A stretch of DNA of 53,637 nt from Gammaproteobacteria bacterium (GTDB lineage Bacteria > Pseudomonadota > Gammaproteobacteria > GCA-001735895), in the NCBI GenBank assembly GCA_029862125.1, contig JAOTXY010000018.1, positions 1 to 53,637 of the forward strand, in the 5' to 3' direction. The position numbers and the translations under genes were made by a program. The notes beneath the pieces are model-generated. The model had not been told where the DNA came from. It was given only the letters and a program-made list of their open reading frames with translations, and ran no database searches. This document shows, one piece after another, positions 1 through 53,637 of this stretch (within the stretch, counting starts at the first letter, position 1; every line of letters starts with the position of its first letter).

Positions 1-341
1 GCGTGTACGAAGGTTGCCACCGGTAAGGAGTTTGGCAGCTTCCGCTTTGCAGAAAACAGACACTCAAATGCGATTTGTCAGGGGCTGAGATCGACCCAAT
101 TGGGACGCTGGCCTCATCAAAATGTGCGTCATTCTGATACGTCGGACCGCCGCGTAAGCGGGAATCTTATATCGCGCCGTCATTGCAAGATCCCGATACG
201 TCGGACCGCCGCTTTCGCAGGGATGACGTTCTCAAAGTCTGAAATTTGCCAAAGGTCGACGTCTAGCTCAGTTTCGTGGGGGGACCGCTTTGGAGAATTC
301 GTTGCGCCAGGTCGTGATAATGTTGCCTTGTCAGGGAATTG
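1..341. other. Leading non-coding stretch with dispersed repeats
   Basis: No convincing gene is seen in the first 341 bases. Short open frames here lack a ribosome-binding site and show no protein-family character. The middle of the stretch holds two copies of a short palindromic repeat, annotated separately. The flanking sequence is unremarkable and ends at the stop codon of the minus-strand gene at 342. The window may begin just past a neighbouring gene, but no recognisable C-terminus could be read. Confidence 0.6.
127..229. repeat. Two copies of a dispersed palindromic repeat
   Basis: Two tandem copies share the core GATACGTCGGACCGCCGC (positions 136-153 and 195-212). The first continues into GTAAGCGGGAATC. 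The second is framed by GTCATT at 179 and GGGATGACG ending at 229, which are roughly inverted. The same core, with one base changed, recurs at 51885-51895. The arrangement resembles small intergenic REP or MITE-like families common in gammaproteobacteria. No transposase is linked to it in the window. Confidence 0.75.
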
Positions 342-995
342 CTAAATCGATTCACACGTCGAATCATCCTTGAGGGCACACAGGTTCAGGTCGTCAAAAT
401 AAACCCCCTGGGAGGTGTCGGAGCCGGAGAAGTCGACGTAAAGCGTAAAGGCCTGAACGGTCGCGGTGCCCTTAGGAGCGGTCGCGATGCCGGTATCCAG
501 GAAAATCCATTCGCCAGCGGGTGTCTGGCTGTTCACTTTATTCGAAGTCCTGGCCAGGGGGGTAGAGCTGCCGGCAGTCTCAACCGTTCCCAGGTCATTG
601 CCAAGAGCGTCGAAGAACGACACTTGAACAATACCGAAAGCTGGCGCCCCCTTGAGTCCAGTGGGCGTTACTCCATACCCGGTCAACTGCCACCGCGAGC
701 CCGGGCCGGCCGGAAACTCCTGGAAGCTGCCGGACACGGTTCCAACGAAATACGGAGGATACGGTACGCTCCGACTGAAACCCCAGTTGAACATAGACTG
801 GCTGCCACTATGCGCTTCATCCGGCGAAAACATACTTTCGTCAAACAGTATCCAGCCGCCTTGATCGGGCGGCAGTTTGAGCTCGAAGCTAGTGTCGCTG
901 AGCAGATTGTCGACGTCGGCATGGGCGGCCCGGGGCGTGGAGATGAGCAGGGTACAAAGTAATGCGGTGCAAAGAACTATTGTTTTATTCTTCAT
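342..995 (-). CDS. Secreted protein with jelly-roll-like domain
   Basis: A 217-residue exported protein. It has a clear signal peptide (basic MKNK, hydrophobic core, cleavage after about AHA at residue 26) and is otherwise soluble. The mature part is rich in Gly, Ser and aromatic residues. It starts with an NLLSDTSFEL-like segment and ends with a YFDDLNL segment, an arrangement typical of carbohydrate-binding-module-type beta-sandwich domains in which N- and C-terminal strands pair. Two cysteines near the C-terminus (CALKDDSTC) could form a disulfide. An AGAAGG-type ribosome-binding site lies 8 bases before the ATG. No catalytic motif is visible, so a binding or surface role is inferred. It stands alone, with non-coding DNA on both sides. 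Confidence 0.7.
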   Translation of the reverse strand: MKNKTIVLCTALLCTLLISTPRAAHADVDNLLSDTSFELKLPPDQGGWILFDESMFSPDEAHSGSQSMFNWGFSRSVPYPPYFVGTVSGSFQEFPAGPGSRWQLTGYGVTPTGLKGAPAFGIVQVSFFDALGNDLGTVETAGSSTPLARTSNKVNSQTPAGEWIFLDTGIATAPKGTATVQAFTLYVDFSGSDTSQGVYFDDLNLCALKDDSTCESI

Positions 996-1188
996 GAGCT
1001 GGCCTTCTCTGGATTAAGCGACTCCAACAGAGCATGAGATTCTTAACAATCCACTCTACCGTATCTGGTTGGTTCGTCAAATTGGATCGCGATCAAGTAT
1101 AAAAAGTATAAGTACCCTGTTTCTACCAGGCAAGCCGACATAACCGGTCGTGATTTTCCGCTTGACGCCGGTTTCGAAAAAACCTGGG

Positions 1189-1218
1189 TTTAAGCTGGTT
1201 TCGGTAAACAGGTATACT
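1189..1218 (+). promoter_or_regulatory. Possible sigma70 promoter
   Basis: TTTAAG (1189-1194) and TATACT (1213-1218) are separated by 18 bases, just upstream of the small gene at 1277. Predicted transcription would begin near 1225, which favours the GTG start at 1277 over the ATG at 1229. The minus-10 box is good and the minus-35 box only fair. Confidence 0.4.
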
Positions 1219-1276
1219 GTTCCCCGATTTGCTTATGTTCAATCCCGGACATTTTGGAAAATTTTCAGGTTTAATC

Positions 1277-1480
1277 GTGAATATCGAATCAGAGACTAAA
1301 AGAATTCAGGATTTTGTCGATAAGGGAAATTACCACGCCGCCTATAATATTGCCCTCTCAGGTTTAAATGCCTGTCGTCGGGCCAATGATCAAGCGGGAA
1401 CGGACCTGTTCATCGATATTATCAGGGGCGTCGTCGACTCGCTGGCCAAGGAGTTTGGCAGTCAGCCGGCGTCGAGGTAA
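1277..1480 (+). CDS. Small helical protein of unknown function
   Basis: A frame of 67 codons if started at the GTG at 1277, or 83 codons from the ATG at 1229. The GTG is preferred because a weak AGG lies about 8 bases upstream and the likely transcription start is too close to 1229. The product (NIESETKRIQDFVDKGNY onward) is predicted all-helical and soluble, with a TPR-like pattern of small and aromatic residues (YHAAYNIALSGLNACRRA). Its 3' end overlaps the end of the convergent azlD gene by 19 bases. I do not recognise the family. It could be a real small protein or a chance frame. Confidence 0.45.
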   Translation: MNIESETKRIQDFVDKGNYHAAYNIALSGLNACRRANDQAGTDLFIDIIRGVVDSLAKEFGSQPASR

Positions 1481-1773
1481 GGCCCACCGAGCAGTAAAAC
1501 CGCCATGCCGGTACCCGTTGCCAGCACCACGTTGTTAGAACGCCACATAATTAACACCACGCAGGTCATCGCAATCATCTCGCTGATGCTGCCCTGTCTG
1601 ACGGCTGGCGCCAAAATCGCCATGAAGGCGCAGCCGGGAAGCGCTTCCAGCACGGGTTGTATGCCGCGAATATGGCGCAACTGCAGGCCGATGAAGTAAC
1701 CCGTTATCCGGGTCAGGTATAAAATCGACGCCATCATTGCGATCGCGATTAAAGTGGCGTTGGTTTCAACCAT
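1462..1773 (-). CDS. azlD: AzlD-type branched-chain amino acid exporter subunit
   Basis: The small subunit of an AzlCD inner-membrane exporter. Family members are associated with export of branched-chain amino acids or their analogues. The 103-residue protein has the usual AzlD length and about four hydrophobic segments, including the motif TRITGYFIGL near residues 21-30 and LEALPGCAFMAILAP near 42-56, which are family hallmarks. It overlaps the preceding azlC gene by 8 bases, so the two are translationally coupled. The substrate cannot be read from the sequence. Confidence 0.88.
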   Translation of the reverse strand: MVETNATLIAIAMMASILYLTRITGYFIGLQLRHIRGIQPVLEALPGCAFMAILAPAVRQGSISEMIAMTCVVLIMWRSNNVVLATGTGMAVLLLGGPYLDAG

Positions 1774-2455
1774 AAGCGCGGCGCACCTGGATGATTGCGA
1801 CGATCATGCCTGCAACGACCGAGCCGAGTAAGACCAGGTAGTCTGCCATCCCGAATTCAAACAGGATTAATGCAACAATGCCGGCCACGATCCAGGGTGT
1901 GGGTTTCGTTTTCGAGTTCTTGAAAAACAGCATCATCATGGTCGCCAACACCAGCGGACCGGCGAAGTCGACTGCACCGAGATCGAGAGTGGCGAACAGG
2001 TGGGCGGCGTTTAATCCCAGGAAGGTCGAACACAGCCAGCTCGTCATCATTGACACACCGTAACCGGTAACATACCCCAGGCGGTCGACTTCGTCGTCCA
2101 TGCGAAAACTGTTGACGACACCGGGATCGTTTAGCAGGAACAACAATACCAGGCGTCGACGCAGGCTATGACCGTCGAAATGATGTGTCATCGCCATACC
2201 CAGCAGCAGGTTACGTGAGCTGACCAGGGTTACCGAAAGCGCGATCGTGCCCAACGGCAAGGGCGCCTGCCAGAATTCCAGCGCCGCGAATTGACCCGAG
2301 GCGGTGAAAACCGAAGCGCTCATTAACATCGCCTGCCAGTTTTCGATGCCGATGGCGGCCGCGGCAATACCGAACATTACGCCAAACAAAAAGGTCGAGA
2401 TGAAATAATCCCCCGATGTGCGAATGCCGAGTAACGCGCTTTGCCAGGTAGACAT
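1766..2455 (-). CDS. azlC: AzlC-type branched-chain amino acid exporter subunit
   Basis: The large subunit of the AzlCD exporter, 229 residues, with six to seven predicted membrane segments. The FGIAAAAIGIENWQAMLMSA segment and the following FTASGQFAALEFW are characteristic of AzlC, whose early membrane hairpin carries a conserved small-residue motif. Its stop overlaps the azlD start by 8 bases. The gene is divergent from the cupin gene at 2705, so the 249-base gap at 2456-2704 must hold both promoters. No clear ribosome-binding site precedes the ATG at 2455. Confidence 0.88.
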   Translation of the reverse strand: MSTWQSALLGIRTSGDYFISTFLFGVMFGIAAAAIGIENWQAMLMSASVFTASGQFAALEFWQAPLPLGTIALSVTLVSSRNLLLGMAMTHHFDGHSLRRRLVLLFLLNDPGVVNSFRMDDEVDRLGYVTGYGVSMMTSWLCSTFLGLNAAHLFATLDLGAVDFAGPLVLATMMMLFFKNSKTKPTPWIVAGIVALILFEFGMADYLVLLGSVVAGMIVAIIQVRRAYG

Positions 2456-2704
2456 CAGTCGGCGCGCACCGGGATTTCAATCAGAAGCGGGAGGAACGCC
2501 ACGCCAACAGGGTTGCGCGACATCAGGTTCGATGTTGTGGGCTGGCTGCTCAAATCGGGAGTCTCGTTGTTGTTGACTGTTTTTCTGCAGCGACGATACC
2601 ACAGTCGTTGCCAATTTTAGTGAACTTATTTTGCGTCGGTTAAAGGGCCAAATTAGATATACTGCGGCATCGTCAATCGAGCAGAAAACTAAGGAGAACC
2701 GGGG

Positions 2705-3064
2705 ATGCATAAATACGACAAAGATGATTTGCCAGGCGGGCTGGAACCCTGGCCGTTCGATAATCCGGCGTCGAATTACAAGATCCTGCGCGGGGCTCCG
2801 CATGCGTCGGGTCGGCTCGATCACGGTGCCAATCAAGGTCCACATCGCCTTGGAATCTGGTCCTGTACCGAGGGCGCATTCGAATGCACCGAGCTCGGCG
2901 ACGAACTGCAAACCATTATTCGCGGGCAGTTGACCCTGACCCGGGTGGGCGGTGAGTCAATCTCATGTGGTCCGGGGGACAGCATCTTTACCCAAAAAGG
3001 GGAACGTGTTATCTGGGATATTCATGAACATGTGACCAAGGTGTTTTTTAGCGATCTAACCTGA
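2705..3064 (+). CDS. Cupin-domain protein (DUF861/Cupin_3-like)
   Basis: A 119-residue single-domain cupin. The segment IWSCTEGAFECTELGDELQTIIRGQLTLT, followed by CGPGDSIFTQKGERVIWDI and a terminal KVFF, matches the Cupin_3 pattern (W-x-C/T-x-G-x-F ... E ... G ... PGD ... P/KG). That family includes ureidoglycine-related enzymes and many uncharacterised small-molecule sensors. Start choice is supported by AAGGAG at 2691-2696, 8 bases before the ATG. A TATACT at 2658-2663 may be the minus-10 box. It is a lone gene, divergent from azlC. The substrate is unknown. Confidence 0.8.
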   Translation: MHKYDKDDLPGGLEPWPFDNPASNYKILRGAPHASGRLDHGANQGPHRLGIWSCTEGAFECTELGDELQTIIRGQLTLTRVGGESISCGPGDSIFTQKGERVIWDIHEHVTKVFFSDLT

Positions 3065-3202
3065 CTGGCAGATGTTCTCTGAACCAAAGATGGAAGCATG
3101 ATGTCAGACAGTAATCTGTAATCCTTGCCGGGAAACTGCTATTCAAGGAGAAAATTGATTTGAGTCACCATTTTATATCGGCGCTCATGATTTGATTTCA
3201 TA

Positions 3203-3751
3203 ATGCTGCGACAAATTCGAAAATTTAACCTGGTCATAATTGTAATGGCGTTACTGGGTGGTTGTGCGAGTAAGCCACCCGCGGCCATCAGCAAGATTCC
3301 ACCCGAAAATCCATCGCTGACGAGAGTGCGAATGGACATAGATAGCTTCATCGGCACGGAGGTGCGCTGGGGCGGGGTGATCAGCAAGGTAGAGAACAGG
3401 GCCAGTCATACCTGGATACAGCTGGTTCGTCAAAAGCTGCGTGAAAATGGCAGACCAAGGACAGACGACAGGAGTGACGGTCGCTTCATCGCGAGTTTTG
3501 AAGGTTTTGTAGATCCGGTTGTGTACGAGGTTGGCCGGCCACTGACCGTGGTCGGCACTATCGAAGCAAAAACCGAGCGGCCTATCGGTGACTATGACTA
3601 TTTATTCCCGATAGTTACCGTGGAAGGCTCGTTTTTATGGAAGGCCGCTGCTAAATACCGTGATCCCTACTACCCGCATCCCTACTGGTATTATGATCTC
3701 TGGTTTTACCATCCCGGGCCTTACCACCATCACCATCATCGATATCACTGA
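3203..3751 (+). CDS. Slp-family outer-membrane lipoprotein with His-rich tail
   Basis: A 182-residue lipoprotein. The signal peptide ends in the lipobox LLGGC with Cys21 as the lipidation site; the next residue is Ala rather than Asp, consistent with sorting to the outer membrane. The body (FIGTEVRWGGVISKVEN, then FEGFVDPVVYEVGRPLTVVGTI) matches the Slp family of starvation-inducible lipoproteins, whose members carry an OB-like fold. The C-terminus is unusual: after residue 155 it turns into a Tyr/Pro/His-rich tail with a run of five His, which could bind transition metals. No strong ribosome-binding site is visible. Slp function is poorly defined; an envelope-stress role is inferred. Confidence 0.85.
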   Translation: MLRQIRKFNLVIIVMALLGGCASKPPAAISKIPPENPSLTRVRMDIDSFIGTEVRWGGVISKVENRASHTWIQLVRQKLRENGRPRTDDRSDGRFIASFEGFVDPVVYEVGRPLTVVGTIEAKTERPIGDYDYLFPIVTVEGSFLWKAAAKYRDPYYPHPYWYYDLWFYHPGPYHHHHHRYH

Positions 3752-3892
3752 TAAATTCCTTTTATCTGCTAACACGGCAATAAGCCTATTTACTTTGTTG
3801 GTAAGAACTGCCGGGCGTATACTTATCTGTTCAAGTGTGCCGGTACCCAATGGGGACAGGTACCTTGCGAAACCGCTCCTCATTGGAACTCC

Positions 3893-3911
3893 GGTTACAC
3901 CCCCTGTAACC
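3893..3911 (+). other. Hairpin just upstream of a start codon
   Basis: GGTTACA (3893-3899) and TGTAACC (3905-3911) form a 7-bp stem with a CCCCC loop, ending 5 bases before the GAGGAG ribosome-binding site of the gene at 3929. There is no T-run, so it is not a simple terminator. The same stem sequence forms a longer hairpin at 40499-40524 in front of another gene. Confidence 0.5.
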
Positions 3912-3928
3912 TGATAGAGGAGAAATTC

Positions 3929-4276
3929 ATGTCTATGCACGAACAGTTTGACGGGCTCTGCAATGCATATGCTGGTGCCGTTGAGGCAGGAGACGCGGAG
4001 GCTTTATCCCGCGTGTACACCGAGGATGCGATTCTTCTGACACCTGGAAATGACCCAATCAAAGGACAGCAAGCTATCCGGGAATTCTGGCAAGAAGAAT
4101 TGGGTGGCGGCTTTAAATTGATGATCAGGGAGCTAGATTTCCAGGATCTGGGAGATACGGCCTACGCAGTCGGCACCTACGAAACCGAGGATGAAAAAGG
4201 AAACTGGATTGACGTGATTCAACGCCAGGACGATGGTTCATTGCTGCTTCACAGAGAGTGCTGGAACCTAAATTAA
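3929..4276 (+). CDS. SnoaL/DUF4440-like NTF2-fold protein
   Basis: A 115-residue soluble protein of the cystatin/NTF2-like fold. The order LCNAYAGAVEAGDAEALSRVYTEDAILLTPG, then IKGQQAIREFWQEEL, then five beta-rich segments ending in RECWNLN, is typical of SnoaL-like or DUF4440 proteins. These act as small hydrolases, isomerases or ligand-binding proteins. GAGGAG at 3917-3922, 6 bases before the ATG, fixes the start. It is downstream of the Slp gene with a 177-base gap and convergent with adenine deaminase. No catalytic residues are certain, so no reaction is assigned. Confidence 0.8.
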   Translation: MSMHEQFDGLCNAYAGAVEAGDAEALSRVYTEDAILLTPGNDPIKGQQAIREFWQEELGGGFKLMIRELDFQDLGDTAYAVGTYETEDEKGNWIDVIQRQDDGSLLLHRECWNLN

Positions 4277-4285
4277 TCGGACAGG

Positions 4286-5305
4286 TTAGTCTGCTTGCCT
4301 GAGCAATAGGCTTAGCTCATCGTTAACGATTGCTTCAAGTCGTTGTTTTTCATGCGTGCTGGTAAAGCTGGCCTCAATCGCATTAAAGGTGAATTGGGCA
4401 ATTTCCCGGGGATTCATTGAATGTGCTGCGGCTACCGCCAGGAAATTATCATTCATGTATCCGCCAAAATAAGCCGGGTCATCCGAATTAATCGTTACAC
4501 AGAGACCCTTGCGCAGCAATTCGACAATATTATGTTGCGCCATGGAATCAAACACGCGCAGTTTGATATTGGAGAGCGGGCACACGGTGAGTGGCACGCG
4601 GTCTGCAATTAACCGCTCCACCAGTGCCGGGTCTTCGACGCAGCGAACGCCGTGATCGATACGCGAGACTTTCAATAATGACAGGGAGTTACTGATATAA
4701 CTGGCAGGACCTTCCTCCCCGGCATGGGCGACCGTTAAAAAACCTTCTGCCAGCGCACCTTCGAACACGCGCTGAAATTTTTCCGGGGGATTACCTTTTT
4801 CCGACGAATCCAGGCCGACCGCGATAATTTTATCCCGATGTGGCAGCGCCTGTTCCAGGGTAGTGAAGGCAGCGGCTTCATCCAGGTGACGCAGGAAACA
4901 CATAATTAGTCGACTGGTAATTTGAAGATCGACTTCCGCCTGAGCCAGTGCCCGGTGGATGCCGTTTATAATCGTGTCAAATTCGATTCCGCGCTCGGTG
5001 TGTGTTTGAGGATCGAAAAAAATCTCGGTATGAACCACGTTGTCTTGCTGGCAACGTAATAAATAGGCCCAGGTGAGATCAAAAAAGTCCTGTTCGTGTA
5101 TCAGTACATTGGCGCCCTGGTAGTAAATATCCAGAAAGGACTGTAGGTCGGTAAACTCGTAAGCCTCACCAACTTCAGCCTCGGACTCGAACGGAATGCT
5201 AACGTTATTGCGTCGCGCCAACTCGAACAGGAGTTCCGGCTCGAGGGTTCCTTCGATATGAAGATGGAGTTCTATCTTGGGTAAAGCCTGAATGAAATCT
5301 CGCAT
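4286..5305 (-). CDS. Adenine deaminase (adenosine-deaminase superfamily, type 2)
   Basis: A 339-residue metal-dependent deaminase, complete for the family. Zn-ligand His14 and His16 lie in [18 protein letters not shown]. The HAGEEGP motif carries the catalytic Glu, and a C-terminal [10 protein letters not shown] motif carries the Asp ligand. Wording such as [25 protein letters not shown] and the [10 protein letters not shown] motif match the bacterial adenine deaminase type 2 group better than true adenosine deaminases. That group converts adenine to hypoxanthine and ammonia in the cytosol for purine salvage. The gene stands alone and is convergent with the SnoaL-like gene, 9 bases away. Adenosine as the substrate cannot be fully excluded. 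Confidence 0.88.
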
Positions 5306-5373
5306 ACAGAAATCAACAAGTCGCTCCCCACAAACGGCTTTATCAAGATCGGAATTGTCGTTTCATACCCAGG

Positions 5374-6852
5374 CTAGACTCTTAGATCATCAATGATGAC
5401 AAGGTTGTCGGTTTCGTAGCCGTCGGGTTCGCAACTGCCATTCATGCCGACTGACTGGCCGATAGCCGGCGATCCACCGAATGAAATGACACTGCCGCCT
5501 TCAGTTATGGTTACCGTTAAGATATCCAGGCTTGCTGCCAGGCCAACCACGAGTTGACTGGTTGGCGGCTCGCCACACACCGAAACAGCTTCTTCGAGAT
5601 CTAAAGTCAGAGAATTAACCTCAACCGACGATATTATACCTGTTATCTGCTCAGTACCGAGTGCGCTCTTATCGACGATGACTAATGCGGCATTCAATTC
5701 GGCGTTACTCAGTAGCAGGACACCATCCACCTGTACCGGCAAAGGTATTTTAACATCGAGGGGATCCAGTAATTCACCGGATTTGGATACGACCCGGGTG
5801 CCGTTAACATCACCCATAGTTTGCTGGAACACTACAGTGAGTGCGTCACTGGTAATAATCGGACTGCCCGATGAAACCGTCATAGAAAACTGGTTTGAAT
5901 CTGAATCCACAGACACTGTCCCCTCGACTTGCAGAAAACCGCCTAATTCGGCGACCAGGGCATCCAGTTGCATCAGGGGGTAATGCTCACTATTTTTGTC
6001 TTCATCGATATCTGAATCGTCCCAAAACCTGGGCCACCCCACGACGGTAATCTCGAGGCCCAGCTTTTCAAAAGATAACAATTCATCATCAATCGAACGA
6101 GGTGCGCCGCTGTGTTGTTGATTATCGAAAAATGCCGCGTCATCACCGAAATGGACCTTGACACAACCCTGGTTATCCATGTTTTCACTGGGGATAGCAT
6201 CGCAAAGTAACAGCGATCGCTGCCCGGTATTGATTTTAGCGATTTCTCCGGTCAGGCGAACCAGCTTACTATCGAAACTCTGGTCGACGACATCGACGAA
6301 AATGACCGGACGGAATTTGTAGCCGTTATTATTGCCGACCACATGGATGGATTTACCTGCATCGATATCCAGTTGCAGGGTTAGCACCTCGTCGGCCATG
6401 ACGTTGAAGCAATCACGTGCCAGCAGGTCCAGCTTGCCATTACCCGGCAGGTTGGGGTGGTAAGAGCTGCCGTCATCAGCCAGGACCAATTCAAGATCAC
6501 TAAGAATCAGCCTTATCTTGCAGTATTTTCCGGCAGGCACATCGTCCTTGAAAGCCAGGGGGATTGCCTCATTCCTGAGTCTGAGTAAATCAAATACCTG
6601 GGGTGCCCCTGAATAAAGGGTTACGCGTCCATTGTCATCTGAATCCAGCAGTTCCACCTTCACAATCGAAGCATTAATTGAATCAAACAGCGCTGGGTCA
6701 GCGGGCATATCGGTTAACAAGATGCCAACGGTACCTTTACCCTGGATGGAGGTATCAATTGAATCTCCATTCCCGCCCCCGCAAGAAACCAGGGATAAAA
6801 CTAGGCCCGCGCCTAGAAAGAATACTGCGATGCGTTGAATGAATTGAATCAT
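5374..6852 (-). CDS. DUF4382-domain lipoprotein
   Basis: A 492-residue exported lipoprotein. The lipobox LVSC places the lipid anchor at Cys24, followed by a flexible GGGNGDS linker. Residues about 38-190 form a DUF4382 domain (GTVGILLTDMPADPALFDSINASI...FDLLRLRNE...AGKYCKIRLIL), a beta-rich domain of unknown role in many marine bacteria. The rest (about 195-492) contains repeated beta-rich units resembling DUF5666-type segments, such as LTGEIAKIN, VEGTVSVDS and ITGIISSVE, each introducing a similar module. No catalytic motif is seen. A cell-surface or periplasmic binding role is likely. The gene is isolated, with 260 bases of AT-rich DNA between it and the next gene. Confidence 0.8.
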   Translation of the reverse strand: MIQFIQRIAVFFLGAGLVLSLVSCGGGNGDSIDTSIQGKGTVGILLTDMPADPALFDSINASIVKVELLDSDDNGRVTLYSGAPQVFDLLRLRNEAIPLAFKDDVPAGKYCKIRLILSDLELVLADDGSSYHPNLPGNGKLDLLARDCFNVMADEVLTLQLDIDAGKSIHVVGNNNGYKFRPVIFVDVVDQSFDSKLVRLTGEIAKINTGQRSLLLCDAIPSENMDNQGCVKVHFGDDAAFFDNQQHSGAPRSIDDELLSFEKLGLEITVVGWPRFWDDSDIDEDKNSEHYPLMQLDALVAELGGFLQVEGTVSVDSDSNQFSMTVSSGSPIITSDALTVVFQQTMGDVNGTRVVSKSGELLDPLDVKIPLPVQVDGVLLLSNAELNAALVIVDKSALGTEQITGIISSVEVNSLTLDLEEAVSVCGEPPTSQLVVGLAASLDILTVTITEGGSVISFGGSPAIGQSVGMNGSCEPDGYETDNLVIIDDLRV

Positions 6853-7113
6853 GAAAACTCTCGACTAAAAAAGATTAATTTGGGATAAATGTACCAAAAT
6901 TAGTAAGGATTAGGAACAAAAACCTTCTTAAAAAGTCATTATTTTGACTATCGGCCGTATTGAATGCATTTGGATTAAAGCGAAATTCAAGTGTTGGCTT
7001 ATTTCCTTGTTTCATCCTGAATTCCGGTATTTGAGCGTCCGCTATCGGTAAAAACACGTTCGATATCAAATTGTTATAATACCGCTCCAGAACAAAAATA
7101 TCGGGAGTCGGGA

Positions 7114-7896
7114 ATGTCTGGCAATAAGGACATCGAGTATACGGCCGAGTTTATTACCAAGTTACAGGTTGCCTTTGGGAAGGGGTTTCTGTCTCCCGGC
7201 GGAATGGAGGAGGTCGCCAAGATACTGGAAGGTATTGACCTGGGCGGTAAAGAGGTGCTCGACATAGGCGTGGGAATAGGGGGTCCAGCCTGTCTCCTGG
7301 TAACCCATCACGGCGCCGGGAAAGTGACGGGCATAGACGTGGAGGAACCGGTACTCGAGGAAGCACAGGCAACGGTTTCTGCCCAGAATCTGCAACATCA
7401 GATCGAACTGCAACTGGTAACACCCGGCCCGCTACCCTTTGGTGATGCTCGCTTTGACATTGTATTCAGCAAGGATTCGATTATTCATATTCCGGACAAA
7501 GAGGCACTTTTCAGCGAAGTTTTTCGTGTGCTCAGGCCCGGTGGATGGCTGGTAATGAGTGACTGGTACTGCAGCGAAGCCCCGTTCACGGAAGAGATGT
7601 CAAGCTGGGTGGAGAGAACTGGATTAAGTTTTGCGATGACACCGATTGGAAATGACGGTTCGTTACTTGAGAAGGTGGGATTTTTGGAGACCGCTATACT
7701 GGACCGAAACGAGTGGTTTGCAGATTTTTCAACGAAATTGGTTAGTCAAATGGGCGGACCGGCCTACAGTTACGTGGTCGCCACTCTGGGACAGGAGGGC
7801 GCAGATGACTGGTTGTCCCGGGCAAAGGCAAGAGCGGTTGTGTCGGCACAGGGTCAACTGCGGCCAGGCCATATCCGGGGGCGCAAGCCGGCATGA
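7114..7896 (+). CDS. SAM-dependent methyltransferase, phosphoethanolamine N-methyltransferase-like
   Basis: A 260-residue class I methyltransferase. The SAM-binding loop is VLDIGVGIGGPACLL (motif I, about residues 48-62), followed by the acidic motif II in VTGIDVEEPVL. The segment SPGGMEE before motif I and SKDSIIHIPDK (about residues 123-133) resemble the equivalent segments in phosphoethanolamine N-methyltransferases and related small-amine methyltransferases. The C-terminus extends beyond the core with a KARAVVSAQGQLRPGHIRGRKP tail. A GGGAG ribosome-binding site lies just upstream. If the resemblance holds, it would methylate an amine head group or osmolyte precursor, but the substrate is inferred only. 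It has no operon partners. Confidence 0.75.
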   Translation: MSGNKDIEYTAEFITKLQVAFGKGFLSPGGMEEVAKILEGIDLGGKEVLDIGVGIGGPACLLVTHHGAGKVTGIDVEEPVLEEAQATVSAQNLQHQIELQLVTPGPLPFGDARFDIVFSKDSIIHIPDKEALFSEVFRVLRPGGWLVMSDWYCSEAPFTEEMSSWVERTGLSFAMTPIGNDGSLLEKVGFLETAILDRNEWFADFSTKLVSQMGGPAYSYVVATLGQEGADDWLSRAKARAVVSAQGQLRPGHIRGRKPA

Positions 7897-7954
7897 TCCA
7901 GACCAGGTAAACCTGAAACTCCATTTACCCGGTATGAGACGATGGATACCTAAT

Positions 7955-8779
7955 CTATTCAAGATTTTCGTAGATAAATGATCTAAGTCCTTGAATGTAA
8001 GTCATTCCACTGACAATAAATCCGTCATTATGCCCGCCACGCATTTCTAAAAACTGTTTGTTTTCAGGCGCAGCATCGAAAATTTCAAGGCCTTCGTCGA
8101 AAGGAATGATGTCATCATTGCTGCTGTGTGCGACCAGAACTGGACAGGAAATGTTTTTCACATTTTCCTTCGTGTCATAGCTGAAAACAGCCAGCCAACG
8201 CACCGGTAAAAAAGGGTAAAGCCGTTTTGCCATGGACGGTACCGAGGTGAAACCGGATTCTATAATCAATGCCGCCGGGGTGTGCTTGGCGGCCAGCCAG
8301 GTAGCAATTGATGCGCCTAATGATCGACCAAAGATGATGATTTGTTTGGTGCTGATGCCGCGGATCTCGGTCAGGTATTTCCAGGCGGCCTTCGCATCGC
8401 GGTAAGTACCTTGTTCCGAAACTTTTCCCTCGCTTTGCCCGTAACCCCGATAATCAATAATAAAAACGTTTAGCCCGAGCTTATGAAATACATTTATCGA
8501 CTCTAATCGGTGAGATATATTGCCTGCATTGCCATGAAAAAACAGCAGGGTCCCTTTTGCGGTTTCATTTGGAATGAACCAGCCGTGCAATTTAATATTA
8601 TCCTCGGTCAATAATTCAACATCCTGGTAGGCGAGACCGATCTCCCTGGGCGTAACATCGAGTGTCCTGCCCGGCATGTTCGGGTAATAAATCAGGCTCG
8701 ACTGCCTGAAATAAATAAACGCTGTCAGTACGGCATAAATACAAACGCCGATTAGTAACAGTTTCCAGATACTGGCCAT
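7955..8779 (-). CDS. Membrane-anchored alpha/beta hydrolase
   Basis: A 274-residue serine hydrolase with one N-terminal membrane segment (residues about 5-22) and a soluble alpha/beta-hydrolase domain. Visible catalytic elements are the nucleophile Ser153 in GRSLG, an acidic residue at Asp222 or Asp223 in HSSNDDIIPF, and His250 in RGGHNDG. The oxyanion region is FFHGNAGN. This layout matches the BEM46/YfhR group of membrane-linked hydrolases with unknown natural substrates. The early QSSLIYYPNMPG segment is also typical of that group. The gene is convergent with the methyltransferase and divergent from the acyltransferase. Confidence 0.85.
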   Translation of the reverse strand: MASIWKLLLIGVCIYAVLTAFIYFRQSSLIYYPNMPGRTLDVTPREIGLAYQDVELLTEDNIKLHGWFIPNETAKGTLLFFHGNAGNISHRLESINVFHKLGLNVFIIDYRGYGQSEGKVSEQGTYRDAKAAWKYLTEIRGISTKQIIIFGRSLGASIATWLAAKHTPAALIIESGFTSVPSMAKRLYPFLPVRWLAVFSYDTKENVKNISCPVLVAHSSNDDIIPFDEGLEIFDAAPENKQFLEMRGGHNDGFIVSGMTYIQGLRSFIYENLE

Positions 8780-8983
8780 TTCAAACTTTATTCAACCGGG
8801 TGCACGGGCAATAGTATCCGACAAAGCTGCCATTTAACCAGTTTAGAACGGCTTTAGTGAGCCAGCATGCTGGTGTTTAAAGTCTTGTTGCTTCCCGGTA
8901 AAGGTATGCTTACTGGCAGGGGATACTGGAGTATCATTAAGCGTAAGCCTTACCCACAGGTCTCAGATCAACAGGGCGGACCG

Positions 8984-10285
8984 ATGCAAATCTGGACTCA
9001 AGCTAGTGAAATGGCGGCGCAGACGCCGCATCAGCGGAATCGATATGTTGATTTCCTGAGGGCGGTCTCGATCCTGATCGTTATTCTCGGTCACTGGTTG
9101 ATTACGACCGCTTATTTCGTCGATGGCGAATTGACAAGCGAGCACCTGTTTAAAATTCAACCCCAAACACAGTGGCTTACCTGGATATTCCAGGTTATGC
9201 CGATTTTTTTTATTGTCGGTGGTTACTCGAACGCCGTTTCTCTCGAGAGTGCGCAGCGTAAGGGCATTAAATATGGAGGCTGGCTGGCCGGACGCCTGCA
9301 ACGGCTGGTCACGCCACTTCTCGTCTTGCTTGTCGTATGGGCCGCTATTGCAGTAATCATGAGTTATTTCGAGGTCAGTCCGAAGCTTATTCAGCTGGCT
9401 TCGCGGGCTTCCCTGATCCCGACCTGGTTTCTCGCAATATATATTATGGTGGTCATACTCGCTCCGCTCACCTACCGCTTATGGCAACGCCTGGGCTTTG
9501 CTTCATTCTGGATCCTGGTAGCGCTCGCGGTTCTCATGGACATCGCTTTTTTTGGCGCCGGGCTGCGCTGGCCAGGCTGGAGTAATTACTTCTGGGTCTG
9601 GCTCGCGATACACAACCTGGGTTATGCGTGGCGGGATGGGCGCATGGGTAAACCCGGCCAACTGCTGATAATGTCGCTGCTTGCAATTGCGACGATATGG
9701 GTCCTGGTTTTTCCTGGTCCATACCCGCTGGCAATGGTTGGTTCTCCGGATCAAACCCTGTCCAATACTACACCGCCTAAAGTTATCCTGTTGGCGCTTG
9801 GGATATTTCAGTTTGGTCTGTTGCTGGCGGTCGAGAAACCCATGCGGCAGGCCTTGATGAATTTGCGTTTATGGACTGCGACCGTGCTGGTAAACAGCAT
9901 GATCATGACCGTATACCTGTGGCACATAACGGTAATGATTGTTTTCATCGGACTGCTTTACCTGGCGGGTGGAGCGGGACTGGGTTTAGAGCCGGGCACG
10001 ACAAGCTGGTGGCTTTCGCGTCCTCTATGGATGGCGGTTCTGCTTGTATTGTTGTTGCCACTGACCTTGCTGCTATCGCCGCTGGAGCGGATTTCACGCA
10101 GCCCCAATTTATCCAACACTTCGCCGTTACGCCAGGTAACCGGTGCCATGATGATCTGCCTGGGGGTAGCACTGCTGGCATTGTTTGGCTTTGGCGGGGG
10201 ACCGCTACCCCGACTCGATCTCGCCGCCCTGGCGCTGATTGCTGTTGGCGCAGGCGTTAGCGGCGTGCTATCGGGTTTGAAGTAA
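8984..10285 (+). CDS. Acyltransferase 3-family membrane protein
   Basis: An integral membrane acyltransferase of about 433 residues with some ten to eleven membrane segments. The opening RYVDFLRAVSILIVILGHWL contains the conserved Arg and His pattern of acyltransferase 3 proteins, which transfer acyl groups to sugars, lipids or small molecules at the inner membrane. Upstream in-frame starts exist at 8867 and 8906, but the ATG at 8984 is preferred because an AGGG lies 7 bases upstream and the extra N-terminus lacks family character. No glycosyltransferase or polysaccharide genes are adjacent, so the acceptor is unknown. Confidence 0.85.
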   Translation: MQIWTQASEMAAQTPHQRNRYVDFLRAVSILIVILGHWLITTAYFVDGELTSEHLFKIQPQTQWLTWIFQVMPIFFIVGGYSNAVSLESAQRKGIKYGGWLAGRLQRLVTPLLVLLVVWAAIAVIMSYFEVSPKLIQLASRASLIPTWFLAIYIMVVILAPLTYRLWQRLGFASFWILVALAVLMDIAFFGAGLRWPGWSNYFWVWLAIHNLGYAWRDGRMGKPGQLLIMSLLAIATIWVLVFPGPYPLAMVGSPDQTLSNTTPPKVILLALGIFQFGLLLAVEKPMRQALMNLRLWTATVLVNSMIMTVYLWHITVMIVFIGLLYLAGGAGLGLEPGTTSWWLSRPLWMAVLLVLLLPLTLLLSPLERISRSPNLSNTSPLRQVTGAMMICLGVALLALFGFGGGPLPRLDLAALALIAVGAGVSGVLSGLK

Positions 10286-10332
10286 GGCAACTGTCATACG
10301 GGTCGTTGCCGAGTTGGCACTTTGGGTTATGC

Positions 10333-11091
10333 CTAAAAGTGAAAGTACCCGTTGACATATGCACCGTCGTACTCGATATCGGTGTCGAGGTCATCGGCGT
10401 CGTCCAGTTCCAGCGAAAAAGTCTTCACGCCTCCTTCGATACCTAGTCCACTATCTGACTCATAACCCAGTTTAAGGGTCAGGTCATCGGCGCTACTATC
10501 ATCGATACTAAAACTGCTGATATCGGCACCGACGTAGAACCCGCTAAACGGCAAGTCAAACCTGGCAGACAGGTAAAGTAACGGCAAGGTTTCGTCGATG
10601 TCAATGCTGCTGGTAGCAGTATTGGTGCTCCCGACCATCGATACCTTTCCGTCAAAACGTTTCAGGTCGAGACCAACATCGAGGTTTACCCAGTTATCCA
10701 GTACTTCGTAGTACAAAACGATGTCGTCATGCGATAAATCGAAGGTCGAGCGAACCGTTTCGCCTGCAGTATAGGTTTCTCCCTCGAAGGTAATATCACC
10801 ACTCAGCGCGCTCCTACCATCGCTATCAAGATCGATGTTTTGATACCTGATATTCGGTAGAATGGGAATTGGATGCTCCAGGCTTAAAACCAACGATGAT
10901 TGTGAAGGGTCATCAATATCCAGGTCGTCAGACAGGTCAATATCAGATTCGCCATCACTGTTAAAGTCGCCGGACAGGCTTGGCGCCCAGTAGGCTGCTC
11001 CAATACTAAACCCGACAAAATCTGCGTGAGCCGGGATTGAGAATTGCAATGCCAAAGCTGCAATAGCCAGGATGTTGAGGGAAGATTTCAT
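10333..11091 (-). CDS. Outer-membrane beta-barrel protein (TIGR04219-like)
   Basis: A 252-residue exported barrel. The signal peptide MKSSLNILAIAALALQFSIPAHA is followed by alternating beta strands and a C-terminal aromatic (YVNGYFHF), the usual outer-membrane insertion signal. The opening FVGFSIGAAYWAPSLSG and an acidic, Asp/Ser-rich composition are like the TIGR04219 family of small barrels. The start is set at the ATG whose product begins with a canonical signal peptide; a start five codons upstream at 11106 would put extra residues before it. The gene is convergent with the acyltransferase. A porin or structural role is possible but not shown. Confidence 0.8.
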   Translation of the reverse strand: MKSSLNILAIAALALQFSIPAHADFVGFSIGAAYWAPSLSGDFNSDGESDIDLSDDLDIDDPSQSSLVLSLEHPIPILPNIRYQNIDLDSDGRSALSGDITFEGETYTAGETVRSTFDLSHDDIVLYYEVLDNWVNLDVGLDLKRFDGKVSMVGSTNTATSSIDIDETLPLLYLSARFDLPFSGFYVGADISSFSIDDSSADDLTLKLGYESDSGLGIEGGVKTFSLELDDADDLDTDIEYDGAYVNGYFHF

Positions 11092-11246
11092 TTGAGTAAG
11101 CACCATGTGATTAATTCGATTAACGACTAATTCAAATTATAGTTTAAGAAATCGGGTATTGCTTTTTAATGGTAGCGCAAAATTAATCGGGAGTATTATC
11201 AACTCAAGCAATTCGACGCTTGATATTTGGCCGCTCTGGGGCGTCA

Positions 11247-11984
11247 TCAGGCGGTTAATCGATGCTGGTGAAGATGCTGGTAGTGTGGCAGTACGGTATC
11301 GTAAATTTCCCTGACTCGATCCGGCGCTTCGGAGATATCGATGTATTGCCTGGGCTGCGCCTTCAGCCCGTCGGAGCCACGCAGGTTGGCATGCCACGAG
11401 CCACCGTCATACCAGCTTACCTCGTCGCGTGCACCAGGGTCCCAGCTGAGCGCGGACTTGATGTAAGGGATGCCTACTGCATTGCAGTAGGCCGCGACGA
11501 TTCCATGCGGGTTTTCGAGCAGATCATCACTGTCGATAACCGGTGGCGTATGGCCGAGCATATCGGTGAGCCGATCGAATAGCGCGCGCTGCTCGACAAT
11601 AGCAATTTCCTTCAGCACGAAATCGGGCCAGTGCTTGTACATCGAGGTGGCGACCTTGGCCGGGTCGCGGATCAGAAAACTGTGATTGAAGTGACCCAGA
11701 AATTCGTTGCTCCACAGGTGTTCGATGTAGTGCGGGAAGTCCTTCGAGAAAGTCGGACCTTTTTCGGCAGCCGATTTTAATTCCTGCCACACGCTATCGA
11801 AAGTGAGGCCTTGCGTGCGTGGAGTATCCGGCTTGATGCGCGGCCAGCGTGCATCTTCACCCTGGTACCAGGCTTCGCCAAAGGGTTCGTGGAAGCAGGT
11901 CATATCGCCGCGCATACGCATCATCCATTCGAACGCGGTCGAGGTGGAACGCGGCGTGGCCCAGAGTGCCAGTATCTTGTGCAT
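11247..11984 (-). CDS. Sulfotransferase-family protein
   Basis: A 245-residue protein starting at the ATG at 11984. The first motif, LALWATPRSTSTAFEWMM (residues 5-22), is the 5'-phosphosulfate-binding loop of PAPS-dependent sulfotransferases. A second motif, SFLIRDPAKVATSMYKHW (about 102-119), matches the 3'-phosphate-binding region. The length and the spacing are normal for small bacterial members. The gene starts 10 bases after the stop of the racemase-fold gene, so the two are almost certainly co-transcribed. The acceptor molecule is unknown. Sulfotransferase-fold proteins that act on other activated groups also exist. Confidence 0.8.
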   Translation of the reverse strand: MHKILALWATPRSTSTAFEWMMRMRGDMTCFHEPFGEAWYQGEDARWPRIKPDTPRTQGLTFDSVWQELKSAAEKGPTFSKDFPHYIEHLWSNEFLGHFNHSFLIRDPAKVATSMYKHWPDFVLKEIAIVEQRALFDRLTDMLGHTPPVIDSDDLLENPHGIVAAYCNAVGIPYIKSALSWDPGARDEVSWYDGGSWHANLRGSDGLKAQPRQYIDISEAPDRVREIYDTVLPHYQHLHQHRLTA

Positions 11985-11994
11985 GGACGGGGAC

Positions 11995-12813
11995 CTATTG
12001 CAGGGAGGAGAGCAATTGCCCGTGACGACCAATCGGAGCCGTGCCGAGCGATTTATAAATGCGCCAGTAAAGCGCGGTATCGGACGACACGATCGGTATG
12101 CCGACTGCGGCCTCGAGATCACGGTCCAACGAGACGATGCGCTGCGGCAAGCCGTCGGCCCGGCGAAAGTTGGGCATACCGTTAACCACGATTGCGTCGA
12201 TATCGGGCGCCTGTTCGACGACATATTCCATCGACCTTTGCGCCAGGTCACCGTCGAAGATCCAGATGCAGTCGTTGCATTCCTGCTGGGTTTTGAAGAA
12301 GCCCATGTCGGCGAAATTGGCGTAATAAACCAGGTCGAACCCGGCTTCCTTCAAAAAGCGGGCGTAACCGTCGCGCCAGTCAGGCCAGTAATAAACCGAG
12401 TTCAGGGCTATTCGTTGTGCGCCCATGTCACGCAATGCCTCGACCACGCAATAGCCCGCCATGTGAAACGGGGTTTCGTAGCTGTCGCCGATACGGTTGC
12501 AGATATCGTTGATTTCATCCGGGGTTGTTCCCTGGCAATGCACCCAGTTGGTTCCGACCTGGCCGCAGACATCGGCACCATTGTTCGACATGCAGTGCAC
12601 GAATTCTTCGAGCAGGTGAAAGTTATCGACGCGTTGCGTTAGTTGGTGTTCGTATTCGGGGACGTGCAGCATGCGACCATGGGCACCGACATTGTCGGCA
12701 CTGATGCGCAGAAAATCACTCGGCGCTGCATCGAAGTCATGCGGCGGCGAGGTAAAGCCCACCTGGTAGGTGAAAAGCTTGTTTTTGAGAATTTTCCAGC
12801 GTTCCGGTTTCAT
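11995..12813 (-). CDS. Asp/Glu racemase-superfamily protein lacking canonical Cys
   Basis: A 272-residue protein resembling the maleate isomerase / arylmalonate decarboxylase branch of the aspartate-glutamate racemase superfamily: an early ADNVGAHGRM segment, then GADVCGQVGTNWVHCQG (about 79-95), FHMAGYCVVEALRDMGAQRIAL (about 116-137) and IDAIVVNGMPNFRR (about 205-218). Members normally use one or two Cys at the two pseudo-symmetric positions. By my alignment these are Gly87 and Met213 here, although other Cys lie nearby (Cys83, Cys93). The reaction is therefore uncertain: isomerase, decarboxylase, hydrolase, or a non-catalytic relative. It forms a two-gene unit with the downstream sulfotransferase. 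Confidence 0.7.
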   Translation of the reverse strand: MKPERWKILKNKLFTYQVGFTSPPHDFDAAPSDFLRISADNVGAHGRMLHVPEYEHQLTQRVDNFHLLEEFVHCMSNNGADVCGQVGTNWVHCQGTTPDEINDICNRIGDSYETPFHMAGYCVVEALRDMGAQRIALNSVYYWPDWRDGYARFLKEAGFDLVYYANFADMGFFKTQQECNDCIWIFDGDLAQRSMEYVVEQAPDIDAIVVNGMPNFRRADGLPQRIVSLDRDLEAAVGIPIVSSDTALYWRIYKSLGTAPIGRHGQLLSSLQ

Positions 12814-12893
12814 CGCATAGGCACCTATGATCTGTCAACCGGATGATTTATATCCTCGGGTTGCGACCAGGGCAAGTCATTTTGCGCAGGAAT

Positions 12894-12920
12894 AAAAAAA
12901 GCCAGGCAGAAAGCCTGGCT
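12894..12920 (-). terminator. Rho-independent terminator of the cold-shock gene
   Basis: AGCCAGGC (12900-12907) and GCCTGGCT (12913-12920) form a perfect 8-bp stem with a 5-base loop. On the minus strand it is followed by a run of six to seven T (complement of 12894-12899), about 40 bases after the cold-shock stop codon. A shorter T-run on the plus side could make it partly bidirectional. Confidence 0.88.
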
Positions 12921-12960
12921 TTTAATCAAAACTGATTTACCGAGTAGCTCGGCAATTCAA

Positions 12961-13170
12961 CTAGATAGGAGTGATATTCTCAGCTTGAGGACCTTTCTGG
13001 CCGTCGGTGACTGTGAATTCAACTTGCTGTCCTTCTGTCAGGGTCTTGAAGCCCGTGCCCTGAATAGCACTGAAATGTGCGAAAACGTCGGGGCCTGATT
13101 CACGCTCAATAAAACCAAAACCTTTAGCTTCGTTGAACCATTTTACTTTACCGGTTGTCTTGTCAGACAT
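12961..13170 (-). CDS. Cold-shock protein (CspA family)
   Basis: A 69-residue single cold-shock domain. The RNP1 motif KGFGFIE and RNP2 motif DVFAHFSAI are intact, after the typical [12 protein letters not shown] start. These proteins bind single-stranded RNA or DNA and act as RNA chaperones in the cytosol. The gene has a strong promoter about 150 bases upstream (13326-13353) and a terminator just downstream, so it is a monocistronic unit. The leader length is like that of cspA, whose long 5' UTR governs cold induction, so similar control is inferred. Confidence 0.96.
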
Positions 13171-13325
13171 AATGTGTACCTATTTAAAAATAATAATAAA
13201 AAACCTTTGTGCAAGGCGATGTCGCCGGAAACCAGGCTATAACTTTATTGACTACAGAACGAGAGAACACGGAATTACTTCGAAGAGAGGGAATAAATTT
13301 TAGACATAGATTCAAGCAGAACTGG

Positions 13326-13353
13326 AATATATACGCAAATAGAGCAATGTCAA
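13326..13353 (-). promoter_or_regulatory. Sigma70 promoter of the cold-shock gene
   Basis: On the minus strand TTGACA (13353-13348) and TATATT (13331-13326) are separated by 16 bases, close to the consensus. Transcription should start near 13319, leaving a leader of about 149 bases before the ATG at 13170. That leader is AT-rich near its 3' end and matches the long-UTR organisation of cspA-type genes. Confidence 0.75.
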
Positions 13354-13383
13354 CCCGTTTATGGGGCTTAATTCGGTGATTTT

Positions 13384-13701
13384 TTATTTGCTGTAGTCGC
13401 GTTCTACCAGCGCAATGCGCGTCATATAGGTCGAATACCATTTATCCATACCCAGTTTTTGCGCCTCGAGATGTTCCGCATGAGCCTTCCATTTTTTAAT
13501 CGACTCGAGGTCGGACCAGTAAGAAATCGTAATGCCCAGCTCTTCGCGCGCCGATTCGACGCCGAGAAAACCGGGTTGCAGAGCTGCCAGTTCGACCATG
13601 CGGGCGGCGGTTTCGGCATAGCCTTCGATATCGTCGTTGCGCAGCGATGAAAAAATTACCGCGTAGTAGGGTGGTTCGGGAGTATTGGCAATCAGGGTCA
13701 T
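13384..13701 (-). CDS. Antibiotic-biosynthesis-monooxygenase (ABM)-fold protein
   Basis: A 105-residue protein beginning MTLIANTPEPPYYAVIFSS. The core pattern (AVIFSSLRN...GYAETAARMVELAALQPGFLGVESAR...GITISYWSDLESIKKWKAHAEH) is the dimeric alpha/beta ABM fold (about residues 13-90). The family includes cofactor-independent monooxygenases and heme-handling proteins as well as structural members. The W-x-S-x-S core is only partly present, so oxygenase activity is not certain. It is the last gene of the five-gene LysE operon, 22 bases after the HAD stop. Confidence 0.82.
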   Translation of the reverse strand: MTLIANTPEPPYYAVIFSSLRNDDIEGYAETAARMVELAALQPGFLGVESAREELGITISYWSDLESIKKWKAHAEHLEAQKLGMDKWYSTYMTRIALVERDYSK

Positions 13702-13723
13702 GATGGTTCCGCTAGGTAAGGGA

Positions 13724-14428
13724 CTAACAATCCAGTAATTCAGCCAGCTGCACGATGCTGGTCGCGTGCAATGTATTCGCGGACCACGGTGCGACATTCT
13801 TGGGCTTGTTGTGGCCGTATTCGAAGGGGCGTTCGATGTAGGCGGTTTCAAGCCCGCAGCAACGAGCAGCTTCGAGATCACTGTGATGAGCTGCGGCGAA
13901 CATGACCTGGCCCGGTTCGGCGGCAAATGTGCGTACCACGCCGTGGTAGGTGTCGGGATGCGGTTTGTACTTATTAAAATTCTCGGCGCTTAAAATGCAG
14001 TCCCAGGGAATGCCAGCATGTTTGGCCATCTCGGTCAGCAGCCCGATGTTGCCGTTGGACAGCGAGCAGATGATAAAGCGCGATTTCAGGCGCGTAAGCC
14101 CCTCGACCGAATCGGCCCAGGGGTCGAGCCGATGCCATACCAGGTTCAGATGTTGGCGTTCCTGTTCGGGCAATGAATCAAGTCCGAAATCAGTCAATAC
14201 TTTATCGAGAATGCGGCGATGCAAAGCATCCAGGATTACCCATTCACCCTTATCCATGACCTCGCGCATCGCAGGCTTGTAACCGGCACGCCAGGCGAGC
14301 GCGAATTTACCGGGATCCACACCCAGGTTCATGTCGGCTACCTCACGTGAAACCGAACCGTGCCAGTCGACCACGGTACCGAAGACATCAAAGGCAATGA
14401 CTTTAACCTTAGCAGCAATATCACTCAT
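13724..14428 (-). CDS. HAD hydrolase, (S)-2-haloacid dehalogenase type
   Basis: A 234-residue haloacid-dehalogenase-superfamily enzyme. Motif I is AFDVFGTVVDWHGS with nucleophile Asp14. A motif II-like SLSNGN, the motif III segment KYKPHPDTYHG, and a C-terminal FAAAHHSDLEAAR are all present and in order. This arrangement is that of type II (S)-2-haloacid dehalogenases, which hydrolyse 2-haloacids to 2-hydroxyacids, though many relatives are phosphatases. The ATG at 14428 overlaps the upstream FKBP stop by one base (TGATG), indicating coupled translation. In-frame codons upstream would place the start inside the FKBP gene. Confidence 0.85.
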   Translation of the reverse strand: MSDIAAKVKVIAFDVFGTVVDWHGSVSREVADMNLGVDPGKFALAWRAGYKPAMREVMDKGEWVILDALHRRILDKVLTDFGLDSLPEQERQHLNLVWHRLDPWADSVEGLTRLKSRFIICSLSNGNIGLLTEMAKHAGIPWDCILSAENFNKYKPHPDTYHGVVRTFAAEPGQVMFAAAHHSDLEAARCCGLETAYIERPFEYGHNKPKNVAPWSANTLHATSIVQLAELLDC

Positions 14429-14820
14429 CAATTGTGGTCCCATTTTCTTTCTTCTATAAACTCGATTTCGGCAATAATCGTCGCCTGTGCCGGAACCCTG
14501 CCGGGAATCCCGGTTTCGCCGTAAGCCAGGTGCGGTGAAATTTTCAATTTGCGCTTGCCGCCGATGCGCATGCCCTCGATGCCCTGGAACAAGCCCGCAA
14601 ACAGGTTTTCACGATCGATGCGTAAATCAGTCAACAGCGTTTCACCGTCGTCTTCGAGTCGAGCGCGATCGATCAGGCCCCAGGGACGTTCCCAGCGAAT
14701 CGGTTCACCTTTATTCAGCCACATTTTTAAACGAACCTGGTAAACATGCTGACGTTCGACCGCTGCACCGTCACCTGGCGTATCCGCTAAGACTTTTATT
14801 CCGGAGCGGGGCACCAGCAA
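14428..14820 (-). CDS. FKBP-type peptidyl-prolyl isomerase-like protein, atypical
   Basis: A 130-residue FKBP-fold protein. The C-terminal half (FQGIEGMRIGGKRKLKISPHLAYGETGIPGRVPAQATIIAEIEFIE, about residues 78-123) is clearly FKBP-like, including the LAYG Tyr. The N-terminal half lacks the usual VHYTG and GWEEGV active-site wording (VRLKM and LFQGIEGM instead) and carries a 15-20-residue insertion, so isomerase activity is doubtful. The likely start is the TTG at 14820, directly after the stop codon of the cupin gene (TAATTG); a GTG at 14814 is the alternative. An FKBP inside a small-molecule operon is unusual. Confidence 0.75.
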   Translation of the reverse strand: MLVPRSGIKVLADTPGDGAAVERQHVYQVRLKMWLNKGEPIRWERPWGLIDRARLEDDGETLLTDLRIDRENLFAGLFQGIEGMRIGGKRKLKISPHLAYGETGIPGRVPAQATIIAEIEFIEERKWDHN

Positions 14821-15426
14821 TTACCCGAAGCTCGAGGTCTGGCGCAGGTCGCCCGCCTGCCACAGGTAGTAAACAACGAGACTTTGATCAGTGGTGCGAA
14901 AACCGTGTGGCGAATTCGATTCGACATATACCACGTCGCCCACACCAAGCCAGGCTTCTTCGGCAGCGCCAATTTTGAACTCCGCTGCTCCTGCAACAAC
15001 GATGTAAATCTCTTCGGCCTGGTGCTGATGGCGGGGGTACAGGATACCTGGCCCCCAGATGCCAATCCCGGCGCGAATACGGTCGCTGATGAACGGACCC
15101 CGCTTGCCGATAATTTCGGCGAAAGCATAGCCTTCGAGCATCGAGTCCGGAACCACGTCATCCTCTTTTTTATAGCTTTGCTCCCAGTGCAGGCGGTTTT
15201 TATGCTGCTCGAAGGTTTCCACCAGTTCGCGGGTCTGCTGGTCTGTGTTGGCGATAGCTTCAACCAGGAAATCGGCGGCGGGCAAATAGGCGGGTTCGAT
15301 CGAGATCCAGTCGTCGCCCCAGTTTTGCACTGAATCCCTGAACTTTTGCACGGCAGGATGCGGATGCAATAGTGCAAAATCGCAGACTGCATCGAGCAGT
15401 TCCAGGTCATTAATTTGCACGCTCAT
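14821..15426 (-). CDS. DMSP-lyase-like cupin (DddQ/DLL type)
   Basis: A 201-residue cupin. The metal-site segment YPRHQHQAEEIYIVVAG gives Tyr130, His133, His135, Glu139 and Tyr141, with His174 in SNSPHGF. As I recall, DddQ uses Tyr120, His125, Glu129, Tyr131 and His163. The spacing here agrees exactly for the first four (Y-x4-H-x3-E-x-Y) and differs by one for the last. DddQ cleaves dimethylsulfoniopropionate to dimethyl sulfide and acrylate, but the wider DLL family contains enzymes of other, unknown specificity. The start at 15426 overlaps the LysE stop by four bases (ATGA). No acrylate-processing genes are adjacent, so the substrate may not be DMSP. Confidence 0.75.
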   Translation of the reverse strand: MSVQINDLELLDAVCDFALLHPHPAVQKFRDSVQNWGDDWISIEPAYLPAADFLVEAIANTDQQTRELVETFEQHKNRLHWEQSYKKEDDVVPDSMLEGYAFAEIIGKRGPFISDRIRAGIGIWGPGILYPRHQHQAEEIYIVVAGAAEFKIGAAEEAWLGVGDVVYVESNSPHGFRTTDQSLVVYYLWQAGDLRQTSSFG

Positions 15427-16079
15427 ATCCACTCCTGGGTTTTCAGCAGCAGCGTAAGCCCGACCGTAATCATCACGCAAGCCGCGAGGATATTGATTGC
15501 GCGAATCGCGCGCGTGTTTTTGAAAACCGTCCGCGCCCGGTCGGCGAGGTAGGCGTAAAAAATTTTGGCGCCACCGACCCCGATTGTCGCGATCACGATT
15601 ATGATCAGCGTGTCGGCCATGGTCATGCGCGTGAGGTCGATAAAAGCGGGGAAAAATCCGAGGTAAAACAGGATTGCTTTCTGATCACCCAGCGTGATTA
15701 GAAATCCGGTTAAAAAACTCGAGCTGCGCGAAGATTGTTTAATTTCATCAGGTTTATGCGCTTTAGCGTCTGCGCGCCAAAGCGATATCCCCAGCCAGAC
15801 CAGGTAAGCACCCCCGAGGTATTGAACCAGCTTGAATTGCGCGCCCATCAGTTCGGCGACGATGGCCAGGCCGTAAACCGCAACCAGTATAAACAGAATA
15901 TCCGCCGCGACGATGCCAAGCGCGGTGAGTACGCCATGAGTGAAGCCAAATGCCGCGGAGCGTGCGGTTACGGCGAGCACGCTGACGCTTGGAATAATAG
16001 CCAGCACGATCAGTGCTCCGAGCAAAGCGCTAATGCTGGCCAGCGAAAGGGTCGATTCCAGCTCGATACTCCTGTACAA
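15423..16079 (-). CDS. LysE/RhtB-family exporter
   Basis: A 218-residue inner-membrane protein with about six hydrophobic segments. The motif GVLTALGIVAADILFILVAVYGLA and the following YLGGAYLVWLGISLWR (about residues 90-105) are signature regions of LysE/RhtB amino-acid exporters. The cytoplasmic loop after ISLWR is Lys/Ser-rich, as usual. It opens a tightly packed five-gene operon and overlaps the cupin gene by four bases, so the exported compound may be a substrate or product of the downstream enzymes. The Zn-ribbon gene lies 33 bases upstream and could be co-transcribed. Confidence 0.88.
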   Translation of the reverse strand: MYRSIELESTLSLASISALLGALIVLAIIPSVSVLAVTARSAAFGFTHGVLTALGIVAADILFILVAVYGLAIVAELMGAQFKLVQYLGGAYLVWLGISLWRADAKAHKPDEIKQSSRSSSFLTGFLITLGDQKAILFYLGFFPAFIDLTRMTMADTLIIIVIATIGVGGAKIFYAYLADRARTVFKNTRAIRAINILAACVMITVGLTLLLKTQEWI

Positions 16080-16112
16080 GTTGTTTTATGGGCACTCGTC
16101 CCGGGTTTGTCC

Positions 16113-16307
16113 CTAGTCGAGGCGGGTCATATCCTGCCCACAACACATCGGGGATTTGATCATGCCATGCCCGTCAGGACACTTTGATACCTGTATTTCA
16201 TCACCGCTATCGGCAGTAATACTGCCGTGTTCGAGTTCCTTGTCGCAGCTACCGCAAGTCATGGTACCGATAGTCATGCCGCAGGCTTCACATTTATAGA
16301 CTGCCAT
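16113..16307 (-). CDS. Small Cys-rich zinc-ribbon protein
   Basis: A 64-residue protein with cysteines at positions 6, 9, 18, 21, 43, 55 and 56 (MAVYKCEACG, TCGSC, SKCPDG, PMCCGQDM). The CxxC pairs suggest one or two metal-binding ribbons. The CCGQDM ending resembles the CCGxxM motif of desulforedoxin-like domains. No function is known to me. It has normal codon use and sits just upstream of the LysE operon on the same strand. Confidence 0.7.
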   Translation of the reverse strand: MAVYKCEACGMTIGTMTCGSCDKELEHGSITADSGDEIQVSKCPDGHGMIKSPMCCGQDMTRLD

Positions 16308-16412
16308 TGTTTTTCCCCCCGTAGTTTTGAGTGTTAGAGTTTACCAGTTCATACCATCGATTACCGCTGCTTCGCGGAGAATTTCGAATTGGAAATTATT
16401 GATCCCTCGAGA

Positions 16413-16859
16413 TCAGCCATGCCGCGTGATAATTTTATCCAGCTGATCGGCAAAGGCTTTGCGGTCACTATGGTTTAAAGGTGCCTGGCCACCCGAATCG
16501 ATGCCGCTGGAACGTAACGATTCCATCAAATCCCGCATCGTCAGCCGTGCCTTAATGTTATCGGCGGTAAACAGCTCGCCACGCGGGCTCAGAGCCTGCC
16601 CTTTATTTTCGATGATTTCGGCGGCCAGTGGAATATCGCTGGTGATCACCAGGTCGCCTGCAGCAAGGCGATTGACGATTTCATTGTCTGCGACATCGAA
16701 TCCTGATTTTACCCGGAGGAAACTGATGTGGCGCGATGGCTTGACCGGTATATCGTGATTCGCGATCAATGTCAGCGCGATTCCGGTGCGTTCGGCGGCG
16801 CGGAACAGGATTTCCTTGATTGGATTCGGGCAGGCGTCGGCATCAACCCAGATTTTCAT
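16413..16859 (-). CDS. yaiI: YaiI/YqxD (DUF188) family protein
   Basis: A 148-residue protein with the family opening [18 protein letters not shown]. Later segments [31 protein letters not shown] and a C-terminal RDLMESLR...[19 protein letters not shown] are also characteristic. The fold is PIN-like with conserved Asp residues, and a nuclease activity has been proposed but is not established. It is the last gene of a minus-strand cluster, 11 bases after the GFA gene. Confidence 0.93.
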
Positions 16860-16870
16860 GTTAACCCCAA

Positions 16871-17296
16871 TTACTTGAGTCTGGCGCTATCACGCCCGGC
16901 CTCGTACTGGGGCAGGTTGTCTTCGGGATGCGCCCATTTAGCGCCGGAGGCAACGTAGATATGCGCGTCGGGGCGTACCGGAACCTCATCGTCGAAGCAG
17001 CCTAGCGAAATTTCGACCAGATCCGGATCCGCGTTGGGGCTGGCAAACATAAGGCTTGATCCGCAGTTTGAGCAGAACGAGCGCGTGGTTCCATTGTCGG
17101 CGGTATAGCCCTTGAGTAATTCCTCCCCGGCAATCCAGCGAAAATTTGCACGGCGCGCTTCGGCAAGGGTCGCAAAGGCAGCGCCGTGAAACTTGCGGCA
17201 CATCGAGCAATGGCAGCTGCCGGTCTGCGGCTCGAATTCATCGACCTCGAATCGGATCGCATTGCATAAACAACTGCCCTGGTAAGGTCCTGGCAT
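16871..17296 (-). CDS. GFA-family zinc-binding protein
   Basis: A 141-residue protein of the glutathione-dependent formaldehyde-activating (GFA) family. The zinc cysteines are in CLC (9, 11), CHCSMC (28, 30, 33) and CSNC (75, 78), the normal pattern for this beta-tent fold. Named members bind glutathione adducts, but many do not act on formaldehyde. A GAGGAGGA ribosome-binding site is directly before the ATG at 17296, fixing the start. It lies 10 bases after the methyltransferase stop, in the same transcription unit. Confidence 0.9.
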
Positions 17297-17306
17297 TAGT
17301 TCCTCC

Positions 17307-18086
17307 TCATGGATTGTATTTTTCCGCGCTATCGACGATTCCGAGATAGAGCTGCGTATCGTACTCGAAATCGATCCTGCCGTTGAGCGCAAACTGGTCA
17401 AACAGGTTAACCAGTTCGGTAACCAGCGGAATGTATTGTGGTGAATCTTCAGCGGGGCAGTAGGACGATGATTTTAATCGGCCGATCAGCCCGGCAAAGT
17501 CAAGCGACTGGCTATTGTCGAAGTGCAATAACTCCATGCTTCCAGCCTTAAAAAAGCCTGCAATGTCGTTTGCATCGAGGTTCATATGATTTACCTGGTC
17601 GTATTCGGGTGCGTATTCGCGCAGAATGGCATCGTAAGCCTGTTGAAACGGTTCGCTGACTGCACGCTTGTTCCAGATCAGTGCAAGCCTGCCACTGGGC
17701 TTGAGAATTCTCTGGAACTCGGCCTTTGCTGCCGCGTTACAAAACCAGTGCAATGCCTGTGCCGAGGTTACCAGGTTGACTGAGTCGTCTTCCAGGCCGG
17801 TTTGTTCAGCCGCTCCATCAATACTGGTAAACAGTGAATAATCTGCAAGCGCGGCTTCCGCGGCAAGGCGCATGTTGGTGTTGGGCTCGACGCCTAATAC
17901 CCGAAGACCATGATCGAGCAGTAGCCGCGTAAATATACCGGTGCCCGAGCCGACGTCGGCAACTATAGCGTCCTTATCAAGCCCGGTCTTCTCAAGCAGC
18001 GTTGAGACCAACGCCGGGGGATATCCGGGGCGATACTTTTGATAGGCTTCGACGCGGTCCGAGAATCTCCGGGTTGAATCAGTCAT
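17307..18086 (-). CDS. SAM-dependent methyltransferase (class I)
   Basis: A 259-residue methyltransferase from the ATG at 18086 (a TTG at 18128 gives 14 more residues but overlaps the upstream gene). Motif I is IVADVGSGTGIFTRLL, motif II VLGVEPNTNMRLAAE, and motif IV SAQALHWF. The opening TRRFSDRVEAYQKYRPGYP is typical of the UbiE/Tam-like group that includes trans-aconitate and biotin-pathway relatives. The substrate is unknown. It is in a unit with the helical protein, GFA and YaiI. Confidence 0.85.
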   Translation of the reverse strand: MTDSTRRFSDRVEAYQKYRPGYPPALVSTLLEKTGLDKDAIVADVGSGTGIFTRLLLDHGLRVLGVEPNTNMRLAAEAALADYSLFTSIDGAAEQTGLEDDSVNLVTSAQALHWFCNAAAKAEFQRILKPSGRLALIWNKRAVSEPFQQAYDAILREYAPEYDQVNHMNLDANDIAGFFKAGSMELLHFDNSQSLDFAGLIGRLKSSSYCPAEDSPQYIPLVTELVNLFDQFALNGRIDFEYDTQLYLGIVDSAEKYNP

Positions 18087-18124
18087 CGATAGGTCATGTT
18101 GGATATAAGAGATATGGCTTAAGG

Positions 18125-18529
18125 TCAAGCACGATCGATTTGAGCCAGCAATTGCCGGGCTAACTGTTCCATGCGTTCGAGCCCGACGTCGGCCTTTTGC
18201 AGGAACTCGATGTCGAAGCCGTCTGGATCGGCCCAGTATCGACCCTTGATGTCACAGCGCTTGGCAAGTTTCAATAATCCGAGATCGGTCAGCTTGAAAC
18301 TCAGTTCGGTCCACATTTCGCTCAGTGCTGCTTCCTGCTTGTGATCTTGATTCTTGGTGTCATTCAGCAGTCGCACGTAGGCTTGCGTGTGCCGGGCGGC
18401 GATGACGACGGCGCGCAATGCTTCTATCGACCGGCGTTGACGTGCGCTGTTGGCACGATTCAGGTTGGTAAGCCATTGCTTGAGGTGCTTGATGAGCTCC
18501 CACAGGCCGATGTCGGTGATGACAGCCAT
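18125..18529 (-). CDS. Helical protein of unknown function
   Basis: A 134-residue, predicted all-helical soluble protein, rich in Leu, Arg and Gln (LIKHLKQWLTNLNRANSARQRRSIEALRAVV). It ends with a short domain carrying WADPDGFDIEFLQKADVGLERMEQLARQLL. I do not recognise a family. It lies directly upstream of the methyltransferase on the same strand, and the 38-base gap leaves room for a separate start. Confidence 0.65.
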   Translation of the reverse strand: MAVITDIGLWELIKHLKQWLTNLNRANSARQRRSIEALRAVVIAARHTQAYVRLLNDTKNQDHKQEAALSEMWTELSFKLTDLGLLKLAKRCDIKGRYWADPDGFDIEFLQKADVGLERMEQLARQLLAQIDRA

Positions 18530-18604
18530 GTCAGATCCAGACCTGGTTATGTTTCATTTGAATGCCATTCGTTAAACACCTGATTGATCAAATTTCCGGG
18601 TTGG

Positions 18605-18991
18605 TTACACTAGCGATTCTGTACCTTGTTCGAGGCTGATATAACAGTCTTTTCGAAACGGTGGAGCACATACGGCGTAGAATATTAGATCCCCTTTGCC
18701 GGTGTTGGTAATTCTTTGCGCGACGTCAGCCGGTATGCGAACCACGTCGCCCGGTAACACATCGATTGGTTCCAGGTCATCGACTTCAACCCGCCCCTGT
18801 CCGGAGACGATTATATAGCGTTCCGATATGTGTTCCAGTTTATGCCAGGCAGTGGTCACGCCTGGTTCAACCCTGGCGCGTGCAATTGAAACCAACTCGT
18901 CGCCCGGGTCGTTTGCAACTTCGGTAATATGGCAGCGCTCGTTGGTTTCGAATTCAACAGCCGCGCTGGCCGGTTTCACTTCTGGCTGCAT
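18605..18991 (-). CDS. Small cupin-domain protein
   Basis: A 128-residue cupin_2 protein. The two cupin motifs are visible: TTAWHKLEHISERYIIVSGQGRVEV (metal-binding His/Glu in WHKLEHISERY) and DVLPGDVVRIPADVAQRITNTG. Metal-dependent binding of a small molecule is expected. A GGAGGT ribosome-binding site immediately precedes the ATG at 18991, ruling out the upstream TTG. The gene is divergent from the Rieske oxygenase across 124 bases, so shared control is possible. The reaction is not known. Confidence 0.85.
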   Translation of the reverse strand: MQPEVKPASAAVEFETNERCHITEVANDPGDELVSIARARVEPGVTTAWHKLEHISERYIIVSGQGRVEVDDLEPIDVLPGDVVRIPADVAQRITNTGKGDLIFYAVCAPPFRKDCYISLEQGTESLV

Positions 18992-19115
18992 GGGCACCTC
19001 CGTCAAATTTGGTTCTCAGCATACTGACTGTGCGGACAGATTTGCAATACTTATCATTTGCGGCCTGCCTGGATTATCCGGATACTCGCAACAACGATGA
19101 CTTGAGGAGATTTAG

Positions 19116-20285
19116 GTGACAACCAGACCTGGATTAGTGTCGTGGCATGAATTACGGCTGCAACTGTCTGCGGTTCTACCGGATGAAAATCGGTCGCTCG
19201 GTATTCCACCGGCCTGTTATGCAGACGATGAATTACTGGCCCTCGAACAGAACGCTGTTTTTCATCACGGTTGGGTCGGTCTAGGTCGGGCAGATCGCTG
19301 GGCCGATACCGGGGATTATTCTGCCATCGATATCGGTGGTGTCCCGCTCATCGTGATGCGTAGCAAGTCGGGTGCGTTGAAAGTATTTGCCAACTCCTGC
19401 CGGCATCGCGGCAGTCAGTTGCTCAGCGGTGACGGCAACTGTAAAAAGATCAAGTGCCCGTTTCACTGGTGGACTTACGATCTCGACGGTCGGCTCAAGG
19501 TTTATCCGCGCATGGAAAACGCGGTGGATTTCGATCCCGATAAATTTGGCCTGGTCGAGTTTGCGGTGGCGGTCGAACATGGATTTGTGTTTACCAGTTT
19601 TGAGGATCAACCCCCGGCGATTGCTGAATGGTTGGGCGACTTTGACAGGTTTCATCAACCCTGGGGAATAAATCACTGGAAGACGACACGAGTGCGCGAA
19701 TTCGAAGTCGACTGCAACTGGAAAACTTTCATTGAAGTGTTTAACGAGTATTACCATCTCCCAATGGTGCATCCTGAATCCATCAACTGGTTGTATCCGG
19801 AGCCGGATGCCGTAGATGCCGTAAGCGGCCAGTATGCGACCCAGTTCGGAGCAACCGAAGGTGCTGCGGCGCTGATGCAAGATACCCAGCAGTACGCTTT
19901 GCCAACCGCACGAGGGCTGCAGGGTCGCGAAGCCAGGGGCACGCGCTATACCTGGATTTATCCCAACCTGACATTTGCGTTGTCGCAGGACTCGATGTGG
20001 ATGTACCAGGCGTTTCCGTTATCAGCTAATCGCTGCCGGGCGATACAGACGATTTGCTTTCCGACAGAGTCGGTGGCACTCGACGATTTTTCCGAACGTG
20101 CCGAATATTATTATCAGCGCATCGATGCGGCACTCGATGAAGATCTGCCGTTTCTGCTGAGACAGCAACTTGGGTTGAATTCGAAGTTTGCACTACAGGG
20201 TCGGTTTGGGGCGCTGGAGCCGAGCGTCGGCAAGTTTGCCTACTGGTATTCGCAACAAATGTTGAAACAACTCAGTTTGACTTAG
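19116..20285 (+). CDS. Rieske oxygenase alpha subunit, possible quaternary-amine type
   Basis: A 389-residue Rieske non-heme iron oxygenase. The 2Fe-2S ligands are Cys95 and His97 (CRHRGS) and Cys114 and His117 (CPFHWW). The mononuclear iron site is in CNWKTFIEVFNEYYHLPMVHP: His214, His219 and a bridging Glu211. A bridging Glu where most members have Asp is, to my knowledge, a feature of carnitine-type oxygenases (CntA), so a quaternary-amine substrate is a reasonable guess. The GTG start is supported by GAGGAG at 19104-19109. No reductase gene is adjacent. It is divergent from a cupin gene. Confidence 0.9.
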   Translation: MTTRPGLVSWHELRLQLSAVLPDENRSLGIPPACYADDELLALEQNAVFHHGWVGLGRADRWADTGDYSAIDIGGVPLIVMRSKSGALKVFANSCRHRGSQLLSGDGNCKKIKCPFHWWTYDLDGRLKVYPRMENAVDFDPDKFGLVEFAVAVEHGFVFTSFEDQPPAIAEWLGDFDRFHQPWGINHWKTTRVREFEVDCNWKTFIEVFNEYYHLPMVHPESINWLYPEPDAVDAVSGQYATQFGATEGAAALMQDTQQYALPTARGLQGREARGTRYTWIYPNLTFALSQDSMWMYQAFPLSANRCRAIQTICFPTESVALDDFSERAEYYYQRIDAALDEDLPFLLRQQLGLNSKFALQGRFGALEPSVGKFAYWYSQQMLKQLSLT

Positions 20286-20334
20286 CCAGGCCTGATGACC
20301 ATTTTCTAGTATGATTGCCGCAAAGCAGCTGTAA

Positions 20335-20532
20335 CTACTGCGAGCTGTTGGATTTCTTCTGGCGCTCTTCTTCGAGGCCAGCTTTTGCGGACTGAAAAAA
20401 ATCGGTTACCAGCATTAGACAAACCGAAATCACGATAATCGCAAACGGAATCGTACCGATCGATTCAGCCAACCCGAGGGTAAAAGCGAGGAACATGGCG
20501 ACGCCGATTGCTCCGGTGATAATGTTGTCCAT
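20335..20532 (-). CDS. Small two-helix membrane protein
   Basis: A 65-residue protein with two predicted membrane segments (about residues 5-22 and 26-45) and a charged C-terminal tail ending in EEERQKKSNSSQ. A GAGAG-like ribosome-binding site precedes the ATG. It is 39 bases downstream of the amidase and could be the last member of that transcription unit. No family is recognised. Convergent with the Rieske gene. Confidence 0.65.
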   Translation of the reverse strand: MDNIITGAIGVAMFLAFTLGLAESIGTIPFAIIVISVCLMLVTDFFQSAKAGLEEERQKKSNSSQ

Positions 20533-20571
20533 GTCGTTTTCTCTCAGTTAAGCGATATAGTATAAGGAAAA

Positions 20572-21927
20572 TTAGTCGTTCAGTATATCCAGCAACCAGC
20601 GCGTGCAGCGAAACAACCGCGCATCGTCATTTTTCGCGCCAACCACCTGGACTCCGATCGGCAAACCTTCGGCGCTTTGCAACAGGGGGACATTGATTGC
20701 GGGTGTGCCGCAGAATGTCCAGATCGTATTCATCACCGGGCTGCCGGTCGCATCAAGACCGACCGGGGCCGGGCCCGGAGTGGCGGGTGTCAGGATGGCG
20801 TCGTATTCGTCGAAAATTTCCTCGAGAAAAGCATCGTAATCCAGCATTTTGGCAAGCGCGTTGTCGTAGTCACCCGCACTAACCTGTTGCCCGCGCTCGA
20901 TCATTTCGCGCAGTACCTCGCTCAATTCCGCTTTACCACGTTCATATTCATCGGCAAAATTGCGCGCCAGGTCGGCTTCCATCACCTTGCGATGATCCTC
21001 GTGTAATTCGGCGAAAGGGGCTGGCAGATCGACAATATCGACCGTCTTTTGCCGGCGTTCATTAACCGCGTCGATCAATTCGCGCAGCCCGTCCTTGGTT
21101 TCCTGTTCGACCTGTTCCCATACCGGGCTGCGCACGAATGCGAAGTGCTGCTCGGCCGGGACCTGCTGGTTCAGGACCTTGCCGATGCAGGGCGGGGCGA
21201 TCGGAGCCATCGCGGGATCCTGTCCGTCGAAGCGCATCAATACATCGGCGATTAGTGCCAGGTCTTCGAGGTTGCGTGCAAACACGCCAACGGTATCCAG
21301 TGGCGGCGATTGTTGCAGCACGCCATGGCAGGAAATGCGTGCAAAACTGGGCTTGAAACCATAGACGCCGCAGTAGGAAGCCGGTCGGATGACCGATCCA
21401 TTGGTCTGAGTGCCGACAGAGAGCGCGATCATGGCCGCTGATACCGCCGCCGCGGAGCCGCTCGACGAGCCACCCGGGGTATGTTCGGGATTGTGTGGAT
21501 TACGGGTTTTACCGGGCGAGTAAACGGCCATTTCAGTCGACACGGTTTTACCGAGTATGATGGCACCGGCCTCTTTCAGCAGCGACACCAGGGTCGCGTC
21601 CCGTGTTGGCTGGCGTCCTTGATGCAGTACCGTGCCACGCTCGGTGGGGTAGTCGGCGGTATCGATAATGTCCTTGATTCCGATTGGCAGCCCGTGAAGA
21701 GGGCCTATCTGCAGGCCACTGCGGCGAAATTCGTCGGCCGCGCGTGCCTGTGCCATCGCCTGGTCCCGGTCGAGGTGCGCCCAGGCCGCGATCGAATCCT
21801 CGAGTTCGTCGATACGCGTGAAACAGGCTGCAACCAGTTCCTGCGAGTCCAGCAGCCCGCTTTCGATTGCCTTGCGGGCGTCGCTGGCGCTGAGCAGGTT
21901 TGCCACGGCCGGGTCGAATTTATCCAT
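20572..21927 (-). CDS. Amidase-signature hydrolase
   Basis: A 451-residue amidase-signature enzyme. The Ser-Ser-Lys triad is placed at Lys85 (GIKDIID), a Ser in GGSSSGS (152-158) and Ser178 in GTQTNGSVI, where the nucleophile belongs. Members hydrolyse amides or carbamates in the cytosol. The start is put at the ATG at 21927; an upstream in-frame start at 21984 would run into the dctM gene. It lies 23 bases after dctM and is therefore likely to process the compound imported by the TRAP transporter. The substrate class is unknown. Confidence 0.88.
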   Translation of the reverse strand: MDKFDPAVANLLSASDARKAIESGLLDSQELVAACFTRIDELEDSIAAWAHLDRDQAMAQARAADEFRRSGLQIGPLHGLPIGIKDIIDTADYPTERGTVLHQGRQPTRDATLVSLLKEAGAIILGKTVSTEMAVYSPGKTRNPHNPEHTPGGSSSGSAAAVSAAMIALSVGTQTNGSVIRPASYCGVYGFKPSFARISCHGVLQQSPPLDTVGVFARNLEDLALIADVLMRFDGQDPAMAPIAPPCIGKVLNQQVPAEQHFAFVRSPVWEQVEQETKDGLRELIDAVNERRQKTVDIVDLPAPFAELHEDHRKVMEADLARNFADEYERGKAELSEVLREMIERGQQVSAGDYDNALAKMLDYDAFLEEIFDEYDAILTPATPGPAPVGLDATGSPVMNTIWTFCGTPAINVPLLQSAEGLPIGVQVVGAKNDDARLFRCTRWLLDILND

Positions 21928-21950
21928 GCCTTGTACGCCGTGTTTGCAGA

Positions 21951-23303
21951 CTATCCGGGACCAAACAGGTAGACCGGCAGCCACAGCGCGATTCCGGGGA
22001 AGTTATACAGCAGTACCATCGAGAAAATGATGATCACCAGGTAAGGCATAATGCCGCGGAAAATATCCAGTAACTGAATATGCGGTGGCGCCACGCCTTT
22101 CAGGTAATAGGCCGCCATCGCCATCGGTGGTGTCAGGAACGAGGTTTGCAGGTTCAAGGCTACGAGGATGCCGAAAAACAGAGGTTCAACATTGAAGGTT
22201 TCCAGCATCGGCAGAAAGATTGGCACGAAAATAATGATAATTTCGGTCCACTCCAGCGGCCACCCGAGCAGGAAAATAATGGATTGCGCGAGTATCAGGA
22301 ATCCTACCGTTCCCAGGTCCAGTGACAATACCCATTCGTTAATCAGTTCGTGACCACCGAGGTAGGAGAACACCGAGGCGAAAGTCCACGAGCCCACGAA
22401 CAGCCAACACACCATCGCCGAAGTCTTGGCGGTCAGGTAAACTGCCTGCTTTAATCGTTCCCAGCTGAGTGCGCGATAGCAAACTGCCAGAAACAGTCCG
22501 CCGAATGCGCCGACACCCGCGGCTTCGGCCGGTGTCGCAAGACCCATTAAAATAGCCCCGAGCACGCTCATGATCAACAGTGCCAGGGGTACAAACGAGG
22601 TGATCAATTCCCAGGCAATCCTGCCGAAGGACGGGACTTCCTCCTCACTGGGCTTTGGCGCTAAACCTGGATTGAGGGTCGCTCGCCCAACCACGTAAAC
22701 CATGTACAGTCCGGCCAGCAGCAACCCCGGGAACATGGCTGCGGCGTAGAGGCGCAGCGGTGATATTTCGGCAATTGCCGAGTAGACGATCAGCATGATC
22801 GACGGTGGAATCAGGATGCCAAGACAACCCCCGGCGCAGATGACGCCGGCGGCGAAACTCTCGTCGTAATTTGCCTTCAACATTGCCGGGAACGCAAGCA
22901 TTCCCATCAACGTAACCACCGCTCCGATGATGCCCGAAGCGGTTGCGAATATGGCGCAGGTAAACAGCGCTGCAACCGCCATGGACCCCGGTAAGTGACG
23001 CGCGGCCAGTTGAATACTGAAAAACAGGCGATTGACTATGTTGGCCCGTTCGACCACATAGCCCATAAACAAGAAGAGTGGGACGGCCACCAGTACGTCG
23101 TTGGACATGACCGAAAAGGTATTCTGCACGAATAAATCGAATATCCGATTGTCGAATATGGTTTGCATGCGCTCGACGTCGTAATAGGCGTAGTAGCCGA
23201 AGCCGAGGCCCATCGCGATCAGCGTGAAGGCGATCGGAAAACCCAGCATCACCATGAAGATAAACAGGCCGAGCATGAAGACCGCGACAACTGGATCAGA
23301 CAT
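21951..23303 (-). CDS. dctM: TRAP transporter large permease (DctM type)
   Basis: The 450-residue large membrane subunit of a TRAP transporter. It has about twelve to fourteen membrane segments, with family-typical MVMLGFPIAFTLIAMG at the start, ASGIIGAVVTLMGMLAFPAMLKANYDESFAAGVICAGGCLGILIPPS in the middle (the conserved substrate-channel region), and a terminal pair of segments. Its first codons overlap dctQ by 8 bases. With DctP and DctQ it forms a sodium-driven importer for carboxylate-like solutes. Confidence 0.94.
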   Translation of the reverse strand: MSDPVVAVFMLGLFIFMVMLGFPIAFTLIAMGLGFGYYAYYDVERMQTIFDNRIFDLFVQNTFSVMSNDVLVAVPLFLFMGYVVERANIVNRLFFSIQLAARHLPGSMAVAALFTCAIFATASGIIGAVVTLMGMLAFPAMLKANYDESFAAGVICAGGCLGILIPPSIMLIVYSAIAEISPLRLYAAAMFPGLLLAGLYMVYVVGRATLNPGLAPKPSEEEVPSFGRIAWELITSFVPLALLIMSVLGAILMGLATPAEAAGVGAFGGLFLAVCYRALSWERLKQAVYLTAKTSAMVCWLFVGSWTFASVFSYLGGHELINEWVLSLDLGTVGFLILAQSIIFLLGWPLEWTEIIIIFVPIFLPMLETFNVEPLFFGILVALNLQTSFLTPPMAMAAYYLKGVAPPHIQLLDIFRGIMPYLVIIIFSMVLLYNFPGIALWLPVYLFGPG

Positions 23304-23892
23304 GTCCTTCTTCCTTCAGCTTGCGCAAATCTTCCTGTTCATTCATCAGCATGGTTTCGGTTTCCTGTACATCGTGCAGGCGCGGTGGCCAGGCCCCGGT
23401 TTTGATACAGATCACACAGCGTACGGCCTCTGCGATACCCTGCAGTAAAACCAGCGTGCCGGAAACGGGTATCAAGGTTTTGAAGAAATAGATTTGAATG
23501 CGCGACGGGCTGCTCCAGCTGACTTCCTTGTAAAACCAGGAATCGGCGGCAAAACCATATCCGTAGTAAATCAAAGCCAGGGCGCCGGGCATCAGGAACA
23601 GGATATAAAGCGTCAGGTCAATCTTGGCCTGGGTTTTTATTTTTAACAGTCGATACACCACGTCGCCGCGCACGTGGGCGTCCTGTGACAGGGCATAGGC
23701 GCCACTCATCATAAAAAGCGCCCCGTACATTTGCACGCTCATATCGAAGGCCCATACCGTCGGCGCATTGAGCACGTAGCGCATGAACACTTCGTAACAG
23801 GTGGAGAACGTCAGGATCACGATACACCACGCAAAAGCCTTCCCGGTCCAGGCGCTGAGGCTATCGATGAAGTGAAGAATGCGAGTCATCAT
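23296..23892 (-). CDS. dctQ: TRAP transporter small permease (DctQ type)
   Basis: The 198-residue small membrane subunit of the TRAP transporter, with four predicted membrane segments. The central DAHVRGDVVYRLL motif is typical of DctQ proteins. It overlaps dctM by 8 bases and is separated from the binding-protein gene by 94 bases containing a hairpin (23940-23965). The C-terminal tail (about residues 165-198) is longer and more charged than in minimal family members. Confidence 0.9.
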   Translation of the reverse strand: MMTRILHFIDSLSAWTGKAFAWCIVILTFSTCYEVFMRYVLNAPTVWAFDMSVQMYGALFMMSGAYALSQDAHVRGDVVYRLLKIKTQAKIDLTLYILFLMPGALALIYYGYGFAADSWFYKEVSWSSPSRIQIYFFKTLIPVSGTLVLLQGIAEAVRCVICIKTGAWPPRLHDVQETETMLMNEQEDLRKLKEEGHV

Positions 23893-23939
23893 TGCAGGTC
23901 ACCGGGGTATCTAACGAGCAGGTTGAAATAGAAAAAGCG

Positions 23940-23965
23940 AGGGCGGTATCGTGAAATACCGCCCT
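23940..23965 (-). terminator. Intercistronic hairpin between dctP and dctQ
   Basis: AGGGCGGTAT (23940-23949) and ATACCGCCCT (23956-23965) form a perfect 10-bp stem with a 6-base loop. On the minus strand it is followed by CGC then five T (complement of 23934-23938). It sits after the binding-protein gene and before the permease genes, so it most likely acts as a partial terminator and 3'-end stabiliser that gives more binding protein than permease. Confidence 0.75.
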
Positions 23966-23986
23966 GCTGACTAGCCTTTCTGGCTG

Positions 23987-25105
23987 TTACAGCTTGCCAA
24001 AGTAATGCTCGTAGGCACCTTGATAGTTGGGTGAATTATTCAATGCATAGGCGCCGTGACGCTTCGCCCAGGCCATTTGCGAGTCGATGACCTTCTTGAA
24101 GAACGGATCTGATTTATTGAATTTTGCGACAATTATATCCCAGGCTTTGAGCTGGTCATTCATGACCGCATCGGGAGTCTTGTAAACGTTGACGCCGTGC
24201 TTCTCTTTCAGCACTACCAGGTCCTGCGAGTAGCGCTCCATCGCTTTCCAGGCCATATCCGCCGATGCCGCTTCGGAAGCGTATTCCAGAATCGCCTGGT
24301 GTTCCTTGGCGAGCTTCTTGAAACGCGTCTGGTTGAAGATAATTTCGAAACATTCCTGCGACTGGTGGAAACTACCCAGGTGGTAATGCTTGGAAACATC
24401 CTGCATGCCGAAGTCCTTGTCAGAAGTCGGATTGTTGAATTCGGCCGCATCGATCAGGCCACTCTTCATCGCTGGCTGGATTTCGCCGCCGGGCAGCTGC
24501 ACTACCGACATGCCCATTTCCTGCAGCACGTCAGCCGCGAGCCCCACGGTACGATACTTCAGGCCTTTCATCTGGCTGCTCTTGGTGATGTGTTCCTTGA
24601 ACCAGCCTAGTGGTTGCGCGGGCATTGGACCGGAGAAGAAACCGACCAGGTCGAGTCTCAGCTTGTCATGCATTAGTTCGTAATACAGGTCTTTGCCGCC
24701 ACCGTGCTGAATCCAGCCCATCAGTTCGTTGGCTGACCAGCCGAAACAGGGGCCGGTGCCGAACAGTGATGCAACCGGGCTTTTTGAATACCAGTATGCA
24801 GTTACCAGGTGCGCACCATCGAGCACGCCCTTGTGAACCGCGGTTTGCATTTCGGCGGTTTTGACAACCGCACCCACGCCGAGTAAGTCGATCTTTAACG
24901 AACCACCCGACATTTCGTTGACCCGTTTAACGTAGTCCTGGGCGAACTCGAGAAAGATACCGCCGCCCCAGGCCGCCTGTACTTTCAATACGGTAGGACT
25001 TTGCCCAACCGAAATGTTGGGAAACGCGGCTGCCGCCGCTCCGCCCGCAATGGTTGCGGCCCCGGTGGTTAGAAATTTGCGACGAGATGTCGTTTTATCG
25101 GTCAT
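23987..25105 (-). CDS. dctP: TRAP solute-binding protein, TakP-like, Tat-exported
   Basis: A 372-residue periplasmic binding protein of a TRAP transporter. The twin-arginine signal (TSRRKFLTTGAATIAGG, Arg9-Arg10) is followed by a long Ala-rich region and a cleavage site near VGQS. The sequence around KGLKYRTVGLAADVLQEMGMSVVQLPGGEIQPAMKSGLIDAAEFNNPTSD agrees with the TakP-type binding proteins that bind 2-oxoacids together with a cation. The start at 25105 is chosen because an upstream ATG at 25120 would precede the Tat motif with no benefit. It is the first gene of dctPQM-amidase. Confidence 0.92.
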   Translation of the reverse strand: MTDKTTSRRKFLTTGAATIAGGAAAAAFPNISVGQSPTVLKVQAAWGGGIFLEFAQDYVKRVNEMSGGSLKIDLLGVGAVVKTAEMQTAVHKGVLDGAHLVTAYWYSKSPVASLFGTGPCFGWSANELMGWIQHGGGKDLYYELMHDKLRLDLVGFFSGPMPAQPLGWFKEHITKSSQMKGLKYRTVGLAADVLQEMGMSVVQLPGGEIQPAMKSGLIDAAEFNNPTSDKDFGMQDVSKHYHLGSFHQSQECFEIIFNQTRFKKLAKEHQAILEYASEAASADMAWKAMERYSQDLVVLKEKHGVNVYKTPDAVMNDQLKAWDIIVAKFNKSDPFFKKVIDSQMAWAKRHGAYALNNSPNYQGAYEHYFGKL

Positions 25106-25178
25106 AGCTGGTGCCCTCATTATTAGTAGTAATTTTAAGTTGGCGATTATTATTTTTAAGTCATTTACGCATGAAACC

Positions 25179-25194
25179 TTGTTCTTAAGAACAA
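25179..25194. promoter_or_regulatory. Perfect 16-bp palindrome, candidate operator
   Basis: TTGTTCTTAAGAACAA is a perfect dyad 74-89 bases upstream of the dctP start. It is too short for a transcript hairpin terminator and has no T-run. Position and symmetry suggest a binding site for a dimeric repressor of the TRAP operon. No regulator gene is adjacent. Confidence 0.5.
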
Positions 25195-25262
25195 TTATCG
25201 AATCGCCATTGCCTTGTTATCGTTATGCGGATGACTGGATACAGCATTAAATCATATTGAGC

Positions 25263-25277
25263 GGTATATTGTATACC
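25263..25277. promoter_or_regulatory. Interrupted palindrome, candidate GntR-type operator
   Basis: GGTATA-TTG-TATACC forms an inverted repeat about 158-172 bases upstream of dctP. The included TTGTATACC resembles operators bound by FadR-type GntR regulators. It is weaker evidence than the palindrome at 25179-25194. Confidence 0.35.
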
Positions 25278-25417
25278 AGATAATATTCCTGGTTTTACGC
25301 CCGTTCCCGAACCACATAATCAGGCTAAATGCGTGGGGAGAGTATATTGTGACAATCGCCCGAGTAACAGCACTTTCTCATCCGCAGGGGTGAATGCTTT
25401 AGGCTGGCCCGGTCGTA

Positions 25418-26386
25418 CTAGGCGACGCGATCACCAGGTTCTTCGCCGTTGAATATCGCAACCAGGTTGTCGATCGCCCTGAAGCCCATTGCGTCACGCG
25501 TTTCACGGGTGGCGCTACCGATATGCGGCAACAGGAATACGTTATCGAGTTCGCGGTAGCCGGGATGAATCGAATTGGGCTCGCCATTGAATACATCGAG
25601 CCCCGCGGCTGCAATCACATCCGACTGCAGTGCTGCAACCAGGGCATCGTCGTCGATAACCCCGCCGCGCGAGGTGTTCACCAGAATTGCGTCGCGATGC
25701 ATCAATGCAATTCGCTCGCGGTTGAGCAATCCACGGGTTGCCTCCGACGCGGGGCAGTGAATCGACAATACGTCGATACTTGCCAGCAATGCTTCGACGC
25801 TGTCATGATAGATCGCATCCCCGGCTTGCTCCGGGTTCAGCGGATTACGATTGTGGTAGTGGATCTTCATTTCAAAGCCGCGTCCACGCCGGGCCACGAC
25901 CTGTCCGACCCGGCCCAGGCCCAGGATACCAAGGCGCTTACCGGTAACCTGGTGACCGACCATGAACGCAGGACTCCAGTCTTTCCATTGTTGATTGCGT
26001 ACCAGGCGTTCGCCCTCGCTGGCGCGTCGTGCAGCACCCAGCATCAATAACATCGCGATTTCGGCCGTGGCATCGGAAAGCACGTCGGGTGTATTGGTGA
26101 CGACAACCTGCTTTTGCCTGGCTGCATCGAGATCGACATGATCGACGCCGACCGAAAAGTTGGCGATCGCTTTTACCCGTGCTGGTAATTGTGCGATGGT
26201 TCCCGCGCTAAATTTTTCAGTATGACAGGGCAGGATCGCATCCGCATTTTCGGCCAGCTGCAGCATTTCCGCGGTGCCGTAAAGCCTGTCATCGGGATTG
26301 AGGATGGTGGTGAAATGTTGCGCCAGTTTTTGTTCGACTGAATCAGGTAACTTGCGCGTTACCAGAATGACCGGTTTAGCCGCCAT
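25418..26386 (-). CDS. D-2-hydroxyacid dehydrogenase (glyoxylate/hydroxypyruvate reductase-like)
   Basis: A 322-residue NAD(P)-dependent oxidoreductase. The Rossmann loop is GLGRVG (156-161) and the catalytic Arg, Glu and His are Arg240 (VNTSRGG), Glu269 (FNGEP) and His288 (LPHIGSA). An early VGVDHVDLDAAR pattern is also standard. The sequence is closest in style to glyoxylate/hydroxypyruvate reductases and D-glycerate dehydrogenases, which interconvert 2-oxo- and D-2-hydroxyacids. The TRAP system next to it is TakP-like, so a 2-oxoacid link is plausible. The gene follows DUF3999, 28 bases away. Confidence 0.9.
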   Translation of the reverse strand: MAAKPVILVTRKLPDSVEQKLAQHFTTILNPDDRLYGTAEMLQLAENADAILPCHTEKFSAGTIAQLPARVKAIANFSVGVDHVDLDAARQKQVVVTNTPDVLSDATAEIAMLLMLGAARRASEGERLVRNQQWKDWSPAFMVGHQVTGKRLGILGLGRVGQVVARRGRGFEMKIHYHNRNPLNPEQAGDAIYHDSVEALLASIDVLSIHCPASEATRGLLNRERIALMHRDAILVNTSRGGVIDDDALVAALQSDVIAAAGLDVFNGEPNSIHPGYRELDNVFLLPHIGSATRETRDAMGFRAIDNLVAIFNGEEPGDRVA

Positions 26387-26414
26387 TCGTATTCCCCCTT
26401 GCCGTTTTTGTTGA

Positions 26415-27749
26415 TCAGGCGCTATTTAATTCCCGGTAAAGCCTGATTGCCATGCGTCCTGTTACGATAGCGGCCATAATCAGCACTGTCCATAGCAGCC
26501 ATTTTTTCCAGGGTGTTTCAGGTTGCGCTGACAGGCGTGCGGGCCCACCGGCTTCGCGAATTGTACCAAGCGTTACCAATGCTCCCCGTTGCTGGGCCTG
26601 TTTCAGATCGCCTTTTAATATTCCGTTTAAATCGGTTTTCTCACCATTACCTTCGTAATTACCCCAGGCAAGGGTATAGGGCCCGATGTCATCACCGAGA
26701 AAGATAAGTTCGTATTGCGGGTAAATCAACTCCACGCCGGGGGGCTCGATAAGCTCTGCGCGAGAGGTGAACCAGATGCTCTGGTAGGATCTGCGAGGCA
26801 GCCCGATTGGTTTGCTGGGTCTGACGTCATCCGCGCTGATATTATGCTGCCGGTAGTCGGTGCGGATCGGTTTCCTGGTTTCATCTTTACCCCAGATCGC
26901 AAAAAGATCGCCATTTATCACCCGGTTTGCATCAGTTGGAACAATGCGTATTGCCTCGGCCTTGACTACCGATGGAAACTCAAAAGTATAAAATAGCACT
27001 CCATCCTGTTCGCTTGTTTCGGGGCTCAGTTGATAAGTCTGTACCGGTGCGTTTTCAATGTCGCGGTAATGTCCTGTAACGCTTTGCAATTCGAAGCTGG
27101 TTACATCGTTGAGCGGGGTCAGGCGCAGGTATTTCTGGTTACGTGGAATACCATTGATGCTGCGCCAGTTGGGATCTTTCGATTCCTGGTTGGTCAGGCT
27201 CTTACGTGACTTGATCACGCGCAGCCTGTCGAGTTCATTGCCGACCTCGACCCTGACTTCAAGTATTTGACCTGCGGGTTCGTGTTCCCATGTCAGTTCG
27301 ATGCGGTCGAAGAAGGGGATTTTATCGCCTACCGATAATTCAATCAGGTAGTCCTTGCGCAATGACTGCACCGCAATGGTTTCAGTAGTCTGCGATTCCG
27401 ACAGTGAATCCACCTGTTGGGTTTGCTCGCGCGTTGTTACGGTTATTGAATTTTGTTGCAGGAAACTGTCAAATTCATGAAACGCAAGTTGCGGGTTTTG
27501 TTCGATAACTTTTCTCGGAGTGCGCGTAATCGCATGCGGCAGCTGTTTACCGCTAATATTAAAAACAGCCAGGTCGCTTAGATCGGAATGTGTCAGGTTG
27601 ATAATGACATCCATTGGCAACACGACACGCTGTAACGCTTGTTCAGCTTCGCTGAGCCTTGCCCGGTAAGCGTAATCCTCTGGACTGATTTCTGCCATTA
27701 CCGTGCTGGTCAGCGTTAGCAATACTATCGGAAACAGAATTTTATGCAT
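26415..27749 (-). CDS. DUF3999-family periplasmic protein with C-terminal membrane anchor
   Basis: A 444-residue protein with an N-terminal signal peptide (cleavage near VMAE, residue 20), a large beta-rich periplasmic region, and one membrane helix near the C-terminus (WKKWLLWTVLIMAAIVTGRMA, about 413-433). The family is DUF3999, which in genomes regularly accompanies DUF2339; the 8-base overlap with the upstream DUF2339 gene confirms they form one unit. The function of the pair is not established. Confidence 0.85.
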   Translation of the reverse strand: MHKILFPIVLLTLTSTVMAEISPEDYAYRARLSEAEQALQRVVLPMDVIINLTHSDLSDLAVFNISGKQLPHAITRTPRKVIEQNPQLAFHEFDSFLQQNSITVTTREQTQQVDSLSESQTTETIAVQSLRKDYLIELSVGDKIPFFDRIELTWEHEPAGQILEVRVEVGNELDRLRVIKSRKSLTNQESKDPNWRSINGIPRNQKYLRLTPLNDVTSFELQSVTGHYRDIENAPVQTYQLSPETSEQDGVLFYTFEFPSVVKAEAIRIVPTDANRVINGDLFAIWGKDETRKPIRTDYRQHNISADDVRPSKPIGLPRRSYQSIWFTSRAELIEPPGVELIYPQYELIFLGDDIGPYTLAWGNYEGNGEKTDLNGILKGDLKQAQQRGALVTLGTIREAGGPARLSAQPETPWKKWLLWTVLIMAAIVTGRMAIRLYRELNSA

Positions 27750-30459
27750 GGGATGACTCTACCATCTTCTCGTCCGGATCCGCGTATTTTTCTGGGATCG
27801 GTGAGAAGTATCCGGTAGCGACCAGCAGGCTGCCAACTACGAGGAAGGAGACAATGCGCTCGACGGTTCCGCTGGCGCCGAGATCGATAAAGAACATTTT
27901 TACTAACACCACACCCACTAATGCTGCGCCGACAATCCATAGCGGTCGCAGCTTGTTGCGCGAAGCGAACAGCATCGCGCCCATGCCGATAACGGTCCAC
28001 AGGATCGAGATCGCGGACTGTACCCGGGTGTCGACTGACATAGCCGACAGGTCGAAACCAATGTCGAGATAGTGGTGCATGCTGCGGATCAATACAGCGG
28101 TCAACCAGACGAAGCACAAACCAGCGAGGATGATTATGATGTGATCACGCTGGATTTTCATCGAAGGTTTTACCAGCTTCAAACTGTCCAGCACCAGCAC
28201 AAAGAAAGCTATCTGCGTTAGATCGACCGGATTGATAAACGGGATATAGGGAAGCGGTGCCGGATCGCCACAATTGGTCAGGTTGATGACCAGGTTCCAC
28301 AACAGCAGCAGGCCCGACAAAGTGCCGATCAGACTCAGCTGCAGGGCAGGGCCGATGCGTTTGATCGCCGGCAAAACCTCGATTTGGGCAACCCGCATTG
28401 CGATTAACGGCATCACTGCAAATACCGCGTAGTATCCCTGGCCGGGAAGGCCCAGTTTGGACTCAAAAATCCACACCAGTTCGAATGACAGAATCAGTGC
28501 AGTAAATACTACCAGGCCGGTATGCGCCGCAATATTGATCCAGGAGGGCCAGGACACGGTTTCGAGTTTCTCGATTATCCAGTAACTAGTCCCCAGTACC
28601 GCAATCCAGAAATATAGATCGGGTATGACCAGGATATGGTCGTTGTCAAACAGCGAATAAAGTGCAATCAGCATCAATACCGGCAACAACAACGCGGCGT
28701 TTATCGCTGCCGGCATCCAGTTCCATTCGCGCAGGCGGTCAAGGTAGGCCAGTAATGCTGCAGTTGCGCCGAACAATAATAACCAGGCGCTGAGTTGGTG
28801 TTCTGCGTATTCATCGATCTGTACCAGTGCGCTGATCAACCACCAGGCCATTGCCCAGATGTAAAACGGAACGTGTAGCAGTCGCAACTTGAAACCAGGC
28901 GCCTGCAGGTAAAGCATGCGCGCGGAAATGAAAGCACCGAGTGCGATGAAAACCCCGCCGAGAAAAGCCGGATTGAGCCATGCCGTGTTGCCGACGTCGT
29001 CGATGTTGCGCATGAAAAACAACACCCCTGATCCAACCTGTAGCGCGATCGCGAAGCATTGAGCGTAAAAGCGATTCTGGCGAATTGACACCCACAGGAT
29101 TCCTGCGGCTTCAAGCGCCCAGGCAGCGCTGCTCCAGTGCCCATCGAGTGCGTAAGGTATCGCCAGTGTCGCGAACACCACGCCGATGGCGAGCATCGCC
29201 TCGGCCAGCAGGCGAAACTCTTCGCCGACATGTTTCCACGCATAGCGTGCCAACACAATATAGTAAAAGCCCATCGCTGCCGAGGCTCCGGCGATGCCGT
29301 AGGCGTAATCGCGCAGCATAATCATGAGTAATCCGGAGACGATGACCGGGGTGCCGAATACCAGCGTACCGTCGACCAGCCCGGTCAAGTGTTCGGGTTG
29401 GCGCAGCGCGTACAGCACGCCGATCAGGCTGTACATCAGGAAGAACAGCAACAGGAACCCGCTGGTTGGATACAGGTGTTCGGCGCGGTAGTCGAACGCC
29501 ACCCACAAAACAAAAACGCCGAAGGTGAAAATAAAGCCCAGCAGGTTGAGTGAGCGCCAGGCGCGAAACCACGCGACCGCAAATACCGCTGCATTTAAAA
29601 CGCTATAGTAACTGAACAGACCGATGTAGTTGCCACTGCCGGTAGACGCCAGGAATGGTGCCAGGAAACCGCCCAGTACTGCATAAATCGCAAGCGCTTT
29701 CGAGTCCTGCAGAATGGCCAGGGCGACGGTAAAAGCCGAAAAGAAAACCAGTAGCACGAAGGTCAGCGATGGTGGCAGCAGATCAGCGAGCTTGAACGCG
29801 GCGAATATCGTGATATAGATGACCCCGATGCCGCCACCCTGTAATAGCAGTCCGTAGATTGCTTTGCTGAGGCGTAACCTCCAGCCGAACACCAGCAGGA
29901 CCAGGCCTCCAACGGCGGCGCCCATGAAACGGAACTCAAGCGGGATACTGGAATTTTCTGCCGCGTACTTGAGCAGAAACGCGACACCAAAAAACAGAAC
30001 CAGCAGTCCGATGCGTACAAAAACATTGCCATCGGTAAAATAGGAAGTCACCGCGTTACCGATGCGTCGTAGCAGGTCTTCAAAATGATCGACGGGGTTT
30101 TTGGTGCGCGGCCCCGGATCATGCGTAACGCTGGCAGCCGCTGGCGGAATACTCGAAGCCACGACCGGTGGCGGTCCCCACTGATTTTCGGGGGGAACCT
30201 CGGGCGATTCCGCTTCGGGCGGTTGTTCGCTGCTGACGGTGCCGCTGGCAGAAATCGGGTCTACAACTTCGCTTTGTGTGTCTTTAACAGCCACTGCCGG
30301 CCCTGCCGCGAGCGCAACGACCTGGACACGCAGTTCATCCAGCTGTTGCTGCAACTGGTTTGTCTTGTTGCGCGTGACCCAGAACATCACGATGATTGCG
30401 ACCGGTAGCCCTATGGCTAACAGCACGATGGCGGTGATGATAAAACCGAAGAAGTCCAT
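27742..30459 (-). CDS. DUF2339 large polytopic membrane protein
   Basis: A 905-residue inner-membrane protein. An N-terminal helix (residues about 5-28) is followed by a short coiled coil (NQLQQQLDELRVQV) and a low-complexity Pro/Ser/Glu linker, then more than twenty hydrophobic segments from about residue 148 to the end. Segments such as GNAVTSYFTDGNVFVRIGLLVLFFGVAFLLKYAAEN are diagnostic of the DUF2339 family. Its partner is the DUF3999 gene. No charge-rich transport motif is obvious and the function is not known. Confidence 0.88.
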   Translation of the reverse strand: MDFFGFIITAIVLLAIGLPVAIIVMFWVTRNKTNQLQQQLDELRVQVVALAAGPAVAVKDTQSEVVDPISASGTVSSEQPPEAESPEVPPENQWGPPPVVASSIPPAAASVTHDPGPRTKNPVDHFEDLLRRIGNAVTSYFTDGNVFVRIGLLVLFFGVAFLLKYAAENSSIPLEFRFMGAAVGGLVLLVFGWRLRLSKAIYGLLLQGGGIGVIYITIFAAFKLADLLPPSLTFVLLVFFSAFTVALAILQDSKALAIYAVLGGFLAPFLASTGSGNYIGLFSYYSVLNAAVFAVAWFRAWRSLNLLGFIFTFGVFVLWVAFDYRAEHLYPTSGFLLLFFLMYSLIGVLYALRQPEHLTGLVDGTLVFGTPVIVSGLLMIMLRDYAYGIAGASAAMGFYYIVLARYAWKHVGEEFRLLAEAMLAIGVVFATLAIPYALDGHWSSAAWALEAAGILWVSIRQNRFYAQCFAIALQVGSGVLFFMRNIDDVGNTAWLNPAFLGGVFIALGAFISARMLYLQAPGFKLRLLHVPFYIWAMAWWLISALVQIDEYAEHQLSAWLLLFGATAALLAYLDRLREWNWMPAAINAALLLPVLMLIALYSLFDNDHILVIPDLYFWIAVLGTSYWIIEKLETVSWPSWINIAAHTGLVVFTALILSFELVWIFESKLGLPGQGYYAVFAVMPLIAMRVAQIEVLPAIKRIGPALQLSLIGTLSGLLLLWNLVINLTNCGDPAPLPYIPFINPVDLTQIAFFVLVLDSLKLVKPSMKIQRDHIIIILAGLCFVWLTAVLIRSMHHYLDIGFDLSAMSVDTRVQSAISILWTVIGMGAMLFASRNKLRPLWIVGAALVGVVLVKMFFIDLGASGTVERIVSFLVVGSLLVATGYFSPIPEKYADPDEKMVESSHA

Positions 30460-30572
30460 ATAAGCTTTTGATTATAGTAGGTTTGCGCAACTATATTGCA
30501 GAAGCTGAAGGCGATTTATTGGTCATTGAAAGATCCTGCTGGTTAGCTGGCATAAGTTGTCAGAAGCATAGC

Positions 30573-30666
30573 TATCAAAGGACGTATATCAATACTTTTT
30601 ATTGAATGTATCGGCTATCAATACCAAAAGGCTCGAATTACGTAACTAACCGACTTTTCTATCAAT
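30573..30666. repeat. Four spaced TATCAAT-like heptamers
   Basis: TATCAAA at 30573-30579 and TATCAAT at 30587-30593, 30616-30622 and 30660-30666; the second and third copies extend to TATCAATAC. They lie in the 274-base gap between the divergent DUF2339 gene and the small membrane protein gene at 30734. The spacing is irregular (14, 29 and 44 bases), so this may be a cluster of regulator half-sites or only AT-rich background. Apart from this cluster I see nothing in the gap. Confidence 0.35.
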
Positions 30667-30733
30667 GGAACTTTGCAGAATGTAATATACCGTCTCGCCA
30701 ACCTGCGGCGCGTGAATAGACGTCAATCATATC

Positions 30734-31006
30734 GTGCACAAACCTTACGCCAAGTGGATAGACTTTCTCTACGGACCTTTTTTCAAGGTGATTGGATTTT
30801 TTTACCGTGTTTACACGGCTAATCGAGCGCGTGTCGAATCCCTCAAATCCAATCCGAAAGTTGCCGCGTTCCTCAAGTTGATAGCCGTATTAGTCCTGGT
30901 CGGCTGGATCCTGATCTGGTTCTTTGCTTCGGAAGAGAGTCGCAATCGGTTAACCGACGAGGTAAAACAAAGCATTGGTATATCCGATTCAGAATCCGCT
31001 CAATAG
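30734..31006 (+). CDS. Small single-span membrane protein
   Basis: A 90-residue protein read from a GTG at 30734. It has a basic, aromatic N-terminal half (KWIDFLYGPFFKVIGFFYRVYTANRARVESL) and one membrane helix (FLKLIAVLVLVGWILIWFFA, about 46-65), then an acidic tail. No strong ribosome-binding site is visible. It ends one base before the ATG of the di-heme cytochrome, so the two are probably translated together. The family is not recognised. Confidence 0.6.
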   Translation: MHKPYAKWIDFLYGPFFKVIGFFYRVYTANRARVESLKSNPKVAAFLKLIAVLVLVGWILIWFFASEESRNRLTDEVKQSIGISDSESAQ

Positions 31007-31007
31007 C

Positions 31008-31517
31008 ATGTATCTGCCATCACGAACCTGTAATTTAATCGGTCGCTTCTTGCTGATGTTGCTACTGCTCGGCAGCGAAGTTGAAGCAGCCGGACTGGAC
31101 CTCCATTGGCTCTGGGATAATCGTTGTGCAGAATGTCATGGTCATTCAGGTGAGTTTGCGCGCCGGTTTCTGCAGGTTGATGGTAAACAACTTCAAGGCC
31201 GACACCATGTCCAGGGTCTGCGATTATTCCTGGGCAACCATTATTTGTTAACGAGTGAGATCGACGCGGTTTACGAGATGTTGCTTGCACAGGCAAGCAC
31301 GAGACCAAGATTTAGACAAGAATGTGGTAACTGCCACGGTGATGCCGCAGCTTTCGTGCGTCGATCGATGAAAATTGAAAGCGGCGATTTGGTGAGTCGC
31401 AAGTTGAAACAATCCGTACACGGATTTATGGAAAGCCATAGAGCACTGCAACCCGACGATATCGAATTCTTTGTAAGTTTGCTTCGGCGTGTAGCCAATG
31501 AGGTCTATCGACCTTAG
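31008..31517 (+). CDS. Exported di-heme c-type cytochrome
   Basis: A 169-residue exported protein. The ATG at 31008 gives a signal peptide (to about EAAG, residue 28). Two CxxCH heme-binding motifs are present: CAECH (40-44) and CGNCH (106-110). The spacing and length suggest two c-type domains separated by about 60 residues. A distal ligand could be any of the later His or Met residues (HHVQG, SMKIE). It follows the small membrane protein by one base, hinting at a membrane-bound electron-transfer pair in the periplasm. Confidence 0.85.
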   Translation: MYLPSRTCNLIGRFLLMLLLLGSEVEAAGLDLHWLWDNRCAECHGHSGEFARRFLQVDGKQLQGRHHVQGLRLFLGNHYLLTSEIDAVYEMLLAQASTRPRFRQECGNCHGDAAAFVRRSMKIESGDLVSRKLKQSVHGFMESHRALQPDDIEFFVSLLRRVANEVYRP

Positions 31518-31609
31518 TCAGGAACTTCGCCTGGACAAACCAAACTGGCGGTTGCACCCTGCTGACGCATGCGGTAAGTTTTTTGTTTGGCACGAGGAGC
31601 ACCATAACA

Positions 31610-32944
31610 TTGGCTGACAACCCGAATTACCAGGGTTACACCGAGATTCAGCGCGGTGAAAGCGACGAGCTGCTGGTCAGGACTTCGAAAGGCAGTGCCT
31701 GCGGGGAATACCTGCGTCGCTACTGGCAACCGGTTGCCCTGACTCGCGAAGTCGAAGACGTCCCGCGGGTCATTAAAGTGCTCGGTGAGGAACTGGTTTT
31801 GTTTTGCGACAAGGCCGGGCGTTATGGCCTGGTTCACAAGCAATGCCCGCATCGACGCGCGTCAATGGAGTTTGGAGTCTGCGAAGAGGATGGAATTCGT
31901 TGCTGTTATCACGGCTGGCTGTTCGACGTCGACGGCAGCATTATCGAGATTCCCGGCCAGCCGCAGAAGATTGCCGACCTGGTCAAGCAACAAACCCGGC
32001 TTGGTGCCTATCCAGTCAGGGAATACCGCGGGTTGATTTTTGCCTACCTGGGGCCGATCGAGCAGATACCGGAATTTCCAATTTACGACACGCTCGAAAT
32101 CGAGGGGCAGACCCTGGTGCCTTACCGCGCCGACTATCGCTGCAACTGGTTGCAGGTACTGGATGCCATCCTCGATCCGATTCACACCAGTTTCCTGCAT
32201 TCGCGCATGAGCCGTGCGCAATTTTCCGAAGGCATGGGTGAAATCGGCGAGCTGTTATTTTACGAACGCGAAATGAGTTTTCTCGGCGCCAATGTGCGCC
32301 GTGTCGATGAGCATATCTGGGTGCGGGTCAACGAACTGGTACTGCCCAATTACACTCAGGCAGGGGCCGCATTTTCAGCGGATGGCACCCGCGTGATCTA
32401 TTACGGTCGAACCGCCTTTTCACGCTGGGTGGTGCCGATTGACGATGAAAACAGTACCGCGTTTGCGTGGGCAATCTTCGGTGACCGTGCCGATCCGGAG
32501 GAATACAATACGCCCGAGGGTCCCGAGCTGATCGAGCAGGGTGAGCTCATGGACCGCAGCTATGCCCAGCGCCAGCGTTTTCCGGGCGATGCCGAAGCTG
32601 TAGAGGGCATGGGCCGTATTGCGGATCAGAAAATGGAACACCTGGTGCCGAGCGACAAGGGTATTATCCAGTATCGCAAGAAATTGCGTAAGCTTTGCCG
32701 CAATCTCGAAAGCGGAAATGCCCCCGCCCATGTCACCGATTCTTTACCCAACCCGGTAGCGACCTATGGTGGTGATACCGTGCTGAAAATAGACGAAGAT
32801 GCGACCGATGATGGCCGTCGGCTGATTGAAATTGGTGAAAAAGTCATGCATGCCCAGTTCGACGCTGAAGCCTTGATCGGGTTGGAGCGAGTAGAGACAG
32901 TGATTGATACACTGAAGTCGCTTGAGGCCGAATTTTGCACATGA
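31610..32944 (+). CDS. Rieske oxygenase alpha subunit, phthalate-dioxygenase-like
   Basis: A 444-residue Rieske oxygenase. The 2Fe-2S ligands are Cys79, His81 (CPHRRAS) and Cys98, His101 (CCYHGW). The mononuclear site is in CNWLQVLDAILDPIHTSFLHS with Asp and His ligands, in the arrangement of type IA phthalate-dioxygenase and demethylase-like enzymes. The start is inferred to be the TTG at 31610, 10 bases after GAGGAG (31594-31599); a TTG at 31583 is the alternative. Its stop overlaps the next gene by four bases (ATGA). The oxidised substrate is unknown, and no reductase gene is adjacent. Confidence 0.88.
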   Translation: MADNPNYQGYTEIQRGESDELLVRTSKGSACGEYLRRYWQPVALTREVEDVPRVIKVLGEELVLFCDKAGRYGLVHKQCPHRRASMEFGVCEEDGIRCCYHGWLFDVDGSIIEIPGQPQKIADLVKQQTRLGAYPVREYRGLIFAYLGPIEQIPEFPIYDTLEIEGQTLVPYRADYRCNWLQVLDAILDPIHTSFLHSRMSRAQFSEGMGEIGELLFYEREMSFLGANVRRVDEHIWVRVNELVLPNYTQAGAAFSADGTRVIYYGRTAFSRWVVPIDDENSTAFAWAIFGDRADPEEYNTPEGPELIEQGELMDRSYAQRQRFPGDAEAVEGMGRIADQKMEHLVPSDKGIIQYRKKLRKLCRNLESGNAPAHVTDSLPNPVATYGGDTVLKIDEDATDDGRRLIEIGEKVMHAQFDAEALIGLERVETVIDTLKSLEAEFCT

Positions 32945-33957
32945 GCATCAAATTGCACATCAAGAATAATCATGCGGGAGCGGATACCTTTCCGTCGACA
33001 CCTGAAAGCGAACCGGTGTTTACGATATCGATGGACAGGTATCAACAGGTCGCCCAACGTTACCCAGACCTTGCCGCGCAACTCGATGTATTTGTAGACT
33101 GGGATACCGATCATTGGGCCGAGTCGATGCAAACCGCCGAGGTATTACTGACCTGGAATTTGCCTACCGATAACCTGGCCGAGGTAGCGCCGAAGTTAAA
33201 ATGGATTCACTGCATAGGCGCCGGCGTCGAACATCTGTGCCCGATGGACTGGGTGCCCGCGGGTGTGACGATAACCAATAACAAGGGCGCGCATGCCGAC
33301 AAGGCTGGCGAGTACGCGCTGATGGCGATATTAATGCTGCACAACAAAATGCCCGCGATACTAAGCAACCAGCGCAGCGCGACATGGAATTCGCTGTTTT
33401 CAACCCCAATCGAGGGTAAGACGGTCGGCCTGGTCGGCGTCGGCAGTATCGGCGGCGGTGCGGCCGCGCAGCTCGACAAGATGCCGGTGCATATCATTGG
33501 TGTGAGTCGGCACGGCAAGCCTCATCCGCATGTGCATGAAATGGTGGCGATGGATCAATTGGACGCGGTGTTACCGAGGATGGATTATGTATTCGTGTCC
33601 CTGCCATCGACGCCCGAAACCCTCGGTTTGTTTGATCACCAGAGGTTGCAATCGTTAAAGGCCGGCGCCGGCATTATCAATGTAGGTCGTGGTTCGACAT
33701 TTGATTACGATGCGCTCGCCAATTTGCTGGCGAGTGGCCACTTGTCGGGCGCGATCATCGATGTTTTTGATGAAGAGCCGTTGCCGCATGATTCGCCATT
33801 ATGGGTGGCACCGAATTTTGTTGTCACGCCGCACGTTTCGGCCGATGATGGCGACAATTATGTACCGATTACACTGGAACTGTTTTTTAACAACTTGCAA
33901 CGTTACCTGTCGGGGGAGCCGCTGCTGAACGTGGTACGTCCGCAACTGGGATATTAA
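32941..33957 (+). CDS. D-2-hydroxyacid dehydrogenase family protein
   Basis: A 338-residue protein of the D-isomer 2-hydroxyacid dehydrogenase family. The Rossmann loop is GVGSIGGGAAA, and the catalytic Arg, Glu and His are seen in NVGRGS, FDEEPLP and VTPHVSA. The ATG overlaps the Rieske stop (ATGA) and the next gene starts one base after its stop, so it is the middle member of a tightly coupled operon. Its activity on a 2-oxoacid or hydroxyacid downstream of the oxygenase is inferred. Confidence 0.87.
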   Translation: MSIKLHIKNNHAGADTFPSTPESEPVFTISMDRYQQVAQRYPDLAAQLDVFVDWDTDHWAESMQTAEVLLTWNLPTDNLAEVAPKLKWIHCIGAGVEHLCPMDWVPAGVTITNNKGAHADKAGEYALMAILMLHNKMPAILSNQRSATWNSLFSTPIEGKTVGLVGVGSIGGGAAAQLDKMPVHIIGVSRHGKPHPHVHEMVAMDQLDAVLPRMDYVFVSLPSTPETLGLFDHQRLQSLKAGAGIINVGRGSTFDYDALANLLASGHLSGAIIDVFDEEPLPHDSPLWVAPNFVVTPHVSADDGDNYVPITLELFFNNLQRYLSGEPLLNVVRPQLGY

Positions 33958-33958
33958 T

Positions 33959-34474
33959 ATGCACAGTATTGAAGAATTTGTTAACTGGCTGGATTCGTTC
34001 GAGCACAGAATTTCACTGGATGAATTAACCGATCGCCTGGACGACGATTCTATATCGGCTGACTTGCTGGCAGACCATATACATTTTTCCGACGAACGCT
34101 ATAGCCGTAACCTGGTGGCATACGGACCTCAGTTTTACGCACTGGTGTTGTGCTGGAAACCAGGCCAGGCAAGTCCGATTCATGACCACAAGGGCGCATC
34201 CTGCGGGGTCAGGGTGATCGAGGGGATCGCCACCGAAACCAGTTTTGATCGACGCAACGGTCAGTTAGTCGAGAAATCGGTCACCACGATGAAAGCCGGC
34301 GAAGTCTGTGGTTCTTTTGACGACGATATTCACGAAATTCGAAACAACGGTGACGTCAACCTGGTCACGCTGCACGTCTATTCTCCGTACCTGGACAATA
34401 TAAACCTCTACGATCGAGAAACCGGTGAAATCACCGTGTTTTCCGATCCCATGGTAGCCAGTCTAAGTGCCTAA
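33959..34474 (+). CDS. Cysteine dioxygenase-type thiol dioxygenase
   Basis: A 171-residue cupin thiol dioxygenase. Iron ligands His75, His77 (IHDHKG) and His125 (HEIRNN) are present. Arg50 in YSRNLV is at the substrate-carboxylate position of cysteine-specific enzymes. Cys82 and Tyr141 (LHVYSPY) align with the pair that forms the Cys-Tyr crosslink in mammalian enzymes; most bacterial relatives have Gly at the Cys position. The enzyme should oxidise L-cysteine to the sulfinic acid in the cytosol. It is the third gene of the Rieske/hydroxyacid dehydrogenase operon, starting one base after the previous stop. Confidence 0.9.
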   Translation: MHSIEEFVNWLDSFEHRISLDELTDRLDDDSISADLLADHIHFSDERYSRNLVAYGPQFYALVLCWKPGQASPIHDHKGASCGVRVIEGIATETSFDRRNGQLVEKSVTTMKAGEVCGSFDDDIHEIRNNGDVNLVTLHVYSPYLDNINLYDRETGEITVFSDPMVASLSA

Positions 34475-34535
34475 ACCGGTTGACTCGGGGTCTGATTGGG
34501 GCGGGATTTATTCAATTTAACTAGGGACGACAAAC

Positions 34536-34781
34536 ATGAAAAAGATAAGCGGATTACTGATCTGTTTGAGCTTGGTAATTGGATCGGCTAAAGCACTGAG
34601 CAGGGATGAGGTCCGCGCCATAATCTTGGAAGCCTACCCGGGTGCTGAGATTACCGAAATCGAGAGGGAGCGCTACAAGGGCAAGCGAATTTACGAAGTC
34701 GATTTCAGGCATGAAGGCGAAGCACTGGAAGCCATCATCAGTCTCGAGGGCGAGATTGTTCACATCGAAATTGACGATTAA
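34536..34781 (+). CDS. Small exported PepSY-domain protein
   Basis: An 81-residue protein with a signal peptide (MKKISGLLICLSLVIGSAKA) and a single PepSY domain (SRDEVRAIILEAYPGAEITEIERERYKGKRIYEVDFRHEGEALEAIISLEG). The mature protein is acidic. PepSY domains are thought to modulate peptidases or to sense ligands, and in some gammaproteobacteria they sit next to cation-responsive two-component systems. The two-component system at 36400-38540 is close by. A terminator follows. Confidence 0.85.
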   Translation: MKKISGLLICLSLVIGSAKALSRDEVRAIILEAYPGAEITEIERERYKGKRIYEVDFRHEGEALEAIISLEGEIVHIEIDD

Positions 34782-34801
34782 TGGATAAACACGGAAAAAA
34801 A

Positions 34802-34828
34802 TGCAATGGGGCACCCGACCCCATTGCA
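34802..34828 (+). terminator. Terminator hairpin after the PepSY gene
   Basis: TGCAATGGGG (34802-34811) and CCCCATTGCA (34819-34828) form a perfect 10-bp stem with a 7-base loop, 20 bases after the stop codon. A short T-run follows at 34834-34837 on the plus strand. On the minus strand a longer T-run (complement of 34795-34801) would make it bidirectional. Confidence 0.75.
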
Positions 34829-35027
34829 AGCTGCTTTTACCTAAAGGCATATCGGGTTTAATTTGCAATCGCTAATGCATTTGCTATGCTATTTTCAGGT
34901 TTGGTAAAACTCCTAAGCGTTAAAAGTTTCCACACCGCTGGCTCAAACTCTTATCTTCGTATCCAGCGACAGTTGGAAAATCGTTCTCACGAAACTCAAA
35001 CTACAACGATTATTTTATTTCGGTAGT

Positions 35028-35051
35028 CTGAAGATAAGCTGAGGATCGATC
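35028..35051 (+). promoter_or_regulatory. Candidate response-regulator box upstream of the barrel gene
   Basis: CTGAAG-ATAAG-CTGAGG followed by ATCGATC. Two six-base half-sites repeat with 11-base spacing, the layout bound by OmpR/PhoB-type regulators. The 24-base stretch matches the box at 38641-38664 at 21 positions. It overlaps the ribosome-binding site of the barrel gene (GAGGA at 35041-35045), so binding here would block rather than activate. The overlap with a Shine-Dalgarno sequence weakens the case somewhat. Confidence 0.55.
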
Positions 35052-35052
35052 C

Positions 35053-36387
35053 ATGCAAAATCTATTTAAAATTTTCATCCTTTGGGCAGTTATCAGCCTG
35101 AACCCGGTATTTGCCGATGACGGCAATGCACTGGACTATGAATTCTCGATCTCGATTGAAAGCTCGGAACTCGACAACCTGACGCTCGGTGACGAACCCG
35201 ACGAAGATCGCCTTGAAATCGATGAAATTGAGTTCGAATTCGACCTTTACTATCAAATCAACGATCAATGGTACGCCTTTTTCGCGGGTGCATTAATCGA
35301 TGAGATGGAAACCATCGAACCTGCCGGTATCAAAGAGGAAGACGTATCAGCGCTGGAACGGGTTGAAATGGGGGTCGGATATTTTTTTGGCAACGAAATC
35401 GAAACTGATCTCAACCTCGGCCGCATGGAGTTTGCCAGTGCTAGTGAATGGTGGTTATGGTGGGATGAAGAGCTTGACGGCGTTCGACTGCAATCCTACT
35501 ACGGCAATTTCGAACTTATGCTGGGCCTTACCGAGGAGCAGGCCCGCGAAAATACCGATGAAGATTTTATCGATCCCGAAGTCGAGGATGTCCAGCGCCT
35601 GCTCGCGAGTCTGGGCTGGGAGTTTGCCGACAACCAGTCGCTGCATTTTTACTATCTCGACCAGCAGGACGATTCGTCGGTATTCGTTGATGGCCAAACC
35701 CTGGATACGGACAAGGAAGATGAAGAAGATGCCGACCTGACCTGGACCGGGTTTGGTTACCTAGGCGAATTCGATAGCGACACGCTCGGTGAGTTCGATA
35801 TCGAATTGCATTATGCGCACGTCAGCGGTGACGAAACCGTAACTGAATTTGAAGACGAAGATCTACCCAAAGGACGCTCCGAGGTCGACGGTGATCCCGA
35901 GAAAAGCAGAGTTAGCGGGGATGCGCATAGCTTCATGCTTAACTGGTCGCCGACCTTCGCCGATGACTGGTCACTTGTCATCGGCCGTGCGCAGGGCGAG
36001 CGCGATTTTCGCCAGACCGGGTTACAGGGCGACAGCGAAGTATTCGGTGAACTCTATCAACCGGAGATTTCCAACCTGATCGTCGATGTGATTGGAATCG
36101 AATGGGAGGCCTGGGATGGAATTGAAATCGCGTTGCTGAGTTTTGATTATGAACAGGATAAATTGGCCGGCGAAACACGCGACACCTCTATCGAACTGGA
36201 TCGCGAAGACGACGAGTTGATCAGCCGGGATCTCGGTCGCGAGCTCGACCTGGTGGTAACCTTCAATATCATCGAGCGCCTCGAAATAATTTTGATCGCG
36301 GCGGAGTTCGATGCCGGCCGCGCCTATGGCGAATTCAGCGACGAAACCAGTGACTTCTGGAAAATCGAACTGGAGTACATATTTTAA
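35053..36387 (+). CDS. Acidic outer-membrane beta-barrel protein (alginate-export-like)
   Basis: A 444-residue exported protein with a signal peptide (to about PVFA-DD) and a long series of amphipathic strands ending in WKIELEYIF, a typical barrel insertion signal. The composition is extremely acidic, with many Asp/Glu in predicted loops. The overall pattern (strong strands separated by charged loops, Trp/Tyr-rich strands such as ASEWWLWWDEEL) is like the AlgE/alginate-export porin type. The gene is convergent with the histidine kinase, 12 bases away, and shares a regulatory box with it. Its cargo and channel role are unknown. Confidence 0.75.
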   Translation: MQNLFKIFILWAVISLNPVFADDGNALDYEFSISIESSELDNLTLGDEPDEDRLEIDEIEFEFDLYYQINDQWYAFFAGALIDEMETIEPAGIKEEDVSALERVEMGVGYFFGNEIETDLNLGRMEFASASEWWLWWDEELDGVRLQSYYGNFELMLGLTEEQARENTDEDFIDPEVEDVQRLLASLGWEFADNQSLHFYYLDQQDDSSVFVDGQTLDTDKEDEEDADLTWTGFGYLGEFDSDTLGEFDIELHYAHVSGDETVTEFEDEDLPKGRSEVDGDPEKSRVSGDAHSFMLNWSPTFADDWSLVIGRAQGERDFRQTGLQGDSEVFGELYQPEISNLIVDVIGIEWEAWDGIEIALLSFDYEQDKLAGETRDTSIELDREDDELISRDLGRELDLVVTFNIIERLEIILIAAEFDAGRAYGEFSDETSDFWKIELEYIF

Positions 36388-36399
36388 TGGGTGGCGGAA

Positions 36400-37869
36400 T
36401 CACCGCTGCAGGGATGAATTCAATCCTGATATCCTGACCATGAAGATTTGTTGGTTGTCGAGTTGCAAGCTGACGTCCAGTTTCATGATCTTGGCCAGCG
36501 CATCGACCAGGGTCAAGCCCAGACCTGAATGGCCCAGTGTGCCGCGTGCTTTCTGCTTGCGCCAAAAACGATCCTTCATATGCAATATGTCTTCGGGTTT
36601 CAAATCCATCGAGGCGTTTTTGACTTCGAGCACGACCGTATCGTTTCTGATCGCCGAGGCAATTTGAATCTCGGCATCCTGCGGACTGTAGCTGATCGCA
36701 TTGACGAACAGGTTGGTCAATATCATACCAAGCTTTTCGCGATCGGTATTGATGACGAGGTCCTGCGGAATATCCTTGAACAGACGCTTGCAGGTAGTCT
36801 GGCCGTTGACCGCTTGATGCCAGACTTCGTCACAGTACTTCGATAACTCGATATCTTCCGGGTCACTGCTCAACAGGCCGGCTTCCGAACGCGCCAATTC
36901 CAGCAGGGTGACCACGATCTTTTCCATTTGCGCAGAAATATCGCGTACGTCGATGAAGAATTGATCCACCTGTTCCCGGTCGTCAGGCACTATTTGTGCC
37001 ACTTCGGTCAGCGTTCTCAATTCGGAAAGTGGCGTGCGTAACTCGTGCGCGACGTTGGCTGAGAAGCGCTTTTCGCGCTCGAACGCGGATTGCAGGCGCT
37101 CCAGCAAATGGTTGACCTGGTTTTCGATCGGTGCGATTTCGATGCTTTGTGCTCCCGCGTGACGGAGCCGGGCATCAAGTCGGGATTCGTCGATTTGGCT
37201 GACTTGTTTGGCAAGGTTGGACAGTGGCGATAATCCACTACCGACCATCTTCCAGATCAAAAATCCAGATAGTAATAACACCACGACAATGACGCCGAAG
37301 ATGGTCAGGCCGATAACGAACAAGGTATCGTCCAGTGATTCACGTTCTCGCGCATAGACCATCGTAATTGGTTTCGGTGGGGGAATTTCTAATTCCCAGC
37401 CTTCTTCGCCTTCCTCGTCTTCCTCATCTTCCTCGTCTTCCTCATCTTCATCCTCGACGCGCGGCATGAAATTAATCTCGATCAGCCGTCCAGCGCGTCC
37501 ATCGACCAATGGTAGATCAGCAAATTGATGTTGACCCAATTCGGTGCCGATTTTGGGTAAATCCTGCTCGCCCAACGATGGTGATTTAATCAGAAGCTCT
37601 TCACCGTGTTCCCAAAGCTGGTAGTACTGCAAGTTGTCGCCTTCCTCGAATTCGAGCATCACACCTTCTTCAGCGAAATCGAATTCGAGTCCTTCTTCGT
37701 CCAATTCGGTCAGCGATATCAATGCATGCGCTTTGTCGAATAACGCACCGTCAAAGACATGCTCGACGTGACCGGCAACCCGCGAGTAAAGAAATAACGC
37801 GGTTAACGACAACACCAGGATCATGCTGGCCATGATGGTATAATTGAGCTTGTTACGAATAGAATACAT
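36400..37869 (-). CDS. Sensor histidine kinase with acidic periplasmic tract
   Basis: A 489-residue inner-membrane kinase. Membrane helix 1 is about residues 11-28 and helix 2 about 184-206. The periplasmic domain between them ends in an extraordinary acidic run (residues 139-156) built from DEE repeats. A HAMP-like linker follows, then the DHp domain with phospho-acceptor His275 (SANVAHELRTPLSELR) and an ATP-binding domain with N, G1 and G2 boxes (NLFVNAISYSP, LGHSGLGLTLV). It lies 5 bases after the cognate regulator. The acidic patch suggests cation sensing, as known for PhoQ. The ligand is not shown. Confidence 0.9.
   Translation of the reverse strand: MYSIRNKLNYTIMASMILVLSLTALFLYSRVAGHVEHVFDGALFDKAHALISLTELDEEGLEFDFAEEGVMLEFEEGDNLQYYQLWEHGEELLIKSPSLGEQDLPKIGTELGQHQFADLPLVDGRAGRLIEINFMPRVEDEDEEDEEDEEDEEGEEGWELEIPPPKPITMVYARERESLDDTLFVIGLTIFGVIVVVLLLSGFLIWKMVGSGLSPLSNLAKQVSQIDESRLDARLRHAGAQSIEIAPIENQVNHLLERLQSAFEREKRFSANVAHELRTPLSELRTLTEVAQIVPDDREQVDQFFIDVRDISAQMEKIVVTLLELARSEAGLLSSDPEDIELSKYCDEVWHQAVNGQTTCKRLFKDIPQDLVINTDREKLGMILTNLFVNAISYSPQDAEIQIASAIRNDTVVLEVKNASMDLKPEDILHMKDRFWRKQKARGTLGHSGLGLTLVDALAKIMKLDVSLQLDNQQIFMVRISGLNSSLQR
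37411..37446. repeat. 9-bp tandem repeat encoding (DEE)4 in the sensor
   Basis: Four copies of TTCCTCRTC (alternating G and A) in direct tandem, equivalent to an 18-bp unit twice, reading as Asp-Glu-Glu four times (residues 142-153) on the minus strand. Slippage at such a repeat changes the length of the acidic patch by whole codons and would keep the reading frame. Confidence 0.85.
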
Positions 37870-37874
37870 GAACG

Positions 37875-38540
37875 CTACTCGATCAGGTAACCAAAGCCGC
37901 GACGGGTCTGGACCAGTTTGGGTGCGCCCGCTGAATTCAAGCGTTTACGTAATGCGCTGACATGCGCTTCGACGGCATTTCGGGTGACGTAGCTGCCGGC
38001 ATCATAGAGTTGATCGATCAGCTGATCATGCGAAAATACTCGCCCTCTGCGCCGAGCCAGGAATTCCAGCAGCTGGTACTCATGAGGGGTCAGGGAGATT
38101 TGCTTGTCGTCGAAAAGCACCTGTCGCGCCACCGAATCGACCTTGATACCGTCGATTTCAATAACCGGGTTCTTGACCCCGGAGCGGCGCCGATTGAGTG
38201 CGCGCAGGCGTGATACGAGCTCATCGAACGCAAACGGTTTCACCAGGTAATCGTCTGCCCCCAGGTCGAGACCTCGCACGCGGTCCTCGGTCTGGTCGTT
38301 GGCCGACAGGATCAATACGTGACAGTCTTTGCCCTCGCTACGCAGTTTGCTGAGTACAGTCAAACCATCGATTTTGGGCAACATCAGGTCGAGAATAATC
38401 GCGTCGTATTGATTGATGGCGATATAGGATAGCGCCTGCTCACCATCGAAGGCCTGGTCCACGGCGAAGCCGTTTTTCTTAAGCCCTGTGGAGAGCGAGC
38501 GTTGCAATCGCTCCGAGTCTTCTACCAGTAATAATTTCAT
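37875..38540 (-). CDS. OmpR/PhoB-family response regulator
   Basis: A 221-residue regulator. The receiver domain has phospho-acceptor Asp51 (AIILDLMLPKIDG) with the usual acidic pair near residues 7-8 and the conserved Lys (LVKPFAFDEL). The winged-helix DNA-binding domain (about 125-221) is of the OmpR type (LTPHEYQLLEFLARRRGRVFS...VEAHVSALRKRL). It is the first gene of the operon with the kinase. A box matching the barrel-gene box lies at 38641-38664, at a position suited to autoregulation. Confidence 0.93.
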   Translation of the reverse strand: MKLLLVEDSERLQRSLSTGLKKNGFAVDQAFDGEQALSYIAINQYDAIILDLMLPKIDGLTVLSKLRSEGKDCHVLILSANDQTEDRVRGLDLGADDYLVKPFAFDELVSRLRALNRRRSGVKNPVIEIDGIKVDSVARQVLFDDKQISLTPHEYQLLEFLARRRGRVFSHDQLIDQLYDAGSYVTRNAVEAHVSALRKRLNSAGAPKLVQTRRGFGYLIE

Positions 38541-38640
38541 AAGCAGTTTACAACTCCTGTTCAGTATACTCCCCTGATCGCATCCATGTATTTTGCCAGG
38601 GGCAGCATTTCCCTAATAATAGTTAGCCTAGAAAAACAAA

Positions 38641-38664
38641 CTGAAGTTAAGCTGAAGATTGATC
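38641..38664. promoter_or_regulatory. Candidate response-regulator box and promoter of the two-component operon
   Basis: CTGAAG-TTAAG-CTGAAG followed by ATTGATC: two half-sites with 11-base spacing, matching the barrel-gene box at 21 of 24 positions. On the minus strand a TATTAT minus-10 (38621-38616) lies 19 bases downstream, so the box covers the minus-35 region, the standard geometry for activation by OmpR-family regulators. The predicted leader is about 68 bases. It could also serve the divergent amidohydrolase gene. Confidence 0.6.
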
Positions 38665-38787
38665 GCCGGTTCAACAAACTGTGACGGGTGTCAAACCAGT
38701 CCGAGCTGATGTAGGCTAGCGCACAGTTTTGTATTTCCGCCTTGTTGTATTTGATCGGGGTGCGAAAAACAGGGGAGGACAGCTCGC

Positions 38788-39615
38788 ATGCGAAACAGAT
38801 CTAACTGGAAGCGCCTGGTCACAGCGTTACTACTGGGCTTTGGTGCCTCGGTAAACGCCGACGAGTTACCGCTGGTCGATGCGCATATCCACTACAGCCA
38901 GGATGCCTGGCAGGTGCTATCTCCTGAAAAGGCCGTAGAATTGCTGCGTGCGGCAGGATTGAAAAAGGCCCTGGTTTCGAGTTCCAGTGACGAGGGAACG
39001 CAAAAACTTTATCGCATCGCACCGGACCTGGTGGTGCCTGTATTACGCCCCTACCGAAAACGCGGTGAGCATTCCAGCTGGATCCATGATGAATCGGTGA
39101 AGTCGATGTTGTCGGCCAAGCTGGCAAATGGTGTCTATGCCGGGATCGGCGAGTTTCATGCTGATGGCGAGCAGATTGAATTGCCGGTCATGCAGCACGT
39201 GATTGCGCTAGCAAAGCAATACAATATCTTCCTGCACGCGCATGTCGACGTGGATGCCGTGCATCGCATATTCGAAGCCGATCCCGATGCACTGGTGCTG
39301 TGGGCGCATGCGGGCTTCGAATCACCCGAAGTGATTTCAGCAACCCTGCAGAAATACTCCAACCTGTGGGCTGACCTGTCGTTTCGGGAAGAGTTCGCAT
39401 TTCGGGGCGAGATAGAAGACGAGTGGCGAGAGATGTTTGAGCGCTTCCCAACCCGTTTTTTGCTCGGTTCCGATACCTATACGCCGGAGCGCTGGTTTTA
39501 TGTTGGCGAATACGCCGACTGGTCGCGGGGCTGGCTACCGCAACTGCCGCGCGAAGTGGCGGATAATATAGCGTTTCGTAATGCCGAGACATTACTGTCA
39601 CGGGTGAGAAATTAG
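38788..39615 (+). CDS. Exported amidohydrolase-family protein
   Basis: A 275-residue protein with a signal peptide (to about VNA-DELP) and an amidohydrolase_2-type TIM barrel. The first metal motif is DAHIHYS (HxH), further likely ligands are in HAHVDVD and WAHAGFESPEV, and a terminal Asp is in LLGSDTYTPERW. This arrangement is that of ACMSD/TatD-like or amidohydrolase_2 hydrolases and decarboxylases. Periplasmic location is unusual for the family. The substrate is not clear. A GGGGAGG ribosome-binding site is present. Confidence 0.82.
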   Translation: MRNRSNWKRLVTALLLGFGASVNADELPLVDAHIHYSQDAWQVLSPEKAVELLRAAGLKKALVSSSSDEGTQKLYRIAPDLVVPVLRPYRKRGEHSSWIHDESVKSMLSAKLANGVYAGIGEFHADGEQIELPVMQHVIALAKQYNIFLHAHVDVDAVHRIFEADPDALVLWAHAGFESPEVISATLQKYSNLWADLSFREEFAFRGEIEDEWREMFERFPTRFLLGSDTYTPERWFYVGEYADWSRGWLPQLPREVADNIAFRNAETLLSRVRN

Positions 39616-39660
39616 ATATAGTAATAGTTTAAATATATTAAATACATAAAAACAATAAAA

Positions 39661-39689
39661 TATACAAATAAATAATTTCTCCCTATAGT
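39661..39689 (+). promoter_or_regulatory. Possible promoter of the peroxiredoxin-glutaredoxin gene
   Basis: TATACA (39661-39666) and TATAGT (39684-39689) with a 17-base spacer, in an AT-rich stretch (39616-39680). Transcription would start near 39697, leaving about 30 bases before the ATG, with AGGAG at 39718-39722. No OxyR-type box could be assigned. Confidence 0.45.
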
Positions 39690-39728
39690 CGCTCCTGTTC
39701 AGACTTAACAATCACACAGGAGAAACCC

Positions 39729-40472
39729 ATGTTACAGAATATCGAAGGTCAAAAAGTTCCGCAGGTAGTTTTCAAAACCCGCCAGGGTTCTGAATGGATC
39801 GATGTCAGCAGTGACGAATTATTCAAAGACAGGACCGTGGTCGTATTCTCTTTGCCGGGTGCGTTCACCCCGACCTGTTCTTCTTCGCACGTTCCGAGAT
39901 ACAACCAGTTGACGCCGGTGCTGAAGCAGCAGGGTGTCGATGAAGTCGTTTGCATTTCGGTTAACGATGCTTTCGTCATGAACCAGTGGCAGCAAGAACA
40001 GCATGCTGACCAAATCACCTTTATCCCGGACGGCAATGCTGATTTCACCCGCGGCATGGGTATGCTGGTCGAGAAGCAGGAGCTTGGCTTTGGCGAACGT
40101 TCCTGGCGTTACTCGATGCTGGTCAAAAACGGCATTGTTGAAAAAATGTTCATCGAGCCTGATTTGCCGGGCGACCCTTTCGAGGTTTCCGATGCCGAAA
40201 CCATGCTGCACTATATTGCCCCGCAAGCCGAGCTGCCGCTCGACGTAACCGTATTCAGCCGCGAGGGCTGTCCTTTCTGCGTCAAGGCCAAGGGATTGTT
40301 GCGTGATGCCGGGATCGAATTCGACGAACTGGTGCTGAACCGCGACTTCGCCGAATCCACGATCCGCGCGGTATCGGGCCGTTCGACGGTTCCGCAGGTT
40401 TTTATCAATGGTAACCTGGTCGGTGGGTCCGAAGCGCTGGAATCCTATCTGGCTAGCTCCCAGGCAGCTTAG
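39729..40472 (+). CDS. Peroxiredoxin-glutaredoxin fusion
   Basis: A 247-residue two-domain peroxidase. Residues 1-165 form a Prx5-type peroxiredoxin with peroxidatic Cys50 in [12 protein letters not shown]. Residues 172-247 are a glutaredoxin with the active site CPFC (181-184) and the glutathione-binding TVPQVFING segment. Such fusions (known from Haemophilus and others) reduce hydrogen peroxide and organic peroxides using glutathione. The gene has its own promoter and a hairpin follows it. Confidence 0.96.
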
Positions 40473-40498
40473 ACTTTCAATTTATTCTGAAAACATTA

Positions 40499-40524
40499 CC
40501 CTGTAACCGATTCCGGTTACAGGG
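40499..40524 (+). other. Perfect hairpin covering a ribosome-binding site
   Basis: CCCTGTAACCG (40499-40508 plus one) and CGGTTACAGGG (40514-40524) form an 11-bp perfect stem with an ATTC loop. The right arm contains AGGG, the only plausible ribosome-binding site for the ATG at 40530, five bases further on. There is no T-run, although it could also act as an end-of-transcript structure for the peroxiredoxin gene. The stem contains the same GGTTACA/TGTAACC pair as the hairpin at 3893-3911. Confidence 0.65.
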
Positions 40525-40529
40525 TTCCC

Positions 40530-42044
40530 ATGTCTGATCACAAACCCATCGCCGTTGGCGGCTTTCAACACGAAACCAATACTTTTGCGCCTCACCTGGC
40601 GCCATTCGAGGCGTTCGAGCGCACCGACAGCTGGCCGGGTTTGACATCTGGCGAGGCCCTGTTCGATACCATGGCAGGACTCAATATCCCGTTATCCGGA
40701 TTTATCGACTGCGCCCGGCAGGCAGGACATCAACTGCATCCACTGTGTTGGTGCTCGGCTGAGCCCAGCAGCTACGTCACGCGTGACGCGTTTGAACGTG
40801 TCGCGGATATCATCTGCTCCGGGTTACGCGCGGGCGCTTCACTGGAAGCGGTTTACCTCGATTTACACGGGGCGATGGTCACCGAGCATTACCAGGACGG
40901 TGAAGGCGAACTGCTGCGCCGCGTGCGTGAAATCGTCGGCCCCGCGATTCCAGTCGTGATTAGTCTTGACCTGCATGCCAATGTTACCGAGGGCATGGTG
41001 GAACACAGTAATGCAATGACCATTTATCGAACCTATCCACATCTCGATATGGCCGCTACCGGTGCCCGTGCCTTCGAATTGCTCGAGTTTTTACTTGCCG
41101 GCCACAGGCTGCACAAGGCCATGCGCAAAATTCCCTTCCTGTTCCCGCTCACCTCGCAATGCACGGATTTCGAACCCTGCCGTTCGCTCTATGGCGTGCT
41201 GGACGCGATGAGCCTGAGGCCGGGGATGAGTGACGTCGATTTTGCGACCGGGTTTCCACCGGCGGATATCGCCGAATGTGGTGCCGCGGTGGTCGCTTAT
41301 GGCGTCGATGAGGATACGGTCGAGGCAACCGTCGACCAGTTGTACCAGCAGGTGCTCGATGCCGAGGCGAATTTTACCTTTGAAAAGTTTTCAGCCGACC
41401 AGGCTGTATTGCGTGCAATGGACAATGACTCTGACAAGCCAGTGGTGCTTGCCGACGCGCAGGACAATCCCGGTGCCGGTGGCACCTCCGATACCACGGG
41501 ATTGCTCGAAGCGATGGTTCGTAACGGCGCAAGGCAGGCGGTGCTGGCTATTTTGTACGATCCCGAGGTTGCGGACATGGCGCATGCCGCGGGCGTTGGC
41601 GCGGTACTAGAGGTAGAGCTTGGTGCAAAGAGTGGTTTCCCGGGAGCGGAGCCTTACCGGGGGCAATTCGCCGTCGAATCCCTGGGCGATGGCCGCTTTG
41701 TTTTCACCGGTGCGATGAATCTGAATTCACATGCCGAACTGGGCAACATGGCGCTGCTGCGGGTAATCGATGACGATTCCGAAGTGCGTGTCGTCGTCGG
41801 CAGTGCGCGTTCGCAATGCCTCGATCTGGCGATGATCCGGCATCTGGGTATCGAACCGACCGAACAGAAAATCGTCGCGGTCAAGAGCACGGTACATTTC
41901 CGCGCTGACTTCGACCCGATCGCGGCCGAGACCCTGGTAGTTTTATCGCCAGGAGCGAATTACTGCAAACTGACTGACATGGAATACAGGAATTTACGCT
42001 CCGGGATACGCCTCGAACCCATGGGCCCGGTGCACGAGGGTTAA
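40530..42044 (+). CDS. M81-family metallopeptidase-like protein (MlrC type)
   Basis: A 504-residue protein of the MlrC family. The N-terminal domain opens with IAVGGFQHETNTFAP, and the metal-site segments VYLDLHGAMVTEH and VVISLDLHANVTEG are intact. The later DAQDNPGAGGTSDTT is also diagnostic. MlrC was named for hydrolysis of linearised microcystin peptides, but most relatives occur in bacteria that do not degrade that toxin, so the natural substrate is likely another small peptide or amide. Translation may be controlled by the hairpin just upstream. It is convergent with the SARP-like gene. Confidence 0.9.
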   Translation: MSDHKPIAVGGFQHETNTFAPHLAPFEAFERTDSWPGLTSGEALFDTMAGLNIPLSGFIDCARQAGHQLHPLCWCSAEPSSYVTRDAFERVADIICSGLRAGASLEAVYLDLHGAMVTEHYQDGEGELLRRVREIVGPAIPVVISLDLHANVTEGMVEHSNAMTIYRTYPHLDMAATGARAFELLEFLLAGHRLHKAMRKIPFLFPLTSQCTDFEPCRSLYGVLDAMSLRPGMSDVDFATGFPPADIAECGAAVVAYGVDEDTVEATVDQLYQQVLDAEANFTFEKFSADQAVLRAMDNDSDKPVVLADAQDNPGAGGTSDTTGLLEAMVRNGARQAVLAILYDPEVADMAHAAGVGAVLEVELGAKSGFPGAEPYRGQFAVESLGDGRFVFTGAMNLNSHAELGNMALLRVIDDDSEVRVVVGSARSQCLDLAMIRHLGIEPTEQKIVAVKSTVHFRADFDPIAAETLVVLSPGANYCKLTDMEYRNLRSGIRLEPMGPVHEG

Positions 42045-42075
42045 ACCAGGTCGAGAATACCGGGGATAATTCCGG

Positions 42076-45000
42076 TTAAACCTTGAACCCGACTTTTTCC
42101 AGGTTCGCCCGATATCTTGCACGAACATTTTCATCGTGACTATGGCTAAGCAGCATGCCGGTTACTTTGAACGAGTTATCCAGAGCACGAATCTCGTCGG
42201 CGTAGCCCCGGGCTTCCTTTTCACGGCCGGCCTCCATCAACGCGTCGATTAAATAGAAGCGGCATAGCGGCGATTCGGGTTCAACCTCGACTCCCTTACG
42301 ATAGGTCTCTATCGCTTTTTCCAGATCACCAGTGTGCTGGTAAATGGTTCCGCCGACCAGCAGGAACCAGTTCGGACAAATAGGACTAAGCCGCAGTGAC
42401 GCTTCATGATGGGGCAGGGATTTATCATAAGCGCCGATATAGTTGTAGGCATATGCCGTCAGTGCCTGGACCTCGGCATTGCCGGGAGATATCTCGACTG
42501 CCTTGCTGCAAGCTTCGATCGCGAGTTCGGGTTCGTCACGGGAGACATGGCAGCAACTCTTGAGCATCAATGCTTCGCTAAAGTTCGGATCGAGGGCAAG
42601 CGCCTTATCCGCGGCGATCATGGCCTCGTTAATAGAGTCGTCAATCGACTCGCTAAATCCTACGTTTGCACTCTGCCAATAGGTCCAGCCGAGCACCACC
42701 CAGGCCGCGCAATAATCCGGGTCGAGCTGCAGGGCTTCGTCGATCAAACGCCGGGATTTGAGCATGTTGTCCTTGACGTAACTATCTTGCAAATCCCAGG
42801 CCATGGAGACCAATTCCCAGGCCCTGATATTTTTGGTACCCATCGAAGTTTCGCGCGCGGAGTCGCCCGAAATCAGGTGAACCTGTAATTCGACCGCGAT
42901 GTTACGGGTGATTTCATCCTGCACCGAAAATATATCCTTCAATTTGCGGTCGAAATTCTCCGTCCAGCAGTTTTCGCCGCTATGCGAATCGATCAGCTGC
43001 ACATTGACGCGAATTCGTTTGCCGCTTTTGCGCACACTGCCATCGAGGATATAGCGAACTCCCTGTTCGTCGGCGATTTCGGATATCGGCGGTTTGTGAT
43101 CCTTATAGACCATCGTCGAATGCCGCGCGACCACGCGCAGGCGCCTGATATGCGACAACATCGTGACGATGTCATTAGTAATGCCGTCGGCGAAGTATTC
43201 CTGCTCCGGATCGCCGCTCATGTTTTCGAACGGTAACACCGCGATTGACGGCATCTCGTCGGTGTCTTCGATCAGGTCATCGCAAAGCCCTGCCTGCAGC
43301 AGCAGTTCGAAGAACTTATCACTGTCTTCATCGTGCTTGTAAGGCATGGTTTCCCGCCAGAAGTCGTACCATTCTTCTCGGCTGGCCGGCATCAATGCCA
43401 TCTGCTCGCGCGCTAATTCCAGGAAACGGTGCATTTCTGTATGGGCTTCGTCTGTTCGATTCAGGCCCGCGAGGCAGGCTGCGATCTGGGCTTGCACACT
43501 GGCGGAAATATGCGCCATCGAACGAAAAGTTTCGATGGCCTTTTCGTAGTCGCCATTGAGGCGATAAATTTCACCGGCGTTCCAGCCCGCGTAAGGATGG
43601 TGGATATCCATCTGCATGCTCTTTTCGGCATATTTCAGGGCCTTGTCGATTTCTCCGGTCGCGCCGGCATGCCATGCCAGCATCGAGTAGCCGTCCGCAA
43701 GTGTTGGATTAAGCTGAACCGCCTTGCGTGCATGTACCAACGCACGATCAAACCCCCTGGTGTACAAAAGGCGTTCAGCCCTAAATGCGTGGGCTTCGGC
43801 ATTGTCAGGATTGAGTTCGAGCGCGCGACTCATATGTTTGTCCATCAGTTCGGTGGAGCGTTTGCGATCCGGGGTGCAGTTTTCATAGAGCGCCATCATG
43901 TAGGCGATGCCGAGCTTGGCATGTGCGAGAGAATTGTCGGGATCGAACGCCAGGCATTTCTCGAGTTGCTCGATCGCGATGTTGATATCGTTACCGGTAA
44001 ACAGTTCGAGGTGATAGCAGCCGCGCATGTAATAGTCGTAGCTTTGCAAATCCTTAGCTGGTTTTTGCAGCGCAATCAAGCGGGCTTCCTTGTCAACCCT
44101 GGTGCTGATGGTACCGGCAATCGTCAGGCTGAGCTCTTCTTCGAGTGAAAACAAATCGTCGATATCGGAATCGAAGCGTTTACCCCAAAGCTGGTTGCCG
44201 CTTGCTATATCTCCCAGACCTACTGTGATTCGGATTCGTTCTCCGAGCTTACGAACGCTGCCTTCGACGACGTATTTCACGTTGAGGTCAGCGGCGATCT
44301 CCTCCATGCTTCTGCTACTGTTCTTATAGGCGAAACTGGCATGACGCGATTTGATGTCTAGCCCGCCGAAAGAACTGAGTCTGAGAATAATGCTTTCAGT
44401 GATACCGTCGCTGAAATATTCCTGTTCCGGGTCGCCCGATAAATTATTGAACGGTAAAACAAGAATTGAAGGTAAATCTTCATGGACATTTTGCGACTGC
44501 TGAGACGATAACACTTCTTCGAGTCCTGCCTCGTATAGGTACTCGATCAACTTTTCATTAATTCGGGAGTCTTCGTAGGGTGCGTTGTCGACTGTGTAGG
44601 CGAGCCACTCATCACGGCTCTGCGGCATTGCCAGCATTTCGTTACGGGCAGCGGACAAAAATTCTTGCAATTCTTTACGCGCCTGCCCCGGACGGTCGAG
44701 TTTGAGGTTGGCGGCAATCGTATAAATACGGATAAAGCCGGGTGCATTAGTGGAAATGGCAATGGTTTCCAATGCCTTTTCATATTGACCACAAAAGAAC
44801 TGGGCCTCGGCCAGACACCAGTCGCACCAGTGGTGATAGGGATCCAATTGAAATCCCAGTTCGGCCGCTTGCAGGGCTTCCTCATATCTGGCCTGTGTAG
44901 TCAAATTGAGTGATTTCATTGCCAGCGCATCGGGATCGTTCGGATTGATTGCCAATGCTTTGTCGATGTATATCATCGCCTTGCCGTTTTCGCGTCTAAA

Positions 45001-46551
45001 TATCAGTTGCTCTGCATAGGCGATTAGTGCAGCGCTCACTTCGGGGCCGAGCTCGAATGCCTTGCGCGCATGTTTTCTCGCGAGCTCGAGGGAGGGTTTG
45101 TAATCTTCGACCCATCGCTCCATCCAGTTCATTGAATGACAGTAATAAAGCCACGAGTGCGCCAGCACGTTGTTCGGGTCGAGCTCGAGGCATCGGTTGA
45201 GCTCGTCGATTGCAATCACAATGTCCGGCCCGGTAAATTTTCGGTAATGGTAGGTGCCGCTTAACAACAAATCGTAGGCCTGCTGATCTGCAGCACCCTT
45301 GGCTAGTGCAATTCTTTGCAAATCGGATTCGATCTGTCCAGTCACCGTCGCGGCAATCGTGCGGCTGAGATCTTCTTCGAGATCGAACAGATCCGCGAGT
45401 TCGGCATCGTAGCGTTTACCCCAGATTTGATTCCCGCTTTGTGCTTCGATCAATTGCACGGTGATGCGAATGCGCTGCCCGGACTTGCGAATGCTACCCT
45501 CGACTACGTAATCGACGCCGAGCTCATCCGAAATCTCGCCGATGCTCTTAATCTGTTGTTTGAAAGCGAAGCTCGAATTGCGTGACTTGACCTGCAAGTC
45601 AGGAAAAGCCGACAGGTTAAGGATAATGCTGTCGGTAATGCCGTCACTGAAATACTCTTGTTCCGGGTCGCCCGACAGGTTGTCGAACGGCAGCACCGCG
45701 ATACTGTGGTCGGTTGACGACTGGGGAACGAGAGAAGACTCTTCATTGCGGTAATCGGTTGTCGCAGACGCATCGAAGGAGGGTTTCCCAGTCCCAGAAG
45801 CAGGTGCCTGTGCGGGTTTGTTCTCTCCGGCAACGATCCGGTCTCGCAGTTCGATTGTTGCCGATTCAGGTTCGACGTCGAGTTCTTCTCGCAAAGCCTG
45901 CTGGCAGCGTTTGAAAGCCTGTAGTGCGTGGCTGCGATCGCCGTTGTCGAAGTAAGCGCACATCAGCAGACGCCAGCCTGATTCGCCGAGCGGGTCCTGT
46001 TTGACCAGGCGCTCGGTGGATTTGATTGCGTTTCTGAAATCGTGACTGAGCAGTTGGGTTTCGGCCAGCTCCGACAGTATTTCGATGAACTGGCGCTTGA
46101 AGCGGCCACGTTCGCCATCGAGCCATTCCTGGCATGACGCATCGCGGATTGAAATGCCCTCGAGAAACTCCCCTTGGTAGAGATCAGCCGCGGTGATCAG
46201 GGATTCGTAGTCGCCCTCGGCGGCGAGACGTTCGAACTCGTGCACGTCGATATCGATCAATTCCGGTATCAGGCAGACCGTGGTGCGATCGACCTGCAGC
46301 ACCATGTCGGCCACGTCGCCGAGCGATTTTCTGATCGCACTCAGGCATTGGCGCAGCGAGTTGCGTGCCTGTTCTTCGCTGCGATCGCTCCACAGCAGGT
46401 TGATCAGGCGTTCGCGCGGGTGACGTAATCCAGGGGTCAGGGCGAGATAGGCCAGCAGGACTTCAGCCTTGCGCATCGACAGCGAAATTCGCGTGCCTGA
46501 TGGCAGCAAACATTCGAATTGGCCCAGTAGTATGAGTTCCAACTTCGACAT
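42076..46551 (-). CDS. SARP/BTAD regulator with three TolB-like/TPR modules
   Basis: A 1491-residue predicted cytoplasmic regulator. Residues 1-95 form an OmpR-like winged-helix DNA-binding domain and about 96-245 a BTAD domain (LYQGEFLEGISI...EEWLDGERGR-like, LDVEPESAT), together the SARP layout. Then three repeats follow, each starting with S-I-x-V-L-P-F-x-N-x-SGDPEQEYF and a DGIT (near residues 281, 690 and 1101) and continuing as a TolB-like/adenylate-cyclase-associated fold of about 135 residues, each followed by several TPRs. Triplication of that module is unusual. The start has GGGGA upstream. The target genes and signal are unknown; an 11-bp direct repeat upstream may be its own operator. 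Confidence 0.88.
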   Translation of the reverse strand: MSKLELILLGQFECLLPSGTRISLSMRKAEVLLAYLALTPGLRHPRERLINLLWSDRSEEQARNSLRQCLSAIRKSLGDVADMVLQVDRTTVCLIPELIDIDVHEFERLAAEGDYESLITAADLYQGEFLEGISIRDASCQEWLDGERGRFKRQFIEILSELAETQLLSHDFRNAIKSTERLVKQDPLGESGWRLLMCAYFDNGDRSHALQAFKRCQQALREELDVEPESATIELRDRIVAGENKPAQAPASGTGKPSFDASATTDYRNEESSLVPQSSTDHSIAVLPFDNLSGDPEQEYFSDGITDSIILNLSAFPDLQVKSRNSSFAFKQQIKSIGEISDELGVDYVVEGSIRKSGQRIRITVQLIEAQSGNQIWGKRYDAELADLFDLEEDLSRTIAATVTGQIESDLQRIALAKGAADQQAYDLLLSGTYHYRKFTGPDIVIAIDELNRCLELDPNNVLAHSWLYYCHSMNWMERWVEDYKPSLELARKHARKAFELGPEVSAALIAYAEQLIFRRENGKAMIYIDKALAINPNDPDALAMKSLNLTTQARYEEALQAAELGFQLDPYHHWCDWCLAEAQFFCGQYEKALETIAISTNAPGFIRIYTIAANLKLDRPGQARKELQEFLSAARNEMLAMPQSRDEWLAYTVDNAPYEDSRINEKLIEYLYEAGLEEVLSSQQSQNVHEDLPSILVLPFNNLSGDPEQEYFSDGITESIILRLSSFGGLDIKSRHASFAYKNSSRSMEEIAADLNVKYVVEGSVRKLGERIRITVGLGDIASGNQLWGKRFDSDIDDLFSLEEELSLTIAGTISTRVDKEARLIALQKPAKDLQSYDYYMRGCYHLELFTGNDINIAIEQLEKCLAFDPDNSLAHAKLGIAYMMALYENCTPDRKRSTELMDKHMSRALELNPDNAEAHAFRAERLLYTRGFDRALVHARKAVQLNPTLADGYSMLAWHAGATGEIDKALKYAEKSMQMDIHHPYAGWNAGEIYRLNGDYEKAIETFRSMAHISASVQAQIAACLAGLNRTDEAHTEMHRFLELAREQMALMPASREEWYDFWRETMPYKHDEDSDKFFELLLQAGLCDDLIEDTDEMPSIAVLPFENMSGDPEQEYFADGITNDIVTMLSHIRRLRVVARHSTMVYKDHKPPISEIADEQGVRYILDGSVRKSGKRIRVNVQLIDSHSGENCWTENFDRKLKDIFSVQDEITRNIAVELQVHLISGDSARETSMGTKNIRAWELVSMAWDLQDSYVKDNMLKSRRLIDEALQLDPDYCAAWVVLGWTYWQSANVGFSESIDDSINEAMIAADKALALDPNFSEALMLKSCCHVSRDEPELAIEACSKAVEISPGNAEVQALTAYAYNYIGAYDKSLPHHEASLRLSPICPNWFLLVGGTIYQHTGDLEKAIETYRKGVEVEPESPLCRFYLIDALMEAGREKEARGYADEIRALDNSFKVTGMLLSHSHDENVRARYRANLEKVGFKV

Positions 46552-46621
46552 CTGGTTTCCCCGGAAGCGAATTTCAGATTATTAATTGACTAAAATACGT
46601 TTAAAATCAGTTAGTTATAAA

Positions 46622-46643
46622 ATTTAATGATTATTTAATGATT
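46622..46643. repeat. 11-bp direct repeat upstream of the SARP-like gene
   Basis: ATTTAATGATT occurs twice in direct tandem (46622-46632, 46633-46643) and a third partial ATTT follows. It lies 71-92 bases before the SARP-like gene start and about 97 before the small gene at 46740. SARP and OmpR-type winged helices bind direct repeats with 11-base spacing, so this is a reasonable autoregulatory site. AT-richness of the region is a caution. Confidence 0.5.
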
Positions 46644-46739
46644 ATTTTGGGTTATTTAACGCGATTCGGCAAGGGATTTAACGGGGCATGACGAGAATGA
46701 TCACCGTCGCAACAACAAACCCGTAACGAGGCACCCGAA

Positions 46740-46943
46740 ATGAGAAAAGTCAAAAACAACATCAGCGTAAGCAACCCGGCCCTTATGTTTGCCCAGGGCG
46801 TTGAAAGCCTGATCAGCGATCCGATGTATCATCCGTCTCAAAGCGATTACCAGGAATCAGATCGCCTGCAGCGCCTTGCCAACAAGCAGGATTCACGCGG
46901 TAACCTCTTCAGCAGCCTGATGCGACAGTTCGCCAATCAATAA
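46740..46943 (+). CDS. Small protein of unknown function
   Basis: A 67-residue, soluble, basic protein (MRKVKNNISVSNPALMFAQG start; SSLMRQFANQ end) with no membrane or signal segment. A GAGG precedes the ATG by about ten bases and a hairpin follows the stop, which supports it being expressed. The family is not recognised. It is divergent from the SARP-like gene and may share its upstream region. Confidence 0.55.
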   Translation: MRKVKNNISVSNPALMFAQGVESLISDPMYHPSQSDYQESDRLQRLANKQDSRGNLFSSLMRQFANQ

Positions 46944-46958
46944 CAATTAAAAAATGGT

Positions 46959-46986
46959 GGAGGATACTTTCCTGAGAGTATCCTCC
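46959..46986 (+). terminator. Hairpin terminator after the small gene
   Basis: GGAGGATACT (46959-46968) and AGTATCCTCC (46977-46986) form a perfect 10-bp stem with an 8-base loop, 15 bases after the stop codon. The following GCTTCTCTT is only moderately T-rich, so termination may be partial. Confidence 0.7.
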
Positions 46987-47031
46987 GCTTCTCTTGGCTT
47001 CCTTCGATTAATCTCCCTCCTGTAAATCGCC

Positions 47032-47062
47032 TGGTTCCCATGGGAGTGGAACCTACGACCTG
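47032..47062 (-). other. Possible remnant of a tRNA 3' end
   Basis: On the minus strand the sequence reads AGGTCGTAGGTTCCACT, then CCCATGGGAACCA. This looks like the variable loop, T-arm and acceptor end with CCA of a tRNA (T-stem GTAGG/CCCAT with one mismatch). No matching anticodon or D-arm lies upstream. It could be a leftover attachment site or coincidence. It lies between the terminator hairpin and the kinase gene. Confidence 0.25.
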
Positions 47063-47126
47063 ATCGTTGCAAAATACAAGCCTTGATGTGCATCCAACAG
47101 GTGGCTGGATCCGATACGCGGGACAA

Positions 47127-49022
47127 ATGAGTTATTGCTGCAGGGGGCGCCGATTTTCCGTTTGCCTCGGTTTGGTGTGCCTGGTGCTGGTAAGTGTTTG
47201 GCCGGCTGCCCTGAAGGCACAGGCGGAAATGCAAATCGGTGTACTCGCATTTCGCGGCAAGCAGGATGCACTCGAACGATGGTCACCAACGGCAAAATAT
47301 CTCAGCCAACGTATAGATGATCACGGCTTTAAAATCGTACCTTTGACCCTCGAGGGCATGCGCTCTCATGTCGAGCAGGACAAACTCGATTTTGTGCTGA
47401 CCAACACCGGGAATTACGTGGTACTCGAGGACGCGTTCGGCATATCGCGTCTGGCTACCCTGAAGGTGCGTCACCTGGGCCAGGATTTCACCCAGTTCGG
47501 TGCGGTAATTTTCACTCGTCGCGATCACCCGGCACTGAATCGAATCGCGGATATCGCGGACCATACCATGATGGCAGTTAGTCGGAACGCATTTGGCGGA
47601 TTCCAGATGGCCTGGCGCGAAATGATCGAGGTCGGGGTCGATCCTTTTGCGGATCTCGAGCGTCTCAGGTTTATCGGCTTTCCACAGGACGAAATTGTCT
47701 ACTCGGTGCTCGAGCGCAGGGTCGATGCTGGCACCGTGCGTAGCGGTACGCTGGAACGCATGGCCGCTGAGGGGCTGATCGATATCGGTAGTATCAAGGT
47801 GCTCGGTGCGAAGGATAGCGATGCTTTCCCATTCCTGCACAGTACCCGGCTTTATCCCGAGTGGCCATTCGCCAAGGCGCGCAAAACGTCTGAAGAGCTC
47901 GCGCAGCGCGTCGCGATCGCGCTGCTGCAGTTAGAACCGGATAGCACTGCCGCCGCCAGCGCCTTCGCCGCGGGCTGGACCATTCCGCTCGATTACGGCC
48001 CGGTGCACGAACTGTTTCGCCAGCTCGAAATCGCCCCCTATGTATACCTGGGTAAGCCGAGTCTTACCTCGGTCTGGCGGGAATACAAGGGCTGGATCAG
48101 TTTCAGCCTGGCAATGATGTTGCTGTTAATGATGATGCTGGCTCTGATAGGCCGCGCCAACCGGCGCATTTCTCAGTCCGAACTGAAGTTCCGCGAGGAA
48201 GCCAACCAGCGCAGGCAGGCCCAGGAACTGCTGGCAAAACATAAGGACGAACTCGAGGCAAGGGTCGCGGAACGTACGGCGGAACTGGCCGAGAGTAATC
48301 GGCTGGCGCAGGAAAACCAGGCACAGCTGGCGCATATTTCCCGGCTCAATACCATGGGCGAAATGGCTACCGGGATTGCGCATGAACTTAACCAGCCGCT
48401 GACCGCGATACTGAACTACAGCAACGGCAGCCTGCGCTTGCTGCAAAAGCGGGGCAATGGCGATTCCGAGTTGCACGAGGCCATCGTTAACATCGGTAAC
48501 GATGCGCGCCGGGCCGCGGACATCATTAAAGGCCTGCGCGAGTTCATCAAACGCGGCGAGCACAAACATGAGCACTTTAATCTGCGCAATTGCATCGATT
48601 CCGCGGTTGACCTGCTGCACCCCCGACTGGATCAGTATGACATCGAAGTCAGGATTAACTGTACTGACGATGTTACCGATATCGTCGCTGACCGGGTGCA
48701 GATCGAGCAGGTCGTCGTAAACTTGTTGGTTAACGCTGTCGACGCCGTCGGGGCCGCAGATCAGCCGGCAAAGGAAATCGGGATCGACATCGTCAGCACC
48801 GACTCCGGGGCAGTGGCCGTGGCGGTGAGCGATAACGGCGCGGGATTGCCCGCAAACGTGATAGAGCATCTGTTCGATCCGTTTTTTACAACCAAGTCCG
48901 AGGGCATGGGTATGGGGCTTTCGATCAGTCGCTCGATCGTCGAAGCGCATGGCGGCACGATCGAATACCTGGTCGACGAAGCACAACGTCCGACCTTCCG
49001 CTTCACGCTGCCGATAACATGA
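47127..49022 (+). CDS. Sensor histidine kinase with PhnD/TtrS-type sensor domain
   Basis: A 632-residue kinase from the ATG at 47127. After an N-terminal hydrophobic segment (to about KAQA, residue 33), a periplasmic PhnD-like binding domain spans about 35-305 (IGVLAFRGKQDALERWSPTAKYLSQRI...DFVLTNTGNYVVLE). A membrane helix (about 333-350) and a coiled coil precede the DHp domain with phospho-acceptor His419 (GIAHELNQPLTAILNYS) and the ATP-binding domain (NLLVNAVDAVG, GMGMGLSISRSI). The layout is that of TtrS, the tetrathionate sensor, and similar sulfur or anion sensors. The gene overlaps the cognate regulator by four bases. Confidence 0.87.
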   Translation: MSYCCRGRRFSVCLGLVCLVLVSVWPAALKAQAEMQIGVLAFRGKQDALERWSPTAKYLSQRIDDHGFKIVPLTLEGMRSHVEQDKLDFVLTNTGNYVVLEDAFGISRLATLKVRHLGQDFTQFGAVIFTRRDHPALNRIADIADHTMMAVSRNAFGGFQMAWREMIEVGVDPFADLERLRFIGFPQDEIVYSVLERRVDAGTVRSGTLERMAAEGLIDIGSIKVLGAKDSDAFPFLHSTRLYPEWPFAKARKTSEELAQRVAIALLQLEPDSTAAASAFAAGWTIPLDYGPVHELFRQLEIAPYVYLGKPSLTSVWREYKGWISFSLAMMLLLMMMLALIGRANRRISQSELKFREEANQRRQAQELLAKHKDELEARVAERTAELAESNRLAQENQAQLAHISRLNTMGEMATGIAHELNQPLTAILNYSNGSLRLLQKRGNGDSELHEAIVNIGNDARRAADIIKGLREFIKRGEHKHEHFNLRNCIDSAVDLLHPRLDQYDIEVRINCTDDVTDIVADRVQIEQVVVNLLVNAVDAVGAADQPAKEIGIDIVSTDSGAVAVAVSDNGAGLPANVIEHLFDPFFTTKSEGMGMGLSISRSIVEAHGGTIEYLVDEAQRPTFRFTLPIT

Positions 49023-49642
49023 AAGCGGAAGATCAAAACGAAGTGGTCTACGTGGTCGATGACGACCCCTCCGCGCGCGAATCCCTGTGCTGGTTGCTCG
49101 GCACCGAGGGTATCGCGTCACAGGCTTTCGCTTCGGCCCAGGCGTTTCTCGAATACTGGAGCAGCGACTGCAACGGCTGCATTATGGTCGATATTCGCAT
49201 GCCCGGTAAAAGCGGACTGCAGCTCCAGGAAGAACTCAATGCCAGGCATAACCTGATGCCTGTTATCATGTTGACCGGCCATGCCGATGTTCCGGTTGCG
49301 ATCAGGGCAATGAAACAGGGGGCGTACGATTTCCTGGAAAAGCCTTATGCCGACGAGGAATTGCTGACCTGTGTCAAAACCGCGCTCGAGCTGGGTCGTG
49401 AAATCAGTGATGCCGAGAGTGAGAAAAACAGGGTGGCTGGCGCGCTTGAAAATCTCACCGAACGTGAACGTGAAGTCATGTGCCTGGTGGTGGAAGGCAA
49501 TACCAACAAGGTTGTGGCGGCTCAGCTTGGAATCTCCGCAAAGACCGTGGAAATACACCGCGCCCGGGTTATGGAGAAGACCGCCGCCAGGTCGTTGTCC
49601 GAACTGGTCCGTATCTGCTTGATATTAAAGGATAAACTTTGA
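49019..49642 (+). CDS. FixJ/LuxR-type response regulator (TtrR-like)
   Basis: A 207-residue regulator. The receiver has phospho-acceptor Asp58 (CIMVDIRMPGKSG) and the conserved Lys (FLEKPY), and the C-terminal LuxR-type helix-turn-helix (about 140-200, LTEREREVMCLVVEGNTNKVVAAQLGISAKTVEIHRARV) is intact. The ATG overlaps the kinase stop by four bases. A palindrome in the next promoter (49657-49666) may be its target. Confidence 0.92.
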   Translation: MKAEDQNEVVYVVDDDPSARESLCWLLGTEGIASQAFASAQAFLEYWSSDCNGCIMVDIRMPGKSGLQLQEELNARHNLMPVIMLTGHADVPVAIRAMKQGAYDFLEKPYADEELLTCVKTALELGREISDAESEKNRVAGALENLTEREREVMCLVVEGNTNKVVAAQLGISAKTVEIHRARVMEKTAARSLSELVRICLILKDKL

Positions 49643-49647
49643 ACTTC

Positions 49648-49676
49648 GTGGCATAGGGGAATTCCCTGATTATAAT
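49648..49676 (+). promoter_or_regulatory. Promoter with an embedded palindrome, upstream of the DsrE gene
   Basis: TATAAT at 49671-49676 is a perfect minus-10 box. The minus-35 region (49648-49653, GTGGCA) is poor, as expected for an activated promoter. Between them lies the perfect palindrome GGGAATTCCC (49657-49666). A regulator, plausibly the neighbouring FixJ-type protein, could bind there. Confidence 0.5.
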
Positions 49677-49734
49677 TTTTTGGTGGTTGGCATAAGCTTG
49701 GGCGCGTTTTAATGGCTTAAATTGAGGAGGAAAT

Positions 49735-50220
49735 ATGAAAGCGATTACAAAACTGGTGATAGCAACGCTGCTGGTTTCCAGCTACTGGGTAGCAGGGCAA
49801 GTGGTAGCCGGAGAGGGTTACGGTAAGCAGAAAGTGGTCTATCACATCAATTATGATAATCCAAAGCAGCAGGCAGGGGCATTGCGCAACATCCAGAACC
49901 ATATCAATGCCGTCGGTGCTGAAAATCTCGATCTTAAGGTTGTACTGCACGGTAATGGGTTGGCATTGTTGCTGGAGCCTGATTCGCTCGACAAGTTGAA
50001 GAAGTTCAAGCATGCCAATGCCGATGACAAGATGACCGCGAAAGTTACTGACCTGAAGGGGCAGGGCGTGGATTTCCATGTCTGCGCCAACACGGTCCGC
50101 GGCCGCAAGGTTGATTACGAATCCGATCTCTATGATGTTTCCAGTGAGGATATAGTTCCCAGTGGTGTGGCCGAGGTAGCCAAGCTACAGGCCATGGGAT
50201 ACTCGTACATCAAGCCTTAG
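49735..50220 (+). CDS. Periplasmic DsrE-family protein
   Basis: A 161-residue exported protein. The signal peptide (to about VVAG-EGYG, residue 26) is followed by a DsrE/DsrF-like domain: VVYHINYDNPKQQAGALRNIQNHI, DLKVVLHGNGLALLL, GVDFHVCANTVRGR (Cys117, the conserved reactive position in many DsrE-like proteins), and a C-terminal VAEVAKLQAMGYSYIKP. DsrE-type proteins transfer or bind sulfur; periplasmic single-domain versions are found in sulfur-oxidising gene sets. GAGGAGGAA before the ATG is a very strong ribosome-binding site. A perfect terminator follows. Confidence 0.88.
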   Translation: MKAITKLVIATLLVSSYWVAGQVVAGEGYGKQKVVYHINYDNPKQQAGALRNIQNHINAVGAENLDLKVVLHGNGLALLLEPDSLDKLKKFKHANADDKMTAKVTDLKGQGVDFHVCANTVRGRKVDYESDLYDVSSEDIVPSGVAEVAKLQAMGYSYIKP

Positions 50221-50243
50221 GATCATTTCTCGGGTCGAAGACA

Positions 50244-50284
50244 TCCAACAGTCGGTGGGTCGAATAGCCCCACCGACTGTTGGA
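50244..50284 (+). terminator. Strong terminator after the DsrE gene
   Basis: TCCAACAGTCGGTGGG (50244-50259) and its perfect complement (50269-50284) form a 16-bp stem with a 9-base loop, 23 bases after the stop, followed by ATTTTG. It should end most transcripts, making the DsrE gene the most abundant product of the region. Confidence 0.9.
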
Positions 50285-50338
50285 ATTTTGCCTTTAGACA
50301 TGTCAGCTCGGAGAATGACTCAATAGGGCGGTTTGAGA

Positions 50339-50845
50339 ATGTTTAGAATAGCTTCGATTGTTTCGATTTTTTTTATACCTGGCATCTTATCAGCTGCCAT
50401 CGCCAGTTCCCCCTTTTTTCAGAACCTGAAATCTGACGCTTTTGAAACCATCGATAACCACAGCCAGCAGGGAAAGTGGTTGATCGTGATGATATGGGCC
50501 CATGATTGCGAGATTTGCGAGCGCGAAGTTGATGATTATCAACGCTTCCACCAAAAGCATACCGGCAATGATGCCAGCGTGCTCGGGATTACCCTGGACG
50601 GTGACGAACGCAAGCAGGCCGCAGTTGATTTTGTCACACGTCACCAGCTGAATTTCGAAAACCTGATTGCGGAACCCGAAGTGGTAACTGCTTATTACCA
50701 GATTACGACCGGTAGCCAGTGGATTGGAACGCCCAGTTTCATGATATTTGGGCCCGATGGGGTATTGATGGCAAAACAGGCCGGAGCGGTCTCTACCGAT
50801 TTAATCGAGCAATTTATTGCAGCTAATACCGCGACGACTCAGTAG
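50339..50845 (+). CDS. Exported thioredoxin-like protein (SoxW/TlpA-like)
   Basis: A 168-residue protein from the ATG at 50339, chosen because AGGGCGG lies about 8 bases upstream; the TTG at 50333 is less likely. The signal peptide (to about SAA-IASS) is followed by a thioredoxin fold with Cys57 and Cys60 (HDCEIC) and the cis-Pro region IGTPSFMIFGPDGV. It is a TlpA-like protein, similar in size and context to SoxW, the thiol-disulfide partner of sulfur-oxidising systems. It ends two bases before the metallo-hydrolase gene. Confidence 0.87.
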   Translation: MFRIASIVSIFFIPGILSAAIASSPFFQNLKSDAFETIDNHSQQGKWLIVMIWAHDCEICEREVDDYQRFHQKHTGNDASVLGITLDGDERKQAAVDFVTRHQLNFENLIAEPEVVTAYYQITTGSQWIGTPSFMIFGPDGVLMAKQAGAVSTDLIEQFIAANTATTQ

Positions 50846-50847
50846 CA

Positions 50848-51810
50848 ATGCGAAATTTTTTATGGCTACTGGTTATTGCCACGTCACTAGTCCCGAGCGC
50901 TAATACAGTCGCTGCAGAATATGCATCGGTGCCGGTCGACATGAAACCGGTCCAGGTATCGCAGCATGCCTACTATGTTCCTGGTGGAACCGGGATCGCA
51001 ACCGATAACTACGGATTTGTCTCGAATTCGGCCTTCGTCGTGACCGACGAGGGCGTGATTGTATTTGACACGCTGGGAACGCCGGCGCTGGGAGCGGAAC
51101 TTCTCAAGGCCATTCGGACCGTGACGGATGCTCCAGTCACGACTATTTATATCAGCCATTACCACGCCGATCATATGTATGGCACCCAGGCATTCTCTGA
51201 AAGCGGTGCCGAAGTCGTTGCACCGGACGGTGCTAAACGATACCTCGAGGGAGAGGTCGCAGAGCGGCGTCTGGCAGAACGTCGGGTCAGCTTGAGCCCC
51301 TGGGTAGATAGCAACACTCGCATTGTCGAACCAGACCGGTATGTGCAAGGTGAAGAGCGATTCACGCTCGGTGGGGTGAACATTCGCGTGGTCGATGTGG
51401 GAAGCGCCCATTCGGAGGGGGACCTGATTCTGTTTGTCGAGGATGACGGCGTGTTGTTTTCGGGCGACATCATTTTCGAGGGCCGCATTCCCTTTCTCGG
51501 CACTTCAAATTCTGATGACTGGCTGGAGGTATTGATTGAGATGGAAAAAGCGGACGTCAAGGTCATTGTTCCGGGACATGGTAAATCAGCCAAAAGCCCC
51601 CAGCAAATCGTATCATTAACGAAAAAATACCTGTCTTACGTACGTGAGGCCATGAAACAGGCGGTCGACGACTGGATTCCGTTCGACCAGGCTTACGAGG
51701 AGGTCGACTGGGGTGATTTCATCGAGTACCCCGCCTTCCTCGAGGCCAATCGACGCAATGCCTACGGAATTTACCTTTCGCTGGAACAGGAATCGCTGCA
51801 ATCGCAGTAG
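50848..51810 (+). CDS. Exported metallo-beta-lactamase-fold hydrolase (SoxH-like)
   Basis: A 320-residue exported metallo-hydrolase. The signal peptide (to about TVAA-EYAS) is followed by the metal motif HYHADH (His104, His106, Asp108, His109), a downstream SAHSEGDL, the bridging Asp in FSGDIIFEG, and VPGHG. Context with DsrE and a SoxW-like thioredoxin fits the SoxH type of periplasmic zinc hydrolases often found in sulfur or quinoprotein gene sets; some relatives accompany PQQ-dependent alcohol oxidation instead. It starts two bases after the thioredoxin gene, so the two are coupled. Confidence 0.87.
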   Translation: MRNFLWLLVIATSLVPSANTVAAEYASVPVDMKPVQVSQHAYYVPGGTGIATDNYGFVSNSAFVVTDEGVIVFDTLGTPALGAELLKAIRTVTDAPVTTIYISHYHADHMYGTQAFSESGAEVVAPDGAKRYLEGEVAERRLAERRVSLSPWVDSNTRIVEPDRYVQGEERFTLGGVNIRVVDVGSAHSEGDLILFVEDDGVLFSGDIIFEGRIPFLGTSNSDDWLEVLIEMEKADVKVIVPGHGKSAKSPQQIVSLTKKYLSYVREAMKQAVDDWIPFDQAYEEVDWGDFIEYPAFLEANRRNAYGIYLSLEQESLQSQ

Positions 51811-51830
51811 CATAGTCTACCGGGGTAAGC

Positions 51831-51910
51831 GCCACGCAAGCGGGAATCTATTAAAGACAACCCGTTATAAGATTCCGATACATCGGACCGCCGCTTAAGA
51901 GGGAATGACG
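51831..51910. repeat. Dispersed palindromic repeat, third copy
   Basis: GCCACGCAAGCGGGAATC starts the element and GATACATCGGACCGCCGC (51877-51894) followed by GGGAATGACG ends it. The core differs from the copies at 127-229 by one base. The element fills most of the gap at 51811-52019, which contains no gene. Confidence 0.75.
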
Positions 51911-52019
51911 CATATTATGGGGACAGCAGCCAGGCAAAATCCCCCAGACCATGGGCAAAAGGTTTATCGTCTAAAAATAGCTCATTCGGACAACCCGCTA
52001 AGGCCATCAAAAGAGAAAC

Positions 52020-52697
52020 TTACGCGACGTTGTCCAGCCCGTAGCGTTCCTTTGCCTCTTCGTAAGTGTAAGCCATTCCATCGTTGTTAAACGCGAAATG
52101 TGCCAGTGAGCTGTGACGCTGGGAATAGTCGAACTTGATGTCGCCGACGCCCTTGGCCGTGCCTGAACCCATTTCCGCTTCGTAGAACACCCAGCCATCG
52201 GGAAGTACTGTACGAATTTGGACATCCGAATCCGTCACCGGATTTCGAATCGGTACTGTTTCGGCGCGAACTACTCCGGGTACGTTCACCAGGCAGGTTC
52301 TTTTTTTCACATCCCATTCAAACTCGAGCGGTTCGAACAGTGGTTCGTGAATGTGTTCAACAATGATGCTGAAAATATTGAACAGGGTTCCAACGGGTTG
52401 GCCTTCACCCGACATAATCGCGAACAATGCTTCACGTTGGGCTTCGCTAGCACTCTCATGAATGATTGGTTGCATATGTCCGCCCCCGTGATGAATTGCT
52501 CTGGGGAAGAAATAGGTCGCTGCGAATATGAGGCCATCCATGGAGACATCACCATAATTTCCGTGATTCACCTTGAATGCCACAACGCCATCACAGTGGC
52601 CCTGGGTCGGATTTGCCATCCCTTCGCAAGGACAGCCGTGGTCACAACTACAAAACTCTACATACTCGCCTTCGATATGCCATTTCACATCAGTCAT
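52020..52697 (-). CDS. DUF1326-domain protein
   Basis: A 225-residue soluble protein. The N-terminal CSCDHGCPC (residues 17-25) with its Cys-rich spacing is the signature of DUF1326, whose members are often paired with DUF2182 membrane proteins, as here. The Cys cluster and a HHGGGHMQP segment (about 69-77) could bind a metal. It lies 97 bases after the DUF2182 gene on the same strand, consistent with one transcription unit. Function is not known. Confidence 0.87.
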   Translation of the reverse strand: MTDVKWHIEGEYVEFCSCDHGCPCEGMANPTQGHCDGVVAFKVNHGNYGDVSMDGLIFAATYFFPRAIHHGGGHMQPIIHESASEAQREALFAIMSGEGQPVGTLFNIFSIIVEHIHEPLFEPLEFEWDVKKRTCLVNVPGVVRAETVPIRNPVTDSDVQIRTVLPDGWVFYEAEMGSGTAKGVGDIKFDYSQRHSSLAHFAFNNDGMAYTYEEAKERYGLDNVA

Positions 52698-52794
52698 CTG
52701 GATTTCTCCTGTATGTAATTTGTGGAAAATGTATTTAGGCTGAAAAGCTCTATGCCTTCTTTTACCGTAAGGTTACAAGTCAAAAAAACATTGG

Positions 52795-53610
52795 TTAATG
52801 GTCCATCAGTAGAACAATTCCTGCCAGTCCCAGCAGTATGGATCCAGCGCGTCCGATACCACGCCCCCACGGAGTTACTTTTTCGATCAGCACAAAGATG
52901 GTAATGGCTGCGACGCATAGTAGATTCATGACGCCACCCACGAACAGTAACAACATTAAAGACCAGCAACAGCCTAGGCAATAACCTCCATGCGAGACTC
53001 CCATACGAAATGCACCGTCGGCTCCGTCGCGCCAGTAGGTCGACAGAAACCAGACGGGAGAACGACAGCGGGCGAGGCACGCGTCCTTGTATGGTGTCCA
53101 CTGGTAGACCGCTGTCAGCAGCAATACAAGACCGGCAAATATCGAACTATTGCTTACCATCATTGGCGAGAGTAATGCAGCCTGCTCAAGACCCCACTGC
53201 AACCCGGTAGCGGCGGCACTGAAAAAAGTCCAAACGATTATGTAACCGGAGAAGAACGCGCCTGTGTGCACCAACGGCTCAGCGTCCTTTGTATTGTGTC
53301 TCACCACACGCGCATACAGCAGCACCATGGGCGTTACGCTCGGTATCATCATCCCGGCCATCATGATCGCCCACATCAAGAACATGAACACCGCGTCGGT
53401 CGGAGTCCACGGGGCAAGCTTCACCATGTCGGACATCGGCATTGCGTTGGCTTGACCCATTTCCATCGGGCCCATACCCATTTGCACGGTGAGGTAGTAG
53501 AGATACAACCATGCCAGGCCTGTAATCAGAAACAGGCCAGCCAGTACGACCTGGCGGTCACGTTGCAGCAACCGCTCAACTGTCCGGTCGATGCCTGCCG
53601 TGGAATGCAC
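52795..53610 (-). CDS. DUF2182 membrane protein, predicted metal-binding
   Basis: A 271-residue inner-membrane protein with about six to seven membrane segments. MWAIMMAGMMIPSVTPMVLLYARV (about 78-101) and the C-terminal MGVSHGGYCLGCCWSLMLLLFVGGVMNL (about 203-230) are diagnostic of DUF2182. Met-rich and Cys/His-rich stretches (GMGPMEMGQANAMPMSDM, about 45-62) suggest metal handling, possibly copper, but no activity is established. It starts close to the window end and appears complete. It is the upstream partner of DUF1326. Confidence 0.87.
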   Translation of the reverse strand: MHSTAGIDRTVERLLQRDRQVVLAGLFLITGLAWLYLYYLTVQMGMGPMEMGQANAMPMSDMVKLAPWTPTDAVFMFLMWAIMMAGMMIPSVTPMVLLYARVVRHNTKDAEPLVHTGAFFSGYIIVWTFFSAAATGLQWGLEQAALLSPMMVSNSSIFAGLVLLLTAVYQWTPYKDACLARCRSPVWFLSTYWRDGADGAFRMGVSHGGYCLGCCWSLMLLLFVGGVMNLLCVAAITIFVLIEKVTPWGRGIGRAGSILLGLAGIVLLMDH

Positions 53611-53637
53611 TTAAACCCTTAAGCGCTGGCGGCAGGG

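Follow-up and report, generated by a model that had tools for sequence, protein, structure and literature searches.

Cyclases and regulators widely carry TolB-like/TPR (TolB-TPR) modules, and we know of no account of what these sense. The locus described here encodes a regulator with three of them. It lies in the window, the whole 53,637-nucleotide stretch of DNA that was analysed. The regulator gene is made up as follows:

42076..46551, minus strand: SARP-type regulator gene, a single open frame of 1491 codons (1491 aa)
46309..46488, minus strand: winged-helix DNA-binding region (Trans_reg_C), residues 22-81; Pfam 25.2 bits, cut-off 26.2
45835..46245, minus strand: BTAD domain, residues 103-239; Pfam 84.8 bits, over cut-off
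44473..45711, minus strand: module M1, class A, TolB-like plus TPR, residues 281-693; from module alignment, tree and CadC-like predicted fold
43261..44472, minus strand: module M2, class B, residues 694-1097; from module alignment and tree
42079..43260, minus strand: module M3, class C, terminal and cyclase-type, residues 1098-1491; from alignment, tree and AU test

The original prediction of a SARP-type DNA-binding and BTAD region in this 1491-residue protein, which named no strand, was borne out by Pfam and by structural relatives. Trans_reg_C fell 1 bit under its cut-off; an OmpR-type winged helix followed by BTAD, the arrangement of a SARP head, was found, and AfsR (8hvr_I, aligned to residues 22-242) and EmbR (2fez, residues 3-252) each covered both domains. 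This N-terminal pair is what the protein shares with the SARP or AfsR-type regulators (AfsR, EmbR, PimR). Large SARPs of the AfsR type have a NOD, whereas here TolB-TPR modules stand C-terminally, and no NOD domain between SARP and TPR, no FHA domain and no cyclase catalytic domain appeared among the best 25 of the 37 Pfam families from which the domain calls were made. The linker (residues 240-281) reads by eye as polar, and residues 281-1491 are taken up entirely by the three modules, whose boundaries (~281-693, 694-1097 and 1098-1491) were set by us.

Three TolB-like/TPR modules had also been predicted, and both profile search and self-alignment found them. Pfam FlgO matched three stretches, TolB_N two, and TPR models many (again among the best 25 of 37 families), and NCBIfam TIGR02800 (TolB) matched three stretches at 58.7 bits against a cut-off of 343. 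M1 and M2 were 44% identical over 395 residues (E 2e-114), M1 and M3 31% over 377 (E 2e-50), and M2 and M3 31% over 320 (E 6e-48), so that the three are alignable over most of their length and the repetition is far beyond chance. The SGDPEQEYF motif that had been noticed is present once in each module, beginning at residues 293, 705 and 1112. Variants of this motif occur in six single-module relatives in the same genome (1-2 of the nine positions differ in four of them, 4-5 in two). The motif is therefore no evidence of recent duplication, and was rejected as proof of it.

The prediction that the protein grew by internal duplication held for M1 and M2 and failed for M3. In the module tree, M1 and M2 clustered together with the remaining A and B modules, while M3 fell among modules carried by cyclase-type proteins. 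A tree uniting the 20 array modules was rejected (AU test, p 4e-69), a value not to be read literally because the group was named after a first tree had been viewed and takes in one unclassed module (G010_m1), and because the tree has long branches. Descent of all three modules from one internal duplication was thus rejected. Cyclase-type proteins resemble M3 in having modules of 394-399 residues, but carry a single module behind a catalytic head; the cyclase label rests on Guanylate_cyc over its cut-off in two of six proteins of the same genome (E 1e-8) and on reading of the head in the other four. A paralogue on contig C1 of the same genome (682 aa, 40% identical) has the same head and module type with one module.

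The structure model of M1 (pLDDT 88.9) found as its four best PDB matches the periplasmic sensor of CadC (3ly8, 3ly9, 3ly7 and 3lya), with probability 1.00, TM scores of 0.66-0.68 by target and 0.53-0.55 by query, and 11-12% identity. The alpha/beta domain and helical repeat of the CadC family sensor were thus predicted for M1, the one module to which this result applies; a full-length model of two modules was too poor to use (pLDDT 65.6). The original prediction had suggested a multi-ligand or scaffold sensor; the predicted fold of M1 favours a sensor role. The HilA/EilA profile aligned to residues 279-572, its 91 bits falling well short of the cut-off of 589. Unlike CadC, HilA and EilA, the present regulator has a SARP head and a repeated sensor. 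The CadC family has a membrane helix ahead of its periplasmic sensor; reading of the present sequence finds no apparent membrane helix between head and sensor.

On the upstream side of the regulator lies a small divergent ORF, and between the two is a candidate operator:

46623..46643, minus strand: 11-bp direct repeat AATCATTAAATAATCATTAAA, candidate SARP operator, between regulator and divergent small ORF
46645-46639 and 46634-46628, minus strand: heptamers ATAATCA of the direct repeat
46614..46619, minus strand: candidate -10 element TATAAC, separated from the 3' heptamer by 8 bp
46728..46731, plus strand: GAGG, candidate ribosome-binding site for translation of the small ORF, from direct reading
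46740..46943, plus strand: small ORF of 67 aa, oriented away from the regulator; its family has no database match

According to PMC10936776, SARP promoters have repeats 11 or 22 bp apart, with the 3' repeat 8 bp from the -10 element. At the level of sequence, the arrangement in the window, ATAATCA-N4-ATAATCA-N8-TATAAC, fits this rule exactly, which may be a further likeness to SARPs. The repeat is conserved: a looser form, [AG]A[AT]?C[AG]TTAAA[AT]AATC[AG]TTAAA, was found upstream in 19 of 20 orthologous loci, and its total score was attained by 2 of 2000 mononucleotide shuffles. The repeat with its -10 spacing was the best-scoring arrangement in 12 of the 20 loci, the exceptions being G015, G002, G005, G025, G003, G029, G013 and G004; some of these eight are exceptions through a shift inside the one box. 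The repeat is also scarce. A scan of the regulator's own genome (3.7 Mb, ~91% complete) with one strict consensus and up to three mismatches returned one site, without mismatches; a backwards control pattern also returned one.

The small ORF adjoins 18 of the 20 SARP orthologues and is absent beside two that lack modules. Three further copies stand divergent beside another regulator, which has a Trans_reg_C head (confirmed by Pfam in all three) and one TolB-TPR module. The small ORF, a gene that had gone unnoticed before, is probably the regulator's main target.

The regulator is likely an activator that acts locally and on its own gene, with a sensor array whose modules can be exchanged. In the detailed form of this proposal, to which we give about an even chance, the protein would be a cytosolic one-component transcriptional activator whose SARP region (DNA-binding domain and BTAD) binds the 11-bp direct repeat as a side-by-side dimer. 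It would bring RNA polymerase to the promoter of the regulator gene and probably to the small ORF's promoter as well. At the C-terminal end, the three modules would be CadC-fold sensors, in each of which the alpha/beta TolB-like part is conserved and the TPR part varies more, and they would gate activity by binding a ligand, presumably through the TPR part; the ligand may be the small protein itself. Duplication, deletion and perhaps exchange of whole modules between related species would then re-tune the input while the DNA target stays fixed, making the regulator an example of an input side that evolves by module shuffling behind a fixed output side.

Alternatively, the protein could be an ordinary CadC-like sensor of a metabolite, serving neighbouring aldehyde dehydrogenase, TtrS/TtrR or M81 genes, with the small ORF incidental. 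Three neighbours lie in the window:

40530..42044, plus strand: MlrC-like protein, convergent, on the regulator's 3' side; 149 bits, far below the NF041767 cut-off; we take it to be 'M81'
47067..49022, plus strand: TtrS-like sensor kinase with phosphonate-binding domain
49019..49642, plus strand: FixJ/TtrR-like response regulator

Among 22 related stretches, MlrC-like and TtrS-like genes each occurred in nine and FixJ/TtrR-like genes in eight. The CadC-like fold predicted for M1 would suit such a sensor, as would the aldehyde dehydrogenase that 8 of the 22 stretches have close to the small ORF. However, the dehydrogenase is missing at the window locus and at others where regulator, repeat and small ORF remain, the repeat was found once in the genome, and relatives of the small ORF also stand beside a second TolB-TPR regulator, whose head is different. 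We consider this reading possible, if rather unlikely.

The proposal of an exchangeable array draws on variation across the genus. SARP orthologues were present in 20 of 31 genomes and carried 0 to 7 modules where the number could be read. The predicted three-module architecture is present in the window protein but is not fixed, three being the number of the window species only. Two orthologues stop after the SARP region, without modules, and these regions look constrained (pN 0.11-0.21 at pS 0.49-0.63). All 13 arrays or array pieces follow the class order A-B-C (chance 3e-11, from within-array shuffles).

Within modules, the TolB-like part of class A was 83% identical on average and the TPR part 51% (pS 0.64 and 0.71), and in five pairs of single-module relatives the TPR part was 69-79% identical at pS 0.56-0.74; the class A set mixes orthologues with paralogues, and the control pairs are presumed orthologues. 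In seven module pairs of the same subtype, TPR identity was 79-89% against 83-94% for the TolB-like part, so no TPR excess shows within a subtype and the contrast lies between subtypes. The variability affects both helices of each repeat, leaving relaxed constraint as a possible cause; a diversification confined to the TPR groove was unsupported.

These features bear on whether the modules merely form a scaffold or spacer that grows longer, being gained and decaying near-neutrally by unequal recombination, so that function would lie in the SARP region and perhaps in the C module at the end. The range of module numbers, the constrained module-less SARP regions of two species and TPR variation spread over both helices are as such a scaffold would have them. 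Strong constraint on the TolB-like part (class A mean pN/pS 0.16) and the constancy of class order speak against it, as does the loss of the small ORF together with the modules in both cases. We regard it as unlikely.

Divergence along the locus was discordant with that of the core genome. Even near-sibling species, whose core proteins are 97.6-99.1% identical, have arrays that are unlike in module number or type, and between them the DNA-binding region changes less than the modules. In G025/G023, core pS was 0.55-0.60, with 0.35 for the SARP region and 0.37 for one module; in G025/G005, core pS was 0.60-0.61 and that of one module 0.38. We infer from these low values signs of exchange between species. 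Raised pS between siblings covers the whole locus and not the modules alone: in the window/G008 pair, TtrS, TtrR and SARP gave 0.29-0.32 against a core of 0.20, and in window/G030, DsrE gave 0.40 against 0.12-0.16.

A bolder, quite improbable version would make the protein a hypervariable receptor array within a transcription factor, with constant DNA-binding and TolB-like parts and exchanged, variable TPR parts that read a small protein which evolves fast, or a counterpart of it from outside; if true, bacteria would here have a recognition switch on the plan of a constant/variable receptor. Another reading is non-self or kin recognition, in which variable TPR parts would bind proteins or peptides that are foreign or from neighbours, and the small ORF would be effector or signal. 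Modules that differ between near-siblings, the signs of exchange, and a small ORF that evolves fast (mean 51% identity, 153 pairs) and was seen in this genus only, bar one weak match, are what this would entail; the ORF was found in 0 of 10 other genomes of the family, and in 369 class genomes four had matches, three of the genus and the weak one (E 0.006). But searches with the family in Pfam, PHROGs and NCBIfam gave no match up to E 1 and nothing marking a toxin or immunity protein, the locus neighbours are enzymes, transport and two-component genes, and no relative was confirmed in virus contigs or, with one query, found in plasmids. We consider recognition decidedly doubtful. That the small ORF came from a phage, virus or plasmid was rejected, with no PHROG match, no confirmed relative among virus contigs and no plasmid match. 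The small ORF was 100% identical between G017 and G022, which may be a binning error and was for that reason not counted for transfer.

It is highly improbable that the differences in module number come mainly from misassembly of draft metagenome genomes: 10 of the 20 SARP genomes have a contig that ends within the array or directly ahead of it, but seven complete genes within contigs carry 2, 2, 3, 3, 3, 4 or 5 modules, the two contigs spanned by the 7-module gene share an exact overlap of 94 bp, and copies inside one array are at most 67% identical, too different to collapse in assembly. With two to seven modules in related species set against a single candidate operator and a single small partner gene, the question of what TolB-TPR modules sense becomes directly testable.

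The original prediction had called three modules in one SARP protein unusual, and rarity outside the genus is indeed likely from samples of 398 phylum and 369 class genomes. No SARP with several TolB-TPR modules appeared in the titles and abstract openings covered, most subscription journals lying outside that coverage. With a module-junction profile run on the 398 genomes (up to eight candidates scored per genome), junction-spanning matches came, among the matches listed, only from the window. A SARP head profile run on the 369 genomes gave one two-module SARP, G248 (1109 aa), from 10 of the 28 non-genus genomes with head matches; it belongs to another family of the class and shares the combination of SARP head and repeated modules. 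Its second module lies near the base of the A/B group and its first elsewhere in the tree. At the level of finer subtypes, every array can be derived from one longer series by omissions that leave the sequence of subtypes intact, for which a hand count from the module tree puts chance at ~1 in 20; we keep this as an idea.

The regulator is a SARP by its head, which was aligned by the solved SARP proteins AfsR and EmbR. The original prediction, a SARP head carrying three TolB-like/TPR modules, was borne out by Pfam and by module alignment: three modules (M1 to M3) of about 400 residues follow the head, each consisting of a TolB-like part and then TPRs. AfsR-type regulators have a NOD domain; none was seen in this regulator among the best 25 of 37 Pfam families, and it is not AfsR-type.

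Features of the regulator locus
46551-42076, minus strand: SARP-type regulator, open frame of 1491 residues
residues 22-81 of the regulator head: Trans_reg_C (Pfam)
residues 103-239 of the regulator head: BTAD (Pfam)
46740-46943, plus strand: small ORF of 67 codons, divergent from the regulator, beyond the conserved intergenic region upstream of the regulator gene
47067-49642, plus strand: TtrS/TtrR-like pair

Fold prediction and structure matching covered M1 only among the three modules. The M1 model, built from 24 aligned modules, had a mean pLDDT of 88.9, and in a PDB search ranks 1–4 were the CadC periplasmic sensor, with TPR superhelices lower and TolB at rank 28. According to PMC9214523, the CadC sensor combines an alpha-beta sandwich with a TPR domain. 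M1 is predicted to function as the CadC sensor does; the regulator itself is not CadC. No hydrophobic stretch was seen between the head and M1 on direct reading of the protein sequence, so the sensor appears to be cytosolic in this regulator.

Orthologues of the regulator were found by head profile (E <= 1e-40) in 20 of the 31 compared genomes of the genus (17 of the 18 genus records that could be named are labelled MAG), and module pieces lacking an orthologous head occurred in two further genomes, G028 and G024.

State of the modules at the 20 SARP loci (G, compared genomes)
2 modules, complete genes: G005, G020
3 modules, complete genes: window, G023, G002
4 modules, complete gene: G012
5 modules, complete gene: G025
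7 modules over two contigs with an exact 94 bp overlap: G017
3 modules, last one cut: G015, G010
5 modules, head cut: G022
truncated within module 1 or module 2: G030, G008, G027
one module, shortened SARP region, early stop after the module: G003 (fetched locus L050, 9043-10647); looks degraded
cut before the modules: G004, G009, G016
stop after the SARP region, no modules: G013, G029

SARP regions standing on their own (254 and 266 aa) lie at L054 9437-10201 and L055 9235-10035, loci with neither modules nor small ORF. Outside the genus, a module-junction search that scored few candidates per genome showed no junction-spanning match among the matches listed. A head match was found in 28 non-genus class genomes; among the 10 of these that were read, one, G248, has a SARP with two modules. 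The predicted rarity of the architecture is likely outside the genus, as far as sampled; within the genus complete genes vary from two to five modules.

In a first tree, 47 modules of arrays or array pieces and three modules of other proteins (50 in all) fell into three classes, A, B and C, like M1, M2 and M3 respectively. The order A, then B, then C held in 13 of 13 arrays or pieces containing more than one class (chance 3e-11 under within-array shuffling with unclassed modules excluded), the classes being taken from a tree of the same modules and the cut last G010 module being placed by similarity. The G002 array has no class C module, and that of G010 has an additional first module outside A and B.

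In a second tree of 43 rows, with other modules added, A and B formed one group that also contained the second G248 module and the first G010 module. Class C was placed among modules of the genus cyclase-type proteins, nearest to two from the window's own genome and one from G026. Pfam detects a Guanylate_cyc domain in one of these two own-genome relatives, the one on contig C168. In an AU test of a group named after a first tree, and with long branches present, forcing the 20 array modules together cost 110 log units (p 4e-69, not to be read literally), which speaks against a single internal duplication as the source of all three modules; forcing the 15 non-C modules together cost 1 log unit (p 0.44). 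The trees and AU costs argue that M1 and M2 have a common duplication history and that M3 came from a separate TolB-TPR lineage by recruitment or exchange. Growth by internal duplication, as originally predicted, thus stands for M1 and M2 but not for M3. The own genome encodes at least six single-module cyclase-type TolB-TPR proteins; Guanylate_cyc was detected at E 1e-8 in two of six, the other four being labelled from reading their heads. Contig C168 (L003, L005) carries two different cyclase-type TolB-TPR genes close to each other.

The two parts of the module differed in conservation. Across 18 class A modules (153 pairs), mean identity was 83% in the TolB part (pN 0.10, pS 0.64) and 51% in the TPR part (pN 0.31, pS 0.71), with a weaker trend in class B (65% and 48%) and class C (72% and 55%). 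In five pairs of relatives with a single module, assumed from the tree to be orthologous, the values were 79–89% (TolB) and 69–79% (TPR). The contrast exists between subtypes, because seven same-subtype module pairs keep 79–89% in the TPR part (TolB 83–94%). Entropy was high on both TPR helices, so targeting of variation to a ligand groove is not supported.

Comparison of rpoB, gyrB and parE gave two sets of near siblings: the window species with G008 and G030, and G015 with G017 and G028. Between the window and G030, gyrB is 98.8% identical (pS 0.16) and parE 99.1% (pS 0.12); at the locus, DsrE is 97% (pS 0.40), the SARP region 93% (pS 0.26) and the first module 65% (pS 0.81). G017 and G015 (rpoB 98.5%, parE 97.9%) have seven and three modules, with best module pairs at 50–69%. 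Their SARP (77%), TtrS (67%) and TtrR (77%) have diverged too, so the whole block was probably replaced. Between G017 and G028, three module pairs are 86–90% identical and the terminal modules 67%. The opposite pattern was seen in G025/G023 and G025/G005, where one module each had pS 0.37–0.38 (core genes 0.55–0.61). We read this divergence pattern as exchange by recombination, not fast point mutation, and the comparisons argue that the whole locus, beyond the modules alone, participates. The TtrS/TtrR-like pair has pS 0.22–0.32 between the window and G023 or G020 (core genes 0.55–0.77), which suggests transfer of the locus between species.

The regulator promoter in the window reads ATAATCA-N4-ATAATCA-N8-TATAAC. 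According to PMC10936776, direct repeats in SARP promoters are spaced by 11 or 22 bp, and 8 bp separate the 3' one from the −10 element; PMC5930380 describes heptamers separated by 4-nucleotide spacers. The candidate operator fits this layout by sequence only. The repeat is present at 19 of 20 loci (missing from G013), and the full repeat-plus-−10 spacing was the top-scoring arrangement at 12 of 20. Allowing up to three mismatches, the 3.7-Mb own genome has one site, at the regulator locus and without mismatch; a backwards control pattern also gave one match. From promoter layout, repeat conservation and the single genomic site, the protein appears to act locally, on its own gene and on the small ORF. 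In the most likely mechanism, binding of a ligand to one or more TPR parts would shift the availability of SARP heads, which, once available, would bind side by side at the repeat. The small protein could be ligand, output or both, and module exchange would retune the input, leaving the operator untouched.

Neighbours were surveyed in 22 related stretches, several of them ending early, from 21 genomes: M81 (MlrC-like) and TtrS occurred in nine each, and TtrR, DsrE and aldehyde dehydrogenase in eight each. The dehydrogenase is not an obligatory target, being in only 8 of 22 stretches and absent at the window locus. Thirteen of 19 head-bearing relatives have one or more of the five in the fetched stretches. 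None was in those of G027, G010, G029, G013, G016 and G009; the repeat and small ORF link four of these to the window locus, the exceptions being G013 and G029. G029 has the repeat without the small ORF, and shares three other window genes.

A divergent small ORF of 66–74 codons occurs at 18 of 20 SARP loci. Both SARP genomes without it, G013 and G029, which have no copy elsewhere in the genome, are also those without modules (Fisher p 0.007, hand-computed and ignoring kinship, over 17 loci with readable module state: 15 with modules, including degraded G003 and split G022, and two without). A profile found 23 copies in 20 of the 31 genus genomes, 18 adjoining the SARP gene. Three, in G025, G016 and G007, adjoin another regulator, which combines a Trans_reg_C head (57–58 bits) with one TolB-TPR module, and are divergent from it (L286 4606-4896, L287 1984-2259 and L290 178-453). 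One copy, at a contig end in G001, adjoins the same dehydrogenase and TtrS genes, and one is a shortened orphan in G005 (L288 3999-4178), with no TolB-TPR regulator found within the 9 kb fetched. The ORF was found in 0 of 10 other genomes of the family and in 4 of 369 class genomes (three of the genus, plus one weak match, E 0.006), and matched nothing in Pfam, PHROG or NCBIfam. Mean identity was 51% over 153 pairs (pS 0.67, pN 0.31), and substitution patterns indicate a gene constrained as coding yet fast-evolving. The small ORFs of G022 (L167 5031-5291) and G017 (L062, 772-972 of contig C261) are identical in different species, reflecting either recent transfer or a misbinned contig.
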